Of a DNA stretch of 64,000 nucleotides, positions 1 to 64,000 are shown piece after piece. Every line of letters starts with the position of its first letter. Position 1 is the first letter of the stretch. This stretch comes from Candidatus Peribacteria bacterium (GTDB lineage Bacteria; Patescibacteriota; Gracilibacteria; UBA1369; LOWO2-01-FULL-3): the NCBI GenBank assembly GCA_943356465.1, contig CALREX010000001.1:124001-188000 (forward strand). The letters run 5' to 3'. The notes below the pieces were generated by a model. It was not told the DNA's origin. It worked only from the letters and a program-made list of their open reading frames with translations, and searched no databases. Both the position numbers and the translations under genes were made by a program.

Positions 1-2
1 AA

Positions 3-695
3 CAAGCAACAGAACCAGAATCTCGGAAAGATGATGCAAGCATTGACAGGCCTACATCATCAGACGCAACCGCAGACGAAGCGGTTGCATGTCAAGTTGA
101 AGACACTGCGGGGAAAATGCTCGTTGTCTTGCTTGACCCTGCAACAAAACCATCTGTTGATGAGTTAAACTCTGCTGGAGCAAGCCTTTTAAGAACAAAT
201 GTAAGCGCATTTAATAAATTAAGAGAAAATTATTTAGAGTGGAGGCCGGATTTTCAAGGTGGAGATTTTGAAGAAGCAAATTTGGAAGGAGTAAATTTAA
301 GCGGGGCAAATTTGCAAGAAGCAAGACTAATATCCGCAAATTTGAAGAACTCAAATTTAAGCGGAGGAAATTTCTCGAATGCACAGATTTCATCTGCAGA
401 CTTAACAAACGCAGATTTAAGAAACGCAAGGTTTAATGGAGCTGACTTGGGAGATTCGAAACTAAACGGAGCGGATATAAGAGGAGCAAACATGGGAACA
501 GGCATGGACAGTGGGTATTTGAAAGAAGTCATAGACGAAACAGGAAAGCCAATAAGAGTTTTGACTTTACTTGGAGTAAAATATGATTCAGCAACAATAC
601 TGCAAAGAATAACAAACCCAGGAATACAATCAACATTCTATATAGCAGGAGAAGAAGTATCAGCAGAAAGCCTTTTAGCTTTATTGAAAACTTAA
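3..695 (+). CDS. Pentapeptide-repeat protein, 5' end outside the window
   Basis: The reading frame is open to the left edge, so the protein begins before the window. The ATG at 117 is only an internal methionine. From about base 280 to 500 the product has tandem A(N/D)LxxA pentapeptides (ANLEG, ANLQE, ADLTN, ADLRN, ADLGD, ADIRG), which are known to form a right-handed quadrilateral beta-helix. A non-repetitive C-terminal part of about 65 residues follows. The N-terminal part in view is Asp, Glu, Ser and Thr rich and looks disordered. No enzyme motif or membrane segment is seen. Pentapeptide proteins have varied roles, such as scaffolds or gyrase-protecting DNA mimics, and nothing here selects one. 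Its TAA overlaps the stop of the convergent TPR gene within a shared TTAA. Confidence 0.85.
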   Translation, partial: QATEPESRKDDASIDRPTSSDATADEAVACQVEDTAGKMLVVLLDPATKPSVDELNSAGASLLRTNVSAFNKLRENYLEWRPDFQGGDFEEANLEGVNLSGANLQEARLISANLKNSNLSGGNFSNAQISSADLTNADLRNARFNGADLGDSKLNGADIRGANMGTGMDSGYLKEVIDETGKPIRVLTLLGVKYDSATILQRITNPGIQSTFYIAGEEVSAESLLALLKT

Positions 696-1441
696 ACTTT
701 TGTGTTTTCAGCTATAGCCTTTTTTACTTTTTTAAGATAAGTTTTTGCCTCGGCATTTCCGGGATCAATCTCGATAATTTTTTTCAAAGCATTAACAGAT
801 TCGTCGTAATTTTCTGAATCCATTTGTAAATCAGCAATCAAAAACAAAAAATCAATATTTTCCAAGTCCATATTGTGTGCTTTATCCGCGGCAACAATGG
901 CGTTTGAAAGTTGACCGAGGCTTCTGTATACCTGTGCAAGACTTACAAATCTTTGTGGACGGGAAGGATCCAGAATAACGGCCCTTTGATAAGCCTCTTT
1001 AGCGGCCTCAAATTCCTGTTGCTGGTAGAGAGCCAGCCCAAGATTACTATAATGCACTGCGTCATTAGTAAGTTCACCGAGTTGCTTGAAAAGCGCGGCA
1101 GCGGCCGAATACATTTGTTTTTGCATGTAAAGCATGGCAAGTTTTTGCTGAGCTTCGATATTTGCAGGATCTATAGCCATGGCCTGCACAAGCAATTTTA
1201 TAGCCTCATCTTCTTCACCGACCTTAAGTTTGATATCGGCTTTTTCACATAATGCGGAAATATCAATTTTTTCCTGTTTGGAAAGTTTTTTATTTTCATC
1301 AATATCAAGAGGCTCTTCATCTATAAGAGATTTCTTTTCAGGGGGAGGGGTATTTTTTTTGACATTCAAAACATGGGCCCTATGCACAAAAACTCCACCG
1401 AAAAGCGAAACACTCAAGAATAATAAAAGATAAGTCCACAT
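692..1441 (-). CDS. Membrane-anchored TPR protein
   Basis: The 249-residue product starts with one hydrophobic segment (about residues 3-18, a signal-anchor). An acidic, lysine-rich linker follows, then about five tetratricopeptide repeats from residue 65 on. Typical repeat positions are visible, such as AIKLLVQAMAIDPANIEAQ and AKEAYQRAVILDPSRPQ. TPR domains are protein-protein interaction scaffolds, here probably on the cytoplasmic or outer face of the membrane. It is the last gene of a murF-holB-TPR operon on the minus strand, only 4 bases after holB. Its stop overlaps that of the convergent pentapeptide gene. The partner protein cannot be told from sequence. Confidence 0.8.
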   Translation of the reverse strand: MWTYLLLFLSVSLFGGVFVHRAHVLNVKKNTPPPEKKSLIDEEPLDIDENKKLSKQEKIDISALCEKADIKLKVGEEDEAIKLLVQAMAIDPANIEAQQKLAMLYMQKQMYSAAAALFKQLGELTNDAVHYSNLGLALYQQQEFEAAKEAYQRAVILDPSRPQRFVSLAQVYRSLGQLSNAIVAADKAHNMDLENIDFLFLIADLQMDSENYDESVNALKKIIEIDPGNAEAKTYLKKVKKAIAENTKV

Positions 1442-1445
1442 AGTT

Positions 1446-2348
1446 TTATTTTAAAGAAAGCATTAAATTTTCCAATACCAATTTTAAATTTACATTCTTT
1501 TTGATTAAAGTCATAGCTTCATCGATTTTCAAAACAGTGTCTATATGCTCATAAGCATTCTCTCCATCCAAAATTTTACTCCTCAAAACATTTGATAAAA
1601 TAGTTACAAATGTATCAATTTTAGTTTCATCCTCGACAAGATCGCTAACATAAGAAAATCTTTCCGTAATATTTTTATGTTCCAAAAAGAATATAACATC
1701 ACTATAAATTTTAATATAATTTGCAAGTTCATCGGGATTTTCCATAAGATTCACGGCCTTTCCGGTTTTTCCGAGAGAAAAAAGACCGACTTTTTTTATG
1801 GTATCTTCATCGCATTCGCTATACATCTCGCGTAGCTTCCGTTCGAGATATCCGGCTGAAACAAGAGCAAAATTCATAACTCTCACACGCGAAATAATCG
1901 TTGGTAAAACAGCCCTGACATTGTTTGTAGTCAAAATAAAAATAGTACGCTCGGGCGGCTCTTCAAGCATTTTCAAAAAGCTGTTTGCCGCATCGGTAGT
2001 CATTCTTTCTATAGTTTGTATAAGAAAAATTTTGTAATTCGACTGTCTGGTCATATTGCATCTTTCAATCATTTTTCGGACATCGTCTATTTTTATAGAC
2101 TCTTTGTCGTCAATCATCTCTATTGTATCCAGATGTACCCCCTTTTCAATTTGTAGACATGTCGGACAAGCATGACAAAAGTCATTTGAACACTGCAAAA
2201 TTCCGGCCAATTTTTTTGCCACCGTATTTTTCCCTACACTATTTGGTCCGGCTAAAAGATATGCATGGGAAATATTTTCACTCAAAATATCTGACTCAAT
2301 CAGTTTAAGTTGTTTTTCATGCCCGATTATTGACCAGTTATACTTCAT
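1446..2348 (-). CDS. holB: DNA polymerase III delta' subunit (clamp loader)
   Basis: An AAA+ clamp-loader protein of 300 residues. The P-loop GPNSVGKNT is at residues 34-42. A zinc-binding cluster of four cysteines (C53, C58, C61, C64) is characteristic of gamma/tau and delta' subunits. The DEx-box region reads IQTIERMT with the LEEPPE motif, and the sensor-1 area has TNN with SRVRV. An intact P-loop is also compatible with a short DnaX-like protein, but the length and motif spacing fit delta' better. The family works in the clamp-loader complex that places the beta clamp on primed DNA. It lies 7 bases after murF and 4 bases before the TPR gene, so it is probably cotranscribed with both. Confidence 0.85.
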   Translation of the reverse strand: MKYNWSIIGHEKQLKLIESDILSENISHAYLLAGPNSVGKNTVAKKLAGILQCSNDFCHACPTCLQIEKGVHLDTIEMIDDKESIKIDDVRKMIERCNMTRQSNYKIFLIQTIERMTTDAANSFLKMLEEPPERTIFILTTNNVRAVLPTIISRVRVMNFALVSAGYLERKLREMYSECDEDTIKKVGLFSLGKTGKAVNLMENPDELANYIKIYSDVIFFLEHKNITERFSYVSDLVEDETKIDTFVTILSNVLRSKILDGENAYEHIDTVLKIDEAMTLIKKNVNLKLVLENLMLSLK

Positions 2349-2355
2349 AAACTTT

Positions 2356-3663
2356 TTATAGTTTCTCCCAAACTTTTTCCTGTCTCACCAAAAGCTTCTT
2401 CGAGTCTTCAGGATGCGCCATAAGGTCTTTTACGAACTTTTCGAGACGCACATTATTTTGTGAACCTTTAACTAAAATTATATCACCTTCCTGAATTTTC
2501 TTTTTGAAAAAATCGGAGGCCTCAAGCGCAGTTGCAAAATAAAACACACAGTTTTCATCCATGCCTTTTCCGAGGGCGATTTCGCCGATAAGCCTTGCGT
2601 TTCCGCCTACGGTTATCAGGATATCGGCACTATCTTTCACTTCAGCGCCAACCATTTCATGCAAAGTTTTTGCATCATCGCCAAGTTCATTCATATTCCC
2701 TAAAACTGCCACGCGTCTGTGAGGGGTTTCTCCCTTCTTAAGGCCAATATCCGCCTCCTTTGCTATCTCTCGAAGTGTTTTCAAGGCTTCTTTCACTACT
2801 TCGGGAGAAGCATTATATGAGCCATCCAAAATAATAGATTCGTTTAATCCTTCGATAATATTCATTCTTCCAGGTGGAAGCTTGAATTTTGTCAGAGTGT
2901 TAAGGGCGTTTTGCAATGGAATTCCCAAAATATCAGCGCAAATTATTGCGGGAGTCAGCACGTAACACTGATATCCACCAAGAATTGGCGCGGAAACCTG
3001 CATTTTTATGTCATGATGTGTAATCATAAAATTTACACCATCCAGCGATGTTTTAGTGGAAGAAATAAGATAGTCCGCTTCTTCATTCTTTCCAAAAGTG
3101 ATGACGCCTTTTTTTGGCCATTCCTTGGCAAAATCGTACAAAAGCGGATTGTCGGTGTTCAATATCAATTTGCCGCTGGACTTTAGCGCATGGGCAATTT
3201 TAGATTTTTCCTCGAAAATAGCATTAATATCTTTAAATTGTCCTTCATCCAGATGGACAGGATAAATATTTGTTATTATCGCAATATCCGGTTTTGCCAC
3301 AGAGGTCAAAAAATCCATATCACCAGGCTTATCAACGCCATATTCCAAAAGCAAAATTTCGCTATGATCTTTGAAAAGAGAATGAAAAGCGGCTTTAAGA
3401 AGAAGCCACGACCACGTCAAGGCGGAAGAGAATCCGCTTGGAATATCCAGAATCGTAAGCAAAAGCCCAAAATCAGAATTCATACTTTTTTCATTTCTCT
3501 TGACCTTAAACTGAGTGTTCAAAACCGCAAAAATAGCATCTTTTGTGCTGGTTTTACCGGCAGATCCGGTAACAGCGATAACCTTTCCGGTAAACTTTTT
3601 CATCCTATCTATGGCAAGTCTTTTGAGGATAAAAAGTACAAATTTTTTCAAAAAATTTTTCAT
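2356..3663 (-). CDS. murF: MurF-like UDP-MurNAc-tripeptide:D-Ala-D-Ala ligase
   Basis: A Mur ligase that would add D-Ala-D-Ala to the peptidoglycan precursor in the cytoplasm. The ATP loop TGSAGKTSTK lies near residues 32-41. The metal and substrate region LEYGVDKPGDMD and TNIYPVHLDE follows, then the C-terminal domain with DGSYNASPEVV and LGNMNELGDDA, both typical of MurF. The ATG at 3663 is chosen over the TTG at 3681. Odd point: the P-loop comes within about 35 residues of the start. The usual N-terminal UDP-binding domain of 80-100 residues is missing and replaced by a short hydrophobic and basic stretch that could touch the membrane. It is first in an operon with holB and the TPR gene. 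Confidence 0.85.
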   Translation of the reverse strand: MKNFLKKFVLFILKRLAIDRMKKFTGKVIAVTGSAGKTSTKDAIFAVLNTQFKVKRNEKSMNSDFGLLLTILDIPSGFSSALTWSWLLLKAAFHSLFKDHSEILLLEYGVDKPGDMDFLTSVAKPDIAIITNIYPVHLDEGQFKDINAIFEEKSKIAHALKSSGKLILNTDNPLLYDFAKEWPKKGVITFGKNEEADYLISSTKTSLDGVNFMITHHDIKMQVSAPILGGYQCYVLTPAIICADILGIPLQNALNTLTKFKLPPGRMNIIEGLNESIILDGSYNASPEVVKEALKTLREIAKEADIGLKKGETPHRRVAVLGNMNELGDDAKTLHEMVGAEVKDSADILITVGGNARLIGEIALGKGMDENCVFYFATALEASDFFKKKIQEGDIILVKGSQNNVRLEKFVKDLMAHPEDSKKLLVRQEKVWEKL

Positions 3664-3750
3664 AAAAAAAGCACAATACAATTGCGCCGGAATACTACCA
3701 CATCAAGCCCAAAAATGCGAATCGTTTTAACACAATTATTATCTCAATTA

Positions 3751-4260
3751 CTATTCGCTGTCACGGGGCATGGGAATAGGTTTTCTGCCAGGCTTATGCA
3801 TTCCTTCGCCTTCTTCAGGAAGTATGGCCAAATCCTCAAGGAATGGACGTAGCCAATGTAAAGAATCGGCAATTCTTTGTCCAACAGATGCCCTTAAGGG
3901 TGGAAGTAATACTGTAGTCGAAGAGGATAGCCTAGCAGCATCATCTTTAATCGAGTCCAAAAGAATTCTTAATAACTCAACATTCTCAGCGTCAGGTGCG
4001 CCATAGATATATTTGCCATCGTCAACATTGATAGCGAACTGAAAAGATAATACACTCGTTCCTTCTTCAAAAGCGGTTAGCACGCACCTGTCCATCCCTT
4101 GAGGCATAAACTGAAGAACATATTTTTTGTCGCCGACATTGGTTTTCAAGGATAAAGCCTCTCTTGCGCCGATTTGAGCTAATTTAGATAACACATCTTG
4201 AAAAATTTGTGCATCCAAACCTGTTTCTTTAGTTGGTTCTGATTGTAAAACTGTCAACAT
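3751..4260 (-). CDS. Hypothetical protein, 169 residues
   Basis: I do not recognise the family. The product is soluble and mixed alpha/beta, with no signal peptide or membrane segment. The centre (residues 45-85) reads like beta strands (KKYVLQFMPQGMDRCVLTAF). The C-terminus is helical and ends in a basic, proline-rich tail (KPGRKPIPMPRDSE). It is transcribed from its own good promoter (TTGACT-N16-TATAAT, 4294-4321), back to back with the cyclophilin lipoprotein. The ATG at 4260 is the first in-frame start after that promoter. murF begins 87 bases beyond its stop on the same strand, so readthrough into the murF operon is possible. Confidence 0.7.
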   Translation of the reverse strand: MLTVLQSEPTKETGLDAQIFQDVLSKLAQIGAREALSLKTNVGDKKYVLQFMPQGMDRCVLTAFEEGTSVLSFQFAINVDDGKYIYGAPDAENVELLRILLDSIKDDAARLSSSTTVLLPPLRASVGQRIADSLHWLRPFLEDLAILPEEGEGMHKPGRKPIPMPRDSE

Positions 4261-4293
4261 AAATGATTATTATAAGATTTCAAAAGGAGACCG

Positions 4294-4321
4294 ATTATAT
4301 AACTATTGCAAAAATAGTCAA
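4294..4321 (-). promoter_or_regulatory. Sigma70-type promoter for the 169-residue gene
   Basis: On the minus strand TTGACT (4316-4321) is followed after 16 bases by TATAAT (4294-4299). Transcription would start near 4287, about 27 bases before the ATG at 4260. It is arranged divergently to the cyclophilin promoter. Confidence 0.7.
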
Positions 4322-4334
4322 TCCGATGCAAAAT
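4306..4334 (+). promoter_or_regulatory. Probable promoter of the cyclophilin lipoprotein
   Basis: TTGCAA (4306-4311), a 17-base spacer and CAAAAT (4329-4334) lie 25 bases before the ATG at 4360. Both boxes are weaker than consensus. The -35 box overlaps the spacer and -35 box of the divergent promoter, so the two may compete. Confidence 0.45.
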
Positions 4335-4359
4335 ACTCCCACATCTAACTTTTAAAATA

Positions 4360-5019
4360 ATGAAAACTTTAAAAATATTTTTGGCATCGGGACTGATACT
4401 CGCTACGTTAACAGCATGCACATCAAAAACGACCACAAATTCTCGAACAAAAACTTCAGTTACTCCAGCCGAATCTTTACAATCTAACATCCCAGCAACA
4501 ATGAAAACAACACCGGAAAAAGGCGACACTATAGCAGTTTTAACAACAAACATGGGGGAAATAAAAGTTCTTCTTTATACGAAAGATGTTCCGGAAACTG
4601 CAAAAAATTTCGCAGAGCTTGCAAAAGAAAAAAAATACGATGGTACGATTTTCCACAGAGTCATCAACAATTTCATGATTCAGGGAGGAGATTTTGAAAA
4701 TAGAAATGGAACAGGAGGATATACATACAAGGGAAAAGGCACTCGCCTAAAAGACGAAATCAATCCTAATCTAAGCCATATTCGCGGTGCATTGTCTATG
4801 GCAAATTCGGGTGCGCACACAAATAGTGCCGCAAGTCAGTTTTTCATAGTGCAAAATCCAAAAGGAACAAAATTCCTTGATGGTGATTACGCAATTTTCG
4901 GCTATGCTTACGAAGGAATGGACGTTGTTGACCAAATCGCTGCAACAAAAACAGACGGAGGAGACAAACCTTTGGAGGACATAGTTTTAGAAAAAGTTGA
5001 AATCAAAACTCAAGAATAA
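4360..5019 (+). CDS. Cyclophilin-type peptidyl-prolyl isomerase, lipoprotein
   Basis: A 219-residue lipoprotein. The signal peptide ends in the lipobox LTAC with the acylated Cys20, then a Thr/Ser-rich linker, then a cyclophilin domain from about residue 62. Conserved active-site parts are visible: FHRVINNFMIQGGD (catalytic Arg, and the Gln of the proline pocket), SMANSG and SQFFIV. Cyclophilins catalyse cis-trans isomerisation of X-Pro bonds. This one would fold exported proteins on the outer face of the membrane, matching the DsbA-VKOR system and the lipoprotein transferase lgt elsewhere in the window. No Shine-Dalgarno motif precedes the ATG. Confidence 0.93.
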   Translation: MKTLKIFLASGLILATLTACTSKTTTNSRTKTSVTPAESLQSNIPATMKTTPEKGDTIAVLTTNMGEIKVLLYTKDVPETAKNFAELAKEKKYDGTIFHRVINNFMIQGGDFENRNGTGGYTYKGKGTRLKDEINPNLSHIRGALSMANSGAHTNSAASQFFIVQNPKGTKFLDGDYAIFGYAYEGMDVVDQIAATKTDGGDKPLEDIVLEKVEIKTQE

Positions 5020-5042
5020 AGCACTCCAAAATAACACAACAA

Positions 5043-5071
5043 AAAAGCCCCTCCAAAATGGAAGGGCTTTT
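5043..5071. terminator. Bidirectional intrinsic terminator
   Basis: AAAAGCCC (5043-5050) pairs with GGGCTTTT (5064-5071). A C/A mismatch and TCC/GGA extend the stem over an AAAAT loop. A-runs on one side and T-runs on the other serve both the cyclophilin gene (plus) and rplT (minus), which converge here. Confidence 0.8.
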
Positions 5072-5083
5072 AAATTTCACCGT

Positions 5084-5434
5084 TTATTCTTTCATAGCTT
5101 CTTCAACGATTTTCTTGAAGACTGCAGGTTCTTTGATTGCAAGATCTGCAAGCATTTTGCGGTTTACTAGGATGTCCTTTTTGGTCATCGCCGCGATAAG
5201 TCTGCTGTATGTGAATCCAAGATCTCTACATGCTATGTTGATTCTTGTGATCCAAAGCTTCCGGAAATCCCTTGTTCTGCGCTTTCTGTCGGCATAGCTG
5301 TGTACGCCGGCTTTCATCATCGCATTCTTGGCCCAAGTGAAGATTCTGCTTCTCTGGCCACGGAAACCTTTGGCTTTTTTCACCATTGTCTGGTGCCTAC
5401 GGTGGGCTGTTACGCCTCTTTTTACTCTGGTCAT
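5084..5434 (-). CDS. rplT: 50S ribosomal protein L20
   Basis: The 116-residue product has the full L20 pattern: MTRVKRGVTAHRRHQ at the start, KKAKGFRGQRSRIFTWAK, RKRRTRDFRKLWITRIN, and LAIKEPAVFKKIVEEA at the end. L20 binds 23S rRNA early in 50S assembly. In many bacteria it, or the leader of its operon, controls infC-rpmI-rplT expression. It is the last gene of that operon, 43 bases after rpmI, and is followed by a bidirectional terminator. No Shine-Dalgarno motif precedes the ATG. Length is normal for the family. Confidence 0.97.
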   Translation of the reverse strand: MTRVKRGVTAHRRHQTMVKKAKGFRGQRSRIFTWAKNAMMKAGVHSYADRKRRTRDFRKLWITRINIACRDLGFTYSRLIAAMTKKDILVNRKMLADLAIKEPAVFKKIVEEAMKE

Positions 5435-5477
5435 GATATAAACTTAAGAAATATAATTTATAATTTTGTGAATTTCT

Positions 5478-5690
5478 TTATTTGCCCTGTGTTTTCAATT
5501 TTCCAGGCAAAATGAACGCAAAAGATTTGCGTTGAGTGTGATTTATCTGAATTCCTGATGGATAAAGCTTCTTTTGTCTTTTTGATTTATTCGCAAGAAG
5601 ATGTTTTCTCGCAGATTTATCAAACGTAGCTGTTCCACTTTTTCTTATTTTTAAGCGTTTTTTTAGTCCGCTGTGGCTTTTCTGCTTCAT
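5478..5690 (-). CDS. rpmI: 50S ribosomal protein L35
   Basis: A small basic protein of 70 residues beginning MKQKSHSGLKKRLKIRKSG, with the conserved HLLANKSKRQKKLYPSG stretch of L35. It is a component of the large ribosomal subunit. It starts 2 bases after the stop of infC and 43 bases before rplT, in the conserved infC-rpmI-rplT order. Translation is probably coupled to infC, because there is no room for a separate leader and no Shine-Dalgarno motif. Confidence 0.96.
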   Translation of the reverse strand: MKQKSHSGLKKRLKIRKSGTATFDKSARKHLLANKSKRQKKLYPSGIQINHTQRKSFAFILPGKLKTQGK

Positions 5691-5692
5691 AT

Positions 5693-6205
5693 TTACTGTT
5701 TATTAGGTGTTAGAATCATTATTAACATGTTTCCTTGGCTCTTTGGGGACATATCAACTACGGCTACCTCCTTAAGCGACTCATAAAATTTTCGTAATTT
5801 ATCCATCCCAAGGTCTTTATACATAGACTCTCTTCCCCTGAAAATCAATGTAACTTTCACGCTATTTCCATCTTCTAGGAATCCTTTTGCCTGTTTTGCT
5901 TTCACCTCGATGTCGTGATCTCCGGTCTTAAATCCAAGGCGAACTCCCTTTATCTCAGCCTTTTTCTGCATTTTTTTATGCTTCGTGTCGACCTTTCTTT
6001 GATGATATTGATACTTTCCGTAATCAAGGATTTTACACACAGGTGGATTTGCATTTGGAGCCACTTCTGCGAGATCCATTTCCAGTTCCCTGGCCATTTC
6101 GAGTGCTTTATCCAAAGCAACGATCCCGAGCTGTTCACCCTCTGCGCCAATCAGCCTTACTGTCGGCGAGCGAATGCCCCTGTTTATGCGTAAATCTTTA
6201 ACGAT
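5693..6205 (-). CDS. infC: Translation initiation factor IF-3 with a non-AUG start
   Basis: IF-3 prevents subunit joining and checks the start codon. The C-terminal domain (NPPVCKILDYGKYQYHQR to MLIMILTPNK) is complete. The N-terminal domain runs back through LGIVALDKALEMA, SPTVRLIGAEG and KDLRINRGIR, so the TTG at 6115 is internal. Upstream of the conserved start there is no ATG, GTG or TTG before the in-frame stop. The best candidates are ATC at 6203-6205 (170 residues, chosen) or ATT at 6227-6229. A rare start codon is a known hallmark of infC and underlies its autoregulation, since IF-3 rejects its own start. It is first in infC-rpmI-rplT. Confidence 0.9.
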   Translation of the reverse strand: MVKDLRINRGIRSPTVRLIGAEGEQLGIVALDKALEMARELEMDLAEVAPNANPPVCKILDYGKYQYHQRKVDTKHKKMQKKAEIKGVRLGFKTGDHDIEVKAKQAKGFLEDGNSVKVTLIFRGRESMYKDLGMDKLRKFYESLKEVAVVDMSPKSQGNMLIMILTPNKQ

Positions 6206-6255
6206 ATATTTATCATAAAGAAATAAAATGCTTTCCGCTTGAAAAAAGCTCTTGG

Positions 6256-6284
6256 ATATTACGAGAACTAAGCCCTATTGTCAA
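6256..6284 (-). promoter_or_regulatory. Promoter of infC-rpmI-rplT
   Basis: A perfect TTGACA (6279-6284 on the minus strand), a 17-base spacer and TAATAT (6256-6261). Transcription would begin near 6249, giving a leader of about 44 bases to the ATC start or 20 to the ATT start. Confidence 0.75.
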
Positions 6285-6326
6285 GCTGGAGTTACGAAGA
6301 ATTTCATGTGGGGAAATTTTGGGACC

Positions 6327-6402
6327 TGGTGGAGCCGACGGGATTTGAACCCGCATCGCCCGGGTGACAATCCAGGGCATTTTACCATTAAAATACAGCC
6401 CC
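6327..6402 (-). tRNA. Aberrant tRNA-Asp(GTC)-like gene
   Basis: The acceptor arm GGGGCTG/CGGCTCC with encoded ACCA, an A/T-only D stem with the GG loop, and a good T arm (GCGGG TTCAAAT CCCGT) are all present. The anticodon arm is irregular. CCTGG pairs with CCGGG around ATTGTCAC, an 8-base loop, one base too many. GTC with T33 and A37 is the best anticodon reading. A canonical tRNA-Asp lies at 43759-43836 with discriminator G, whereas this one has A. It may be a diverged second tRNA, a tRNA pseudogene or a tRNA-like RNA. It is flanked by the inverted repeat ACCTGGT/ACCAGGT. Confidence 0.6.
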
Positions 6403-6510
6403 ATGCTACACCAGGTACTTTTAAGCATACATAAAAATCCTTCTTATCAAAGGATTCGTATGTGTCACCCCGGTGAGCTGTAATTTAACAACGCCCTGGA
6501 TCTTGCTTAT
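6403..6510 (-). other. Leader of the tRNA-like gene with hairpin and anticodon-arm complementarity
   Basis: This 108-base gap has no gene. In the minus-strand transcript it holds a hairpin (AATCCTT/AAGGATT at 6436-6456, extended by CATAC/GTATG at 6426-6462). Near its 5' end it also holds ATCCAGGGC (6493-6501), which is exactly complementary to GCCCTGGAT of the tRNA-like anticodon arm. Confidence 0.45.
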
Positions 6511-6539
6511 ATACTAGCAAATTTCGATTTTTTTGACAA
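6511..6539 (-). promoter_or_regulatory. Promoter of the tRNA-like gene
   Basis: Minus strand TTGTCA (6534-6539), a 17-base spacer and TAGTAT (6511-6516). The same pair of boxes with the same spacing precedes ftsA at 52329. Transcription would start about 100 bases before the tRNA-like sequence. Confidence 0.6.
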
Positions 6540-6558
6540 GATTTTTCGGCAAAAAAAG

Positions 6559-6580
6559 TGTTGTTGGGCCTCCAACAACA
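6559..6580 (+). promoter_or_regulatory. Hairpin abutting the ispC ribosome-binding site
   Basis: TGTTGTTGG and CCAACAACA form a perfect 9-bp stem with a GCCT loop. Its last base is the first base of AAGGA (6580-6584), the only Shine-Dalgarno-like motif before the ispC ATG at 6597. There is no T-tract, so it is not a terminator. Translational control is a reasonable guess. Confidence 0.5.
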
Positions 6581-6596
6581 AGGATATACTCACAAC

Positions 6597-7625
6597 ATGA
6601 AAAAAGTAGTAATTCTTGGATCAACAGGCTCACTCGGCACACAAACTCTGGAGGTTTTGAGAAAGTATCCTAAAAATTTCAAGATTATCGGACTTGCATG
6701 TGACAAAAACGAAACTCTCATAAAAGCACAGGCAAAAAATCTAGGCATTCGCCCCGACAACGTCCTGATTTTCTCAAAAAATTCCAAACAAAAATCGCAA
6801 AAAAAACTCCTTCACTTGGCCTCATTAAAACAGGCTGATATCATCATCAACGTACTTTCCGGAATATCAGGCGTTTCACCTACGATAGCGGCTCTAAAGG
6901 CCAAAAAAATCCTCCTGCTTGGCAACAAAGAATCAATTGTCGCAAATGGCGATGAAGTTATTAAGTTGGCAAAAAAATCCAAATTAATTCCTATCGATTC
7001 TGAACATAATTCAATTCACGAAATTTTAAAAAAATTTCCAAACAAAAAAATCAAAAACATTTTTCTTTCCTGTTCGGGCGGTCCTTTTTGGGGAAAACCA
7101 GAAAAAGAATTAGAAAATATAACTCCGGAAAAAGCAGTCGCACATCCAAAATGGAATATGGGCGCAAAAATCTCGATAGAATCCGCAACTCTCATAAACA
7201 AAGGATTTGAAATCATCGAAGCCCACTATTTATTCAATCTTCCGTTGTCACAAATTCACGCTTTCATAAATCCGCCATGTCTTATTCACGGCATCGTGGA
7301 ATTCGAAGGTAAACGCAAAAACGAAACAGATTCTTATTCATACACTTCAAAACCGGACATGCGCGAACACATCGAAAATTCACTTTTAGAAGCCATAAAC
7401 AAAACTAAAAAACGCACCATCAAAAAAATTTCACGCAAAGACTACGAAAATAAAATTATAAAAAATCCGCAAGAGGTGAGCCTAAAAGGTATATCCATAG
7501 TTCTTGAACATTTCAGAAAACAAAAACTAAAATCCTTTCTCTCTTTCGAAGAAAGAATCATCCAAAAATTTCTGGAAAATAAAATCAAATTTACAGAAAT
7601 ATTTTCCAAGCTAAAAAGTAAATAG
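6597..7625 (+). CDS. ispC: 1-deoxy-D-xylulose 5-phosphate reductoisomerase
   Basis: The second enzyme of the MEP pathway, converting DXP to MEP with NADPH. The product has 342 residues. The nucleotide-binding GSTGSLG is at residues 8-14. LLGNKESIVANGD, the metal-site region PIDSEHNSI, and the flexible-loop and substrate motifs HPKWNMGAKISIESATLINKG follow, with a C-terminal helical domain. The ATG at 6597 is chosen because the family starts just before this Rossmann fold; the upstream frame from 6558 is leader. A 9-bp hairpin abuts its weak AAGGA ribosome site. With ispDF and ispE nearby, most of the MEP pathway is clustered but in separate transcripts. Confidence 0.95.
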   Translation: MKKVVILGSTGSLGTQTLEVLRKYPKNFKIIGLACDKNETLIKAQAKNLGIRPDNVLIFSKNSKQKSQKKLLHLASLKQADIIINVLSGISGVSPTIAALKAKKILLLGNKESIVANGDEVIKLAKKSKLIPIDSEHNSIHEILKKFPNKKIKNIFLSCSGGPFWGKPEKELENITPEKAVAHPKWNMGAKISIESATLINKGFEIIEAHYLFNLPLSQIHAFINPPCLIHGIVEFEGKRKNETDSYSYTSKPDMREHIENSLLEAINKTKKRTIKKISRKDYENKIIKNPQEVSLKGISIVLEHFRKQKLKSFLSFEERIIQKFLENKIKFTEIFSKLKSK

Positions 7626-7631
7626 AAGAAC

Positions 7632-8165
7632 CTAAGCCTGTGTATTCATCTTATCTAAAACTTTTTGACAGGCACATTCTATGGCTAAAACCAACTCTTC
7701 AGGCCCAAAAGGCTTTGATAGCATTTCCTGAGCAATTCCGCCTGCGGTAATATCATCAATTTCTTGTGCATTCTCAGCCGGTCTTCCTGTCATAACAACT
7801 ACAGGTACATCATTTAGCAATCCTTCAGCATGCGCAGCACGAAGCATATCCGGCCCGCGCATATTTGGCATGTCAACATCACTCACGACAAGAGCAATAT
7901 GGTCACGAAAACTTCTGATTACTTCAAGCCCTTGAACGCCATCTTCCGCCACCTGACCGCCAATATCAAATTTACGGCGTATAGATCTAGGAAGAAAAGA
8001 TCTCAATGCAACCTGATCGTCAATAACCAATGCATGAGCATCGTCCTTATGAATTCCTCTAGCTTCAAGCAATCGATCAAAAGCTGTTGCTTCATGCACC
8101 TCAGTCTCGGCTGTTTGACCAGCATGCCCCAAACCAGATTCTTTATGTCCATCTCCCATATTCAT
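7632..8165 (-). CDS. Stand-alone response-regulator receiver protein
   Basis: A single CheY-like receiver domain covers about residues 42-170 of 177. The acidic pair D49-D50, the phospho-acceptor D96 in SDVDMPNM, T126 in VMTG and K151 in SKPF are all in place. An extra N-terminal stretch of about 40 polar residues precedes it, and there is no output domain. It would act as a phosphorylated protein-binding switch. No histidine kinase is in the window, so its partner is unknown. It has its own strong promoter and converges with ispC, with only 6 bases between the stops. Confidence 0.88.
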   Translation of the reverse strand: MNMGDGHKESGLGHAGQTAETEVHEATAFDRLLEARGIHKDDAHALVIDDQVALRSFLPRSIRRKFDIGGQVAEDGVQGLEVIRSFRDHIALVVSDVDMPNMRGPDMLRAAHAEGLLNDVPVVVMTGRPAENAQEIDDITAGGIAQEMLSKPFGPEELVLAIECACQKVLDKMNTQA

Positions 8166-8189
8166 ATTGTATTAATTAACAAGAATCTC

Positions 8190-8218
8190 ATAATAATATG
8201 AAAACGACAAATAGTCAA
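8190..8218 (-). promoter_or_regulatory. Promoter of the receiver gene
   Basis: Minus strand TTGACT (8213-8218), a 17-base spacer and TATTAT (8190-8195). Transcription would begin near 8183, about 18 bases before the ATG at 8165. Confidence 0.65.
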
Positions 8219-8263
8219 CGCTAAACTTGCTTTTTTTAAAAATTCATGTCAAAGTCGCACAGT

Positions 8264-9511
8264 ATGAACTATGCAATTATTCTCGCCGCAGGCAGATCAG
8301 AAAGGTTTAGCGACACAAGATCAGAAGACAAACTCCTGCTTCCGGTGGACGGTAAGCCAATCATTTATTACACACTCACCTCTTTAAACGACCATCCTGA
8401 AATAAATAAAATAGTCGTAGTTGCAAACAAGCAAAACAAATCAAAAATTGAGGAAATTCTAAACTTATACAAATTCTTCAAAGTCAAAAAAGTGGTTTTA
8501 GGCGGATCAACCCGCCAAGATTCAGTGCAAAAGGGATTTGAGGCAATTGAAAAAATGGCAAAAAAATCGCTCTCGAAAAATGACATAATTCTAGTCCAAA
8601 ATGGCGCAAACCCACTTCCGTCTCTTAAAGAAATTTCAGAAGTAATAAAAAAATCCAAAACCTCAGGCGCGGCTATTTGCGGGCACAAAGTCACGTCGAC
8701 AATGAAAGAAGTTAATGCAACCCATATAATAAAAACTCACGACAGAAACAAGTTTTTTGCCGCACAAACTCCGCAAGCTGCGACATATGAAGTTTTCAAA
8801 AAAGCGATTTTAAACGCAAAAAAGAAAAAACTAAACTTAACCGACGAAGCCATGATGTTCGAGGCGATAGGCCAAAAAACAGCATACGTTCATTCGCACG
8901 ATCACAATTTCAAGATCACAACGCAGGCTGACTATCAGAAATTAAAATCAATTTTAGGCGAAAAACCTGACGATTTCATCGTGGGAATCGGCCAAGACAG
9001 CCACGAATTTGAAAATCTTGATTTAGACAAAACTCTTTCTCGCAAGAGGCTTACTCAAACTTCCCTCCACAAAACTTCCTCTTCTTGTCTCGCCATTGGC
9101 GGCATAAAAATCCCATCTGAGCCAAAACTCAAAGCAAATTCTGACGGTGACATTATTCTTCACGCACTTTTTAACGCAATTTCCCAAGCTCTCGGCGAAA
9201 AATCACTCGGCTTTTATGCTGATGAAAAAGCAAAAGAAGGAATCAAAGATAGTAAAAAATACATAGAACTAATTCTCAAAAAAGCGCATAAGCAAGGCTA
9301 CAAGCTAAACAACGTCGGACTAATGCTCGAGTGCAGTCGTCCAAAAATCGATCCGATTTCACACAAAATAAAAACATCTCTAAGTGAAATACTAAGCCTC
9401 CCTGCGGCCAAAGTCGGCATCACTGCAACCTCAGGCGAAGACTTAACTCCATTTGGCAAAGGCCACGCCATACAGTGTTTCGCAATAGTTTCATTGGTGA
9501 AAATTCCATAG
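8264..9511 (+). CDS. ispDF: Bifunctional IspD-IspF isoprenoid enzyme
   Basis: A fusion of two MEP-pathway enzymes, 415 residues from the ATG at 8264. Residues 1-235 are IspD (MEP cytidylyltransferase), with the CTP-binding LAAGRSERF and the KLLLPVDGKPI region. From about residue 236 comes IspF (MECDP synthase), with VGIGQDSHEFE, SDGDIILHALFNA carrying metal ligands, and the ending ATSGEDLTPFGKGHAIQCFA. IspD and IspF act on either side of IspE, and the fusion is known in several bacterial groups. The upstream ATG at 8246 would add six residues before the usual IspD start MNYAIILAAG. No Shine-Dalgarno motif is seen. Confidence 0.93.
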   Translation: MNYAIILAAGRSERFSDTRSEDKLLLPVDGKPIIYYTLTSLNDHPEINKIVVVANKQNKSKIEEILNLYKFFKVKKVVLGGSTRQDSVQKGFEAIEKMAKKSLSKNDIILVQNGANPLPSLKEISEVIKKSKTSGAAICGHKVTSTMKEVNATHIIKTHDRNKFFAAQTPQAATYEVFKKAILNAKKKKLNLTDEAMMFEAIGQKTAYVHSHDHNFKITTQADYQKLKSILGEKPDDFIVGIGQDSHEFENLDLDKTLSRKRLTQTSLHKTSSSCLAIGGIKIPSEPKLKANSDGDIILHALFNAISQALGEKSLGFYADEKAKEGIKDSKKYIELILKKAHKQGYKLNNVGLMLECSRPKIDPISHKIKTSLSEILSLPAAKVGITATSGEDLTPFGKGHAIQCFAIVSLVKIP

Positions 9512-9526
9512 TAAAAAGCATGCCTC

Positions 9527-9555
9527 TTGACGCATTGCGCAGATTTACATAAAAT
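9527..9555 (+). promoter_or_regulatory. Promoter of the small lipoprotein gene
   Basis: TTGACG (9527-9532), a 17-base spacer and TAAAAT (9550-9555), 26 bases before the ATG at 9582. Confidence 0.65.
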
Positions 9556-9581
9556 AGCACTCCTGTAAAATTTAATATCAA

Positions 9582-10124
9582 ATGGGATTAAATGTATTTC
9601 AAAGAGGTGTAGTGCAAGGAACATTGGCGTTGTCGGCACTTATAAGTTGCAGTTCACCGCAGACCGGAAATGTGGCTAAGGATAAGGCTTCGTTGATGAC
9701 GAGTGGGGCGGAAACTTCGCAGACAAACGCACAAAAAAAGACTATAAGAAAAAGAATCATTGTCGGACTAAATACCCTTTTTGCAAATTATGACAGTATG
9801 AACAAAAAGGAAGGAGAAATCATACAAACATCTACAGAAAAGCATCCGACATTGCTGGATTCAAACAGGAAAGATATCGATAGCTGTCAGCTCATGATGC
9901 AGGAAGAGGAAAACATCCGTGCAAGAGAGGCTATGGCAAAAATTTTAGGTCTTCTACGGGACAAAATGTACAAATGTCTTTCATTGCCAAGACCGGAAAG
10001 AATGGAATGCACCGCAAATCAAATAGTTGAAAATGGACACGGAGACGTATATGCAGAAAATATAGGAATATTAAACGAAACATGTTCAAGAACTCTCGCA
10101 TGTTTAAATAGGATTCCACACTAG
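9582..10124 (+). CDS. Hypothetical lipoprotein
   Basis: The product has 180 residues. A hydrophobic signal segment (VVQGTLALSALISC) ends in a lipobox whose Cys23 would be acylated by the Lgt encoded at 41795-42601. The mature part is polar, with a helical middle, and has five further cysteines in the C-terminal half (SCQLMM, KCLSL, ECTAN, TCSRT, ACLNR). They could form disulfides through the DsbA-VKOR system encoded in the window. I do not recognise the fold. It has its own promoter and is followed by the ispE promoter. Confidence 0.7.
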   Translation: MGLNVFQRGVVQGTLALSALISCSSPQTGNVAKDKASLMTSGAETSQTNAQKKTIRKRIIVGLNTLFANYDSMNKKEGEIIQTSTEKHPTLLDSNRKDIDSCQLMMQEEENIRAREAMAKILGLLRDKMYKCLSLPRPERMECTANQIVENGHGDVYAENIGILNETCSRTLACLNRIPH

Positions 10125-10129
10125 GAATA

Positions 10130-10158
10130 TTGACTATCCGCAAACAAAGCTCCAAAAT
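10130..10158 (+). promoter_or_regulatory. Promoter of ispE
   Basis: TTGACT (10130-10135), a 17-base spacer and CAAAAT (10153-10158), about 43 bases before the ATG at 10202. Confidence 0.55.
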
Positions 10159-10201
10159 AGAAACAAATCCGTCAACAATTCCGGCCAAAACAACATAAAA
10201 C

Positions 10202-10966
10202 ATGAAAATCATAGCTTATGCGAAGATAAATCTTTGTATAGACATACTTCAAAAAAATGCGAGCGGATACCACGAAATACGCACGATTCTTCATGAAATT
10301 AAGAATTTCAAAGACATCATCGAAATCAATAAAACAAAATTTTCAGACGAAGTGTCAATAGCGCACAGCAACAAAAAAACACCTATTCAAAAACTTAAAA
10401 TTGAGATAAAACTTTCAGAAAATCTCGCAAAAAAAGCTCTGGATTTATTCAAAAAAACATTCAAAATCAAGGACGCAATTTCGATAAAAATTCACAAAAA
10501 TATCCCGATTTCATCCGGACTTGGCGGGGCATCTTCGGATGCAGCGGCAGTTTTGAAAGGACTAAGCAAACTGTTTAAATTAAATCTTTCCGAAAAACGT
10601 TTGATGTTTTTAGCCGAACAAATCGGCATGGATGTAGCATTTTTTATTGTTGGAGGCACCGCATTAGGCAAACATTTTGGCGAAAAAATCACGAAACTTC
10701 CGGAAATAAAAAATCTAAAAATAAAAATATTCCCAAAATCATCGCAGTTAAAAGAAAAAACACGCTCCGCATACGAAAATCTCGATCTCTCAAAATGTGG
10801 CCAAAACAAGGCAAAAACAGAACTTTTACTTAAAGCCATAGAAACCGGCAACAAAAAAGATATTCTCGAAAATATTCACAATGATTTCGAAACTTCACTA
10901 AAAAACCCTCTCCAAAAAAACACACATCTTGCAGGCTCAGGTCCATCACTTTTTGTCTGCAGCTAG
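10202..10966 (+). CDS. ispE: 4-diphosphocytidyl-2-C-methyl-D-erythritol kinase
   Basis: A GHMP kinase that phosphorylates CDP-ME in the MEP pathway. The N-terminus has YAKINLCIDI and GYHEIRTI. The ATP loop IPISSGLGGASSDAA is near residues 100-114, and the third motif AGSGPSLF is at the very end. The protein has 254 residues and stops four residues after this motif, whereas family members usually continue for about 25-30 more. It is therefore slightly truncated at the C-terminus but keeps all catalytic motifs. Its last 21 bases overlap the end of the convergent EF-hand gene, which may have fixed the shortened tail. Confidence 0.93.
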   Translation: MKIIAYAKINLCIDILQKNASGYHEIRTILHEIKNFKDIIEINKTKFSDEVSIAHSNKKTPIQKLKIEIKLSENLAKKALDLFKKTFKIKDAISIKIHKNIPISSGLGGASSDAAAVLKGLSKLFKLNLSEKRLMFLAEQIGMDVAFFIVGGTALGKHFGEKITKLPEIKNLKIKIFPKSSQLKEKTRSAYENLDLSKCGQNKAKTELLLKAIETGNKKDILENIHNDFETSLKNPLQKNTHLAGSGPSLFVCS

Positions 10967-11254
10967 GTGTTCATGAAGTCGACTAAGAACAGTTCGGGTA
11001 ATTATACCAACATGTTTTCCACTAAGACCTTTTTGGGCCATCTTTTCGCCAAGCATAGCGATTCCTTCTGTAATCCTAGGTCTAAGAATAGACCCTACTA
11101 AAGGAATACTTAGAGCTTTTTTAGCAGCATTAAATACACTATCTGCAACTTCCTCAACAGACCTTCTTTCATCAGCAGTAATCTCTCTATCTCCATCACG
11201 GTCTGTTGCAATAAAATCTATTCCGACATTCGCCTTCGGCGCTTTTGTATGCAT
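10946..11254 (-). CDS. Small protein with one EF-hand-like loop
   Basis: A 102-residue protein with no signal peptide. Residues 18-29 (DRDGDREITADE) match the canonical EF-hand calcium loop, with D18, D20, D22 and E29 at the ligand positions and I25 in the hydrophobic position. The flanks are helical, as in an EF-hand. The rest is an amphipathic, lysine-rich helical region (AKKALSIPLVGSILRPRI). Bacterial single EF-hands include dockerin-like and calerythrin-like proteins; the family here is not recognised. Its 3' end overlaps ispE by 21 bases. It has its own TATAAT promoter after recR. Confidence 0.65.
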   Translation of the reverse strand: MHTKAPKANVGIDFIATDRDGDREITADERRSVEEVADSVFNAAKKALSIPLVGSILRPRITEGIAMLGEKMAQKGLSGKHVGIITRTVLSRLHEHLAADKK

Positions 11255-11276
11255 AAAAAATTAACTTAATAGGCCA

Positions 11277-11304
11277 ATTATACAAACAAAAAAACAAAAG
11301 GCAA
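11277..11304 (-). promoter_or_regulatory. Promoter of the EF-hand gene
   Basis: Minus strand TTGCCT (11299-11304), a 16-base spacer and a perfect TATAAT (11277-11282), about 22 bases before the ATG at 11254. Confidence 0.6.
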
Positions 11305-11306
11305 TA

Positions 11307-11936
11307 TTAAAAATCCCCCCTGCCCTTCATGGCTCGCATAAGCGTAATTTCATCCGCATATTCGACATCGCCGCCTACAGGAAGTCCTCGTGCGATTCTC
11401 GTGACTTTCACGTCAAATCCGATCAAAGCTTTTTGTATGTAAAGAGCGGTTGCTTCGCCCTCAAGACTTGGATTTGTAGCCAAAATCACTTCGTTTATTT
11501 TAGGTCCATTTTCTGCTGAAATATCTGCACCATTTTCAATTCTTTTTATGAGTTCCAGAATTTTTAATTGATCCGGTCCGATTCCATCAACAGGCGAAAG
11601 CCTCCCATGAAGAACATGGTAAACTCCGCTAAAATCACCGGTTTTTTCGATAGCCACAGCATCCAAAATTTCTTCAACAACGCAAATAGAAGACTTATCT
11701 CGACTTGGATTATCGCAAACATAACACGGATTTTTCTCGGCGATATTCCAACAAATTTCACAAAAAACTATATCATCCTTGAGTCCGTTTACGGCTTGTC
11801 CAAGGGATTCCAGCTTTGACCTTGGTGAACGCAAAAGATGCATCGCTAGTCTTTGCGCGGATTTCGGTCCAACCCCGGGAAGTCTCGAAAATTCTTCTAT
11901 AAGAGTCCTGATTGATTTTGGTAAAAAGTTCGTCAT
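11307..11936 (-). CDS. recR: Recombination mediator RecR
   Basis: The product has 209 residues from the ATG at 11936. The GTG at 11966 would overlap pdxT and add a non-family extension. The N-terminal helix-hairpin-helix (LIEEFSRLPGVGPKSAQRLAMHLL) is followed by the four-cysteine zinc motif (FCEICWN, NPCYVCD), the Toprim domain starting ICVVEE with the acidic DxxxE region, and the C-terminal VTRIARGLPVGGDVEYADE. RecR works with RecO (and RecF) to load RecA at gaps. It is the third gene in the membrane protein-pdxT-recR transcript, 17 bases after pdxT. Confidence 0.96.
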   Translation of the reverse strand: MTNFLPKSIRTLIEEFSRLPGVGPKSAQRLAMHLLRSPRSKLESLGQAVNGLKDDIVFCEICWNIAEKNPCYVCDNPSRDKSSICVVEEILDAVAIEKTGDFSGVYHVLHGRLSPVDGIGPDQLKILELIKRIENGADISAENGPKINEVILATNPSLEGEATALYIQKALIGFDVKVTRIARGLPVGGDVEYADEITLMRAMKGRGDF

Positions 11937-11953
11937 CGCGTGGATTCTACATG

Positions 11954-12538
11954 TTATTTGCGGCACATTTCAACAAAATATTTATGCACTTTTTCATCCT
12001 CTGTTAATTCCGGATGAAAAGTCGTTGCGAGCATGTTTTTTTCTCTTGCCGCAATGATTTCATCTTTATATTTAGCCAAAACTTCCACGCTTTTTTCTGC
12101 TTTCAAAATTTTCGGCGCACGTATGAAAATAGCCGGACATTTATACCCGAAACCTCCGATTCCACAGTCGAATTCCACCTGCGTCTCAAAGCTATCAAGT
12201 TGCCTTCCGTAAGCGTTTCTCTCGACCACGATATCCATCAAATTCAAACTATCCGCATTTTCTTTACCAACAATTTTTTTTGCCAAAAGGATTGCTCCCG
12301 CGCATGTTCCCCATACCGCCATGCCTTTTTTTACGCGCTTGATTATCTCATCCCTAAGCCCAAATCTTCGGAGTAGTTTTCCGATAGTAGTGCTCTCTCC
12401 TCCTGGAATTATCAAGCCTTTCACCTCTTTCAAATCTTCACTTTTCTTCACCAAAACAGCCTCAACATTTTTAATTTTATTAAGCATTTCCAAATGTTCT
12501 GTAACCGATCCCTGAATGTCCAAAATTCCGATTTTCAT
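11954..12538 (-). CDS. pdxT: Pyridoxal 5'-phosphate synthase glutaminase subunit
   Basis: A class I glutamine amidotransferase that releases ammonia from glutamine for PdxS in PLP synthesis. Residues GGEST (46-50), the nucleophile C79 in GTCAGA, and the His-Glu pair H175 and E177 in FHPELTED form the triad. Length (194) is normal. It overlaps the preceding membrane-protein gene by 4 bases (ATGA), so translation is coupled. Its partner pdxS lies about 12 kb away at 24267-25148 rather than beside it, which is uncommon. Confidence 0.96.
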   Translation of the reverse strand: MKIGILDIQGSVTEHLEMLNKIKNVEAVLVKKSEDLKEVKGLIIPGGESTTIGKLLRRFGLRDEIIKRVKKGMAVWGTCAGAILLAKKIVGKENADSLNLMDIVVERNAYGRQLDSFETQVEFDCGIGGFGYKCPAIFIRAPKILKAEKSVEVLAKYKDEIIAAREKNMLATTFHPELTEDEKVHKYFVEMCRK

Positions 12539-13086
12539 TTAAGCATCTTTATCAAACTTATCGCAGGCCCAAAGGCAAAAACGATATTCAAAATCATCCA
12601 AAGCCACGCAATTTTAGTTCTATAAAAAACTATTTGCAACAAAGAATAAAGCGCAAGAAGTAACGCAGAAACAAAAAGCAAAAGATAAAACGCGACAGGC
12701 ATCGTAATAGCGTCAGTAGCAAATCCACAAGCCAAAGTTACGAGACCCGTTCCTCCAACAATTCCAAATTTATCTCCATGAAAATATTTAATTTTTAGCA
12801 AATAACCTATCGCAAAAATCGCAGGGAAAAGCATTATCGCATACCTCAAATAAGTTGATACAGAAGAGAAAAATGCGAGTACAGTTCCGATCACTACAAT
12901 TACTTCAAGTGCACTATACATCTTGTGCCTGCTGATAAAAGCAGTGGCGGTCAAAATACTCGCGCCAATCAAAAATAAAACTTTCTGCAATATGCTTCCT
13001 CCTTCCACAAAAGTTCCGGAAACAGTTGAAATCATTCCAAAGATTCCGACGTAAAAAGAGATTTTCAAAAGTAAATTTTTATTCAT
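12535..13086 (-). CDS. Integral membrane protein of unknown function
   Basis: The 183 residues form about six hydrophobic helices with short loops, for example ISFYVGIFGMISTVSGTF, VIVVIGTVLAFFSS and VAFYLLLFVSALLLALYSLL. No catalytic motif is seen and the family is not recognised. The gene leads a transcript with pdxT (4-base overlap) and recR. A link to vitamin B6 or its precursors would be guesswork. Its promoter has a perfect TATAAT, and its -35 region is covered by an 18-bp palindrome. Confidence 0.75.
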   Translation of the reverse strand: MNKNLLLKISFYVGIFGMISTVSGTFVEGGSILQKVLFLIGASILTATAFISRHKMYSALEVIVVIGTVLAFFSSVSTYLRYAIMLFPAIFAIGYLLKIKYFHGDKFGIVGGTGLVTLACGFATDAITMPVAFYLLLFVSALLLALYSLLQIVFYRTKIAWLWMILNIVFAFGPAISLIKMLK

Positions 13087-13115
13087 GAGGTTTTATTAAA
13101 TATCAAACAATGACG

Positions 13116-13144
13116 ATTATATCAGGTAAATAACAATCGATGAA
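13116..13144 (-). promoter_or_regulatory. Promoter of the membrane protein-pdxT-recR operon
   Basis: Minus strand TATAAT (13116-13121) with a weak -35 TTCATC (13139-13144) at a 17-base distance. The -35 box lies inside the palindrome at 13139-13156. Confidence 0.6.
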
Positions 13145-13156
13145 AGCGCTTTCATC
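13139..13156. promoter_or_regulatory. Palindromic operator candidate GATGAAAGCGCTTTCATC
   Basis: A perfect 18-bp palindrome covers the -35 region of the pdxT operon and the last codons of the upstream TrmB-like regulator gene. Its core TGAAAGCGCTTTCA matches the shape of LacI-family and CcpA (cre) operators. Repression by blocking RNA polymerase is the likely effect. The TrmB-like neighbour is one candidate binder. Confidence 0.55.
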
Positions 13157-13910
13157 CCGCAACAAAACTCGTCGCTCCGAGCCACGCGAGGTTAAAAAGT
13201 GATCTCTGCGTGCGCGCAACAGAGCCACTTTCCAGTATCATTCCGAACATTTCATCCTCTCTCAAACTGACGATTGCCAGCTTGTTTCCATAGATAAAAA
13301 TATCATTCTCAAAAACAAAAGACGTAGGAGACACAAACAAAATTTCCATTATTTTTCGCTCGGGATCTTTCGAATAAAATTTATTAAGAAACGTTTTTGC
13401 CTTCTCTGTCCCAGGCGCAATAATTCGGGATTTCAAATTATTTTTGATTTTTTCGGTCGCATATCTATCCATATATTCGTTTACTACGTCCATTACAAGC
13501 TCCAAATTCGAATAGCCAACAATCTCATTTTTTTCATTCAATGTGTCTTCATATACCTGAATAATTCCCTCGATTCCTTCAAAATATTTCACAGTTGGTT
13601 TTATCGCATGAATATTTTCAAGAGCGGTAAGCTCTGGAATAAGCGTTTTAATTTTTTCCAAAACAGCTTCTTCTTTTTTTAACAAAGCTTTTGGCGCAAC
13701 ACACGTATAAAATTTAAGTTTATTTTTATCAACTTCGCTCACAATTCCCCTCTTTTTCAATTCATTCAAAATATAGTAAACATTGACCCTGTTTATCTGC
13801 GTTTTTCTGGCAATATTGCTAGCATAAGCACCACTAAGCTCAAGCAGGGCAAGATAAATTTTTGCCTCATCTTCCGAAAATCCTATTTCTATTAGCTTTG
13901 GCGCAAGCAT
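13152..13910 (-). CDS. TrmB-family transcriptional regulator
   Basis: The product has 252 residues from the ATG at 13910. The frame can be extended to 13958, but that would place the start upstream of the promoter's start site. Residues 1-80 are a winged helix-turn-helix (LIEIGFSEDEAKIYLALLEL, then ASNIARKTQINRVNVYYILNELKKRG). A TrmB-type effector part follows, with YFEGIEGIIQVYEDTLNE and a C-terminal beta-rich region (FENDIFIYGNKLAIVSLRE). TrmB proteins bind palindromes and respond to sugars or other metabolites. The gene ends in a perfect palindrome that overlaps the next operon's promoter. Confidence 0.88.
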   Translation of the reverse strand: MLAPKLIEIGFSEDEAKIYLALLELSGAYASNIARKTQINRVNVYYILNELKKRGIVSEVDKNKLKFYTCVAPKALLKKEEAVLEKIKTLIPELTALENIHAIKPTVKYFEGIEGIIQVYEDTLNEKNEIVGYSNLELVMDVVNEYMDRYATEKIKNNLKSRIIAPGTEKAKTFLNKFYSKDPERKIMEILFVSPTSFVFENDIFIYGNKLAIVSLREDEMFGMILESGSVARTQRSLFNLAWLGATSFVAG

Positions 13911-13942
13911 GAAATCTTTTGTAAAAATTTTTCTACAAAATA

Positions 13943-13972
13943 AATATATCACATACAAAAAACAAAAATCAA
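13943..13972 (-). promoter_or_regulatory. Promoter of the TrmB-like regulator
   Basis: Minus strand TTGATT (13967-13972), an 18-base spacer and TATATT (13943-13948) with an upstream TGn extension. The start site near 13936 supports translation from the ATG at 13910. Confidence 0.5.
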
Positions 13973-14028
13973 GCGTAATTTAAGCCAATAAACAGTAGTC
14001 GATAGTCTGCAAAGTTTGTCTGGAAGTA

Positions 14029-14058
14029 TTGACAGTGTGTTCATGAATGGTCTAGCAT
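14029..14058 (+). promoter_or_regulatory. Probable promoter of the first cysteine-rich gene
   Basis: A perfect TTGACA (14029-14034), an 18-base spacer and TAGCAT (14053-14058), 31 bases before the ATG at 14090. Confidence 0.5.
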
Positions 14059-14089
14059 GTCACCTTGAGAGGCACATAACCTAAAAAGA

Positions 14090-15850
14090 ATGATTTCCTG
14101 TTCAAAAAATTGTCGACAGTGTAAAGAGAAATTCGAAATCACAGAAAAAGATGAAGCCTTTTATAAATCCATAGATGTCCCATCCCCTACCCTATGCCCT
14201 TTTTGCCGCATGATCCGCCGACTTTCATACAGAAAAGAAAGATTTTTACATAACAGAAATTGCGACATCTCGGGAAAACAAATTATTTCCGCATATCCAA
14301 AAATTTCACCAATAAATAGAAAAAACAAAATGTTTCCAGTGTATGACACGGATGAATGGTGGAGCGATAAGTGGGATGCATTAGACTACGGAAGAGATTT
14401 CGATTTCTCCCGCCCGTTCTTTGAGCAATTTTTTGAATTACAGTCGGATGTTCCGCGCATGGCTGTCATACAGCAAAAACCGGTTGAAAACAGCCGCTAC
14501 TGCAATGCCGGAAGCAGACTCAAAAATTGTTATCTGATATTTTCAACAAATGAATGTGAAGATTGTTATTATGGATCGTGGATTAATTATTGCAAAAATT
14601 GCATCGACGGCTTGAGCATACAAAACTGCGACTACTGTTATGACTGTATTTATTGTAGGTATTGTTACGAATGTTTTTTCTGCCAAGACTGCAAAAACTG
14701 CTCAAATTCATGGTTTTTAAAAAACTGCATCGCCTGTAAAGACTGTTTTATGTGCATAAATTTAAACCAAAAACAGTACTGTATTTTCAATAAAGAATAT
14801 TCAAAAGACGAATATTTTAAAAAACTGAAGGAGTTTGATTTAGGCAGTAGAAAGAGCATAAATCAACTCAAAGAAGAGTTTAAAAAAATGTGCGCATCAT
14901 CTTTTGTAAAATGTTACACCGGAACAAACAATGAAAATTCCACCGGTAATTATTTGAATAATACAAAAAATTGTCACGAATGTTTCGAACTTGATAACTG
15001 TGAGGATTGTTCACATTCTCAAACTTTAAATAAAGCAAAAAACGCCATGGATCATTCGCATTGGGGAGAAAACAGCGAACTGACTTACGAATGCCAAGCC
15101 TGCGGATATGACTTGTTTAACCTGAAATTCTGCAATCTGTGTTGGACAAATTGTTCAAATTTAACGTATTGTGATAACTGTTTTTCTTCCCAAAATTGTT
15201 TTGGATGCGTCGGACTAAAAAAACAAACATATTGCATTTTTAATAAAAAATATTCAAAAGAAGAATACGAAAAATTGGTGCCGAAAATTATTGAGCATAT
15301 GAAAAAAGACTGGCGAGCGCACGGCGCGAGCTCGCAGGTTGAAGAATCTGGCTCAACCGAGCCTAGGATAGAGTGGGGCGAATTTTTTCCGGAAAAATAT
15401 TCACCATTTGCATACAACGAATCACTTGCCTATGAGCACTTAAGCCTCACAAAAGAAGAAGCACTTTCACGCGGTTGGCAGTGGATAGACAGAGATGAAG
15501 AATATGATTATCAAGGTCCAAAAATCGAAATCCCAGACAACATTTCCGAGATAGCATATGACGAATCAAATCCGGATTTAGCGCCAATTACAAAGCAAAT
15601 TCTCACATGTATAGACTGCGGAAAACTTTATAAAATAATTCCGCAGGAACTTAAATTTTACAAAAGATATGGACTGCCTATTCCAAATAAATGTGCAGAT
15701 TCACGCCATTTCTATAGATTAAAACTAAGAAATCCTAGAAAACTCTGGAACAGAAATTGCGACAATTGCAAAATACCGCTCAAAACGAGTTACGCTATAG
15801 AAAGAAAAGAAAAAGTTCTTTGCGAAGACTGCTATTTCAAACAGATATAG
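14090..15850 (+). CDS. Giant cysteine-rich (CxxC repeat) protein, copy 1
   Basis: The 586 residues include 49 cysteines by my count. The N-terminus has a zinc-ribbon-like pair (CRQC, CPFC) and the block WWSDKWDALDYGRDFDFSR. The centre (about residues 140-240 and 290-385) is a dense ladder of CxxC units spaced 3-5 residues apart, for example NCDYCYDCIYCRYCYECFFC. It ends in two more pairs (CIDC, CDNC, CEDC) around a second YKIIPQELKFYKRYGLPIP block. A paralog with the same layout lies at 47789-49471. No signal peptide is seen. Multi-zinc or metal-cluster binding is likely; the function is unknown. Residues about 408-426 are an extra insert missing from the paralog. Confidence 0.85.
   Translation: MISCSKNCRQCKEKFEITEKDEAFYKSIDVPSPTLCPFCRMIRRLSYRKERFLHNRNCDISGKQIISAYPKISPINRKNKMFPVYDTDEWWSDKWDALDYGRDFDFSRPFFEQFFELQSDVPRMAVIQQKPVENSRYCNAGSRLKNCYLIFSTNECEDCYYGSWINYCKNCIDGLSIQNCDYCYDCIYCRYCYECFFCQDCKNCSNSWFLKNCIACKDCFMCINLNQKQYCIFNKEYSKDEYFKKLKEFDLGSRKSINQLKEEFKKMCASSFVKCYTGTNNENSTGNYLNNTKNCHECFELDNCEDCSHSQTLNKAKNAMDHSHWGENSELTYECQACGYDLFNLKFCNLCWTNCSNLTYCDNCFSSQNCFGCVGLKKQTYCIFNKKYSKEEYEKLVPKIIEHMKKDWRAHGASSQVEESGSTEPRIEWGEFFPEKYSPFAYNESLAYEHLSLTKEEALSRGWQWIDRDEEYDYQGPKIEIPDNISEIAYDESNPDLAPITKQILTCIDCGKLYKIIPQELKFYKRYGLPIPNKCADSRHFYRLKLRNPRKLWNRNCDNCKIPLKTSYAIERKEKVLCEDCYFKQI
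15308..15376 (+). repeat. GC-rich palindromic insert inside cysteine-rich copy 1
   Basis: About 57-66 bases with no counterpart in the paralog, clearly richer in G+C than the gene around it. It contains GCGAGC/GCTCGC, the self-complementary GCGAGCTCGC, GGTTGA/TCAACC and GGCTC/GAGCC, so it can fold into small hairpins. The frame is kept. It resembles in style the Rickettsia palindromic elements found inside genes. Confidence 0.5.
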
Positions 15851-15870
15851 CCGCTCATAATCCGGAAAGC

Positions 15871-15900
15871 TTGACGCGTAAAGCTAAAAGTGGTTAAAAT
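15871..15900 (+). promoter_or_regulatory. Promoter of the 1256-residue protein gene
   Basis: TTGACG (15871-15876), an 18-base spacer and TAAAAT (15895-15900). The start site near 15907 lies about 20 bases before the ATG at 15927. Confidence 0.6.
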
Positions 15901-15906
15901 AACCAC
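15890..15906. promoter_or_regulatory. Dyad over the -10 box of the 1256-residue gene
   Basis: GTGGTTA and TAACCAC are perfect 7-bp arms around AAA, centred on the -10 box. This is a typical position for a repressor site. Confidence 0.45.
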
Positions 15907-15926
15907 CATTTTGCTATCGCTACGTT

Positions 15927-18900
15927 ATGTCACAAGAAGATACAAAAGGCGCAGAAGATCAAGAGCCTAATACAGGTAGAAAGCCTATTGCTAGAACTTT
16001 GACACGTGCAGAGCTGGATGCGTATTACGCAAGACAACAAAGCGGAAATATTCCTCCGCAACCCGTAGAAACATTAAGGCCGGCCAAAAGCCTGACTCTT
16101 AGCAGTAGAGAGGCCACTCCTTTTGACAGTCGTATAGCAAGAGTCGGAGCAAGAGATCTTAATGGTTTGTATTATAAATACCTTAGGTTGCAAAGCACAG
16201 CAGCCGAATTGGCAAGACATGGTAAAGGCATAGGAAGAGCAGATCGTTTGATGCAGTTATCTAATGACGAAAGGCTTACATTAAGCAAAATGAGGGCCAA
16301 GGCGAGTGCGGCACAGGAATCGGATGAAGGGGATGAACCGGAAGACGAGGGTTACTTTGCAGAAAGTTCATATTTTGCAAGAACTGACTACATCAGAACA
16401 TCGGAAAAACAAAGAGAAATAAAAGCCATATTATTAGAACTCGGACTTACCGAAATGCTATTATTCGGCGATTGGAAGGTAAATAGAGAAGGAGGTGAAA
16501 GAGAAAAAATAGTATCGCCTGTTCCGGCTGAAGGCGAACGGCGTGCCGAGATTATGCGAGAAGCTATAGGTCTTCGGAATGCAATCGATAGAAAGGATAA
16601 GAAAGCTATCGAAGCAAAAACCAATCGTATTGCAGAATTACTCGGACTAAAAGACGCAAAAGCATCTGCCGCAGCTGTTGTTTTAAAAGAATTAAACAAA
16701 AAAAATACAGGTGATAAAAATGATGACACAAAAGATCTGGATATCGCAGTAGAGTCGACTTTATCGGATGATATCACAAGAAGTATGGGGATAGTTTCTT
16801 TTCCGGAAGTAGAAAGATTAATTTTACAATTTCACAGGGATAACGGATTGCTTGCCACTACAGCGCCAATAAAAGAGGGCAAATTAGCAGCTCTAGATCT
16901 TGGTTGCGGAAATGGAGTTACAGGAGAACGGCTAAGACGTGATTCGACAGACGCCTTCAAGATTGGTCGTCGTTTGTTAAATTATTGGATAGAAATTGGT
17001 TTTGCAGACAAAATTTATTGGACACTTTCAGACTTGCTTTACAACTTACTTCGCGATGAACACAAAAACGACTCCACAGTTTTGGAATTTATCGAAGTTG
17101 TATCAAAACTTTTAATTCTTAGAATAAATAATCTAAAAAGACATCCTCAAAAACAATTAAATAAAGATGACAAAACTATTTTGGAATTAGCAACTAATCC
17201 AAATGTAATAAGGATGATTTTGCCAAATCTAGAACGATATATCAGGCGTTTCAAAGATCTAAAGATAATAAGAGCTGATGGGGAATTTGAGCTGGATAGC
17301 GAACAAGTTTTATCAGCAGAATGCAGAGGATTGATTCATGATTTCTTCGAAGGCCCGGAACTTTTCAGGGGTGGAGTGGAATCAATATTTAAACCCAGCA
17401 AGACAGGCAGAAAACTGGCCACAAGAGCTTTTTTGGAAACTTATTTCCGTGACGAAGCGGTAGAGCACGAAGATAAAGTCGAGAAAGATATACATGACAA
17501 AGTGGAAGAAATTGATAAAGTTGATAAGCATTACGATGCAACCACAGAAGAAATAAAGCCGATCAATCAAAGAATAATTGCGTTAAAAGAAGCCTTGAAA
17601 ACGCAAGACTTAGACGAAGAAGAGAGAGCTTCGATTAAAGATGAACTCGCCGATTTAACTGTGAAATTTAACAATTTAATTCAACAACGGAAAAAGATCA
17701 GGGCCCAAAAAAGCGATTTAGCTAAGGAAAAAGAGGAAATAGAAAAAAGAAGACAAACAAATTTGGCAGGAGAAATAACAATATATCCACATAACGTAAT
17801 TCTTGGTGATTTTGCTGAATTCGCAAAAATAATGCCGGATGATAAAACATTCGACTGGGTACGTTCATGGAGGGCAAGTTCACACGCTAATGATACGCAG
17901 TATGCTGAACTTATGCATGAATGCGCCAAGCGCCTGAAGCCAGGAGGTATTATTACAGAAGATGGTAAACGTGAGTCCTACACCAGATTCGAGAGAATGA
18001 AGCAGCTGGAAGAATTACAAAAAAACCTCGGCAATAGATACAGAGTCAGTTTAATAGCAAAGGCGAAAGGGCCGGTTGGAGTTTTAATAGAAAGGGCTAT
18101 AGAGAAAAGTGATGGAGAAATAGTCTTTTTTTCTGATCAAAAAGGCGGCGAATTAATGAGAGATGACGCCTCATTAATTCAAGTTGATGTATTTGCAGCC
18201 AGATGGCCGGAAATGGCTGTAAGGAATGAAATTATCGGAAGATTAAAAGGTCTTTTTATCGATTCGGCATTACAAGATTGTGCACCGCAAGATGTTAGAA
18301 CAAGAACTTATCATGGCAGAATGCAATTTCAACATTTGCATCGCGCAGTGGATAATTGTCTTGAAGAACGTTTATTCAAAACCGAAGAATGGGAAAGGCT
18401 AAAAAGAAAAAATCCTGACGATGCTGAATTTAAACAATCTATTGATAGAGTTTGGAAAGTTATAAGTAAAGAAATTGAATATGTGCGAAAACGAATAAAT
18501 ATCGTGGCAAATGGAGCAATTTTATCACAAGGTGACAACGCAACTGTTCAAGCATTCGCACCAAGATATCCGGCAAGTACTCGGGTAAATGAGGCAATAG
18601 CGGAAAATAGAACTTGTAAGGCACAGTCGCTGCCAAGGAATCTAAATGTTCCCGATTTATCTGACACAAAACTTGAAGAGCAAAGACAAAATCTTGTGAC
18701 TACACTGAAAGAGATTGCTCAATTAACAGATGGTCCATCACTTAGACTACACCTATATAATTGTTTTACAGATCCTGCGATGCTGGACACTGTGTTAACA
18801 CTGCTTGGTGCAAACAAAGATCCGGAAAAAAGGAAATTACTTGAGGTTGTTAATGTGAAAATTCAGGGCGGACATTATCCTAAATCATACGACTATCCTA

Positions 18901-19697
18901 CACAAAAACACGGAGTCATAGATGTTTTTGGAGGTAGTACAAATGACGCCTATGATCCAGGTGGTAACAGATATATTGATGAGTTTATGGTGCCTTGGCT
19001 TAAGAGGATAGAAGGCGGCGAAGCCGTACGTGGTTTAGGCATTTGTTTCGGATCGCAGTGTATGATTGAGGCGACAGGAAGATTAAAGAATTTTGATGTA
19101 ACAACTGAAAGAGGAGCTCTCCAGTTTGGCCCATATCCGGTAGTGTTTGGCGACAGACATATTACACTTGAGCATTTGGCTGGGAAGGCTTGCACAGGAG
19201 TTTTTACGCGCTCGGGATATTCGGTGCCTGAAGACAGCGAGACGTCCAGAAAATATCTCCGTCCATTGGCTCACGAGGGTAAAATGAATGAAAATGGAGT
19301 TTGGTTGCCGGACACAGCTTTACCACCGGTTGCATATTCATTATTGGGCGGACGGGCTGTAACAGCGCAGATGCATTTAGAGACAAGTTTAAAAGATCCT
19401 AGGCACATAAGACATCTAATTCGTCATGCCAATAAACACTCTGCAGATTTATCTAAAGTTTTTGGGCCAAGTTTGTTTTTTGGAGACAATCCTTTGATGT
19501 CACCAAATTATTTAAAAGATCATCATTTTAGTCTTCAAGCCCAAAGTATTTCAGGCGAAAGTACAAACTGGGTGGCCAAAGATATAGGCATGGCTTTTTT
19601 GATCCCATCGCTGCTGCATTTGGCAACAGCTTTACTATCGGAGTTGAAAAGATCTAGAGTTTCGACGCCTTCCGGTTTGCAAGAACCAGTTCGATAA
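15927..19697 (+). CDS. 1256-residue protein with split methyltransferase and glutamine-amidotransferase domains
   Basis: A very large soluble protein. Residues about 321-333 read ALDLGCGNG, the SAM-binding motif I of class I methyltransferases. About 330 residues later, near 655-690, ECAKRLKPGGIITEDG gives the post-II part of the same fold. The insert between them is helical and includes a charged coiled coil (about 510-610). Residues about 1005-1170 are a class I glutamine-amidotransferase-like domain: a nucleophile elbow GLGICFGSQC with C1040, and AQMHLE with H1150 and E1152. The N-terminal 300 residues are unrecognised. The combination is unfamiliar to me. Possible roles include small-molecule or RNA modification. 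The 3' end overlaps the convergent PAS gene by 44 bases. Confidence 0.75.
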   Translation: MSQEDTKGAEDQEPNTGRKPIARTLTRAELDAYYARQQSGNIPPQPVETLRPAKSLTLSSREATPFDSRIARVGARDLNGLYYKYLRLQSTAAELARHGKGIGRADRLMQLSNDERLTLSKMRAKASAAQESDEGDEPEDEGYFAESSYFARTDYIRTSEKQREIKAILLELGLTEMLLFGDWKVNREGGEREKIVSPVPAEGERRAEIMREAIGLRNAIDRKDKKAIEAKTNRIAELLGLKDAKASAAAVVLKELNKKNTGDKNDDTKDLDIAVESTLSDDITRSMGIVSFPEVERLILQFHRDNGLLATTAPIKEGKLAALDLGCGNGVTGERLRRDSTDAFKIGRRLLNYWIEIGFADKIYWTLSDLLYNLLRDEHKNDSTVLEFIEVVSKLLILRINNLKRHPQKQLNKDDKTILELATNPNVIRMILPNLERYIRRFKDLKIIRADGEFELDSEQVLSAECRGLIHDFFEGPELFRGGVESIFKPSKTGRKLATRAFLETYFRDEAVEHEDKVEKDIHDKVEEIDKVDKHYDATTEEIKPINQRIIALKEALKTQDLDEEERASIKDELADLTVKFNNLIQQRKKIRAQKSDLAKEKEEIEKRRQTNLAGEITIYPHNVILGDFAEFAKIMPDDKTFDWVRSWRASSHANDTQYAELMHECAKRLKPGGIITEDGKRESYTRFERMKQLEELQKNLGNRYRVSLIAKAKGPVGVLIERAIEKSDGEIVFFSDQKGGELMRDDASLIQVDVFAARWPEMAVRNEIIGRLKGLFIDSALQDCAPQDVRTRTYHGRMQFQHLHRAVDNCLEERLFKTEEWERLKRKNPDDAEFKQSIDRVWKVISKEIEYVRKRINIVANGAILSQGDNATVQAFAPRYPASTRVNEAIAENRTCKAQSLPRNLNVPDLSDTKLEEQRQNLVTTLKEIAQLTDGPSLRLHLYNCFTDPAMLDTVLTLLGANKDPEKRKLLEVVNVKIQGGHYPKSYDYPTQKHGVIDVFGGSTNDAYDPGGNRYIDEFMVPWLKRIEGGEAVRGLGICFGSQCMIEATGRLKNFDVTTERGALQFGPYPVVFGDRHITLEHLAGKACTGVFTRSGYSVPEDSETSRKYLRPLAHEGKMNENGVWLPDTALPPVAYSLLGGRAVTAQMHLETSLKDPRHIRHLIRHANKHSADLSKVFGPSLFFGDNPLMSPNYLKDHHFSLQAQSISGESTNWVAKDIGMAFLIPSLLHLATALLSELKRSRVSTPSGLQEPVR

Positions 19698-20928
19698 GCT
19701 TGGCATATTTTTCTATAAATTCATTCTCGAAAATTTCCAGTTTTTTATCAGGACTGCAATAAAGAGACAAACTACCGATCAACAATCCATTAGACTTTAA
19801 TGGTATTAGAAGCAAAGAAGCCAAATTACTTTTCTTCGCCAGATATTTGGATTGATATTTCGGTTCCTTTGTTATATCCACAATTTTCAGAGATGATTCC
19901 AGTTTAAAAGCTTTTTCAGCCAAGCTATTAGGATATTTGATAGACGATTTTCCTGACCAATCACTTGCCAAACCAAAAGAAGAAACAAGATCTAGCGTGT
20001 TTTTCTTTTTATTATAAATCCTCAGAACACAAGCGTCTATTTTCGTAAGCATTATGATTGAAGTAACAATAAAATCCGCGACTTGTTTTTCATCGCTTTG
20101 CGATTCCTGAAGAGTTAAAAGATCAAAAATATAATCCATTTCCCTTCTGATAACGCCAAATTTATTATAGGCTTCCTTGATTTTATTATATTTAAGAGCT
20201 AATTCTTCCTCTAGTTTTGCCTGATTTGTTATATCTCTGGCAATTATAAGATAAAATAAAACAGGCTTATTCTCACCCATAAAAACAGGCGTTAACGTAG
20301 CCGATATTTTCACAGGCTCTTTATTTTTATGCTTAGCTCCAAGTTCAAGATTATATCTGACGGCGGAATCGGAAAGAATTTTCTTCATCTCCTTTTGTGA
20401 AAAAATCTTAGTAAGATTTCCTCCGACTATTTCTTCTTTTTTATAACCAAATATAATTTTTGCACCTTTATTCCAGGATTCTATACAGCCTTTGGAATTA
20501 AAAGTGATAATAGCATCTGTGGCATATTGAATAGCTTTATTGAGGATAAGTTCTTTTTCTTCTTTCTTTTTTAAATCACTTAAATCCGTCATAATACCGA
20601 TAGTGCCGCCATCAGGAAGAGGCGTACCGCTAAGCAAAACAGGCGTTTTTCGTCCATCTTTGGCGACAAGATTACCTTCATAGCTGGAACTTACGCCTTT
20701 CTTCCTTTTCACAGTATTTACATTTTTAACACGCTCGGCACTTTCTTTGTCCCAAAAATCATAAGACTGTCTGCCAATCATTTCCTCCAAAGTATAACCT
20801 GTCATTTTACAAAACTTTGGATTTGCATAAACTGTTTTCTCATCCTTATCCCCCATCCAAACACCTTCGTTCATATGTTCAACAAGCTTTTTAAACGTGA
20901 TCTCGGTTGGTAATTTTTTTGCTGACAT
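19654..20928 (-). CDS. PAS-PAS-GAF sensory protein without an output domain
   Basis: The product has 424 residues. PAS 1 (about 8-120) has VWMGDKDEKTVYANPKFCKMTGY. PAS 2 (about 128-240) has ATDAIITFNSKGCIESWNKGA. A short coiled linker follows, then a GAF domain (about 270-415: DACVLRIYNKKKNTLDLVSSFG to LLIPLKSNGLLIGSLSLYC). No kinase, cyclase or DNA-binding domain is present, so it must signal through a partner. It starts 6 bases after the stop of the (p)ppGpp synthetase gene and is probably cotranscribed with it, which suggests it feeds a signal into that enzyme. The ligand is unknown. Confidence 0.88.
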   Translation of the reverse strand: MSAKKLPTEITFKKLVEHMNEGVWMGDKDEKTVYANPKFCKMTGYTLEEMIGRQSYDFWDKESAERVKNVNTVKRKKGVSSSYEGNLVAKDGRKTPVLLSGTPLPDGGTIGIMTDLSDLKKKEEKELILNKAIQYATDAIITFNSKGCIESWNKGAKIIFGYKKEEIVGGNLTKIFSQKEMKKILSDSAVRYNLELGAKHKNKEPVKISATLTPVFMGENKPVLFYLIIARDITNQAKLEEELALKYNKIKEAYNKFGVIRREMDYIFDLLTLQESQSDEKQVADFIVTSIIMLTKIDACVLRIYNKKKNTLDLVSSFGLASDWSGKSSIKYPNSLAEKAFKLESSLKIVDITKEPKYQSKYLAKKSNLASLLLIPLKSNGLLIGSLSLYCSPDKKLEIFENEFIEKYAKLIELVLANRKASKL

Positions 20929-20933
20929 TTTTA

Positions 20934-21974
20934 TTAAATTACAATTTTAATCAGGTCTCCATCCTTAATTTTATAATTCAAATCCTTGCTGACACCATTC
21001 ACTATAGCGCTTTTTGCTTTATTGCCAAGGTTTGTGTGAATTTGATAAGCAAAATCTTTTGCCGTGGATCCACCTCCAAGTTTAAAAATGTCACCCTGAA
21101 AAGAAAGACAATACACATCTTCATTTTTATTTTCAGCAAGTGACTCAAAATAATTTATTAAAACTTTTTCTTTTTCAGTAGGTAATCTGGATTTTTTTTC
21201 TTTAGCATAAAGATAATGAGCGGCAAGTCCGTTTTCCGCAAAATCATGCATTGATTTTGTGCGAATCTGGACCTCTGCAGGTAAATCCAAATTCGTTATG
21301 ATATTTGCAAGACCGGTATGCAAACTTTGATAACCGTTAATTTTTGGGATAGTGATGTAATCCTTAAAATTATCTATAATCGGAGTAAATTCATCATGAA
21401 AAATATTCAAAACATCAAAGCATTGTTTTTCGGAATTACTCAAAAGAATGACCCTAAAAGCAAAGATATCTTTTAAATTTAAAACAGTATCCTGAAATTT
21501 CTTTTTAATTTTCCTGTGAATACTGTAAATATTTTTATAACGTCCGTGAATTTCAAAATTATAATTTTTACTTTTCAATAATTTTCCAAGAATATCCAAA
21601 ATTGTGCCTATAAGTTTTGTGGATTCTTTTTTATATTTAGCCATTGCCTTGTCTATTTTGGCATATTCTTCAGGCTCGATTATTTTAAAACAATCATCAT
21701 CAAGCATTTGTTTCTCCTCAAAAAATCCAAACCTTTCACAAAGCTGAGAAAAAATTTTAAGGTACTGATTCGCAAGATATTGTCTGGATTTATCATCTTT
21801 TTCTTCCGACAAATTTTCCTTAAAAAATTCCATGAACTCATAAAAATCTTTCGGTTTTTGAGAAAATTTATGGAAAAAATAGTCTAGAATAAGTTCTCGA
21901 TTTTTTTGCCCATCTCTAATAGAAGCCAGAAAACACAGCCATTTATTAAACTCTTCTGATTGAGCTGAAGTCAT
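20934..21974 (-). CDS. RelA/SpoT-type (p)ppGpp synthetase, synthetase-TGS form
   Basis: The product has 346 residues. The synthetase domain (about 125-265) shows HGRYKNIYSIHRKI, DIFAFRVIL, DYITIPKINGYQSLHT and EVQIRTKSMHDFAENGLAAHY, the usual substrate and catalytic motifs of RSH enzymes. A TGS domain follows (about 285-346, VYCLSFQGDIFKLGGGSTAKDFAYQIH). The N-terminal 120 residues lack the HD hydrolase motif, and there is no ACT/RRM end. It should make but not degrade the alarmone. It leads an operon with the PAS-PAS-GAF protein, giving a compact candidate sensor-alarmone module. Confidence 0.9.
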   Translation of the reverse strand: MTSAQSEEFNKWLCFLASIRDGQKNRELILDYFFHKFSQKPKDFYEFMEFFKENLSEEKDDKSRQYLANQYLKIFSQLCERFGFFEEKQMLDDDCFKIIEPEEYAKIDKAMAKYKKESTKLIGTILDILGKLLKSKNYNFEIHGRYKNIYSIHRKIKKKFQDTVLNLKDIFAFRVILLSNSEKQCFDVLNIFHDEFTPIIDNFKDYITIPKINGYQSLHTGLANIITNLDLPAEVQIRTKSMHDFAENGLAAHYLYAKEKKSRLPTEKEKVLINYFESLAENKNEDVYCLSFQGDIFKLGGGSTAKDFAYQIHTNLGNKAKSAIVNGVSKDLNYKIKDGDLIKIVI

Positions 21975-22084
21975 TTGTAGTGCTTAAACGAATATAATTT
22001 GCCATAGAAGGGGTAATTCCCATAGCACGCCAGCTTGACAAAGCAGCTGTTTTAAGGCAAACTCACGCTCCTGAAAATAAATTT

Positions 22085-23035
22085 ATGAAAGGAAAAAGTT
22101 TAGAAAGTGGCGGCATACCGGAACTCGTTCCCCAAAGGGATCTGAATGCACTCAAATCATGGGGAAAACTCGTAGACGGAAGGACTGCAATGACAGATAT
22201 TGTATGCCAAGAATTAAGAGATACACTTGCTCAAAGAGCTTCGATGCTTGTAGCTTTAGATGGAGCCCCAGGAACAGGCAAAAGTGGATTAGGAGATAAA
22301 ATTAAAGCCAAAGTAATCGAAGAAGGTTTACTACAAGAAGACAATATTTTCACGCTTGATGCGGATCTTTTTTTGGGAACAGAGAGAGGTACTCCTGAAA
22401 GAGCAGGTCTTACCGCCACATCTATGTCATTTTGGAGAAACTATATTCGCTATGACGAAGCAAAAAGTGCTCTTGGCAAAGCAGTTGACATGGTTGGAAG
22501 AGAGGAAGGTGGAGAAATAGAAATTCCAAGGGCGTATGTTCGCAATAATGGTGGAAAATTTACTCCACATAATCTTGTTTTAAGGCCAAACACGCGTCTT
22601 TTGATTATCGACGGAGTAGGCTCAATAGGCAACCTTCTAAAGCCCGATTTGCTGCCACCATGGTTACGACCATATTCTGTAATGATGCACACATCTAGCA
22701 AGGAAGGGCTTTTTCACGCAACTCTACGTGACATGTTAAACGGCAGAGATGGAACAAATTTCCAGCAACTATATCAAAGAAGACGAGAAGAGTATGAGTA
22801 CATTGTACCTGCACTTTCCAGGTCAATTTCGCAGGCAAACAAAATTTGTCGTCGTTTCCCAAGGAGTAAAGACTTTGTGGATAGTGTCAGAAAAAAAGAC
22901 TCTGAAATAAAAACAGGACAAGTAACAACAAGATTAACCATGCAGCAGGTGCTTGCAAGTATTGAACCGGATTTATTAAGAAGCATATTCCCGGGAGAAA
23001 TACCTAAAGAAGTTTTATCAGGAAAAAACAGATAA
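22085..23035 (+). CDS. P-loop kinase-like NTPase
   Basis: The product has 316 residues. A Walker A loop GAPGTGKSG lies at about residues 59-67, followed by TLDADLFLGTERGTPER, where the first aspartates sit as in uridine kinase and phosphoribulokinase. A later strand ends LLIIDGVGSIGN, like a Walker B aspartate. An arginine-rich helical part (LYQRRREEYEYIVPALSRS) could form the lid. It best fits the uridine kinase/PRK-like group, with the substrate unknown. The next gene, an alpha/beta hydrolase, begins 3 bases after its stop. TTGACA at 22033 lies upstream but has no good -10 partner. Confidence 0.7.
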   Translation: MKGKSLESGGIPELVPQRDLNALKSWGKLVDGRTAMTDIVCQELRDTLAQRASMLVALDGAPGTGKSGLGDKIKAKVIEEGLLQEDNIFTLDADLFLGTERGTPERAGLTATSMSFWRNYIRYDEAKSALGKAVDMVGREEGGEIEIPRAYVRNNGGKFTPHNLVLRPNTRLLIIDGVGSIGNLLKPDLLPPWLRPYSVMMHTSSKEGLFHATLRDMLNGRDGTNFQQLYQRRREEYEYIVPALSRSISQANKICRRFPRSKDFVDSVRKKDSEIKTGQVTTRLTMQQVLASIEPDLLRSIFPGEIPKEVLSGKNR

Positions 23036-23038
23036 AAT

Positions 23039-24352
23039 ATGGATGCATATTTACAGGAATCGGAACTTTATGAATCTACTTTAGGACTTACTCCGCCTGA
23101 AGAAGTTAAGCAGCTTACAGACGATCGTCAAGCTGGACATAGTGCAAGCAAGGAAGTGAGAAATGCTTTACGTGCACACGTTATTTCACCTCCGGACAAT
23201 GTTTACATCCCGACAGATTCGCCGGAGACGCTAAACTTTAACGGCCAAAAAATCACATTCGAAGTAAGAAAAAGAACAACAACAGTCAACGGAAAAGAAC
23301 ATGAAGTAGCAGAAACAATAGTAGAGCCAAAAGATCCCACAAACATAAAAGAAACACACATAGTCTTAGGTGGATACAGCATAAATACACCTCATTATTA
23401 TCAAAATTTTATACCATTCGCTGTGTCGGGAATCAGATTTGTTTTCATAAATTTACTTGGTGGTGGAACAGAAGAATACGTAAACAGGCCAAAAAGAATT
23501 TCTTTACTTGGAGGAAAAACAAGCGTGGACAACGATTATTTGCCTGAAGCAGCAAAGCAAATTTCAACATTAATAGATGAATTCAAAGATCATCCGGTCG
23601 TTCTAGAAGGATACAGCGTTGGAGGATTGATTGTTTCAAAATCACTGGCAAGACCTGATCTTTTGTCAGGCGAACATGTAAAAAGAATTAGCGGCATAAA
23701 TTTGGACGCACCGGTACCTACCGGACCAATGCCTTTTGGAGGAGGAATGCATTTGCTGAAACTGATAAGCACATCATTAGCACATAGATTTGCGGGCGTT
23801 TTGGGAGCTTGCAGCTCTATGAGCAAAGATTTTATTGGCGACACTATGATGCCTAGCACACAAAAAATATCTCGTGAAAATGACGAAAACAATCGATTTA
23901 AAATACAAGCAGATAGAGTAATAAAAGAAGTCAGCGAGGCCTGTTTTAAGGCAACAGGAGTTTTTCCGGAAGTAGCCTTTAACTTGAGGCAAGATCCACT
24001 TGCAAGAATGGCTCAAGATGAAGCATTTCAAGAGCACAGAGATTTAGTGAGAGGTATTCCTATAAAAGTGATTTTCCGTCCGGGAGATAAAATAGTTCCG
24101 GCAGAGGAAATTATTGATATGGTAAAAAGATGGAGAGCATTTGGGTATAACGCAAGGCTAATTGAAGCTAAATATCAAACAAACAGCCACATGGATTTAC
24201 CAAGTTCTAACTATACAATGACATGGCTAAACGGCCACGGCCAAGCAGGAAGAGTTACCCCAAAACCTACCAACCACGTTCTGAGTATCTCTCGGCGACC
24301 TTCGAGATCTCAAGGCTCACCATCGCTTCCCCAAGCCCCTCAGAGCATTTAG
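23039..24352 (+). CDS. Alpha/beta-hydrolase fold protein
   Basis: The product has 437 residues. The nucleophile elbow [10 protein letters not shown], a later FRPGDKIVP that would supply the acid, and NSHMDLP for the catalytic histidine give a plausible Ser-Asp-His triad. The strand before the elbow ([13 protein letters not shown]) and the helices fit an esterase, thioesterase or lipase. The first 90 residues are an extra N-terminal part. The last 29 residues (Pro/Ser/Arg-rich) are encoded over the convergent pdxS gene, an 86-base overlap, so this tail may be a stop-codon slippage product. It is cotranscribed with the kinase. The substrate is unknown. Confidence 0.75.
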
Positions 24353-25148
24353 CTAAAATAGCCGCATCATTAAAATGAAGGGTAGCTTCGACAATAGCTT
24401 TTGCACGAGCCGAAGGATTTGATGATTTGAAAATTCCACTTCCAACAAAAACTCCATCACACCCAAGTTGCATCATCAAAGCAGCATCGGCAGGTGTTGC
24501 AATTCCACCGGCGGCAAAATTCACAACCGTAAGACGGCCTAGTTCACGGGTTTTTTTAACAATTTCGATTCCGACTCTTTCTTTTTTAGCAAAATCTTTT
24601 AGCGCTTTTTCATTCATCTTAGACAATGCCGCAATCTCTTCATTTATGGTCCTCATATGTCTCACAGCTTCGACAACATTTCCAGTTCCGGCCTCACCCT
24701 TAGTTCTGATCATAGCTGCACCCTCTTCGATTCTTCGCAGAGCTTCGCCCAAATTTCGAGCTCCACAAACAAATGGGACTTTAAATTTTGATTTATCAAT
24801 ATGATATTTTTCATCTGCCGGAGTCAAAACTTCACTTTCATCGATGTAATCAACTCCCAAACTTTCGAGAATTTGCGCTTCAACAAAGTGTCCGATCCGC
24901 ACTTTTGCCATAACAGGAATTGAAGAAACTTTCATAATCTCCCTAATCATCTTAGGATCGCTCATTCTCGCGACGCCGCCATCTCTGCGGATATCCGAAG
25001 GCACACGTTCAAGAGCCATCACAGCGCATGCACCTGCATCCTCTGCGATCTTTGCCTGAGCCGCATTTACAACGTCCATAATAACTCCGCCTTTCAGCAT
25101 CTGCGCCAAACCCGATTTCAACTTAAATGTATTTTTTTGTTCTTTCAT
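24267..25148 (-). CDS. pdxS: Pyridoxal 5'-phosphate synthase subunit PdxS
   Basis: The synthase subunit that builds PLP from ribose 5-phosphate, glyceraldehyde 3-phosphate and ammonia. The 293 residues have [20 protein letters not shown], the [20 protein letters not shown] block, [47 protein letters not shown] and [16 protein letters not shown]. Both active-site lysines lie in these blocks. It is monocistronic here and far from its glutaminase pdxT at 11954. The promoter carries a dyad over the -10 box. Its 3' end overlaps the hydrolase gene on the other strand. Confidence 0.97.
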
Positions 25149-25174
25149 AAATCTTTTTTCGCGATTAAAAGCTC

Positions 25175-25189
25175 CCGTATTGTATACGG
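25175..25189. promoter_or_regulatory. Dyad over the pdxS -10 box
   Basis: CCGTAT and ATACGG are perfect 6-bp arms around TGT and overlap TACAAT. The position fits a repressor site, possibly for a B6-responsive regulator. Confidence 0.45.
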
Positions 25190-25207
25190 CAAGCCAACAA
25201 AGTTCAA
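25179..25207 (-). promoter_or_regulatory. Promoter of pdxS
   Basis: Minus strand TTGAAC (25202-25207), a 17-base spacer and TACAAT (25179-25184), about 30 bases before the ATG at 25148. Confidence 0.6.
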
Positions 25208-25216
25208 TTGTATTTG

Positions 25217-28200
25217 CTAAAGTTTAGCAACAGACTGCGTCTCTGCACCACGTGCAAACAAATCTTTATTAAACAAAACATATCCGGACTCAAATCCTTT
25301 TTTCTTATTCTTAGTAATTTCTTTTTCAACTTTTGCCCAAACAACTCCATTTTTCTGAACAACATCAACGAAGCGTAATTTTGAAAATACAGGCAAAATA
25401 ACGTCGCCACCTTTTCCAGGGGCCGAATACATGGCTACTCCATTCGCATTACAAATCAGATTTCCATCAATCAAGCACTCATTAATTCCGCAAGACGCCA
25501 ATAATTTATTTCTCAAAATTTCTTTTTTCTGCGCAATCAATTCCGCTCCAATATCTTCGTTATTAACATCAGGAACAAAAGATGCAATCACAGGCTCTTG
25601 TCCAAGTTTATTCATTGAAGACGCGAGTGCCGCACGATCCTTGAAAAGCTTATCCCAGTCAGAGCCCTGCTTCAAGAAACGTCTACCATAAGAGAAAACA
25701 TTATCTCCACGGGCAAGTTCTGTATCAGTAAAAACAAATGCAAGTTTTTTGCCGGAATTTGATTCATACCAACTCTTTATTTGATGAAAAAGATCACCCT
25801 GTATAAATGCAATATTATTTGTAAGAATTTTTGAAACTTCAGCATCTAAATTTCCATTAAATTTAATTTTTCCCTCGGCAATCAATTTTGTTGCAACATT
25901 TTTAAAAGTCATAGCAACATTCATTCTTACAGATTCTCTTCCGCCGGATTTCTTCATCAAAGAATCAATATCAGAAGCATTTACATTGTTTAAAGCTCCG
26001 GAAAAAGTCGCCAGATTATACGCCCAATTTTGAAAAACGGCTCTGTATACTGAATCAATCGATCGATTATAACTATTCACAGTCATGACAACAAAATTCT
26101 TATCAAGAACATCAGGAGTTTCTCCATTTACAGCCATAAAATGCTTGAATGAATTTACCGATTCCTTGATTCTCATTCCCGCTACAATAGTTGCCGCAAG
26201 CGGATTGTCTCTAACCAAAGCAACAAGTTCCTGCTGACTGGATGGAGGAGTAATTCCATGTTTTTGAAACATTTCTCTGCATGATTCCAGATCCTGTTGT
26301 GTAGGTCTGATTTGGAATTCTCCGACAGAATGAGCAGTTCCACCAAGAGCTGTATAAAGACCTTTAGCCATTTTTCTAAGTCCACCTCTCGACTGTTCAT
26401 TTCCCCAAACAAAATACAAACAATTTCTGATAACGGCATCATTTCCAAAAACTGAATCGATAGCATTTTTTATGTCCTGTTTAACATCAAAAGTCCCCTT
26501 CTTGCTGGTCAAAGCTATAGACTCCGGAGAAACTTGTAATTGATGTTTTTGTCTGATTATTTCAATAGCATTCCTTAGATCAACTTTCCTAAGAACAAGC
26601 CTCGCACCTTCAGCGAAATGCTTAAATTGAACACGTCCTTTTGTGTCGGAAACAAGGCCTAAATCAATGTCATCACTACAATCATCCAGAACTCTTAAAA
26701 GGTAATTTTTGTCAGCATCATCAAGGTTTTCGTATTTAAGAGTTTTATCTCCAAGAGCAGCTGTTTCATTATCAAAACCGGTTTGAATAAATCCATATGG
26801 AAATTCTCCGGCCTTAACAATATGAACATAATCATTTTTTCCAAATTGTTTCGCCTGCATTTCTTTAACAGCAACAATAATTTCTCCAATACGCCTGTAA
26901 GAAAGAAAAACATTATCGCCGGCCTGAAATGTTATAGGGTTTGATTTTAGATCTATAGTAGGACAACTCTTATCAACTTCATCCAAAATATAATTTTTTT
27001 CAGAACCGGTAAGAGAATAGTTTCCCTTAAATCTTTCATCAAAATATCTTCCAAAATGATCCCATGGAGTTTTCCCGGCCTCTAAAACTGTAAAGACACC
27101 ATCGGCCTTATTTTCATTATAATCTCGTGCTCTATCAATTTTTATTCCTGCCAAAACTTTTTCAGGCCCACCTTTTGCATCTATTGCAGCCTTCATTTTC
27201 GGAATATCAAAAACAGGAATAATTGTTTTCGGAGAAATTCTATTTATATTGATTCCGGCATCAGCCAGTGCGGCCAAATAATACCGAGCATCGGCATCGT
27301 TTAAATTAAAACGCTCTTTTAATTGAAGCGTGATAGATTGTCCTTCTTTAAAATGAAAATAATCAGCTGCTTCATATTTTGGTTTGGCTTTAGAAACTCC
27401 ATTCAAGACCAATTGTTCCATAATAATTTCTCCTGGATTGGAGGCATAAAAAGCCAATCCCATAAGCCTTTCCTTGCCGTGATAAAAATCAGACAAAAGC
27501 GTATCTTGCCAAGAAACACGATCACCGGCTTCAACCACAATACCATGAGTGTTTTTATATGACAGATCGACAACTTTACCATCTTTTTTATAAATCTTAA
27601 TATTCAAAAGACCGCAGAATCTAGGATCAATTCCGGTTTTTGAGCGAATCAGAGCTTCGAGTTTTACGGTCATTTTTACGTCTACAGATTTTGGATTTTC
27701 TCTTCCAAGACAAACCAATACATGAGAATTATAACTTCTAAATTCCGCAGGCCGATCCTTATTTGCATCAACAACATCTTTGACATGATGAGTCGCAGAA
27801 TGGAAACAAGTTACAAGAGAAGGATATCGTCCGTTATCAACATTTCTGAAAAATTTTTCAAGATCTCTCAAATAACCGGCTTGATCGCGAATTTCCATTT
27901 TTCCGTCAGGCCTTTGCTGTAAATCTTTCAATGTGCTTGCAGGAATGGAGATTCCACCGGCCTTAAGCCCATTTTCCTTTACATCCCAGGCATTTGAAAA
28001 TCTTCCATTTTTTATCAGTCCGGATTTTACAACAGCACCCCTTCCAAATTCTTGAATCAATAATTGGGTTACATAGGCCGCACAGACATCAAGTTTCCTA
28101 AATTTATCCTCAACTATATTAGGTGCTCTGCCTGATGCGCGAACAAGCTCAAGAGGAGAAACACCCTGCTCAAGACTTGAGAGCTCAAGAGTTGGAGTTT

Positions 28201-28765
28201 TTATCTGCGCATGGGCATAATCTTTGCTGAAATCTATCCCTGCTTTTTTAGAGATTTTTTTTATATTTCGGACAACATCGCCGGTTTTACGAGCTAGAAA
28301 GCCAAAAAGAGATTCTTGTATTCCCTTACGTCTGCGCACAGAATCGGATAAAATCGCCTCTACCTTGGCACCATGCTCATCAAATTCAAAAATTTCATCT
28401 CCTTTTCTGTCTAAAAACGAAAAAGAAGAATCGGGTTTTATAATAATTTTTGCAATTTTTCTTTCAGCAACAAGAATTCTAAGATATTTCAATGCCGTTG
28501 TTTCCTTATCATCACGCGGGCTCTTAATCTTGGCATTTCTAAGGGCAGAAATCACAGATCTTGCATGAGAATTCGCTTCAGAAAAATTGTCACGACCTTT
28601 AAATCCAATAGCCTTATTTGCTTTTGCACAAGCCATTGATAGATTCCATTTTAGGGCATCAAATCCTTCAGGCTTTTCTTCGTCAAAATCATATTTAAAA
28701 CTTGAAGCAACATCTTTGCTCAATTTCGGAACATCCACATATGATTCAGGACCGTTTGTCGACAT
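25217..28765 (-). CDS. 1182-residue multidomain protein with cell-wall-enzyme features
   Basis: The start is the ATG at 28765. The upstream ATG at 28792 overlaps the TATAAT box and cannot be in the mRNA. The N-terminal third has a possible papain/CHAP-like core (C228 in [12 protein letters not shown] and H348 in NSHVLVCLG). The middle has three LysM-like or similar repeats ([15 protein letters not shown] near 470; [18 protein letters not shown] near 615; [17 protein letters not shown] near 720). Around 785-815 a lysozyme-like segment shows NEQSRGG and SVGEFQIRP. The C-terminus (about 1110-1165) is SH3-like ([10 protein letters not shown]). No signal peptide is visible. It is probably a peptidoglycan-acting or phage-like lytic protein. 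The domain calls are tentative. Confidence 0.7.
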
Positions 28766-28767
28766 TT

Positions 28768-28789
28768 TTTCGATATTTAAATATCGAAA
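28768..28789. promoter_or_regulatory. 22-bp perfect palindrome at the start of transcription
   Basis: The two arms, TTTCGATATTT (28768-28778) and its exact complement (28779-28789), cover the +1 region directly after the TATAAT box and end 2 bases before the ATG at 28765. It could be an operator or, in the RNA, a hairpin over the start. Confidence 0.6.
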
Positions 28790-28790
28790 C

Positions 28791-28796
28791 ATTATA
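28791..28796 (-). promoter_or_regulatory. Extended -10 promoter of the 1182-residue gene
   Basis: Minus strand TGATATAAT gives an extended -10 (TATAAT at 28791-28796). The -35 position, 17 bases upstream, is only TTTTAA. The -10 contains the ATG at 28792, which rules that codon out as the start. Confidence 0.6.
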
Positions 28797-28838
28797 TCAC
28801 AAAATGCCGTCTTTTAAAAGGCTGAAAGCCACTTTCTC

Positions 28839-31800
28839 CTAAAAATATTCTCCCCTCTCCTTTATCGATAAATCATCCGCAGAGTATTTTTTTATAGCCT
28901 CGGAAACAATCTTCGCAACCTGCACATTTGTGATAAGAGGAATATTCATATCAACAGACTTTCTTCTTATCATATAGCCATCTGTAGCCACAGTCCTGCT
29001 GTAATTTTTTGGAATATTTATAATCAAATCAAATTCACGTTTCATTATGGCATCAAGTATATTTGGCGAACATTTCGTGGAAATCTTGCAAAGTTTCTCG
29101 TTTTTTATTCCATGTTCGGTAAAAAAATCACTTGTTCCTTCTGTCGCAAAAATTTCAAATCCCATATCTGCAAAATTTTGAACAACCGGAAGAATTTCGG
29201 TTTTATCATGAAGTCCTCCTACACTAAACAAAACTCCTTTTTTTGGAATTTCAAATCCGACGGAGATCATAGCTTTCAAAAATGCTTCGTATAAATCTTC
29301 TCCGAAACATCCAACTTCTCCGGTAGAAGCCATTTCTACACCAAGCACAGGATCAGCACCTTTTAGTCTTGGAAAACTAAATTGCGGTGCTTTTACTCCG
29401 ACATGATCCAAATCCAAAGTCTTATAATTTCTATATTCCAAAAGTTTTTTTGCCTCTTTGCTCAAATGTTTTGATGTTTTTGAAATCATGGCATGAGTCG
29501 CAATTTCTATAAAATTATAACCGGTGACTTTTGAAGAAAATGGAAAACTTCGGCTCGCACGCAAGTTACATTCGATCACCATTACGCGGTTATTTTTAGC
29601 CAAAAATTGCATATTAAACGGTCCGGAAATATTTAATTCTTTTGCAATTTGTTTTGCGATTAATTTTATTCTGCGAATAGTTTCGATATAAAGTTTTTGA
29701 GGAGGCAAAACGATTGTCGCATCTCCGCTATGGACTCCTGCATTTTCGATGTGTTCTGAAATTGCATAAATAACAACTTGGCCATTATATGCAACCGCAT
29801 CAATCTCCACTTCTTTAGCACCGGTCTCAAATTTTGAAACAACAACAGGCGCTTCTTTCGAGATTTTAACAGCTTTATTCAAAAACGTTTCCAGTGCTTG
29901 CTTGTCATATGCGACACTCATCGCCGCGCCGGATAAAACATACGAAGGTCTTACCAAAACAGGATACCCTACGCTGTCAGCAAATTTAAAAATATCTTCC
30001 AAACGCGCAAGCTCTTTCCACTGCGGTTGATCGACTCCAAGTTTGTCACACATCGCAGAAAATTTATTTCTATCTTCCGCCATATCTATGTTTTTTGCAT
30101 CAGTTCCAAAAATCTTCACACCGACTTTATCGAGCTTCAAAGCCAAATTATTAGGCACTTGTCCACCGGTCGATACTATAACTCCATCAACAGTTTTTAC
30201 TTCGCTATTCTCGAATTCATAAATATCCAAAACTCTTTCAAAAGAAAGTTCATCAAAATAAAGTTTGTCACAAATATCATAATCGGTTGAAACAGTCTCC
30301 GGATTATAGTTTATCATGACGGCTTCATATCCGGCTTTTTTGGCTGTATTTACAGCATTTACACAACACCAATCGAACTCCACGCTAGACCCTATACAGT
30401 ACGCACCAGACCCCAAAACAATCGCCTTTTTCTTTTTTCCTGGAACTATGTCGTTACTATTCCCATGATAAGTCAGATAAAGATAATTAGTATTTGCAGG
30501 ATATTCCGCAGCCAAAGTATCGATCTGTTTTATGGACGGCAATACTCCAAATTTTTTTCTTTGAGTTCTCACTTCTAGCTCTGTTTTTTTCGTCAAAAAT
30601 CCAATTTGCTTATCCGAAAATCCGGATTTTTTAGCCTCACGCATCGTTTCTTTATCAATGTCATTTTTTGCCTGTTCTATGCGCTTCGACATGTCTACAA
30701 TATTTTTCAGTTTATCCAAAAACCATTTATCAATTCCGGAAATTTTAGAAATTTTCTCAACCGAAAATCCACGTTTCAAGGCCTCAGCAATAACCAAGAT
30801 TCTTTTTGGCGTTGGATGAACAATATCATTTTCGATTTTATCTATGTCTATCTGAATATCTTCATTTGCAACAAATCCATGCATTCCGACTTGAAGCATT
30901 CTAAGTCCTTTTTGCATAACTTCTTCAAAACTCCTTCCCAAAGCCATAATCTCTCCGACGGATTTCATTTCACTGGTGATTTCTTTTGATACCATTCGAA
31001 ATTTATTCAAATCCCAACGAGGAATTTTAAGCGCGATATAGTCCAATGCAGGCTCAAAACAAGCTGTCGTAGTTTTTGTTACAGCATTTTTCAGTTCCGG
31101 CAAAGTATATCCGAGAGCCAATTTTGCCGCTACATGAGCCAAAGGATAGCCTGTCGCCTTCGATGCCAACGCAGACGACCTGGACAAACGAGCATTTACC
31201 TCTATGACTCTATAGTCCTCGGAAAGAGGATCTAAAGCATATTGAATATTACATTCTCCGACAATTTTAAAATGTCTGATAACCTTTATAGCAAGCTCAC
31301 GAAGTTTGTGATATTCGGTATCTGTAAGAGTTTGCGATGGCGCAACAACTATCGATTCACCTGTATGAATTCCAAGTGGATCAAAATTTTCCATATTACA
31401 GACAGTAATACAGTTGTCATTTTTATCACGTACAACCTCATATTCCACCTCTTTCCATCCTTTCAAATTTTCCTCAACAAGAACCTGCGGACTAAATGCA
31501 AAAGCTGTATCGAGCATTTCATCCAGTTCTGCAAAATCACTAGCAAACCCGCTTCCTTTTCCTCCAAGTGTAAATGCCGCTCTTATTATAAGAGGAAATC
31601 CGATATCTTTTGCCGCTTTCACAGCCTGATCTTTAGTTGTACATGCATGACTTTTTGGCACCCTCACGCCAATTGTCTGAAGTTCTTTGTTAAAAAGTGC
31701 ACGGTCTTCAGTTTTTTGAATTGCTTCCACCTGTGTTCCCAACACTTCGACTTCATATTTTTTCAAAATCCCTTTTTCAAAAAGTGCGATGCCACAATTC

Positions 31801-32117
31801 AACGCAGTCTGGCCTCCAAAAGCCAAAAATATGCCATCCGGTTTTTCTTTTTTTATAACTTTTTCTACGAAAAAAGGATTTACAGGCAAAAAATAAATTT
31901 TATCACTGAGTCCTTCGCTTGTTTGAATCGTCGCAATATTCGGATTTATCAAAACAACTTTTATTCCTTCCTCTTTTAGTGCTTTTATGGCTTGAGAACC
32001 GGAATAATCAAATTCACCGGCCTCACCGATTTTTAGCGCCCCGCTTCCCAATACCAAAACCTTTTTAATTTTACTGGAGATTTTTTTCGAAGATTTAACC
32101 GTGATTTTAGTCTTCAT
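28839..32117 (-). CDS. carB: Carbamoyl-phosphate synthase large subunit
   Basis: The product has 1092 residues with the duplicated ATP-grasp layout: KVLVLGSGALKIGEAGEFDYSG in the first half and KAIVLGSGAYCIGSSVEFDWC in the second. INPNIATIQTSEGLSDKIYFLPV and YNPETVSTDYDICDKLYF are the matching segments. A C-terminal MGS-like allosteric domain follows (KKGVLFSVGGLHDKTEILPVVQNF). It makes carbamoyl phosphate for pyrimidines or arginine. The glutaminase subunit carA is not adjacent or in the window. A strong promoter puts the start site only 2-3 bases before the ATG, so the mRNA looks leaderless. Confidence 0.97.
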   Translation of the reverse strand: MKTKITVKSSKKISSKIKKVLVLGSGALKIGEAGEFDYSGSQAIKALKEEGIKVVLINPNIATIQTSEGLSDKIYFLPVNPFFVEKVIKKEKPDGIFLAFGGQTALNCGIALFEKGILKKYEVEVLGTQVEAIQKTEDRALFNKELQTIGVRVPKSHACTTKDQAVKAAKDIGFPLIIRAAFTLGGKGSGFASDFAELDEMLDTAFAFSPQVLVEENLKGWKEVEYEVVRDKNDNCITVCNMENFDPLGIHTGESIVVAPSQTLTDTEYHKLRELAIKVIRHFKIVGECNIQYALDPLSEDYRVIEVNARLSRSSALASKATGYPLAHVAAKLALGYTLPELKNAVTKTTTACFEPALDYIALKIPRWDLNKFRMVSKEITSEMKSVGEIMALGRSFEEVMQKGLRMLQVGMHGFVANEDIQIDIDKIENDIVHPTPKRILVIAEALKRGFSVEKISKISGIDKWFLDKLKNIVDMSKRIEQAKNDIDKETMREAKKSGFSDKQIGFLTKKTELEVRTQRKKFGVLPSIKQIDTLAAEYPANTNYLYLTYHGNSNDIVPGKKKKAIVLGSGAYCIGSSVEFDWCCVNAVNTAKKAGYEAVMINYNPETVSTDYDICDKLYFDELSFERVLDIYEFENSEVKTVDGVIVSTGGQVPNNLALKLDKVGVKIFGTDAKNIDMAEDRNKFSAMCDKLGVDQPQWKELARLEDIFKFADSVGYPVLVRPSYVLSGAAMSVAYDKQALETFLNKAVKISKEAPVVVSKFETGAKEVEIDAVAYNGQVVIYAISEHIENAGVHSGDATIVLPPQKLYIETIRRIKLIAKQIAKELNISGPFNMQFLAKNNRVMVIECNLRASRSFPFSSKVTGYNFIEIATHAMISKTSKHLSKEAKKLLEYRNYKTLDLDHVGVKAPQFSFPRLKGADPVLGVEMASTGEVGCFGEDLYEAFLKAMISVGFEIPKKGVLFSVGGLHDKTEILPVVQNFADMGFEIFATEGTSDFFTEHGIKNEKLCKISTKCSPNILDAIMKREFDLIINIPKNYSRTVATDGYMIRRKSVDMNIPLITNVQVAKIVSEAIKKYSADDLSIKERGEYF

Positions 32118-32125
32118 TTACACAG

Positions 32126-32154
32126 ATTCTAGGCAAAATTTTCTATAAGGTCAA
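32126..32154 (-). promoter_or_regulatory. Promoter of carB
   Basis: Minus strand TTGACC (32149-32154), a 17-base spacer and TAGAAT (32126-32131). The predicted start site near 32119-32120 is almost at the ATG (32117), which implies a leaderless transcript. Confidence 0.65.
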
Positions 32155-32156
32155 CA

Positions 32157-33170
32157 TCAAAACTTTACGTCTTCGGCATGTGCATCATCTCCAGTATTTC
32201 CAACAACTTTCCATGAAAAAACTGGTTGAAGTTTTCCATTTATTCCAAATCCACTCGCTTTTGGATGTCCTCCTCCACCCCACTGAGAAGCCACATCTGA
32301 CAAATTTACATCATCGCGTTGTGTTCGAAGAGATCCTTTCACAATCCCTCTGTCATCCTCGCTTAACAAAATACAATACTTCGAACCTGGCACGGAATTT
32401 AAATAATCAATCACTCCTCCTGTGTCATGAGAGCTTGCCCCGCATGCGGTATAATCGCTTACGCTCGCGGCAGAAATAGTAACGCCTTCATCATTCACAT
32501 AAGTTCTTTCCATGATTTTTCCCCAAAGTCGAAGTTTATTTATAGGAGTTGTATGAAAAAGTTCTTTTGAAATTTTTTGAATATTTGCACCTTTCAAAAA
32601 CAACTCACCGCAAATTTTAAAAACTTCCGCAGTCGCATTGCTATGCATCATTCCGCCGGTATCAAAATAAATTCCATGCATTAAAGCATTCGCAATATCT
32701 ATAGTGATTTTCCAGTCACAAAATTTAAAAAACTTATACATGATCACGCAAGTCGCAGCGGCACGCGGATCTACAGGATTTATTTTTCCAAAATGATTAT
32801 TCGATTCATGGTGATCAAAATTCACAAACGGCTTCTCTCCTGTCAAAATCTCGGGTTTCGTTTCATGAAATTTCACAAGTTTTATGTCTCCGCAATCCAC
32901 ACTTACAATCACATCAAAATCCTCATAATTAAAATCCTGCACATACGTATCAGCCCCTTTTAAAAAAATACTATTCTCGGGAACAGTATCTACACATGCA
33001 CTAACAACAGTTTTTCCGATATTTTCGAGTCCCATTCTGAGTGCCAAATTGCTTCCAACGGCATCACCATCAGGACTTCTATGCGAAATAATACAAATCT
33101 TCTGAGCAGTTTCAAAAACTCTTTTTGCTTTGTTAAATTCCAATTGTAATTGCTCGGAAATTTGTTCCAT
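32157..33170 (-). CDS. DHH/DHHA1 phosphoesterase (NrnA-like)
   Basis: The product has 337 residues from the ATG at 33170; the GTG at 33209 is less likely. Metal motifs are complete: SHRSPDGDAVGS, VDCGD, DHHESN and the middle D in FDTGGMM. The DHHA1 end has GGGGHPKASGF. The family includes NrnA oligoribonucleases/pAp phosphatases, c-di-AMP/pGpG phosphodiesterases and relatives, so the role is probably nanoRNA or cyclic dinucleotide breakdown. It sits 39 bases before carB on the same strand, but carB has its own promoter in that gap. Confidence 0.88.
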   Translation of the reverse strand: MEQISEQLQLEFNKAKRVFETAQKICIISHRSPDGDAVGSNLALRMGLENIGKTVVSACVDTVPENSIFLKGADTYVQDFNYEDFDVIVSVDCGDIKLVKFHETKPEILTGEKPFVNFDHHESNNHFGKINPVDPRAAATCVIMYKFFKFCDWKITIDIANALMHGIYFDTGGMMHSNATAEVFKICGELFLKGANIQKISKELFHTTPINKLRLWGKIMERTYVNDEGVTISAASVSDYTACGASSHDTGGVIDYLNSVPGSKYCILLSEDDRGIVKGSLRTQRDDVNLSDVASQWGGGGHPKASGFGINGKLQPVFSWKVVGNTGDDAHAEDVKF

Positions 33171-33284
33171 CAACAAATTTATTAGTCTTAAAGGAGTAAA
33201 TGTTAGCACTTTAAAAATTAACAGTGAAGCAGATAAAACGAAAAATTCATTGCAAAAACAATCTCAATGTTGGAGCATAGCACT

Positions 33285-34334
33285 ATGAAGAAAAATTCTA
33301 AGGGAATAGAAAGGCGGGAAAAGCTGATAGCTAAAGCAAAATCAGAAATAGAAACTTTCGCGAGATCTATCGGGTTTGATTTGGTCGGTTTTTCTCAAGC
33401 AAAAATAGACAAAAAATATTTTGATATATACAAAAAATGGCTCGGAAAAGGCATGAATGCGGGAATGGAATACATGGCGAAATCTGCACAAAGAAAAGAT
33501 GCATCAAAAATTCTTCCAAATGCAAAAACGGTGATTTCACTTGGAATAAATTATTTTCATCCGCAGGAAAATCAAAAACTTTCTCAGGAGGAAGGCATAA
33601 TTGCACGTTATGCCTATGGCCGTGATTATCACAAAATCATTTCAAAGAAATTAAAACAACTCGAAGCCTACATGAAAGAAAAATTTCCAAATGATTTTAC
33701 AAAATCCTACGTCGACACAGGTCCGATTTTAGAACGCGCCTACGCCGAAACTTCCGGTCTCGGCCAAATCGGAAAAAATGGATGCATCATAACAAAAACT
33801 TTTGGCTCATGGATCTTTCTTTCAGAAATTATCACAACTGTTGAGCTAACGACTGGAATTGGTCAAGAAAGTTTCCGCACAAACATTCCGCAGGCTCCCT
33901 TGGTGGCCGGCCGAGGACGTTTGAAGGAAACTTTCTTGACCAATTCCATTTGCGGCTCCTGCACACGCTGTATTGACGCCTGCCCGACAAAAGCCATCAT
34001 CGCCCCGGGAATTATTGATGCCCGCAAATGTATTTCATATCAAACGATTGAAAATAAAGGTCATATTCCAAAACGCGTTGCCGACGCAATAAAAAAAACA
34101 AAAAGAATTTTTGGCTGTGATATCTGCCAGGAAGTCTGTCCGCATAATATGGGAAAACAAAAAATCACAACCCACTCAGAATTTTTACAACGCATTGCAG
34201 GTGACAAAATTCCAATCAAAAAAATCCTCACCATAAAATCAGACGAAGAATTTTTACATACATATGCGGGCTCTCCACTGATGCGTGCAAAACTGAGAAA
34301 ACTCGCATCAACTGCAAAAATTATAGCCAGTTAA
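33285..34334 (+). CDS. queG: Epoxyqueuosine reductase with an in-frame palindromic insert
   Basis: QueG performs the last, cobalamin-dependent step of queuosine synthesis in tRNA. The product has 349 residues from the ATG at 33285, which is preceded by GGAG at good spacing; the ATG at 33267 is discarded. It shows GFDLVGFSQAKI, SLGINYFHP, ARYAYGRDYHK, VDTGPILERAYAETSGLGQIGKN, and two 4Fe-4S motifs, CGSCTRCIDACP and CDICQEVCP. Between VEL and CGSC the protein carries about 25 extra residues compared with E. coli QueG. They are encoded by a 95-base palindromic segment. The frame is kept, so the enzyme is probably active. Its cofactor need fits the cobalamin adenosyltransferase at 38901. Confidence 0.94.
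   Translation: MKKNSKGIERREKLIAKAKSEIETFARSIGFDLVGFSQAKIDKKYFDIYKKWLGKGMNAGMEYMAKSAQRKDASKILPNAKTVISLGINYFHPQENQKLSQEEGIIARYAYGRDYHKIISKKLKQLEAYMKEKFPNDFTKSYVDTGPILERAYAETSGLGQIGKNGCIITKTFGSWIFLSEIITTVELTTGIGQESFRTNIPQAPLVAGRGRLKETFLTNSICGSCTRCIDACPTKAIIAPGIIDARKCISYQTIENKGHIPKRVADAIKKTKRIFGCDICQEVCPHNMGKQKITTHSEFLQRIAGDKIPIKKILTIKSDEEFLHTYAGSPLMRAKLRKLASTAKIIAS
33854..33948 (+). repeat. 95-base palindromic element inside queG
   Basis: Perfect 23-bp inverted arms (33854-33876 and 33926-33948, beginning TGGAATTGGTCAAG) enclose a GC-rich 49-base loop. The loop itself holds CAAAC/GTTTG and CCTTGG/CCGAGG stems and GGCCGGCC. The whole element is read through in frame and accounts for the extra residues of QueG. 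Architecture and in-gene location resemble Rickettsia palindromic elements. Confidence 0.75.
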
Positions 34335-34396
34335 CAAGCCTTCTATTGCAGTAATCCGCCATTTGTGTTTGAATACTCCTCCTAAATCAAATATTT

Positions 34397-35782
34397 ATGG
34401 TGGAACATAATGACGCAAACACGGAAGGAGTTGCCTCGAGGGTAAGAATCACGGATAAAGTTCTGACAAGCATAGGACTGGGGGACTTAACGCCGAGACG
34501 TTTAGAATCGCAGATGGCTGAGGCAGAGGGTAGAAGACCAAGAAGATTAAGCCAAGCCATAAGAGCAAGATTACTTGCGCAATCGAGAACTGATGTGACA
34601 GATTTTTTTGCAAATTGCACGGAGCCTTTAAATTCGGAAATACAAACTTCTCCAAGACTATTAAGAATCACACAAGGCCCAAAGAAAGGAATGGTTTTAG
34701 TGACGCAATCCGAAGGCGATCAAAAAACATTATTGGTAACAGATGTTGCCAGTGCGGGACGACGCATCGACCATATTGACGAAGGACACAGAAAAGAAAT
34801 AGAAAAATTAAAAAAGATTGAACAATCATTGGCGGAAATGACGGGAAAAATATATCAAGGTGACTGGGAAGCAATAAAATCAAGTGGAGAACTTCTCGCA
34901 ATGCAGGCAAAAATCGCAGAGATAGTAAGTAGTTTAAAATTTACAAGAAACCACCAAAAGAGAGAAATATTAAGAAGAGTGTCTCTTTGCGTAACATTCA
35001 AAGACAGTAAAGGAAAACTAAATCCGGGATCAAGACTTGCAATTTGGAATACGACACAAAGATTTATCGCGGCTAGGATACGTGATATAGCAAGCATTTC
35101 CGGATATTTGGAAACAGACAGAGAAATTATAGATTCTCAGATGAAAGAAGAAGCTTCAAGACTAAACGTGTTTTACTCGGAGGTAACAGGAAACGCAAAT
35201 CGACTGCGAATTATCGATGTAAATACTCATTTGGATGAAACCGTAGTGGTGAAAATCACAACAAATTTGAGGGCACTCATAGCTTCATGTGAAGAGTTCA
35301 CTTTGGAGCCGTACAAATCTTTGGCGGCGAGAATAATTGCAGAAATCACGTCCATAATTGAAATATTGAATTCCTCAAATTGCAATGAAGAACCTGAAAG
35401 AGAAAAGGCAAAACAATCATTCCTTAAGATTTATTCCATGGCAAAATTATTAAATGTAGAAAATGAGCTTATTACTCTGCGAAATGAATGGTTGCCACAA
35501 GGTTATGCGCCGGAGCGTGTTTACGCAAAAGGCTTCATGGATGAATTAAAAAAAATAAGAGCCGGGTTCATGGATAGAAGCCTGATCCAAGCCGTACACT
35601 CAAAGGATTTGAGTCCTATATATGGAGAAACATACAAATTCTTACATACTGTCATTGCCATGTTGGGCAAAAATTTTGGAAACGGAAAAACTGTCCAAGA
35701 CAGGATAAATGCGGTAAAAGCAGTAGAGAGAATGCTTAAAGAATTTACTGTGGCCAAGCTTCTTACAAAAACTCACTTATAG
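34397..35782 (+). CDS. Hypothetical helical protein, 461 residues
   Basis: I do not recognise the family. The protein is soluble, almost all helical, rich in Arg, Lys and Glu, with no signal peptide and no clear motif. Residues about 130-200 and 245-330 read like long amphipathic helices. A beta-like patch near 88-115 (LLRITQGPKKGMVLVTQSEG) is the only sheet-rich part. Its last 20 bases overlap the 3' end of the convergent oxidoreductase beta gene. It stands alone on its strand between queG and that operon. Confidence 0.65.
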   Translation: MVEHNDANTEGVASRVRITDKVLTSIGLGDLTPRRLESQMAEAEGRRPRRLSQAIRARLLAQSRTDVTDFFANCTEPLNSEIQTSPRLLRITQGPKKGMVLVTQSEGDQKTLLVTDVASAGRRIDHIDEGHRKEIEKLKKIEQSLAEMTGKIYQGDWEAIKSSGELLAMQAKIAEIVSSLKFTRNHQKREILRRVSLCVTFKDSKGKLNPGSRLAIWNTTQRFIAARIRDIASISGYLETDREIIDSQMKEEASRLNVFYSEVTGNANRLRIIDVNTHLDETVVVKITTNLRALIASCEEFTLEPYKSLAARIIAEITSIIEILNSSNCNEEPEREKAKQSFLKIYSMAKLLNVENELITLRNEWLPQGYAPERVYAKGFMDELKKIRAGFMDRSLIQAVHSKDLSPIYGETYKFLHTVIAMLGKNFGNGKTVQDRINAVKAVERMLKEFTVAKLLTKTHL

Positions 35783-36653
35783 AATATTTCTTCACTTCAT
35801 CCTTCAAGACAGTCTTTGCATTTTTTCTGTTCGGAATCGCACGTAAAAAATTCACCTTAGATTTGTCCTCAAAAATTACACCGGTGTAAATTTCATTTTC
35901 AATATCTTGCATGAGTTTTCTGGCCTGCCAGATGTCGGAAGAATCATAGTTTTTAGCATCTTCAATATGTTTTATACGCTCTGCATACCAATGCTCAGGC
36001 GTATCTCTATTGTAAGTAGGACACGTTTGCAAAACCTCCAAATACGCAAATCCATCATGTCGTAGAGCTTTTCTGAAAATTTCAGTCAAATAATCTATAT
36101 CTCCGGAAAATCCTCTCGCGACGAAAGAAGGCTTCAAGCTCAAAACAAAATCCATTGTATTTATAGGCTCCAAAAACACCCCATCCGGAGCTGCATTCAT
36201 CCTCACGCCTTTGCGTGTTGATGCCGAAGGTTGCCCTGTAGTAAGCCCAAAATTTTCATTGTTATGATGCACGAAAATAACAGGATAATTACTGCGAACG
36301 GCATGGATCAAATGCCCGGGCCCTTCACTGAAAGTTGCACCATCTCCACCAAAAGAAATTACTTTTATATCACTATTTGCAAGCGCTGCACCGGCGGCAA
36401 GTGAAATAACACGCCCATGAAGGCCATGCAAAGTATATCCCTCGATTTTATCCGCACCATTCCCGCTACATCCAACATCAAAACAAAAAAGTACATCTTT
36501 TTGCACTATTCCTTCCAAAGCAAGCGCACGTTTTAATGCATTCTGTATGCCGAAATTTCCACATCCGGTACACCAAGTTATAGGTTTTTCCGTTTCAAAT
36601 TTCATATAATCTTTCACATTTCCGGCCAATTTTTTTAAAACATTTTCACTCAT
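35763..36653 (-). CDS. korB: 2-oxoacid:ferredoxin oxidoreductase, beta subunit
   Basis: The product has 296 residues. It is the thiamine-diphosphate-binding subunit: ITWCTGCGNFGIQNALKRAL at the start, CFDVGCSGNGADKIEGYTLHGLHGR, the TPP/Mg motif GGDGATFSEGPGHL and HHNNENFGLTTGQPSAST. The enzyme oxidatively decarboxylates a 2-oxoacid (2-oxoglutarate or pyruvate) and reduces a low-potential carrier. The gene overlaps the alpha subunit by 4 bases (ATGA). The substrate cannot be fixed from sequence; kor is used for the subfamily shape. It is last in the adenosyltransferase-flavodoxin-korA-korB run. Confidence 0.92.
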   Translation of the reverse strand: MSENVLKKLAGNVKDYMKFETEKPITWCTGCGNFGIQNALKRALALEGIVQKDVLFCFDVGCSGNGADKIEGYTLHGLHGRVISLAAGAALANSDIKVISFGGDGATFSEGPGHLIHAVRSNYPVIFVHHNNENFGLTTGQPSASTRKGVRMNAAPDGVFLEPINTMDFVLSLKPSFVARGFSGDIDYLTEIFRKALRHDGFAYLEVLQTCPTYNRDTPEHWYAERIKHIEDAKNYDSSDIWQARKLMQDIENEIYTGVIFEDKSKVNFLRAIPNRKNAKTVLKDEVKKYSISEFL

Positions 36654-38395
36654 TTTTTAGAATTTTTATCGATATAATCTATCAAATCTTCGACAAAAAA
36701 AGGCCTTCCATTAAATTTCAAAAGTCTGCCTGCAAATTTTTCTTGAATCTCGGCTTCCGCCAAATTTCCAAATTGCCCTAAGTAATTTTCTTCTATCAAA
36801 TGTACATTTTTATTTTTAGAGAAAAAATCCTTCAAACTTTTTCCATCGATCGGCCACACAAAACTATAATGCAAATAATTCACTTTTACCCCTTTCTCTA
36901 AGCAAATTGCGATAGTGTCAATCATGACATTCTTAGAGCTTCCCCATCCGACAAAAGATATGTCGGCATTTTTTTCTCCAAAGATTTCAGGTTTCGGCAG
37001 AGTTTTTTTTATTGTTTCAATTTTTCTCATTCGCTTCTCGTACATTTTTTCAACTTCATCTGCCTCTTCTGTAAGAGAACCATCCACAAAATGTTCATCA
37101 CCATTTGCAAAATAATAAACTTCGCTGTCTCCAGAAAGCCATCTTTTTGAAACACCGGTCTCCGTCAAAGCATATCTGTCTTCACGTTTTATGTCTTTCA
37201 ATTCTTCCTCAGAAACAAGACCTCTTTCTATATCAACGGCATTTTCATCATAAGGCAAAACATTTATTTTTCCTTCGCAAATAGTTTTTTCCGAAAGAAC
37301 AATTACAGGTATTTGAAATTTTTCCGCGAAATTAAAAGCATGCTGAATTAAATAAAATGCATCAATCGGGTCGCTCACCGCCAAAACTATTCTAGGAAAT
37401 TCTCCATGCGAAGAAAAAACAGCCAGGTTCAAATCTCCCTGCATTGTCCAAGTAGGCAGTCCTGTAGCGGGTCCCGGGCGTTGCCCAACTACGATAACTA
37501 AAGGGTTTTCCAGCATTCCGGCCAAAGAAACTGTTTCGGTCATAAGGTCATATCCTCCTCCTGAAGTTGCAGCAAAAGCCCTGGTTCCCATATGCATAGC
37601 ACCTAAAGCCATTTGTGCCGCAGTAATTTCATCTTCAGCCTGTTTGATTATCATGTCAGTTTTTCCGCTCATTTCAGCCAGATACGAAAGTATAGTGCTG
37701 GACGGACTCATCGGATAAGAAAAATATGCCCGTACTCCGCAATTGATAGCGCCGAGTGCAATCGCCTTATTCCCATCAATCAAAAATTTCTTTTCCGATT
37801 TTTTTACAGACATTTTTTTTACCAAACCGGTTGCCAAATTTTCTGACACCACTGAGTCGTATCCAGCTTTCACACATCTCAAATTTGTTTCAATAATATT
37901 TATTTTTCCTTCAAATCTTTTCTTTAAAGCGGTTTCAATAACACCGATATCAATTCCAAGAACTTTCCATGCCATTCCAACCAAAACAGTATTTTGCATA
38001 AGCACACTTCCGCCGCTTGCTTTGGAGGTTTCCCTGGCATTTATATTTATAACTTTTATATTTTTACCGATAGCTTTTTCGGAAATTTGCTTAATAGAAA
38101 TCGCCTTCTCCATACCATGAATAAGCACACCATCTTTAACCAAAAAATCAAAATATTGATTCAAGCTGACATTATCAATTGCAACCATAACATCTGCAAA
38201 TTCCGATAAAGAAAAAATTCTTTCATCGCTAACATTGATTGTAAAACAGGAATATCCACCCTTGATCAAAGACGGATATTCACGATCACAAACAACAAAA
38301 AGACCAAGTTCATTGAAAGCGTCTATAAGCATTTCTCCGACGCTAAGCAGTCCCATTCCACTTTGTCCGACTATTTTTATCCTGAGTCTTGTCAT
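36650..38395 (-). CDS. korA: 2-oxoacid:ferredoxin oxidoreductase, fused gamma-alpha subunit
   Basis: The product has 581 residues. The gamma domain comes first (KIVGQSGMGLLSVGEMLIDAF, EYPSLIKGGYSCF), then the alpha domain from about residue 200 (GNKAIALGAINCGVRAYFSYPMSPSS, MAATSGGGYDLMTE-like block, VVGQRPGPATGLPTWTMQGDL). The C-terminal transketolase-like part includes FVGWGSSKNVMIDTI. The fused gamma-alpha order is common for KorA-type enzymes. It overlaps korB by 4 bases and shares one base with the flavodoxin stop and start, so the three are translationally coupled. The upstream flavodoxin is the obvious electron acceptor. Confidence 0.92.
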   Translation of the reverse strand: MTRLRIKIVGQSGMGLLSVGEMLIDAFNELGLFVVCDREYPSLIKGGYSCFTINVSDERIFSLSEFADVMVAIDNVSLNQYFDFLVKDGVLIHGMEKAISIKQISEKAIGKNIKVININARETSKASGGSVLMQNTVLVGMAWKVLGIDIGVIETALKKRFEGKINIIETNLRCVKAGYDSVVSENLATGLVKKMSVKKSEKKFLIDGNKAIALGAINCGVRAYFSYPMSPSSTILSYLAEMSGKTDMIIKQAEDEITAAQMALGAMHMGTRAFAATSGGGYDLMTETVSLAGMLENPLVIVVGQRPGPATGLPTWTMQGDLNLAVFSSHGEFPRIVLAVSDPIDAFYLIQHAFNFAEKFQIPVIVLSEKTICEGKINVLPYDENAVDIERGLVSEEELKDIKREDRYALTETGVSKRWLSGDSEVYYFANGDEHFVDGSLTEEADEVEKMYEKRMRKIETIKKTLPKPEIFGEKNADISFVGWGSSKNVMIDTIAICLEKGVKVNYLHYSFVWPIDGKSLKDFFSKNKNVHLIEENYLGQFGNLAEAEIQEKFAGRLLKFNGRPFFVEDLIDYIDKNSKK

Positions 38396-38871
38396 TATTT
38401 TTGCAAAAATTCATTAAGTTTTTCCACCCAGGCACTGACTGCAGTATCCAGCACGCTGAGTGGGGATTTTATCACTTTTAAGGAAGGAATAATAGCCTCC
38501 ATGCCGGCATCATTACAAAAACTCTCAATAATATGAGCGGATTCAAGCAAATATTCCCTGTGGTATCTTATGTCTCCAAGGCCTATTCCTGCATATTTTT
38601 TGCCTTTCAAGTTTACACCTTTTAAACTGGCAAGAAATTTTTCGAAATAAGGCTCAAGTTGTCCTTGTCCATAGGTAGGACTGGCAAAAATGACTAAATC
38701 ACAGTTTAAAAGCTCATTTATGTCAGCACTTTTATGCTCTTCTTCAAGGACAAATCTAGCATTTTTCATCTCGACCTCATGTCCTTTTTCCTCCAAAATT
38801 TCCATAACCTTCCTGCACACGATTTGTGTGTTGCCGCCAACTGTCCCGTAAAATATTTTTACTTTAGCCAT
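38395..38871 (-). CDS. Flavodoxin
   Basis: A short-chain flavodoxin of 158 residues. The FMN phosphate loop is FYGTVGGNTQIVC (residues 7-19). The two aromatic/loop regions around the flavin ring are FASPTYGQGQLEPYFEKF and the GLGDIRYHREYLLESAH segment. It carries low-potential electrons. Placement directly before korAB means it is probably reduced by that enzyme. In enteric bacteria reduced flavodoxin also delivers the electron for corrinoid adenosylation, and the adenosyltransferase gene is the next one upstream (29 bases). Confidence 0.92.
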   Translation of the reverse strand: MAKVKIFYGTVGGNTQIVCRKVMEILEEKGHEVEMKNARFVLEEEHKSADINELLNCDLVIFASPTYGQGQLEPYFEKFLASLKGVNLKGKKYAGIGLGDIRYHREYLLESAHIIESFCNDAGMEAIIPSLKVIKSPLSVLDTAVSAWVEKLNEFLQK

Positions 38872-38900
38872 TTATGTTTACGATAAGCCGAAATAATCTA

Positions 38901-39422
38901 TCATTTTTCAGACAAAATAGCCATCAAAAATAGCAAATCCGATAGCCTGTTTATGTACTTCAAAATATTCTCGGAATTTTCTTTAGCGGCTCCATCCAAA
39001 GTAAACACATTTAAAAGCTCGACAAAAGCTCTTTCTGCTCTTCTGCAAACGCTTCTCGCTATATGTAAACGCGCAGAAATTTCAGATACTCCAGGCTTTA
39101 CAAATTTATCCAGTTTTCCAAGAATTTTTTCAAAATTTTCAATGTTTCCCTCAAGATACGAAATATCGGGTTCTGTAATAGGCAAAACCATCAATACAGG
39201 CATAAATTTATTCCCTACAACAGACATAATCCTATAAACATCATCCTGCACCTTTTCTAAAATTTCAAAATTATTTTTAAGAATACATTTCGCAAGCCCC
39301 AAAAAAGAATTTAATTCATCTAATTCTCCAAGAACATGCATAAAAATATCGGATTTTTTCACTCTTTGTCCTCCAAAAAGCGAGGTTTCTCCTTTATCCC
39401 CTGTCTTTGTAGATATTTTCAT
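38901..39422 (-). CDS. PduO-type cob(I)alamin adenosyltransferase
   Basis: The product has 173 residues. ISTKTGDKGETSLFGGQRVKKSD is the ATP-binding N-terminal signature. LGELDELNSFLGLAK and the helix with RSVCRRAERAFVEL, then INRLSDLLFLMA, complete the five-helix bundle pattern of PduO/MMAB enzymes. It transfers adenosyl from ATP to Co(I) of the corrinoid. It is followed at 29 bases by flavodoxin and korAB. This suggests a supply line: oxoacid to KorAB to flavodoxin to Co(II)/Co(I) to adenosylcobalamin. QueG in this window is a cobalamin user, although it does not need the adenosyl form. Confidence 0.93.
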   Translation of the reverse strand: MKISTKTGDKGETSLFGGQRVKKSDIFMHVLGELDELNSFLGLAKCILKNNFEILEKVQDDVYRIMSVVGNKFMPVLMVLPITEPDISYLEGNIENFEKILGKLDKFVKPGVSEISARLHIARSVCRRAERAFVELLNVFTLDGAAKENSENILKYINRLSDLLFLMAILSEK

Positions 39423-39493
39423 AAATATTGGCTGGCAATTTATATAACCGGATTATACAATAAACGAGTATTTAAAAGCATACAAAACAAAAA

Positions 39494-39874
39494 ATGGAAA
39501 CAACCGAAAATCACCACAGTCTTCAATATATCGAAAGTGAAAAAGATCTTGTAAAAGCTGTGAGAGAAATGACAAAAGAACTACAAACACTTCGTGATTT
39601 AGAGCCGTTGCAGATACTAAGACGCCCATGGAAGCTACTTTGGTTTTCATTTTTAAAAGGGCTTATGATAGGTTTCGGTTCAGTACTCGGAGCCAGCGTC
39701 TTGATTACACTCCTTGTGTATTTATTAGCACAATTATCGAATGTCCCGGTGCTGGGATCTTTCTTGGATAAAATTTTATCAAAGACAGAAACTGCACAAC
39801 AGGACGCATCAAAAGGTAGTATTTTGATAGAAAAATATCAGGAAACAAAAAAATCATTAGAAAATAATCAATAA
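39494..39874 (+). CDS. DUF5665-like membrane protein
   Basis: The product has 126 residues. It has an N-terminal acidic helix, the block RRPWKLLWFSFLKGLMIGFGSVLGASVLITLLVYLLAQL with one long or two short membrane segments, and a polar C-terminal helix. The PWK..W..F..G...G.G...G pattern is that of the DUF5665 family, whose role is unknown. It begins a plus-strand operon, 4 bases before the DsbA-like gene. This suggests a membrane role alongside the disulfide system. Confidence 0.75.
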   Translation: METTENHHSLQYIESEKDLVKAVREMTKELQTLRDLEPLQILRRPWKLLWFSFLKGLMIGFGSVLGASVLITLLVYLLAQLSNVPVLGSFLDKILSKTETAQQDASKGSILIEKYQETKKSLENNQ

Positions 39875-39878
39875 GACA

Positions 39879-40532
39879 ATGACATCAAGCGGCAAAAAGA
39901 TATTTTTATATGGAGGACTTTTGGGAGGAATTGCGTTAGTGATAGGTGCGATAATTGCTGTTACAGCACCAAAACTAACAGTTCTGACAACGCAACTTTC
40001 CGAAAGTGATCACATAGTAGGATCTAAAGAATCTAAAATAATATTGATAGAATACAGCGATTTTCAGTGTCCGGCTTGTAAACAATTCAGCGATGTTGTG
40101 AAAGCTGTTGTTTCAGAATTTCAAAGCCACATAGCGTTTGCATACAGATATTTCCCATTGAGAAAAATACATAAAAATTCAGGTATTTCAGCGCAAGCCG
40201 CAGAGGCCGCAGGACTTCAGGGAAAATTCTGGGAAATGCACGATGTGCTATTTGAAAAACAGGAACAATGGGCGGCTATGCCGGAGTCCCAAGCAATAGA
40301 AGCATTCAAAGGATATGCAAAAGACATCGGACTTGATGAACAAAAATTTGAAAAAGATTTATCTTCAAGCAATGTTATAGAAAAAGTTGCTGCAGATGAA
40401 AAGAGCGCTAACAAAGCAAAAGTCGGACATACCCCAACATTTTTCTTAAACGGAAAAGAAATAAATAATCCAAAAAGCCTCGACGAATTCAGGAAAGTAA
40501 TTCGTGACGAAATAGAAAAAAATAACAAATAA
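39879..40532 (+). CDS. DsbA-like thioredoxin-fold oxidoreductase
   Basis: The product has 217 residues with an N-terminal membrane anchor (residues 8-30). The DsbA-type thioredoxin fold carries the CPAC active site (C64, C67) in EYSDFQCPACKQF, the inserted helical domain, and the cis-proline loop VGHTPTFFLNGKEI. It would oxidise thiols of exported proteins outside the membrane. It is followed 1 base later by a VKOR homolog that can re-oxidise it, a pairing well known in bacteria lacking DsbB. Possible clients are the cysteine-bearing lipoprotein at 9582 and envelope proteins. Confidence 0.93.
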   Translation: MTSSGKKIFLYGGLLGGIALVIGAIIAVTAPKLTVLTTQLSESDHIVGSKESKIILIEYSDFQCPACKQFSDVVKAVVSEFQSHIAFAYRYFPLRKIHKNSGISAQAAEAAGLQGKFWEMHDVLFEKQEQWAAMPESQAIEAFKGYAKDIGLDEQKFEKDLSSSNVIEKVAADEKSANKAKVGHTPTFFLNGKEINNPKSLDEFRKVIRDEIEKNNK

Positions 40533-40533
40533 A

Positions 40534-40977
40534 ATGTCTATACAAAAAATACCGAATTGGATTCTTGCGTCAATATTAATACTTGCTTCTTTAGGTTTTA
40601 TTGATGCCACTTATTTGACGATAAGCCACTACGTAGGGGCAGATTTATATTGTGGTGTTTCAGGTGGATGCAGTACTGTCACAAACAGTGCATATTCGAC
40701 ATTCATGGGGATGTATGTTTCCGTCTACGGCATGCTCTACTATATGTCGATTTTGATTTCTACCGTCATATACATAGACACAAAAAATAAAAAAATTATA
40801 AAATTATTAATGATCCTCCCGGCTATAGGATTTTTATTTTCATTATATTTAGTCTATCTTCAGCTATTTGTTATCAATGCGATTTGTATTTATTGCATGG
40901 CTTCCGCGAGCATTTCAACACTGCTTTTGATAATAAATATGTTCCTTATCCAAAATTATAAAAAATTAATAAATTAA
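40534..40977 (+). CDS. Vitamin K epoxide reductase (VKOR) homolog
   Basis: A 147-residue, four-helix membrane protein. The loop pair (YCGVSGGCSTV) and the quinone-site CIYC in the last part are the four redox cysteines of VKOR, with the conserved Ser/Thr-rich segment (NSAYSTFMGMYVSVYG) between them. Bacterial VKOR passes electrons from DsbA to quinone. It immediately follows the DsbA-like gene (1 base), so the two form a complete oxidative-folding pair. A quinone or another acceptor is needed but is not visible here. Confidence 0.94.
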   Translation: MSIQKIPNWILASILILASLGFIDATYLTISHYVGADLYCGVSGGCSTVTNSAYSTFMGMYVSVYGMLYYMSILISTVIYIDTKNKKIIKLLMILPAIGFLFSLYLVYLQLFVINAICIYCMASASISTLLLIINMFLIQNYKKLIN

Positions 40978-40998
40978 ATAATTTTTAACCAAATTTCT

Positions 40999-41250
40999 AT
41001 GGAATATCCATCATCAATTTCATTTAATGACCAGCCCGCGAGTTCAAGACTCATGGCTTTCCTTACAATTTTAGGTATAAAGCAGATTTTGCTTATCCCT
41101 CACATGATAGCAATATTTTTTTGGGGAGTAGTTTCGATGATCTGCTCAATTATCGGAGTATTTAGTGTTCTTTTTACAGGACAATATCCTGTTTGGGCGG
41201 AAGAAATGATAGTCGGAACATATAGATGGGGAATGAGAATGATGACTTAA
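40999..41250 (+). CDS. DUF4389 domain, first half of a split gene
   Basis: The 83-residue product has the DUF4389 pattern: a short N-terminus, two hydrophobic helices (ILGIKQILLIPHMIAIFFWGV and SMICSIIGVFSVLFTGQYPVW), then RWGMRMMT and a TAA. The next codons in the same frame are TAC ATC TGT ATG, running into the next DUF4389 gene. Aligned on the second copy, the stop falls exactly on a tyrosine. The two ORFs are therefore one tandem-domain gene interrupted by TAT/TAC to TAA, or a pair restarted at the ATG at 41260. Cellular role unknown. Confidence 0.8.
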   Translation: MEYPSSISFNDQPASSRLMAFLTILGIKQILLIPHMIAIFFWGVVSMICSIIGVFSVLFTGQYPVWAEEMIVGTYRWGMRMMT

Positions 41251-41259
41251 TACATCTGT

Positions 41260-41595
41260 ATGACAGATAAATATCCTCCATTCACAAAGGAAAAAATGGG
41301 AGATTTTCCTGTAAACGTAGACTTTAAACATGAGGCATCTGTCTCAAGATTAAGCGCTTTAATGACAATCATTCCTGTGAAAATGATACTTTTGATCCCT
41401 CACTTTGTAGTGATGGTCATTTTGGAAATAGGTACAGCTGTTTCATTATTTTTAGGATTATTCGGCACACTGTTTACGGGTAAATATCCATCAGTTTTCG
41501 CAAAAGTAATTATTACTTTCTACAATTATCAATTCAGACTAAGCACCTATATGCTTTGCATGACAGACAAATATCCACCAATCTCTTGGAACTAA
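41260..41595 (+). CDS. DUF4389 domain, second half of a split gene
   Basis: The product has 111 residues. It opens with MTDKYPPFTKEKMG, the normal tail of a preceding DUF4389 unit. Its own unit follows: SRLSALMTIIPVKMILLIPHF, a second hydrophobic segment (AVSLFLGLFGTLFTGKYP), and the tail TYMLCMTDKYPPISWN. It is in frame with the preceding ORF across a single TAA. If translated alone it may restart at the ATG 9 bases after that stop; no Shine-Dalgarno motif is seen. It is the last gene of the DUF5665-DsbA-VKOR-DUF4389 run. Confidence 0.8.
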   Translation: MTDKYPPFTKEKMGDFPVNVDFKHEASVSRLSALMTIIPVKMILLIPHFVVMVILEIGTAVSLFLGLFGTLFTGKYPSVFAKVIITFYNYQFRLSTYMLCMTDKYPPISWN

Positions 41596-41662
41596 TAACA
41601 ATAAAGAGAGAAAGGGAAAAGATCACGAAAAATATTTGAATAGAAATAAATAGAAGTTAGTA

Positions 41663-41804
41663 GAAAAGGTAAGTACAAAAAATTACGATAAATATTTATG
41701 CAACTAACAGAGACATCATGATGTCTCTGTTTTAGTTAAGACGTACATGTTAGTCTTAACTAATCGTTGCATGATTTTGAGTAATTTTTTGTACTTACCT
41801 TTTC
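41663..41804 (+). ncRNA. Structured three-way-junction element A (loop GTACATGTTA)
   Basis: Perfect 24-bp outer arms (41663-41686 and 41781-41804) enclose a 7-bp inner stem (ATGCAAC, 41698-41704, with 41766-41772). Inside this come 1 nt, a 26-nt perfect palindromic hairpin (41706-41731), a 32-nt hairpin with 11-bp stem TTAGTTAAGAC/GTCTTAACTAA around loop GTACATGTTA (41743-41752), and 2 nt. Element B at 50628 has the same dimensions and the same loop with different stem sequences. It lies between convergent genes, and its right arm runs into the lgt stop codon. RNA is inferred; a DNA cruciform is the alternative. Confidence 0.7.
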
Positions 41805-42601
41805 GATATCTTCTTTCTTTTCCAAAAAAACATGAAATATATTGCCGCCAAAAATATTGGCACTATGCTCAGAACCTGCCCCATTGATAAAGGAAAACTA
41901 TCCGGAAGTACATGCAAATCTTTGTAAAATTCTATAAAAAATCTTCCCAAAAAATAAAGTCCTACAAAGAAAAATAAGAAAAATAATTTTTGATTTTTCT
42001 TTCGCGATTTCTTGTAAATAAAAAACATCAAACCAAAAACGATCAAAAGCAGAAACGCTTCGTAAAGCTGAGCCGGATGCCGCGGAAAGTCTTCACCAAG
42101 TTGTTTAAATATAACTCCGATTCCGGAAACTTTTTCACCTGCATCAGCAATTTTATAACCGACAATTTCAGAATTAAAAAAATTTCCAATCCTTACAAAA
42201 AATGCAGTAATAGGAATTCCCATCGCAAGAGCATCGACATATTTTGCAAAAGGAACTTTATGAATTTTCGTCCACAAAAGATACGCTAAAAAAAGCCCGA
42301 TTGTCGCTCCATGGCTTGAAAGACCACCATGCCAGGTTTTAAAAATTTCAAGAGGGTTCGCCAAGAAAAAATCCGGCTCATAAAACAAAGCCTCGCCAAG
42401 TCTTGCCCCGATCAAAAGACCAAAAAACAAATAAATCGCGATGCTGTCCAGATCCTCAACTTTAAATTTTTCCTTAATAAAAATCCATCTTATGAAACTA
42501 TAAGTAAGCCCTATTCCAAGGGCAAAAAACACACCATACCATCTCAAAGAAAATTCACCGAATTTAAAAATTTCCGGAGAAATATCGTTAATAAAAATCA
42601 T
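41795..42601 (-). CDS. lgt: Prolipoprotein diacylglyceryl transferase
   Basis: A 268-residue polytopic membrane protein that adds diacylglycerol to the lipobox cysteine of lipoproteins. The Lgt signature around VRIGNFFNSEIVG is at residues 136-148. The conserved HGGLSSHGA is at 91-99, FRHPAQLYEA-type residues (DFPRHPAQLYEAF) follow, and there is a C-terminal RFFIEFYKD. It serves the lipoproteins at 4360 and 9582. The stop codon lies inside the right arm of structured element A, so the arm sequence also encodes the C-terminus (KISKR). Confidence 0.95.
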   Translation of the reverse strand: MIFINDISPEIFKFGEFSLRWYGVFFALGIGLTYSFIRWIFIKEKFKVEDLDSIAIYLFFGLLIGARLGEALFYEPDFFLANPLEIFKTWHGGLSSHGATIGLFLAYLLWTKIHKVPFAKYVDALAMGIPITAFFVRIGNFFNSEIVGYKIADAGEKVSGIGVIFKQLGEDFPRHPAQLYEAFLLLIVFGLMFFIYKKSRKKNQKLFFLFFFVGLYFLGRFFIEFYKDLHVLPDSFPLSMGQVLSIVPIFLAAIYFMFFWKRKKISKR

Positions 42602-42633
42602 AAAATTTTTTTAGAAAATTCAGAAACAATATA

Positions 42634-43602
42634 TTATTTTTTTCTGAAAATTGCCACAAAAAATCCTTCACAAATTTCCGACGGCATAGCTTTTATGCAG
42701 TTAGAAACACGTTTATCAAAAGTCGCACCATCATAAGAAACAACAATAGGAAGTAAATATTTTTCAAAACCAGAGAGGCTTAGTTTCAAAATTTCTACAT
42801 TGTCTCCAAATTTTTTAATAACACTATCCACGACCGCTTCATTTTCATCGGGAGACAAGGTACATGTAGAATAAGCCAAAGTTCCCCCTTTCTTCAGTGC
42901 ATCAAATCCGGAAGCTAGTAAACGTTTTTGCAAATTTGCAGAAGATTTTAAAACTTTTTTTGACCAAAATTTATAACTTCTCGGATCGGAAATATTTATT
43001 CTTCCCTCCGCGGAACAAGGTGCATCCACAAGAACTTTATCGAAATATTCAGGCATTTTTTCTCCAACAAAAACACCATTTCCTTCAACGACTTTTGCAA
43101 TTTTCACGCCCTGCCTTTCCAAAGTAAATTTCAATTTTTCAACCCTGATTTTATCAAATTCATTCGCGACTATTTCACCTATATTCTTCATCATTATGGC
43201 CATTTGCGCAGTCTTGCTTCCTGGTGCTGCACAAAGATCCAGCACCTTATCGCCGGAAGCAGGTTTCAGGAAAATAGCTGGTAGTTGAGAAGAAACACCT
43301 TGAAAATACATCTCACCTTTTTTATAAAGATCAAGATTTTCAAAAAATTTCTCATCCCGATTTTTTATGACAAGTGCATCAGGTAAAAAACTTACACGTT
43401 CAAAATTCACAACTTTCTCTCTAAGAAAGTTCATGAGATCACGCACATTAGTCTTTAAGGCATTTACCCGAACACAAGGCTTCCTTTCACAGGCAAAACC
43501 TCTCAGAATCTTCTCAAAAACATTAACGCCAAAAACTCTTTCAAAATGCGCACAAAATTCTTCTCCAAGCCTATGCTTTATTTCACCAATACTAAGAGTC
43601 AT
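42634..43602 (-). CDS. RsmB/RsmF-type rRNA cytosine-C5 methyltransferase
   Basis: A NOP2/Sun-family enzyme of 322 residues. The SAM site VLDLCAAPGSKTAQMA is followed by motif IV VLVDAPCSAEG and motif VI YSTCTLSPDENE, whose cysteines are the release base and nucleophile. The N-terminal part (RGFACERKPCVRVNALKT) is the PUA-like/NusB-less RNA-binding half. It should make m5C in 16S rRNA. Which of RsmB or RsmF it matches is not decidable here. It lies 32 bases before lgt on the same strand. Upstream of it is palindromic element C. Confidence 0.9.
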   Translation of the reverse strand: MTLSIGEIKHRLGEEFCAHFERVFGVNVFEKILRGFACERKPCVRVNALKTNVRDLMNFLREKVVNFERVSFLPDALVIKNRDEKFFENLDLYKKGEMYFQGVSSQLPAIFLKPASGDKVLDLCAAPGSKTAQMAIMMKNIGEIVANEFDKIRVEKLKFTLERQGVKIAKVVEGNGVFVGEKMPEYFDKVLVDAPCSAEGRINISDPRSYKFWSKKVLKSSANLQKRLLASGFDALKKGGTLAYSTCTLSPDENEAVVDSVIKKFGDNVEILKLSLSGFEKYLLPIVVSYDGATFDKRVSNCIKAMPSEICEGFFVAIFRKK

Positions 43603-43617
43603 AATTAAAATTTTCTA

Positions 43618-43755
43618 AAAATCACAGCAAGGTTTGATTGAAAGTGTTCGCAGCCAGCCGGGTACACGCTTTAGCGGGTGGCTGGTGAGAGTCAGGCGGC
43701 GATTTTCTATCCAGAAAATCGACCGCGTCTTTCAAACAAACCCTGTTGTGATTTT
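43618..43755. repeat. Palindromic element C with two internal hairpins
   Basis: Outer arms of 27 nt (43618-43644 and 43729-43755, starting AAAATCACA) match at 24 positions plus a G-T pair. Inside are CCAGCC/GGCTGG (43654-43685, with a further stem ending in a TTTA loop) and GCGG-CGATTTTCT/AGAAAATCG-CCGC (43696-43726, loop ATCC). The inside is much richer in G+C than the flanks. It is similar in size to elements A and B but has no shared loop. It fills the gap between the methyltransferase gene and tRNA-Asp. Confidence 0.7.
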
Positions 43756-43758
43756 AAA

Positions 43759-43836
43759 TGGCGGAACGGACGGGGTTCGAACCCGCGACCTCCACAGTGA
43801 CAGTGTGGCGTTCTAACCAAGCTGAACTACCGCTCC
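43759..43836 (-). tRNA. tRNA-Asp(GTC)
   Basis: A canonical 78-base tRNA with encoded CCA and discriminator G. The acceptor is GGAGCGG/CCGTTCC, the D arm GTTC AGCTTGGTTA GAAC, the anticodon arm CCACA CTGTCAC TGTGG and the T arm GCGGG TTCGAAC CCCGT. It is close in sequence to E. coli tRNA-Asp. It lies just beside palindromic element C. Confidence 0.95.
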
Positions 43837-43854
43837 AAATTGCCAATGAAAGAT

Positions 43855-43882
43855 AATATATTTAAAGAACAAAAACAAGCAA
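43855..43882 (-). promoter_or_regulatory. Promoter of tRNA-Asp
   Basis: Minus strand TTGCTT (43877-43882), a 16-base spacer and TATATT (43855-43860), about 12 bases before the tRNA after the start site. Confidence 0.5.
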
Positions 43883-43884
43883 AT

Positions 43885-44481
43885 TTACATATCTTTACCT
43901 AATACTTCACGAATAGCCGCTTTAAGCTGTCCTTCCACAACATTAGCCTTCTCAATTAAGATCCGCCTAGTTTTGTTATTGTACTTGCCCCTCTTGGGTA
44001 GCTTTTGATAAGGATGAAGATCAGCAAAAGCATCATTAGGATCAATTTTAGAAGAGATTCTTTGCTTTTTCGAAATACCAGTATCCTCATGCAGGCTAAC
44101 ATAATCAACATTCCAGTCAGCATATACAACTTCAGGCAATGACATCCTCATCTTTTCTTCAGCTAAAACAGCTTGAAGGTTTGAATCACGACCTCTTCTG
44201 ATCTTAGTCTGTAGTTTTTTTGCATTAAAATTAGCCCAAATTGCATCTCTGACTTTTTGCATTCCAGCTAAAACGGCAGCATCCAGCTCTTTTTCAGCCA
44301 ATTTTGCCAATCTTTCTGTTTCTTCCAAATTTCTTTCTTCTCCTGCAATATCCCAATCAGGCCTCATTCTATCCTCAAATGCCTTTTGTCGCGAAGCATA
44401 ATCCAGCCTTGTATCCGCAAGAAAAAGCACATCTTCCACGTCATCGATATATTTATCTTTAGGTCCAACAATCTCTACCAT
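43885..44481 (-). CDS. Hypothetical protein, 198 residues
   Basis: I do not recognise the family. The start is the ATG at 44481; the TTG at 44493 is less likely. The protein is soluble, highly charged and mostly helical, with two stretches of long helix (about 30-90 and 165-195) and a short beta-like middle (VVYADWNVDYVSLHED). The C-terminal part is very basic (KLPKRGKYNNKTRRILIEKA), which would suit nucleic-acid binding, but there is no known motif. It has its own promoter and stands upstream of tRNA-Asp on the same strand. Confidence 0.65.
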   Translation of the reverse strand: MVEIVGPKDKYIDDVEDVLFLADTRLDYASRQKAFEDRMRPDWDIAGEERNLEETERLAKLAEKELDAAVLAGMQKVRDAIWANFNAKKLQTKIRRGRDSNLQAVLAEEKMRMSLPEVVYADWNVDYVSLHEDTGISKKQRISSKIDPNDAFADLHPYQKLPKRGKYNNKTRRILIEKANVVEGQLKAAIREVLGKDM

Positions 44482-44513
44482 TAGGCAAATCAATTAAGTT
44501 TTTAAAGGCAAAA

Positions 44514-44542
44514 AGAGTAACATATTAAGGCAAGATAGTCAA
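44514..44542 (-). promoter_or_regulatory. Promoter of the 198-residue gene
   Basis: Minus strand TTGACT (44537-44542), a 17-base spacer and TACTCT (44514-44519), 32 bases before the ATG at 44481. Confidence 0.5.
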
Positions 44543-44553
44543 TCGTGACGTAG

Positions 44554-44582
44554 TTCCATCTTTATAAAAGATAGCCTACAAT
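44554..44582 (+). promoter_or_regulatory. Promoter of the glycosyltransferase operon
   Basis: TTCCAT (44554-44559), a 17-base spacer and TACAAT (44577-44582), 22 bases before the ATG at 44605. It is divergent from the promoter at 44514. Confidence 0.5.
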
Positions 44583-44604
44583 ACAGGCAAATCAATATAG
44601 AAAC

Positions 44605-45747
44605 ATGAAAATAGGAATAGACTGTCGCATATACAGCTCAAAATTCACGGGAATAGGGCGTTATACTCACGAACTTGTTAAAAATTTGATAAGAATAAAC
44701 GATGAAAAAATGCGTCCGCATGAAATCGTACTTTTTTTCAACGAACCTGAATTTAACGAATACAATCCACCAAATCCGGCAATCAAAAAAGTGCTTGTAA
44801 ATGCACGTCATTATTCTTTTGCGGAACAAATAAAATTTTTACGAACACTAAACAAAGAACATCTCGACTTCATGCATTTCCCACATTTCAATATTCCATA
44901 TTTTTATTGCAGACCATACACAGTGACAATTCATGATCTGACGATTTCTCTTTTTCCAGGAAAGGGCAACAAAATCTGGAAATTTTTCCAAAAAATTGCA
45001 TACGACATAATCATAAAAAATGCCACAGTAAAGGCAAAAAAAGTCATAACAGTTTCTGAAAATACAAAAAGAGATTTGATTGAAAAATTAAATGTTCCTG
45101 AAGAAAAAATAGAAGTGATTTACAATGGAGTAAGTGATGATTTCACATTGATCGAAGATCCTAAAATTTTTCAAAAAACTCTAAACAAATACAAAATCAA
45201 AAAGGAATTTTTGCTTTACACAGGCGTTTGGCGTTATCACAAAAATTTGCCGAGGCTGATAGAAGCATTTGCAATTTTTAGACAAAAAAAGAACATCGAT
45301 ATTTCGCTTGTACTGACAGGAAGACCGGATCCGGAATATCCAGAGACAAAAGACAAAGTAAAAGAATTAAATCTAATCGATGACGTAATTTTTACGGGCC
45401 TTATAAATGAAGAGGAACTTGTACATTTATACAATGCCGCGAATATTTATGTGTTCCCTTCTCTATATGAAGGTTTCGGCTTGCCTCCGCTGGAAGCCAT
45501 GAAATGCGGTACTCCGGTCGTTGCATCAAATACTTCATCAATTCCGGAAATTTGCGGACAGGAAAACGCTATATTTTTCGATCCATACAACATATGTGAC
45601 ATCGCAGAAAAAATCGAAAAAGTTTACACAGATGCAAATCTACAAGCCAAATTGATAGAAAAAGGAATGGCTCGCGCATCACATTTTACATGGCAAATAA
45701 CAGGCCAAAAAATTTATAATGCTATAATAAAATCGACTTTAAATTAA
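44605..45747 (+). CDS. Family 4 glycosyltransferase
   Basis: A GT-B fold, GT4-type retaining glycosyltransferase of 380 residues. The N-terminal half has GIDCRIYSSKFTGIGRYTHELVKNL, the middle has VTIHDLTISLFPG, and the C-terminal nucleotide-sugar half has LLYTGVWRYHKNLPRLIEAF and the signature YVFPSLYEGFGLPPLEAMKCGTPVVASNTSSIPEICG. It probably acts on cell-surface polysaccharide or glycolipid at the cytoplasmic face. It is first in a three-gene run (4 bases, then 1 base) with the DciA-like protein and the lytic transglycosylase. Confidence 0.92.
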   Translation: MKIGIDCRIYSSKFTGIGRYTHELVKNLIRINDEKMRPHEIVLFFNEPEFNEYNPPNPAIKKVLVNARHYSFAEQIKFLRTLNKEHLDFMHFPHFNIPYFYCRPYTVTIHDLTISLFPGKGNKIWKFFQKIAYDIIIKNATVKAKKVITVSENTKRDLIEKLNVPEEKIEVIYNGVSDDFTLIEDPKIFQKTLNKYKIKKEFLLYTGVWRYHKNLPRLIEAFAIFRQKKNIDISLVLTGRPDPEYPETKDKVKELNLIDDVIFTGLINEEELVHLYNAANIYVFPSLYEGFGLPPLEAMKCGTPVVASNTSSIPEICGQENAIFFDPYNICDIAEKIEKVYTDANLQAKLIEKGMARASHFTWQITGQKIYNAIIKSTLN

Positions 45748-45751
45748 AAAA

Positions 45752-46057
45752 ATGTTCGAAAGTTTTCAAAAATTTTTACCAAACGCAGCAGGAAGATACG
45801 GCATAAAAAAAGAAATCGAGGCTGCAGAAGTCTGCCATATTTTCAAAAAACTCGTACCTGAAATTTTCTCATCAAAGCCTGAGCCTGAAAAATATATTGA
45901 ACCTGGATACTACAAAAATAACGTACTGGTCATAAGCACGCGCTCCCCTGCGTGGAGCCAAGAAGTCATCATGCGCAAAGAGCAGATCATCGATGAAATA
46001 AACACAAAAGCAGGGAAAAAAATCATCGGAAATATCAGAGCGGAATTAAAAAGATAA
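45752..46057 (+). CDS. DUF721/DciA-like protein
   Basis: The 101-residue product matches the DUF721 shape: an N-terminal helix, then a small alpha/beta core with NNVLVISTRSPAWSQEVIMRKEQIIDEINTKAG and the final IIGNIRAEL. DciA proteins load the replicative helicase DnaB in bacteria without DnaC. Short CPR versions are plausible loaders, but the match is by shape only. The gene sits between a glycosyltransferase and a transglycosylase with almost no spacing. Confidence 0.7.
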   Translation: MFESFQKFLPNAAGRYGIKKEIEAAEVCHIFKKLVPEIFSSKPEPEKYIEPGYYKNNVLVISTRSPAWSQEVIMRKEQIIDEINTKAGKKIIGNIRAELKR

Positions 46058-46058
46058 T

Positions 46059-46958
46059 ATGGTTAACGAACAACCCAAAACAACTCCTGAAAAAGCTCCA
46101 CAGCCAAAACTTTCTCCGGAAAGAGCGCGTATTTTGGCGATAGCAAGAGAGTCTCTTGCTTGGGCCATGCCAGACATCAAAAAGAGACAAAAATCACCCG
46201 AAAAAAAGACAAAATCCTCGGAAAAAATAGATCCCAAAAAACTCCTCCCCGAAGATATAACAAAAGAAAAAATAGCAGTCGCAAAACAATACATTGCACT
46301 GGCAATCCAAGCACTTCAGAAAAAAGATCCGTACAAAACAGCGCTAAAAACCGCAAAAATAAATATAAAACAAGCGCTCGCATATCTCCCGATCGCTATA
46401 AAAGAAAGCCGTGCGGATAATTCAAAAATTTCAAAAGCCGGTGCTGTCGGATATTTTCAGCTGACAAATGCGGCCATAGCCGGAATAAAAGAAGCCTACG
46501 ACATAACTATAAAACCCGAAGACCTCAAAGATCCGACAAAAAACTGCATTGCCGGAATTTTATATTTTCACTACTGTCAGGATTTTTATCCGCAAAAATG
46601 GGACATAAAATGTGACAAAAAAGAGCTTATGGCGGCACTTATGTATAATGCTGGTCCGACAATTTATAGAGATATCTACCGCCTGCTCGGCAAACAAAAA
46701 TCATACAGAGCAATAGAAAAATTTTTATCGACAGCGCTTATCTCGCAATTACCCGATGTCTTTACGCTGAAAAAGGACAAACAATACAGCCAGGGTTACA
46801 GAGTTTATCACTATTCAGATTTCGAAATAAAAGGAGACATAAGAGGAAAATCAGTATCTATCAACGGGAAATCATATTCGGCAGTCCGCATAGTACAGGC
46901 CCTACACTATGCGCGAACAGTCGAATCAATCCGCAACGCAAAAAAATACTCTGTCTAA
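46059..46958 (+). CDS. SLT-type lytic transglycosylase
   Basis: The product has 299 residues. A lysine/proline-rich N-terminal part is followed by a helical region. The transglycosylase domain has catalytic E116 in AIKESRAD, SKAGAVGYFQLTNAA (the GxxGxxQ loop), and MYNAGPTIYRD. It cuts peptidoglycan glycan strands to anhydro ends. No clear signal peptide or anchor is visible, so export or secretion must use another route, or the true start may differ. It is third in the glycosyltransferase-DciA run (1 base). Confidence 0.88.
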   Translation: MVNEQPKTTPEKAPQPKLSPERARILAIARESLAWAMPDIKKRQKSPEKKTKSSEKIDPKKLLPEDITKEKIAVAKQYIALAIQALQKKDPYKTALKTAKINIKQALAYLPIAIKESRADNSKISKAGAVGYFQLTNAAIAGIKEAYDITIKPEDLKDPTKNCIAGILYFHYCQDFYPQKWDIKCDKKELMAALMYNAGPTIYRDIYRLLGKQKSYRAIEKFLSTALISQLPDVFTLKKDKQYSQGYRVYHYSDFEIKGDIRGKSVSINGKSYSAVRIVQALHYARTVESIRNAKKYSV

Positions 46959-46972
46959 AAAAAGGACAAAAT

Positions 46973-47698
46973 TTACAACTGTTTACCACCAATACCGAAA
47001 ACCTCAATTGCCGCATCTTCAGTATAGAAGCCGAATTTCCCATCTGCGGTTAAATGATCCTTGGCTCCGGATGCAAACATTTTATAAGAAGGGTATTGTT
47101 TGCCATTTACGGTTATAGTAACAATATTATCTTCGACCCTAACTTCCACTTTATATTCCTTTCCGATAGGAAATAGATCCCTATCGGTTTCTGATACATA
47201 GAGAAATTCCTGAGCATCATTCAAAAGAGATTCCCCAAGTTCCAACCCTTTTGGTTTAAAAATCATATATTTAAATTTGCCCTTATCCGCGCCGGTATCT
47301 TTATATCCAAAAACAAACCAACCAACTTCCCAATTATTAGGCGGCTCATTTTGACGCAATTGTTTAGTAGTTTTCATAGTGAAGCTTAACTGAAACGGCT
47401 GTTTATAAATTTCATTACTAACAGCTAAAGCACCGTGTGTTTCCTGAAATTCTTTTGGATCATTTCTTTTTAACGTCGAAACTTTCGGAGCCATAAAAAG
47501 CACACCATCTTTGTATTCCACTTTGCCATAACCATCAAAAACCGTGGTAAAAGACACAGGTTTCTCTTTGAGGTTTGGGGAAACATCTTTACGCCTTTCC
47601 ACGGCTTTACCTTTAGCTTTTTCTCGTCTGTCGGTAGTTTGATAGGGAGTCTTTTCAGGATCTCTCGGAGGAATTGGCGGGAGTTTTTCATTGCCCAT
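46973..47698 (-). CDS. Concanavalin-A-like (DUF1080-type) beta-sandwich protein
   Basis: The product has 241 residues. A charged, disordered N-terminal 45 residues (Lys/Arg/Pro-rich) precedes a beta-sandwich with the alternating pattern of LamG/DUF1080 domains: WEVGWFVFGYKD, FKYMIFKPKGLELGES, YKVEVRVEDNIVTITVNGK and DGKFGFYTEDAAIEVFG. Such domains bind or cut carbohydrate. No signal peptide is found and no catalytic pair can be named. It diverges from cysteine-rich copy 2. Confidence 0.7.
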   Translation of the reverse strand: MGNEKLPPIPPRDPEKTPYQTTDRREKAKGKAVERRKDVSPNLKEKPVSFTTVFDGYGKVEYKDGVLFMAPKVSTLKRNDPKEFQETHGALAVSNEIYKQPFQLSFTMKTTKQLRQNEPPNNWEVGWFVFGYKDTGADKGKFKYMIFKPKGLELGESLLNDAQEFLYVSETDRDLFPIGKEYKVEVRVEDNIVTITVNGKQYPSYKMFASGAKDHLTADGKFGFYTEDAAIEVFGIGGKQL

Positions 47699-47788
47699 AA
47701 TACAATTAATTATTTCTCTATTAAACTTACCTTATCATATTTTCATTTTGTGTTAAACTATTCCCGGTTTGTTAAAGATTTCAATTTT

Positions 47789-49471
47789 ATGACAAATAAA
47801 TGTATTCAATGCGGCTCGGTTTTTGAAATTACACAAGAAGATTTAGATTTTCTGGAAAAAGTTTCCCCAATCATAAATGGGAAAAAATATAAAATTCCAG
47901 AACCGACATTATGCACAGACTGTCGCCAACTACGAAGACAAATTTGGCGTAACGAAAGAACTTTATACAAAAGGAAATGCGATGCGACTGGCAAAGATGT
48001 AATATCTGTTTACTCCGAGGACAAGCCATTCACTGTCTACAATAACGATTATTGGCAATCCGATAAATGGGATGCATTGAGTTATGGTTGTGATTTCGAT
48101 TTTAATAAGCCATTTTTCGAACAATTCAAAGAGCTGATGCAGAAAGTCCCGCTGCTCGCCAGGTCGGCCACAAACAACGAAAATTGTGATTATGTGAATC
48201 AATGCGGATGGTGCAAAAATTGTTATCTCATTTTTGAGGCCGATGTAGACGAAAATTGCATGTATTCAAACTATATTTACGATTCAAAATCCTGCATGGA
48301 TATGCTGATGGCGACAAAATGCGAACTTTGCTATGAATGTATAGATACGGAAAATTCATACAACTTAAGATTTTCTCAAAACTGCAAAAATTGTTCAGAT
48401 TCATGGTTTTTGAAAAACTGTATAGGATGCAAAAATTGTTATGGATGTGTAAATTTAAGAAACAAAGAATATTATTTTTTAAATGAAAAACTGGACAAAG
48501 AAAGTTACGAAAAGAAAACAGCGCCTTTCAGAAGAATGTCGGTAAAAAGCCTGAAACAGGCGCACAAAAGTTTTTTGAATTTTGCAAAAAAATTCCCGCA
48601 AAAATATTTTGAAGGACATCAAAACGAAGATGTTTCAGGAAATTACATATCGAATTCAAAAAATTGTCACGATTGCTACGACATAAATAATTGTTGGGAT
48701 TGCAAAAATATAACAAACAGCAGGTTCATGAAGAACTGCCAAGACATAACAGTTTTCGGCTCTCTAAAGGGCGCGGAATTTTGTTATGAAAATCATGAAA
48801 TCGGAGACGGTGTAAAAAATATAATTTTCTCGGATCAAATTTGGACAGGATGCTACAACATAATTTATTCAAAATTATGCGTGAATAATTGCCACGATTT
48901 ATTTGGATGCATAGGCTTAAAACACAAAAATTACTGCATTTTAAATAAACAATATACAAAAGAAGAATATGAAGAACTTATGCCAAAAATCATCGAACAC
49001 ATGATTAAGAATGGCGAATATGGAGAATTTTTTCCAAAAGAAATCGCTCCATACTGTTACAACGAAACTGTTGTACAAGACTATTCGCCTGCCACAAAAG
49101 AAGAGGCAATCAAAAAAGGATATACGTGGAAAGATGAGGATAAACGCGATTATTTGCCACAAACATACGAAATACCCGAGTACATCGACGAAGTAAAACC
49201 GGAAATTACAAGTCAAACTCTCGCCTGTGAAATTTGCAAAAAAAATTACAGAATAACAGAGGAAGAATTTAAATTTTACAAACAACAACTTCTGCCAATT
49301 CCGCATGAATGTCACGACTGTCGCCACAAAAGCCGCTTCAAGCTTAGAAATCCGCGTCACTTATACAAACGAAATTGCCAAAAATGTAACGCCGAAATAG
49401 AAACAACCTTTCAAAAAGATTCGGATGCTATAGTCTATTGCGAAAAATGTTATATGGAAGTTACCGAGTAA
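47789..49471 (+). CDS. Giant cysteine-rich (CxxC repeat) protein, copy 2
   Basis: The 560 residues from the ATG at 47789 include 41 cysteines by my count; the longer frame from 47639 is not supported. The layout follows copy 1 at 14090: an N-terminal CIQC/CTDC pair, the WQSDKWDALSYGCDFDFNK block, a central ladder (GWCKNCYLIF, NCKNCSDSWFLKNCIGCKNCYGC written in parts), KNCHDCYDINNCWDC, a YCILNKQYTKEEYEEL unit, and a C-terminal CEIC, CHDC, CQKC, CEKC set. It lacks the palindromic insert of copy 1. It has no signal peptide or known domain name. A structural zinc protein or metal store is a guess. Confidence 0.85.
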   Translation: MTNKCIQCGSVFEITQEDLDFLEKVSPIINGKKYKIPEPTLCTDCRQLRRQIWRNERTLYKRKCDATGKDVISVYSEDKPFTVYNNDYWQSDKWDALSYGCDFDFNKPFFEQFKELMQKVPLLARSATNNENCDYVNQCGWCKNCYLIFEADVDENCMYSNYIYDSKSCMDMLMATKCELCYECIDTENSYNLRFSQNCKNCSDSWFLKNCIGCKNCYGCVNLRNKEYYFLNEKLDKESYEKKTAPFRRMSVKSLKQAHKSFLNFAKKFPQKYFEGHQNEDVSGNYISNSKNCHDCYDINNCWDCKNITNSRFMKNCQDITVFGSLKGAEFCYENHEIGDGVKNIIFSDQIWTGCYNIIYSKLCVNNCHDLFGCIGLKHKNYCILNKQYTKEEYEELMPKIIEHMIKNGEYGEFFPKEIAPYCYNETVVQDYSPATKEEAIKKGYTWKDEDKRDYLPQTYEIPEYIDEVKPEITSQTLACEICKKNYRITEEEFKFYKQQLLPIPHECHDCRHKSRFKLRNPRHLYKRNCQKCNAEIETTFQKDSDAIVYCEKCYMEVTE

Positions 49472-49481
49472 CAATTTCCGC

Positions 49482-49509
49482 TTGACTTTGCCCGGCCAAT
49501 GTCTAAAAT
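49482..49509 (+). promoter_or_regulatory. Promoter of rpsP
   Basis: TTGACT (49482-49487), a 16-base spacer and TAAAAT (49504-49509), 44 bases before the TTG start at 49554. Confidence 0.65.
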
Positions 49510-49553
49510 AAACCCCGCTATCCAAGCAATTTTCAGAATTTAACTCAAAAAAC

Positions 49554-49877
49554 TTGTTAAAAATCAGACTTACACGTACCGGAAAACACGCACAACCAAG
49601 CTTCAGAGTTGTACTTCAGGAGCATACATCTGCTGCAAAAGGTAAATTTATCGAAGCCCTTGGATATTACAAACCTGCAGACAAACCAAAAGTTTTGAAG
49701 GTTGAAGCTGAACGTATAAAATATTGGATTTCTGTTGGTGCTAAGCCATCAGATACAGTTGCAGTTCTTCTAAAAAAAGATGGGTTTGAAGGAATGGACA
49801 AATACATCGAACCAAGGAACAAGAAAAGAAAAAGCAAAAAAGATAAAGGTGAAACAGCAGCGCCAGTAGCTGCATAA
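49554..49877 (+). CDS. rpsP: 30S ribosomal protein S16 with a TTG start
   Basis: The product has 107 residues. (M)LKIRLTRTGKHAQPSFRVV, ALGYYKPADKPK and AERIKYWISVGAKPSDTVA are characteristic of S16, which is needed for 30S assembly. The family begins with MLKIRL or MVKIRL, so the codon at 49554 (TTG) is the natural start. No ATG lies in frame nearby and no Shine-Dalgarno motif is seen. The C-terminal tail is Lys-rich and then Ala/Pro. khpA follows 31 bases later, the usual S16-KH order. Confidence 0.96.
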   Translation: MLKIRLTRTGKHAQPSFRVVLQEHTSAAKGKFIEALGYYKPADKPKVLKVEAERIKYWISVGAKPSDTVAVLLKKDGFEGMDKYIEPRNKKRKSKKDKGETAAPVAA

Positions 49878-49908
49878 GCATAAAAATTATTTTATAACTT
49901 TTACTGCA

Positions 49909-50169
49909 ATGACAGATAACAACAAAGATATAGAGTTTGTTAGATTTGTGGTTTCACAAATCGTTAGCAACCCTGATGAGATTAAAATCGAAAGGAAAGT
50001 TGATGAAATGGGAGTTTTGATAACACTTGAAGTGGGAAAAGATGACATGGGAAAGATTATTGGAAAAAGCGGACAAACAGCAAAAGCACTAAGAACATTA
50101 CTTCGAATCATCGGTTCTCAAAACAACGCCCGTGTAAATTTAAAAATAGTTGAACCTATTGAAGCTTAA
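49909..50169 (+). CDS. khpA: KH-domain RNA-binding protein KhpA
   Basis: The product has 86 residues. The KH signature GKIIGKSGQTAKALRTLLRIIG lies in the C-terminal half, after the strand pair VLITLEVGKDDM. The family usually follows rpsP, as here, and pairs with KhpB/Jag as a global RNA chaperone linked to cell elongation and division. Its location beside ribosomal and division genes fits. Length is normal. The start is an ATG with an AT-rich leader. Confidence 0.94.
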   Translation: MTDNNKDIEFVRFVVSQIVSNPDEIKIERKVDEMGVLITLEVGKDDMGKIIGKSGQTAKALRTLLRIIGSQNNARVNLKIVEPIEA

Positions 50170-50213
50170 GAGTATATTTCATCTATAAGAAATAGAAATT
50201 AAATTTTTTCACT

Positions 50214-50600
50214 ATGTTTTTTCCCATTGCATACGCTGCGTCTCAACCAAGTATTATTGATCTTGCTCAACAAAATAACAGCATAATCGAAATACTTAAC
50301 AGAGGGCTTGCCTATGCGATGATTATTGCAGGGTTCTTGTCTGTTGTTTTCATATTCGTTGGAGGAATATCATTTATTCTCTCAGGCGGAGCTGAAGACA
50401 AAATAAAATCAGCTGTTTCCACAATACGTTATGCGATTATAGGTCTTATCGTTACAATTCTTTCCACAGTCATCGTCGGAACAGTCGGAAAAGCAATGGG
50501 ACTGGATATCATCAAATACATCAACCTCGGCGAAATCATAAACACAATAAAAAGCATCACAACAGAAAGTACTTCCTCTTCTCCTGAAACCCTCAAGTAA
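50214..50600 (+). CDS. TrbC/VirB2-like two-helix membrane protein
   Basis: The product has 128 residues. An early hydrophobic patch with PIAYAA looks like a signal-peptidase site. Two transmembrane helices (LAYAMIIAGFLSVVFIFVGGISFIL, written here in part as YAMIIAGFLSVVFIFVGG, and YAIIGLIVTILSTVIVGTVG) are separated by a short polar loop with GGAEDKIKSA. This is the shape of VirB2/TrbC pilins. In CPR genomes such proteins often stand alone, without a secretion system, as here. Ser/Thr-rich end. Role unknown. Structured element B follows. Confidence 0.7.
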   Translation: MFFPIAYAASQPSIIDLAQQNNSIIEILNRGLAYAMIIAGFLSVVFIFVGGISFILSGGAEDKIKSAVSTIRYAIIGLIVTILSTVIVGTVGKAMGLDIIKYINLGEIINTIKSITTESTSSSPETLK

Positions 50601-50627
50601 AGACAGGGATTGATAAAAGTGAAGTTA

Positions 50628-50772
50628 TGTTTTTGAGTGAGTATATTTGAATTTTTATGACTTATTAAATTTATGGTGTGTACACGTACACACCATATTT
50701 GCGAGCCCGTACATGTTAGGGCTAGCAAACTATTTAATGGAGTAAAAATTTAAATATACTCACTCAAAAACA
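50628..50772 (+). ncRNA. Structured three-way-junction element B (loop GTACATGTTA)
   Basis: Outer arms of 30 bp with one G-T pair (50628-50657 and 50743-50772) hold a 7-bp inner stem (ATTAAAT, 50664-50670, with 50732-50738). Then come 1 nt, a 26-nt hairpin (50672-50697, stem TATGGTGTGTAC), a 32-nt hairpin (50698-50729, stem TTTGCGAGCCC with one G/A mismatch, loop GTACATGTTA at 50709-50718), and 2 nt. Inner stem, spacing, hairpin lengths and loop match element A, while stems differ in sequence but keep pairing. It too lies between convergent genes. Function unknown. Confidence 0.7.
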
Positions 50773-50779
50773 AGCCCTC

Positions 50780-51298
50780 TTATATCAGCCCCTGCCTGAT
50801 AATATGTTTCCAGTCATATGGAAACTTGAAAGTTTCGACTGCCCTTACCAATGCGGCGAAAATGCTCCAAGGCGAAGTATTTTTATAGATAAAAGCATTC
50901 CCGGTTTCATGATTAGGATCATAATCCGAAACTTCAGGCCTCTCTTGGCTTATCGGAATAATTCCATTTGCCAATAATTCTTCAACATCAGTAAAATCAA
51001 AAACCAGTGCAATATCAGCAGCTTCAAGTAGATAATGCCTATTTAATCTGTTATACGTCATAACTTTTATTTCAGAAAAAATTTTGCAATTTGTATCTGC
51101 AATTGCGATAACAGTAGCATCCAAATCTTTTACACCATGCAAAATCAAACTCAAATTTTTCTCCTCAAGTTCGCTAAGTTCTCTGTCCACCAAAAGTGCA
51201 ATAAGCGGCTTCTTTATGTGGAATTTTAGCATTGAGGAAAGTCTGTCCTTCGCCTCTGACTTGTCTTTCAAAAGTAGGTCTATCGGCTTGATTTTCAT
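50780..51298 (-). CDS. Small glycogen-synthase-like C-terminal fragment protein
   Basis: The product has 172 residues. The middle has a Rossmann-like repeat (KKPLIALLVDRELSE, DATVIAIADTN, AADIALVFDF). The end, GNAFIYKNTSPWSIFAALVRAVETFKFPYDWKHIIRQG, resembles the last part of bacterial starch/glycogen synthases (GT5). The protein is too short to be a full synthase and lacks the N-terminal half. It could be a stand-alone family derived from it or a binding protein. It has its own TATAAT promoter, divergent from that of the exonuclease. Confidence 0.6.
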   Translation of the reverse strand: MKIKPIDLLLKDKSEAKDRLSSMLKFHIKKPLIALLVDRELSELEEKNLSLILHGVKDLDATVIAIADTNCKIFSEIKVMTYNRLNRHYLLEAADIALVFDFTDVEELLANGIIPISQERPEVSDYDPNHETGNAFIYKNTSPWSIFAALVRAVETFKFPYDWKHIIRQGLI

Positions 51299-51325
51299 TT
51301 TGTTTTTATTTTTGTTAATTAAAAA

Positions 51326-51354
51326 ATTATACCCTATAATGAGACAAATGTCGA
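51326..51354 (-). promoter_or_regulatory. Promoter of the glycogen-synthase-like gene
   Basis: Minus strand TCGACA (51349-51354), a 17-base spacer and a perfect TATAAT (51326-51331), 27 bases before the ATG at 51298. Confidence 0.6.
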
Positions 51355-51365
51355 CATACTATATG

Positions 51366-51394
51366 TTGACGCAAGACTAGGTCTGTTGTCTAAT
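51366..51394 (+). promoter_or_regulatory. Promoter of the 5'-3' exonuclease gene
   Basis: TTGACG (51366-51371), a 17-base spacer and TCTAAT (51389-51394). The start site near 51401 is about 6 bases before the ATG at 51407, so the leader is very short. The TTG at 51386 lies upstream of it and is excluded. Confidence 0.65.
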
Positions 51395-51406
51395 TCTGAC
51401 GGTTGT

Positions 51407-52327
51407 ATGAAAAAATTAATTCTCATCGACGGAAACGCGATCATGCACCGCGCATATCACGCAATCCCACCATTCAAAACTTCAAAAGGAACTCTAGTAA
51501 ATGCAGTTTATGGCTTTTCCTCGATGCTTTTGAATATATTAAATAAAGAACATCCGGATTTCATCGCAGTTTCATTTGATTTAAAAGGTCCGACTTTCAG
51601 ACACGAAGAATACAAAGAGTACAAAGCAACCCGCGTAAAGGCTCCAGATGAGTTCTATGAGCAAATTCCTATGATAAGAAGAGTCGTGGAAGCTTTCGGA
51701 ATTCCGATCTACGAGAAGGAAGGATTTGAAGCCGACGACGTTTTAGGAACACTTGCCACACAAGCCGAAAAACTTGAAGATGTCTACACGTATATAGTCA
51801 CTGGCGACATGGACGCGATTCAACTTGTCAGCGAAAAAACATTTGTCTATACGCCTGTAAAAGGAATCGCAGAAACAATCACTTACGACATCCCAAAAGT
51901 GCTAGGGAAATACGGACTTTTGCCAAATCAAATCCCTGAATTAAAAGGCCTAAAAGGCGACAGTTCCGACAACATAAAAGGAGTAAATGGAGTTGGCGAA
52001 AAAACTGCAGTAACGCTTCTCCAAAAGTACGGAACAATAGACAACATATATAGACATATCGACGAAATCGAAGGCAAATTAAAGGAAAAATTGTCTATAG
52101 ACAAAGACTCCGCTTTTCAAAGCCTGCACCTCGCAACAATCGTAAGAGATGTGCCTGTCGCACTAGACATAGACGCATGTATTTCGAACGCATACGACAA
52201 AGAAAAAATCGCAGTATTATTTCAAGAATTCGAGTTCAAAAGCCTCATCCCAAAACTGACAAATTTTAACAATCATTCTGACAGAACACGCGCAGAAAAT
52301 AACATCGCGCAACAAACTTTATTTTGA
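51407..52327 (+). CDS. 5'-3' exonuclease (Pol I N-terminal domain type)
   Basis: A stand-alone flap endonuclease/exonuclease of 306 residues. LILIDGNAIMHRAYHA carries the first metal aspartate. AVSFDLKGPTFRHEEYKEYKATR, GFEADDVLGTLA, VTGDMDAIQLV and LKGDSSDNIKGVNGVGEKTA (with the helix-hairpin-helix) follow. This is the PIN-like FEN fold found as domain 1 of DNA polymerase I. Removal of RNA primers and flaps is the expected role. No polymerase domain is attached, and pol I would be elsewhere. Confidence 0.92.
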   Translation: MKKLILIDGNAIMHRAYHAIPPFKTSKGTLVNAVYGFSSMLLNILNKEHPDFIAVSFDLKGPTFRHEEYKEYKATRVKAPDEFYEQIPMIRRVVEAFGIPIYEKEGFEADDVLGTLATQAEKLEDVYTYIVTGDMDAIQLVSEKTFVYTPVKGIAETITYDIPKVLGKYGLLPNQIPELKGLKGDSSDNIKGVNGVGEKTAVTLLQKYGTIDNIYRHIDEIEGKLKEKLSIDKDSAFQSLHLATIVRDVPVALDIDACISNAYDKEKIAVLFQEFEFKSLIPKLTNFNNHSDRTRAENNIAQQTLF

Positions 52328-52328
52328 T

Positions 52329-52357
52329 TTGTCACGCAATGTGATTTCTAGTAGTAT
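52329..52357 (+). promoter_or_regulatory. Promoter of ftsA
   Basis: TTGTCA (52329-52334), a 17-base spacer and TAGTAT (52352-52357), 40 bases before the ATG at 52398. The boxes and spacing are identical to those of the tRNA-like gene promoter at 6511. Confidence 0.6.
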
Positions 52358-52397
52358 CAAAAAAAGCAAAAGGGCATAAAATTTTTAAAATAAGTAT

Positions 52398-53630
52398 ATG
52401 GCAAGATCAAAAATTGTTGCCAGTCTAGATATCGGCAGCTCAAAAATAAGAACGGTTGTTGGAGTAAAAGACGAAGAGTCTCCAGTTACTAACATAATAG
52501 GCGTTGGAATAGCTCCTTCGACAGGTTTAAGAAAAGGTGCAGTTATAGACGTTGAAGAAACGATAAACAGCATTTCAGCATCGCTAGAAGACGCAGAAAG
52601 AATGGCTGGAGAGCCGATCAATCACATTTTCTTGGGAATTGGTGGAAATCACATTGAATCAATCAATTCAAGAGGTGTAATTGCTGTTTCTCAGGCCGAA
52701 AACGAGATCTCAGAAGATGACGTTGATCGAGTGATAGAAGCGGCACAAGCGGTTACAATTCCAAGCAACAGAAGAATTTTGAGGATTATTCCAAAAACAT
52801 TCACTGTAGACGAACAAAAAGGTATCAAATATCCTGTCGGAATGACTGGAATTCGCCTTGAAGTGGAAACTCACATCATTACGGGATTTGATCCTACGAT
52901 CAAAAATCTTGAAAAATGCGTACTTCAATCCGGAGTCGACATTGATGATATTATTCCAAATTCACTAGCGCCATCAGAGGCAGTGCTTTCGAAGCGTCAG
53001 AAAGAGCTTGGGGTAGTTGTTGTAGACATCGGATGCGGAGGAACTTCTGTTACGGTTTTTGAAGACGGTTCACTTCTTCACACATCAATGGTGCCGATTG
53101 GTGGAGAAAATGTCACAAACGACATCGCAATCGGGCTTCGCACGTCTATAGATACAGCTGAAAAACTAAAAATCGAATACGGAAGTGTAGTCCCGGAAGA
53201 CGTAAATGACAGAGAAGTGATAGATCTTTCATTATTGAGCAAAATCGACGTTCATGTTGTTTCAAAGAGGCAGGTTGTAGAAATCATTCAGGCAAGATAT
53301 CACGAAATTTTCCTACTCGTAAAAGACGAACTTACAAGAATTCACAGGGATGGAATGCTGCCTGCAGGAGCGATTTTGACAGGAGCAGGAGCAAAAATGC
53401 CTGGAATCATAGACCTTGCACGTGAAATATTAAACCTTCCCGCTCAGATTGGATTCCCACAAAATTACGATGGAGTTGTGGACAAAATTGACGATCCGGC
53501 ATATGCAACAGCGATAGGACTTTTGATTTGGGGATCAAGATTTGAGGGCAGACCACATGGAGGTAAGAGCATAAATTTAAAGAAAGGAATCAGCAATGTA
53601 AAAAGCTGGTTCAAGAACTTGCTTCCGTGA
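52398..53630 (+). CDS. ftsA: Cell division protein FtsA
   Basis: An actin-like ATPase of 410 residues that ties FtsZ to the membrane. ASLDIGSSKIRTVVG is phosphate loop 1, GVVVVDIGCGGTSVTVF phosphate loop 2, and GAILTGAGAKMPGI the adenosine motif. The 1C domain has HIFLGIGGNHIESINSRG. The C-terminus ISNVKSWFKNLLP is an amphipathic helix that would bind the membrane. It precedes ftsZ, but ftsZ has its own promoter in the gap. The leader is short and AT-rich, without a Shine-Dalgarno motif. Confidence 0.96.
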   Translation: MARSKIVASLDIGSSKIRTVVGVKDEESPVTNIIGVGIAPSTGLRKGAVIDVEETINSISASLEDAERMAGEPINHIFLGIGGNHIESINSRGVIAVSQAENEISEDDVDRVIEAAQAVTIPSNRRILRIIPKTFTVDEQKGIKYPVGMTGIRLEVETHIITGFDPTIKNLEKCVLQSGVDIDDIIPNSLAPSEAVLSKRQKELGVVVVDIGCGGTSVTVFEDGSLLHTSMVPIGGENVTNDIAIGLRTSIDTAEKLKIEYGSVVPEDVNDREVIDLSLLSKIDVHVVSKRQVVEIIQARYHEIFLLVKDELTRIHRDGMLPAGAILTGAGAKMPGIIDLAREILNLPAQIGFPQNYDGVVDKIDDPAYATAIGLLIWGSRFEGRPHGGKSINLKKGISNVKSWFKNLLP

Positions 53631-53676
53631 AAAACCTTACTTGGAATTAATTACCTATTATCGAATTAAGTTTTAG

Positions 53677-53693
53677 CTTGACAATATGTCAAG
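53677..53693. promoter_or_regulatory. Dyad over the ftsZ -35 box
   Basis: CTTGACA and TGTCAAG, perfect 7-bp arms around ATA, include the -35 box TTGACA. This position suits a repressor of ftsZ, or reflects chance symmetry of the -35 sequence. Confidence 0.4.
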
Positions 53694-53706
53694 GAATGGG
53701 TAATAA
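53678..53706 (+). promoter_or_regulatory. Promoter of ftsZ
   Basis: A perfect TTGACA (53678-53683), a 17-base spacer and TAATAA (53701-53706), 27 bases before the ATG at 53734. Confidence 0.6.
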
Positions 53707-53733
53707 TTCTTCTCCATTTAATAAAAAAATGCC

Positions 53734-54900
53734 ATGGCAATACGTGATGACAAACAAGACCTAAAAAACCTTTTCTCTTCGCATAGAGAATCAGCAGTGG
53801 TTAAGCCAAGAACAAGAACTATGGAAATTACTCCGGAAGTTACTCCTGTAGCTAATATCAAAGTAATTGGTGTTGGTGGAGGAGGAGGAAATGCTATCAA
53901 CCGTATGATCAAATCAGGGTTGAAAGGTGTGGAATTCATTTCTATAAACACAGATGCACAAGCCCTATATCACTCAGATGCTCCTACAAAAATCAATGTT
54001 GGTAAGGCTACAACACGTGGACTTGGAGCGGGGTCAAACCCTGACGTTGGAAGACAAGCAGCAGAAGAAAGCATAGACGAAATACGAGACGCGCTTGAAG
54101 GAAGCGATATGATTTTCATTACCTGTGGGCTTGGAGGTGGAACTGGAACAGGAGGTGCTCCTGTAATCGCCAGTGTAGCGAAAGAAATGGGCATTTTGAC
54201 AGTTGCGGTTGTCACAAAGCCATTCTCATTCGAAGGACACAGAAGAAAGAGCCAGGGAGACGAAGGACTGGAAAATCTAAAAAATAAAGTTGATACACTT
54301 ATCACGATTCCAAACGACAAAATTCTTTCAATTATCGACAAGAAAACTCCATTAAATGACGCATTTGCCGTAGTTGATGACGTTTTAAGACAAGGTGTTC
54401 AAGGTATCGCAGATTTGATCACGGTTCACGGAATGATAAATGTTGACTTTGCGGATGTAAAAGCAGTTATGGAAAACGCTGGTTCAGCGCTTATGGGAAT
54501 TGGTTACGGAACTGGAGAAAATAGAGCTCAAGAAGCTGCGAAAGCCGCTATCGAAAGCCCGCTTTTGGAACTTTCAATCGATGGAGCAAAAGGTATTTTG
54601 TTCAATATTACTGGTGGAAACGACTTGAGCATGTTCGAGGTTGATGAAGCTGCTAGAGTTATTACTGAAGCCGCAGATCCTGAAGCAAATATCATCTTCG
54701 GAGCTGTTATAAATGATTCATACACTGGAGAAATCAAAATCACGGTTGTCGCTACTGGCTTTGACTACAAGCAAAATGACACTTCAATTTTGAAAGCCCG
54801 TACTCGTTCAGCGTTCGGTTCAGGTTCAGACTCAATGCCTCTTAAACAAACTGAAAACGAGCTTGATATTCCAGCATTCATTAGACAAAAGATGAATTAG
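53734..54900 (+). CDS. ftsZ: Cell division GTPase FtsZ
   Basis: The product has 388 residues. It is a tubulin-like GTPase forming the Z ring. The nucleotide site has [13 protein letters not shown], the tubulin signature GGGTGTG is at residues 134-140, and the T7 loop reads [20 protein letters not shown]. The C-terminal peptide [10 protein letters not shown] is the conserved docking tail for FtsA. A flexible N-terminal extension of about 40 residues precedes the fold. A strong terminator ends the transcript at 54931-54960, before the toxin-antitoxin genes. Confidence 0.98.
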
Positions 54901-54930
54901 AAAAATTTTATAATTATTTAATAAAAATTT

Positions 54931-54960
54931 AACGTCGGCATGATAACATGTCGACGTTTT
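54931..54960 (+). terminator. Intrinsic terminator after ftsZ
   Basis: AACGTCGGCATG (54931-54942) pairs along its whole length with CATGTCGACGTT (54947-54958), including one G-T pair, around an ATAA loop. TTTTAT follows. Confidence 0.85.
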
Positions 54961-54987
54961 TATAAAACAACTCAAATTGTAAAATGT

Positions 54988-55017
54988 TTGACAATTGTCT
55001 GACAAATGAAATAAAAT
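54988..55017 (+). promoter_or_regulatory. Promoter of the toxin-antitoxin pair
   Basis: A perfect TTGACA (54988-54993), an 18-base spacer and TAAAAT (55012-55017). It lies inside a longer reading frame, so translation must start after about 55024, at the ATG at 55053. Confidence 0.65.
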
Positions 55018-55052
55018 TGACTGCGGGTAAACAAAAACTAACAACTGAAGCT

Positions 55053-55316
55053 ATGAAAATAGTAACAATGACGGTCAGGAATTTCATAAGAAATTACAAA
55101 AAAATCTGCGAAAAAAAACAAACAGTTATTGTGGAAAATCGCGGAAAACCGGTCTGGACACATGTTCCATACGAGGAATGGGCAAACAGCCAAGAAAAGA
55201 AAAAAACTAAAACAAAATTCAACATGAAAGAGTTAGAAAAATATATGTTTAAAGGAGGAGACCCAAATATGAGCAGGGACATAGATAAAATATTATATAA
55301 AAATTGGAAATCATGA
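55053..55316 (+). CDS. Phd/YefM-type antitoxin
   Basis: The product has 87 residues. The start at 55053 is forced by the promoter at 54988. The N-terminal half has the Phd/YefM beta-alpha pattern (MTVRNFIRNYKKICEKKQTVIVENRGKPVWTHVP, given in part as VRNFIRNYKKICEKKQTVIV) that binds DNA as a dimer. The C-terminal half (KFNMKELEKYMFKGGDPN) is the flexible toxin-binding tail. Its TGA overlaps the start of the PIN toxin gene by 4 bases, so the two are coupled. It normally represses its own operon. Confidence 0.85.
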   Translation: MKIVTMTVRNFIRNYKKICEKKQTVIVENRGKPVWTHVPYEEWANSQEKKKTKTKFNMKELEKYMFKGGDPNMSRDIDKILYKNWKS

Positions 55317-55696
55317 TTGTAATGGATTCATGTATATGGGTAGCACTTTTCAGTGAAAAGGATTCTTGTCACCAGAAAGCGTATAAAATAATAGAAAACA
55401 CGTTTATAGAAGACGTAATCATAAATGAACATATCTACGCCGAAACACTTAATGTTTTACGAAACAAAACTTCAGACAAAGAATGTTCTGATTTTATAAA
55501 TCTACTCAGATCTCATAAGATTGATCTGGAACCAATGGAGAAAGAGATAACAACTCTCGCCAATTTTATATTTTTTCACAACCAAAAGATTTCTTTTACA
55601 GATAGTATAATTATTGCCCATGCCGCCTCGACAGACTCTGATTTTGCAACCTTCGACTTTAACCTCCAAAAGGCGTGGAAAAAACTTAAAAAGTAG
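55313..55696 (+). CDS. PIN-domain (VapC-type) toxin
   Basis: A PIN-fold ribonuclease of 127 residues from the ATG at 55313, which overlaps the antitoxin stop (ATGA). Acidic residues at the expected places are D5 in VMDSCIW, the Glu in INEHIYAETLNV, D95 or so in SFTDSIIIAHA and the last Asp in FATFDFNL. VapC toxins cut tRNA or rRNA under stress. Pairing of a Phd-like antitoxin with a PIN toxin is known. It sits directly after the division genes and 15 bases before the FemAB gene. Confidence 0.88.
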   Translation: MIVMDSCIWVALFSEKDSCHQKAYKIIENTFIEDVIINEHIYAETLNVLRNKTSDKECSDFINLLRSHKIDLEPMEKEITTLANFIFFHNQKISFTDSIIIAHAASTDSDFATFDFNLQKAWKKLKK

Positions 55697-55711
55697 CGTA
55701 AAATTTGTCTG

Positions 55712-56815
55712 ATGAAAGCCAAAATTTTAGCAAAATCAGAGGAAGTTATTTGGGATGAGTTTGTTGCAAGTAATAGACTTGGAAGTATCCATCAATCCTC
55801 GGCCTGGGCACATTTTCAGGAAACCATAAAAGGTCGTGGCAAATATTGGATTATCGGCCTTCTAGATGAGGGAAAAATCATCGGAGGAACACTCGTAATC
55901 CGTCACAAAATGCCGAGAGGCTACTCTTGGTTTTATGGCTCACGCGGGCCACTTTTGGACTATGAAAACTTAACGGAAAAAGAAATAAATCACCAAGTTT
56001 CATTACTTTTAGAGGAAATAGAAAAACTTGCAAAACCGGAACATTCGATTTTTTTGCGCTTTGATTCACCGATTATTGTTTCTTCGACTGCAGATTTCGA
56101 TAAAATCACTCCCAAACTTTTCAAAAATTTCCGAAAAATCAAAGAAGGATTTTATCCTCAAGACACGCTTGTTCTCGACCTTACAAAATCAGAAGAAGAA
56201 TTACTTTCCGAAATGAAACCAAAGGGTAGATACAACATAAAACTCGCAGAGAAAAAAGGCGTGAAAATCGAAAAACACACAGGAAACGACGACACGCAGA
56301 CAAGCAAAAAAGCTCTAAAGAAAACCATCGATGACTTTTACGAACTTCTCGGTGACACTACAGCTCGTGATGGATTCACAAGACATCCAAAAGAAATCTA
56401 CTTAGACATGATCGAAAATCTCACTCCCCAAAAAACACAATTTCACATAAACCACAAGCCGCAGGCTATTTTATACCTCGCAAAATTCGAAAATATTCCG
56501 GTAGCAGGCATGATCGCAGTGACCTACAAAGACACGACAACGTATTACTATGGCGCATCCTCAAACGAATACAGAAACACGATGGCGCCATATTTGCTTC
56601 AATGGCATGCCATAAAAGAAGCCAAAAAAGAAGGTTTCAAATACTACGACTTTATGGGGATTTCACCTGAAAACGACCAAAAACACAAACTTGCAGGGGT
56701 CACAGATTTCAAAAATAAATTCGGCGGGATCCACCTAACATACATACAACCTCAAGAGCACGCATTCAAGAAGCTCCTTTACCTTGCGTACAAGCTCAAA
56801 AATATGGTAAAATAA
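55712..56815 (+). CDS. FemAB-family peptidoglycan-bridge aminoacyltransferase
   Basis: The product has 367 residues. It has the two GNAT-like halves of Fem proteins: QSSAWAHFQETIKGRGKYWI with GGTLVIRHKMPRGYSWFYGSRGPLL in the first, and VAGMIAVTYKDTTTYYYGASSNEYRNTMAPYLLQWHAI with GFKYYDFMGISPE in the second. A helical arm lies between (LLSEMKPKGRYNIKLAEKKGVKI). It would transfer amino acids from tRNA to the interpeptide bridge of lipid II. In CPR genomes this family is common. The next large envelope genes support a cell-wall role. Confidence 0.9.
   Translation: MKAKILAKSEEVIWDEFVASNRLGSIHQSSAWAHFQETIKGRGKYWIIGLLDEGKIIGGTLVIRHKMPRGYSWFYGSRGPLLDYENLTEKEINHQVSLLLEEIEKLAKPEHSIFLRFDSPIIVSSTADFDKITPKLFKNFRKIKEGFYPQDTLVLDLTKSEEELLSEMKPKGRYNIKLAEKKGVKIEKHTGNDDTQTSKKALKKTIDDFYELLGDTTARDGFTRHPKEIYLDMIENLTPQKTQFHINHKPQAILYLAKFENIPVAGMIAVTYKDTTTYYYGASSNEYRNTMAPYLLQWHAIKEAKKEGFKYYDFMGISPENDQKHKLAGVTDFKNKFGGIHLTYIQPQEHAFKKLLYLAYKLKNMVK
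56784..56813 (+). promoter_or_regulatory. Possible promoter of the 849-residue gene
   Basis: TTGCGT (56784-56789), an 18-base spacer and TAAAAT (56808-56813), over the end of the FemAB gene and 52 bases before the ATG at 56866. Confidence 0.4.
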
Positions 56816-56865
56816 TACGATAGAAATAAAAAATTCCGAAGAGGGAACAAAAAACAAAAACAAAA

Positions 56866-59415
56866 ATGAAAAAACTGTTTGCTTCACAAAGTATTTTATT
56901 GAAGGAAAATCGCCTTTGCTTTTTGGAATCAGCCCCCGCTTCAGAGTCAGCAGCCGAATCACCTGAAAAAAAACTGGATGCAATGGTGAAAACCGTGCAG
57001 GCAGACTTCGATCAAATGAAGAAAGATTTTGAGGCAAATAAACAAGACATAGATAAGATCATTGACAAGGAAGCTGACATAATTAAGAGAAATTTCCCAT
57101 TGATAGTTGAATCAATTATTGCAAAGGGGAAGGAATTTGATAAACAAATGATAGAACTAAATGATTTAATCAAGGGAAAAAAATACAAAGAAGCTGAAGC
57201 AAAAATTAAAGATCTTAGAGAAAAACTTGAAGTAATTTTACAACTAGGACATGGCTATTCAGTAATGGAAAGAAATGTGGAAAGATTATCAGCATCACAA
57301 GATTTAAAAAATATACTAGAAGCCGGTCGTGCCAAATCAAGAGAATCAGCAGGCAGAATAAAGGCGACATTCAGCCAAATAGAAGAAACCTTAAAAATTG
57401 CACAATCCACGCCGGTTGCACCAGAAGCACCAGTTCCAGCCATACTTCCAGAAGGTCCAACACCAACCGGTGCTGATGCAGAAAGAAAGGCAAAGGAAGA
57501 AGAGTTGCAAAGAAAAGCCGAAGAGAAAAGAAAACGCGAGGCTGAGGAATTAGCGGAAAAAGCAAAAAAAGACAAAAAACCAGATAAGGCTGAAGACAAG
57601 CCTACAGAAACAAAAGAAGTCTCACTCAAGGACAAACTCGATCTCTACGAACTGAAAAATCTACTGAAATCAATATCGATCGAAGCCTCTCCAGAACAAA
57701 TAAAAAAAGCATTCAAGTATTATCAGCTTGATGGACGTAAAAGAGGCTACATAGACGGAAAAGAAAAGAAAAAAACAAAAGAAATCATTGATGGGGTAAA
57801 ACAATTACTCAAAGACGGAAAAATAAAACAAGAACAACTTGCATACATAGGAAGCGTGGACGGTACAAAATATTTACCAGAAAAAGTAGAGGCACAAAGC
57901 GAAGAATGGCACAAAGAAAAAGCAGACGCATTGGAAACACTAATAGGATTTATTGGATACAATACCGTTATTTTCGAACCTGCCACAACCACACCGGACC
58001 AAGCGAAAAAAAATCTGATTTTGGAATATATTCGAGCATCAGATATAACTGCCAGAAAAAAAGTTGTGACAGATCACGCAGATGATTTTCTACAAGCACA
58101 AGGAATTTTCAATATGGCACTCGCAGTGCAAAGAGCAAGAGATATAAAATCCAGAGTTTTAGATGATAAAAATGCCACACTTGATACACAAAAAGACATA
58201 ATCCGCATCGAACTTGGCACAGATGAACACACGGATGCAGATAGAAAATCCGGCTTACTATTGCTAGAACAAAACAATCCGGTAGCACCATTTTTAAGAG
58301 ACGACGATATTCCAAAATACAAAAAAGCTCCTCCTGCCGTAAAGTCAGACAAAGATGAAGCTCCTTCAGGTGGAGATAACGATGCAGAACCGAAACCTGA
58401 GCCTAGGGAAAGAAAACAAAAGAAAGCACCACCGGAAAGAAAGTCACACGTAGACAAGAAAAGAGACAAAGGTGGATCAACAGATAAAGACAAACATAAA
58501 GAAAAAGCTCCAGAAACACCGTATTACGGAGAAGTTGGACTTAGTGAAGATAAAAAAACAATTATTGTTACAAATTTAGATAAGACAGCATGGAAATATG
58601 GAATAAATAATAAAACAAAATATACGTTAAAAGTTCAGGGATTCACTTCGCCTAAAGACAATAATCCTCAGTACGGAGAGAACGTCATAGTCATATATGA
58701 TGGCGAAAAAAGGCTCGGATTTATTTATCATACTCCAAAAGACCAGATATCTATATATTACGACGCTGGTAACAGTGGGGAATCAAAAATAAACATAACA
58801 TTTGACGATGCTAGCAAGACATGTGTAATATCTCCTGTTTCAGCATCAGATGCTCCACAGGTACAGGAAAACTGGGGAAAAGAAGAAGTAGTCAGGGTTG
58901 ATCCTTTAGGCCTCGCAGGCTTCTATGACAAAGGACGTTGGGATGGAGATAAATTCAAAGGAATTATGATTGACGCATACGGAGTTGTACGGGAAAGACG
59001 ATGGAAAAATGGTGTATCTACAGATGTAATAATCGACCGAGAACCAACATACAGCGAATGTATGGAAAATATAAAAGAAAGAACCAAAGCGGCAGGTCTA
59101 AAGATAACCACATGGAATGGCAGAACATACAATTATAAAGAATTATGGATTCAGACAAGGAACTTTATAGCAGGACTCAACAAGGCCTCAGCAGACTCAA
59201 GACAATACATCAAAGATAACAATATCAGCATCATACTAAACCAAAACTGGTCAATACCCGTATTTACATATAGTAGACAAGGCTTAAACCAAACAAGTGA
59301 TGGAACATATGTGATAGTCGTCGACTACTGGGACACACCGGAAAATATAGGCAAAACTATAGACAAAGCAGTAACGAAACATAAAGAAAAAAATAAAAAA
59401 CAGGAAGATAGATAA
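56866..59415 (+). CDS. Large coiled-coil protein, 849 residues
   Basis: I do not recognise the family. After a short N-terminus, residues about 35-185 are helical coiled coil. Residues 190-245 are a Lys/Glu/Ala linker (RKAEEKRKREAEELAEKAKK). Residues 250-470 are a helical domain starting LKDKLDLYELKNLLKSISIEASPEQ. Residues 480-545 are another charged, Pro-rich linker, and the last 300 residues are beta-rich (GFTSPKDNNPQYGENVIVIYDG; FIYHTPKDQISIYYDAG). No clear signal peptide or anchor is present. It forms a block with the two following genes, which have membrane anchors. A structural or envelope-associated role is a guess. Confidence 0.65.
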   Translation: MKKLFASQSILLKENRLCFLESAPASESAAESPEKKLDAMVKTVQADFDQMKKDFEANKQDIDKIIDKEADIIKRNFPLIVESIIAKGKEFDKQMIELNDLIKGKKYKEAEAKIKDLREKLEVILQLGHGYSVMERNVERLSASQDLKNILEAGRAKSRESAGRIKATFSQIEETLKIAQSTPVAPEAPVPAILPEGPTPTGADAERKAKEEELQRKAEEKRKREAEELAEKAKKDKKPDKAEDKPTETKEVSLKDKLDLYELKNLLKSISIEASPEQIKKAFKYYQLDGRKRGYIDGKEKKKTKEIIDGVKQLLKDGKIKQEQLAYIGSVDGTKYLPEKVEAQSEEWHKEKADALETLIGFIGYNTVIFEPATTTPDQAKKNLILEYIRASDITARKKVVTDHADDFLQAQGIFNMALAVQRARDIKSRVLDDKNATLDTQKDIIRIELGTDEHTDADRKSGLLLLEQNNPVAPFLRDDDIPKYKKAPPAVKSDKDEAPSGGDNDAEPKPEPRERKQKKAPPERKSHVDKKRDKGGSTDKDKHKEKAPETPYYGEVGLSEDKKTIIVTNLDKTAWKYGINNKTKYTLKVQGFTSPKDNNPQYGENVIVIYDGEKRLGFIYHTPKDQISIYYDAGNSGESKINITFDDASKTCVISPVSASDAPQVQENWGKEEVVRVDPLGLAGFYDKGRWDGDKFKGIMIDAYGVVRERRWKNGVSTDVIIDREPTYSECMENIKERTKAAGLKITTWNGRTYNYKELWIQTRNFIAGLNKASADSRQYIKDNNISIILNQNWSIPVFTYSRQGLNQTSDGTYVIVVDYWDTPENIGKTIDKAVTKHKEKNKKQEDR

Positions 59416-59439
59416 ACCGCAAAAGGTCATTACACAGTC

Positions 59440-59468
59440 TTGACCCGCACTTCAAAACAACATAAAAT
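59440..59468 (+). promoter_or_regulatory. Promoter of the 291-residue and 676-residue genes
   Basis: TTGACC (59440-59445), a 17-base spacer and TAAAAT (59463-59468), 22 bases before the ATG at 59491. Confidence 0.65.
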
Positions 59469-59490
59469 ACAGAACTTTTAAAAAGACACA

Positions 59491-60366
59491 ATGCCATTAG
59501 GAAAACCACCACAACCGGGAGAAGATCAAGATGACGAAGCTGGAATAGTCTTTGATGACGACAGCTCAATAACTCCACCGGAAGGCCTGCCTGCGATATT
59601 ATTAGAAGAAAAAAAGCCTATCCATGAAGAACCAAAAGATGAACCAAAAGATCATGATGTAGAGACTTCAGAACCCTCAGTTGGGTATACATTCAATACT
59701 GACAAACAAAGGCAAGAGGCAAATAGAATACCTATTCCACATACGGCAGTCACTCAGAAAGCAGCGCCACAAACAGCAATAAAACAAAGAGGAAAACAAC
59801 CAACTTCAGTCAGAAAACATCTTGAAAAGCCAGAGAAGACAAATGCTAAGCTAAAAGTGAATTTACTACCAAATCAAGCACTAACAATGATCCAAAGAGT
59901 CACAAATATTCGTGTTGCAGACACACTACGCGGTGTATTACAAAGCAAAGCCGGAAGATTATTTGTAGCAGGAACATTTATCGGTGGATTAGGTCTCGCT
60001 GCAATTAAATCAACCACTGTAGATCGTGCGGTAGGAGTGGTAACAACTCCACTAAGCAATGCTGCAACTACATTTAATGCAAAGGCAAAAGCTCTCGCAG
60101 AAAAGATAGAGGCAGAAAAGTCGCAAAAAGCGCCAGAATCACCGGAATTACCGGAATTACCGGAATCACCGAAACCACAATCAACAGAAATTCCAAGCGG
60201 CACAGTAATAGTACCAAAATCCATAGATGAAGCTGTACAAAAAGGAATGATAAGGCTTACCAAGGAAGGTAAGAAAAAACCTGGCAACGGATGGGAATGG
60301 ACACATGAAGATGTTTCAGGTTTTGCCAAAGATGACATGGAAAGATTTTCAGTCACAAAACAGTAA
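59491..60366 (+). CDS. Single-pass membrane protein, 291 residues
   Basis: I do not recognise the family. The N-terminal 150 residues are acidic, then basic and proline-rich, likely disordered. One membrane segment follows near residues 157-175 (GRLFVAGTFIGGLGLAAI). A region with short repeats of Leu/Pro/Glu (SPELPELPESPKPQ) then leads to a small C-terminal domain (SGTVIVPKSIDEAVQKGMI to GWEWTHEDVSGFAKDD). The position and shape of the membrane segment (after xxxSKAGRL) echo the next protein (after DTKTGQI), so the pair may share an anchor design. It is cotranscribed with the next gene, 9 bases apart. Confidence 0.65.
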   Translation: MPLGKPPQPGEDQDDEAGIVFDDDSSITPPEGLPAILLEEKKPIHEEPKDEPKDHDVETSEPSVGYTFNTDKQRQEANRIPIPHTAVTQKAAPQTAIKQRGKQPTSVRKHLEKPEKTNAKLKVNLLPNQALTMIQRVTNIRVADTLRGVLQSKAGRLFVAGTFIGGLGLAAIKSTTVDRAVGVVTTPLSNAATTFNAKAKALAEKIEAEKSQKAPESPELPELPESPKPQSTEIPSGTVIVPKSIDEAVQKGMIRLTKEGKKKPGNGWEWTHEDVSGFAKDDMERFSVTKQ

Positions 60367-60375
60367 TTCCATTTT

Positions 60376-62406
60376 ATGCGACTAGAAGATAAAAATCCGG
60401 ATGCAACAGAGCAAGACAATCAACCTCCGCAGGCATCTTCAGAATCGGCAAAAACAGATGAAGAATCGGAACCAAAAAACCGAATTCAAAAAATTCTGGA
60501 CACAAAAACAGGCCAAATCGCCGCCGCATTGGCAGGTATAGCAATAGGTGCGGGAGTGGTTCAATTGGCGGATAAAACTATATTTCATCCGGCAGTAAAA
60601 TCAGAACAAATTGTTGACTTAAAATCGGCACCTGCAAAACCATTAACCACTGCTAAACCTCAAGTAAAAGCAAAAAAAGAACCGGAAAAACAGCAGGAAA
60701 AAAGAGAACACACATCTTTTGTCGGCACTATAGATGACCAGGTAAAAATACTTTCATCCGCAGAAAAAACAGCTTACTACTTGGACGATAATTTTAGAAT
60801 CATAGGATCATTTCCATACGATTTTAAAAAACCTGCACAAAATAAAAAAGAAAAAGACAGTGACTACAAGGCAAGAGTATCTACTTTGTTAACAGCATGG
60901 CACACGGAAAACAGAAAAAAACTTGCGGCAAAAGGCATAACGGTGGATTTGGAAAACAACAAACCTCGTGTACAAACAAGCCCTGAATCGGGCTTCGCAG
61001 ATAGAATAAAAGAAAAAGCGGCTCCAAAAATAAACAGAGTTTATCCAAACTACAGAGACGCATTTGCAAAAACAGAAACTTCAAAATATTTTACAGACGC
61101 AGACGTAAGAAAAGAATTTATGGACACATGCATTTACGGCCAGGCAACAGTGGAATCAGGATGGAATGAAGATGCGGAAAGTTCAGCCGAATGTTACGGT
61201 TTATGGCAGATGCAGGCCAATAAAAAGAAGAAAGGAGGATTCTCCGGAAGTTCTGTAGACCTCATAGAAAAAAACAGAAAAACATTGGAAGGTAATTTTG
61301 ATTTCAAGCTTGACGGAGAAAAATATCAAGCATATTTACTTACACTACTTGATTCCCCTGAAGCATCAAGCGTAATGGCTCCATTCAACTATGATGCTTA
61401 TCTGGCGAGAATTAAGGGGCCGCTTGAAGAAGTCAAAAAAAGATTCCCATTTGAATCAGATGCGTCATTCCAAAAAAAATTCGTTATGCCGATGCTATAT
61501 TGTTCATACATAGTTGGAGGCGGCGGAGTAAGCAGGCTTTTAAAACAATTCTTGGACAAAGAAGGGGAAAATTATGCAAAAGATTTTGACGAAGAAAATT
61601 TCGCATGGGAGGTCATACAATGGTTTTACGCCTACGACAATAGTGCGGAAGGAAAAGGCGCCTTCGGAAAGGATTCCGTCCAATACGCATTGAAAATTTT
61701 CGCACATGCAAAAATCATAAAACCGGTATTACAGGAGGAAGTAAAAGAAAACAAAGAAGCGCAAAGACCACTCTTGTATACGGACAAATTCAAGCACAAA
61801 GGAACATATGCAGGTGAATACAGCGCACTCCTAAAAGAAGCTAAAGATACAGATGTCACAGTTTTGACAGGGGCAATCACTGATCTTGTAAAAGCCGGAA
61901 AACTCATAGCTGTAGATGATAAAACGGAACCATTTGTTTTTGCAAAAGATCTTTTGACAACACCACATGTAGCAGAATATGCGTTATATCCGCTTAGAGC
62001 AATTGCCGAAGAATTTGCTACTCAATCAGGTGGATATCAATTAGTGGTTTCAGATTTATACAGACAACACGAAGATCAGCAAAAATTAACAAAAGTAAAA
62101 ATTATAAAAAAAGGAAAAAAGAAAATAAGAATAGTTACAAATCCTGCGGCAACAACAGGAGTTTCCACACATGAATTTGGAAATACATTTGATATCACAA
62201 AAATGAGAGTTGTAAATCCACAAGGAAAAATCGAATATTCGCAGAAATTCACAAAACTACTCCGCAAAATATTAATGGCACATCAAAGAAAAGGAGCTGT
62301 GATGATAGTCGAAGAAAAAGCTGCTTTTCACATGATGGCCTTAAAACCGGTATTCGGTCAAATACCACGGGCAAATAAATCAAAAGCATCAGAAGCTAAA
62401 AAATAA
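60376..62406 (+). CDS. Anchored peptidoglycan hydrolase: lysozyme-like plus DUF5715-like domain
   Basis: The product has 676 residues. The N-terminal cytoplasmic part is disordered, and the membrane anchor is near residues 49-66 (IAAALAGIAIGAGVVQLA). A transglycosylase/lysozyme-like domain (about 235-430) carries E260 in GQATVESGWNED and the loop AECYGLWQMQAN. The C-terminal domain (about 535-665) matches DUF5715/M15-like carboxypeptidases (PLRAIAEEFATQSGGYQLVVSDLYRQHEDQQ; NPAATTGVSTHEFGNTFDIT near residue 600; ending HMMALKPVF). It would cut both glycan and peptide parts of the wall. Cotranscribed with the preceding membrane protein. Confidence 0.8.
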   Translation: MRLEDKNPDATEQDNQPPQASSESAKTDEESEPKNRIQKILDTKTGQIAAALAGIAIGAGVVQLADKTIFHPAVKSEQIVDLKSAPAKPLTTAKPQVKAKKEPEKQQEKREHTSFVGTIDDQVKILSSAEKTAYYLDDNFRIIGSFPYDFKKPAQNKKEKDSDYKARVSTLLTAWHTENRKKLAAKGITVDLENNKPRVQTSPESGFADRIKEKAAPKINRVYPNYRDAFAKTETSKYFTDADVRKEFMDTCIYGQATVESGWNEDAESSAECYGLWQMQANKKKKGGFSGSSVDLIEKNRKTLEGNFDFKLDGEKYQAYLLTLLDSPEASSVMAPFNYDAYLARIKGPLEEVKKRFPFESDASFQKKFVMPMLYCSYIVGGGGVSRLLKQFLDKEGENYAKDFDEENFAWEVIQWFYAYDNSAEGKGAFGKDSVQYALKIFAHAKIIKPVLQEEVKENKEAQRPLLYTDKFKHKGTYAGEYSALLKEAKDTDVTVLTGAITDLVKAGKLIAVDDKTEPFVFAKDLLTTPHVAEYALYPLRAIAEEFATQSGGYQLVVSDLYRQHEDQQKLTKVKIIKKGKKKIRIVTNPAATTGVSTHEFGNTFDITKMRVVNPQGKIEYSQKFTKLLRKILMAHQRKGAVMIVEEKAAFHMMALKPVFGQIPRANKSKASEAKK

Positions 62407-62409
62407 ATT

Positions 62410-62433
62410 TGATCAATTTTTAGATCACTTTTT
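62410..62433 (+). terminator. Weak terminator after the hydrolase gene
   Basis: TGATC (62410-62414) and GATCA (62423-62427) form a 5-bp stem followed by CTTTTTT. It lies over the 3' end of convergent def. Confidence 0.35.
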
Positions 62434-62920
62434 TATTTTTCACATCTTCAATCACAGCATCTTTGGCGAGTCTATCGATAAAAAGTATGCCATCGATATG
62501 ATCATTTTCGTGTTGAACAACACGCGCATTCAGCCCACGAAGATTTAAAACTTGTCTGACTTCATCCAAATCAAAAAATTCCACAGTGATTTCTTTATGT
62601 CTCATAACTTTCGCAAATTTCCCTGGAATGCTAAGGCATCCCTCTTCTCCTTCTTCCATTTCTTCACTTCTAGCAAGAATTTCAGGATTTACCATCGGCA
62701 AAATTTTCTCGGATTTTTTATTGTAATCAAGAACAATAATAAATGCTCGAATATTGCTTCCAACCTGCGGAGCCGCTATTCCAAGCCCACTTTCACGAAT
62801 CATCGCATCTTTCATATCTTTGATAAATCGTTTGAAACTTGCATCAAATTTTTTCACAGGCTTGGACATCGCCCTAAGTATGGGATTATTTACGCCTGTT
62901 ACGATTTTAAGTTTTGCCAT
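62420..62920 (-). CDS. def: Peptide deformylase
   Basis: The product has 166 residues. All three metal motifs are present: GLGIAAPQVG (45-54), EGCLSIPG with C95, and QHENDHIDG with H137, E138 and H141. It removes the formyl group from new proteins. The C-terminal tail is short and basic. It lies 57 bases after prfB on the same strand and converges with the hydrolase gene. Deformylase together with RF2 is an ordinary translation-related pairing. Confidence 0.96.
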   Translation of the reverse strand: MAKLKIVTGVNNPILRAMSKPVKKFDASFKRFIKDMKDAMIRESGLGIAAPQVGSNIRAFIIVLDYNKKSEKILPMVNPEILARSEEMEEGEEGCLSIPGKFAKVMRHKEITVEFFDLDEVRQVLNLRGLNARVVQHENDHIDGILFIDRLAKDAVIEDVKNKKVI

Positions 62921-62977
62921 AAAACATCATTAAAAGCACACATAGTGTACAAGGTTTTAGGCTTATTGTCCACATGT

Positions 62978-64000
62978 TTAGTTCTTTTTCTTAAGCTCCG
63001 CCTCAATAAATCCATCAAGTTCTCCATCCAAAACAGCTTCAGGATTACTCTCCTCATAATCAGTTCTGTGATCTTTCACCATTTTATATGGATGTAGTAC
63101 ATACGATCTTATCTGATGTCCCCATGACATTTCGACCTTTTCCCCCTTGATATCTCCAATTTCCTTAGCCTGTTTTTGTTCCATCAAATCCACCAATTTC
63201 GCTGTCAAAATCTTCATAGCCTGTTCCTTGTTTTGCAGCTGACTTCTCTCATTTTGACACGCCGCAACAAGTCCGGTCGGAATATGTGTTATACGCACAG
63301 CGGAAGACGTTTTTTGAACGTTTTGTCCACCTGGGCCACTCGATCTGTAAACATCAGTTCTCAAATCATCAGGATTAATCTTTATTTCTTGCGAAGCAGT
63401 GATTTCTGGCAAAACTTCAATAAGAACAAAAGAAGTTTCACGAGTATTTTTAGAGTTAAAAGGAGAAAGTCTCACAAGTCTGTGAACACCATTTTCGCCC
63501 TTTAAATAGCCGTAAGCAAACTGACCTTTAATCAAAATTGTACAGCTTTTTATTCCGGCCTCATCTCCATCGGATTTATCCAAAACTTCTGCGGAGAATC
63601 CACTTCTCTCAGCATATCTCAAATACATTCTCATCAACATTGAGCCAAAATCCTGCGCATCAGTCCCGCCTGTACCGGCATGAATCGACAAAATTGCATT
63701 ATTTGAATCATATTTCCCTCCCAAAAAAGTTGAAATCTCAAGCGTTCTCCAATTTTTTTTGAAATTTTCCACCATATCCAAAAATTCTTTAGCTTCTTTA
63801 GCATCACTTTCATCAGAAATTTCTTCAGCCATAGCCAAAAGTTCATCTATCTCTTTTGAAGTCTTTTCCCAGGTTTCAATAGTTTTTCCGATCGCACTGG
63901 CTTTTTGGCTTACTTCTGCGGCTTTTTGTGGATCATTCCAGAAGTCAGGTTGTCCCATTTCATAATTCAATTTTTCAAGCTCTTTCTTTTTTTCAGGAAG
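62978..64000 (-). CDS. prfB: Peptide chain release factor 2, 5' end outside the window
   Basis: The reading frame is open to the right edge (LPEKKKELEKLNYEMGQPDFW), so the start lies beyond base 64000; the TTG at 63970 is internal. The GGQ motif sits in RSSGPGGQNVQKTSSAVRI. The anticodon-like tripeptide SPF, in RLVRLSPFNSKNTRE, identifies RF2, which reads UGA and UAA. The family's autoregulatory frameshift site, if present, would lie outside the window. RF2 implies that UGA is a stop codon in this organism. Confidence 0.96.
   Translation of the reverse strand, partial: LPEKKKELEKLNYEMGQPDFWNDPQKAAEVSQKASAIGKTIETWEKTSKEIDELLAMAEEISDESDAKEAKEFLDMVENFKKNWRTLEISTFLGGKYDSNNAILSIHAGTGGTDAQDFGSMLMRMYLRYAERSGFSAEVLDKSDGDEAGIKSCTILIKGQFAYGYLKGENGVHRLVRLSPFNSKNTRETSFVLIEVLPEITASQEIKINPDDLRTDVYRSSGPGGQNVQKTSSAVRITHIPTGLVAACQNERSQLQNKEQAMKILTAKLVDLMEQKQAKEIGDIKGEKVEMSWGHQIRSYVLHPYKMVKDHRTDYEESNPEAVLDGELDGFIEAELKKKN

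Follow-up and report, generated by a model that had tools for sequence, protein, structure and literature searches.

A pair of fold-back elements with a common layout

The window, by which we mean the whole 64,000-nt stretch of DNA that was analysed (positions 124001-188000 of contig 1 in a host genome of 1.08 Mb and 7 contigs, G000), carries two fold-back elements, A and B, each flanked by one gene on the plus strand and one on the minus strand (Table 1). A reading made earlier from the sequence alone had described A as a perfect 24-bp inverted repeat enclosing a 26-nt palindromic hairpin and a 32-nt hairpin with an 11-bp stem, spaced 7-1-26-32-2-7, and we confirmed this layout. B has the identical spacing and the same loop, GTACATGTTA, with different stems, as had also been reported. 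The outer arms of B (50628-50657 and 50743-50772) are 30 nt each and 97% complementary. Both elements fold far better than expected (z = −14.2 for A with DNA parameters and −11.8 for B with RNA parameters; 0 of 200 shuffles folded equally well in either case). The loop GTACATGTTA occurs twice in the window, where 0.01 occurrences are expected, and nowhere in it outside A and B. A subtype of the element has a small additional hairpin at the junction.

Table 1 Elements A and B and associated sites, in window coordinates
Feature	Position	Strand	Context or basis
Element A, whole, P1 to P1'	41663..41804	+	Flanked by a 111-aa gene (+, ending at 41595) and an lgt-like gene (-, 41795-42601)
A left outer arm P1, pairs with 41781-41804	41663..41686	+	
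A right outer arm P1'	41781..41804	+	
A tandem G.A internal loop, P1b and T-rich bulge, 5' side	41687..41697	+	Sequence and fold
A junction stem P2, pairs with 41766-41772	41698..41704	+	Covariation
A junction stem P2'	41766..41772	+	
A hairpin P3, perfect palindrome, apex CATG	41706..41731	+	
A hairpin P4, loop GTACATGTTA at 41743-41752	41732..41763	+	Loop tally
Element B, whole	50628..50772	+	Flanked by a 128-aa gene (+, ending at 50600) and a 172-aa gene (-, 50780-51298)
B junction stem P2, pairs with 50732-50738	50664..50670	+	
B hairpin P3, palindrome, apex CACG	50672..50697	+	
B hairpin P4, loop GTACATGTTA at 50709-50718	50698..50729	+	
B junction stem P2'	50732..50738	+	
Empty site, stop codon of a 313-aa gene	52313..52336	+	~190-bp copy here in two sister species
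Possible scar, left half of an older element upstream of A	41610..41645	+	Alignment with G003 locus by inspection; weak

Searching the window with Rfam at gathering score returned two tRNAs only and left the element unmatched; the best sub-threshold match of A was a microRNA model, MIR8562, at 23.8 bits compared with a gathering score of 211. We found no literature on such an element among the papers searched.

Other fold-back repeats also occur in the window. A second kind, at 43618-43755, has 27-nt arms (89% complementary) and two inner hairpins (z = −9.2) and adjoins a tRNA gene at 43762-43836. The second of these hairpins is similar to that found in a ~130-bp fold-back family of HGW-Peregrinibacteria-1 (G007), which has the arms AATCTTATTCTG / CAGAATAAGATT and is inserted into copies of the T-shaped element (loci L212, L215, L220, L112, near 83.7k, 120.6k, 133.7k, 679.9k). 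A perfect 23-bp inverted repeat at 33854-33948, with 49 nt between its arms, falls outside the T-shaped element family and within a coding region that includes a cysteine-rich, ferredoxin-like stretch.

Taxonomic range and covariation

The 12-mer CGTACATGTTAG occurred 11 times in the host genome compared with once for a reversed control; 10 of these occurrences were within the fold, while the remaining one was intragenic and attributed to chance. One extra host copy, with loop GTACATGCTA, was recovered with a covariance model built from 16 copies, the E-values of which are rough, bringing the total in the host genome to 11. Four genomes of the genus had 9-20 covariance matches each, antisense echoes counted, and the same search found copies in half of the family (15 of 30 genomes). 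Across the class, matches were found in 21 of 338 genomes, all within one order and distributed among three families of that order, a patchy range in keeping with a mobile element. We also scanned 84,980 named genomes for the pattern, which gave 31 matches, nearly all named Peregrinibacteria. Those not named Patescibacteria were one other bacterium, in which the copy folds, and one Paenibacillus, which was rejected as a chance match together with its viral-contig copy because the fold was absent. In total, ~85 copies from one order of Peregrinibacteria were analysed, in copy sets that are partly non-independent; most genomes were draft assemblies and genes were called as longest open frames. 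The relatives include Peregrinibacteria CG_4_10_14_0_2_um_filter_38_24 (G001), C24_metabat.bin.136 (G002), MaH-04nov19-39 (G003) and G007.

Selection on structure, as proposed in the sequence-only reading, was supported by the covariance search of this and related CPR (Peregrinibacteria) genomes, which yielded many matches in which the stems covary and the loop hardly varies. Two-sided changes were detected at 27 of 27 core pairs in P2, P3 and P4 among 48 core sequences, with 453 two-sided-change cells compared with 143 in shuffles, and 88% of core cells were paired compared with at most 42% when partners were slid. In a full-length alignment of 16 copies, 45 of 47 predicted pairs had two-sided changes, outer arms included. 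Since the copies have mainly their fold in common, ordinary repeat finders would miss them.

The P4 loop, with consensus GTACAYGYTA, was GTACATGTTA in the majority of copies, with the variants GTACATGCTA, GTACACGTTA, GTACACGCTA and GTACAAGCTA, and was replaced by GAACATGTTC or a shortened loop in two relatives. The P3 apex was CATG, CATGT or CATGC in 66 of 77 copies. Kissing between the P3 and P4 loops was rejected on inspection of the loop tally, as the loop variants did not covary. No P1 bases were conserved, and the arms, which pair within a copy, differ in sequence among most copies; left arms were rich in purines and right arms in pyrimidines. A tandem G.A step was recurrent in P1 and occasional in P4, and mismatches were predominantly G.A or A.G rather than C.T in P1 across all copies (97 vs. 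12) and G.A rather than C.T in P4 (33 vs. 4), which indicates that it is on the loop strand that mismatches are tolerated.

The outer arm typically ended very close to a stop codon (median distance 3 nt) and seldom close to a start codon (median 72 nt). The 67 clear gene contexts were convergent in 30 cases, co-directional in 33 and divergent in 4, and the element was antisense in 21 of the 33 co-directional contexts. Thus, the placement at the 3' ends of convergent genes that had earlier been suggested stands with respect to 3' ends but not with respect to convergence as a rule. The neighbours were unrelated housekeeping genes, and gene-specific regulation was rejected on this basis.

Turnover and persistence of copies

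Copies that were 83-95% identical occurred at unrelated loci with flanks ~50% alike, and seven recent copies in G007 had common arms. The stop codon of the 313-aa gene is an empty site in the host (position 52327, clean edges) and is occupied by a ~190-bp copy in both G001 and G002. The only clean pair of empty and filled sites gave TTTT, inside a T-run, as a candidate target-site duplication; copying of the outer arms from the target was not seen at the sole clean empty site and was rejected.

Copies were also replaced at old sites. At the B locus, the elements of the sister species G001 and G002 are unrelated although the flanking proteins are 96-97% identical. At another locus, G001 and G003 have a 99% identical element (core and arms as compared showed no difference) next to a gene whose four-fold sites differ by 42%, and G002, which is closer to G001, carries a different element there. 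The right half of an older element persists next to a new element in G003, and G001 has a right-half scar between the NAD kinase and pyruvate phosphate dikinase genes (names assigned by eye from protein sequences), where the host has a full copy. At other loci the core was flipped between the arms. These varying locations, replacements, scars and flips point to mobile or recombining DNA, which the earlier reading had missed, though homologous exchange could instead underlie the turnover.

Comparison of A with its G003 orthologue showed 1 difference in 78 core positions and 9-10 differences in 32 positions of each outer arm, with pairing kept, beside an lgt-like gene with four-fold sites that differ by 38%. 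Copies may therefore remain at a site for long periods with the fold intact while their outer arms change in concert, which could result from selection on the fold or from one arm being copied onto the other during replication. Certain copies are found at the same locus in species that differ at 30-45% of synonymous sites but by only 0-12% in the core, a degree of conservation that an inert insertion would not need. Decayed copies were few.

Orientation relative to base skew

In 69 of 83 copies, the better-folding strand coincided with the C-rich one; counted by independent loci, the figure was 52 of 62 (p = 6e-8). rRNA genes are on the G-rich strand in G000, G001, G002 and G007, so that the C-rich strand probably corresponds to the leading-strand template and, judged from base composition, the folding strand probably sits on that template. 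In G007, GC skew was one-sided (−0.18 to −0.45) in 27 of 27 samples (L112-L118 and L172-L191) around the single 998-kb contig PGYE01000001, and all seven copies were on one strand. The skew of this genome keeps its sign at dnaA, which suggests that replication is mostly one-way. One-sided skew and one-way replication have been described for Microgenomates in a study that called Peregrinibacteria typical (Kadnikov 2020, PMC7143001). A link between the element and one-sided chromosome skew was considered, but G015, a relative lacking the element, has a 591-kb one-sign contig, which fits either replication mode.

We considered whether the element is a host site for chromosomal replication or segregation, that is, a one-strand structure for priming, fork pausing or organising, under selection and spread by gene conversion. 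An orientation that tracks base skew would suit such a role, but 14 of the 83 copies point the opposite way, and the presumed leading-strand template is the less exposed one. The one-sided skew and single-strand copies of G007, the low core divergence and the retention of an element at orthologous loci even after its sequence was replaced agree with a host function, which we nevertheless regard as unlikely, given that copy number ranges from 0 to 16 among relatives, that many genomes lack the element and that host copies are clustered, with none on the 203-kb contig 2.

Folding as DNA or RNA

Isolated G.T and A.C mismatches numbered 3 and 6, respectively, in P3 and P4, among ~1,310 Watson-Crick pairs. 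Covarying RNA stems make free use of G.U, and in the tRNA stems of these genomes G.U amounted to 6% of paired cells (37 G.U vs. 1 A.C). That P3 and P4 covary almost without G.U, unlike tRNA stems, favors a DNA fold over an RNA fold. P1 had 52 isolated G.T compared with 13 A.C, a mild preference for the top strand and an excess that RNA would also produce, and the mismatch asymmetry was unchanged by the direction of neighbouring genes (48:18 for converging genes, 29:10 for genes against the element and 20:6 for genes with it). With DNA energies, the top strand folded better in 65 of 78 copies. From these sequence patterns we infer that the fold acts at the DNA level and would be better formed by the top strand.

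Structured RNA had been named first in the sequence-only reading, and both the avoidance of G.U in the core stems and a strand asymmetry independent of gene transcription speak against it. RNA from read-through of an upstream gene was rejected because the asymmetry is equal in all gene contexts, including the 21 copies antisense to both flanking genes. A small RNA or 3' UTR element made from the loop strand would account for the extreme covariation, the top-strand bias in P1 (both G.T over A.C and G.A over C.T) and the position directly after stop codons, but P1 has no conserved sequence that could serve as a promoter, Rfam gave no match to the element at gathering score and the neighbours are housekeeping genes unrelated to one another, such that we consider an RNA improbable. 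A role in terminating transcription or protecting the mRNA 3' end of one or both neighbours, to which the proximity to stop codons and the purine-rich left and pyrimidine-rich right arms would be suited, is very improbable, as it leaves the invariant hairpin loops, the junction and the gene-independent strand asymmetry unexplained, the element is missing at equivalent gene ends in relatives, and the gene-end position may only reflect insertion where it does least harm.

A proposed mobile element defined by its shape

The explanation we prefer, in which we have about even confidence, is that both A and B belong to a non-autonomous mobile DNA element family that is specific to this lineage and recognised as a folded single strand. 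The single-stranded form would fold into a T. Its outer stem P1 is long (24-30 bp or more) and free in sequence, and leads through the tandem G.A step to the junction stem P2 and a pair of 11-bp hairpins, of which P3 has the CATG apex and P4 the loop GTACAYGYTA. Single-stranded DNA would be the active form, and a putative trans-acting recombinase or nuclease would read it by junction shape and loops, so that stems may change provided that pairing stays. A dedicated enzyme would move the element, and the copies that last would mostly be those whose folding strand lies on the leading-strand template, a position in which folding and loss may be rarer (cf. attC, PMC5371416). Our confidence is limited because intact folds have long persisted at some loci and no enzyme was found.

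The Y1 transposase family PF01797 had no matches in G000, G002, G003 and G007, and the reverse transcriptase RVT_1 was absent from G001, G004, G007, G021, G016 and G025; neither co-occurs with the element, and both were rejected as partners. The outer ends are not conserved, so that a DDE transposase would have no terminal inverted repeats to act on. An ordinary XerC/D-like protein adjoins one copy.

More tentatively, we propose that the element is defined by how one DNA strand folds and not by its sequence, and that a putative structure-recognising enzyme moves or exchanges T-shaped single strands in Patescibacteria, with replication direction deciding which insertions survive. If the mobile-element reading holds, a new shape-reading enzyme would be expected in these bacteria with their very small genomes, the element would offer a natural test of DNA hairpin survival on leading versus lagging strands, and genome turnover in a largely uncultured group would gain a marker.

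Comparison with known systems

In IS200/IS605 and REP/RAYT systems, single-strand hairpins are recognised by a Y1 HUH transposase, whereas the host of the present element and several element-rich relatives have no Y1 transposase. Descent from a retroelement or group II intron does not fit, as reverse transcriptase is lacking in the element genomes examined. Parvovirus genomes end in T-shaped hairpins with a long stem, two small internal arms and a conserved protein-binding sequence; the likeness is one of shape only, since copies of the element are internal bacterial repeats.

MITE-like repeats (Correia, ERIC, BOX/RUP, QMITE2) are, like the element, small, non-coding, palindromic and intergenic, and some occur at gene 3' ends; insertion of such repeats into one another and inversion have been reported (PMC10969869). 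The element resembles them in mobility, with dispersed copies and an empty site. However, MITE-like families are known by conserved sequence and terminal inverted repeats, while the stems and outer ends of the element are not conserved and only the recent G007 copies have common arms.

The attC sites of integrons likewise keep their structure while stem sequence varies, and they act as a folded single DNA strand, the form that we propose to be active here. Conserved AAC/GTT boxes lie at the base of attC, whereas the element has conserved apical loops above a free base, with no such boxes in P1. Moreover, attC sites form cassette arrays with an integrase, while the element occurs as single copies with no array seen. 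In sedentary integrons, the attC folding strand is reported to be on the leading-strand template, which is thought to limit rearrangement (PMC5371416) and is the same bias as that suggested by the orientation of the element.
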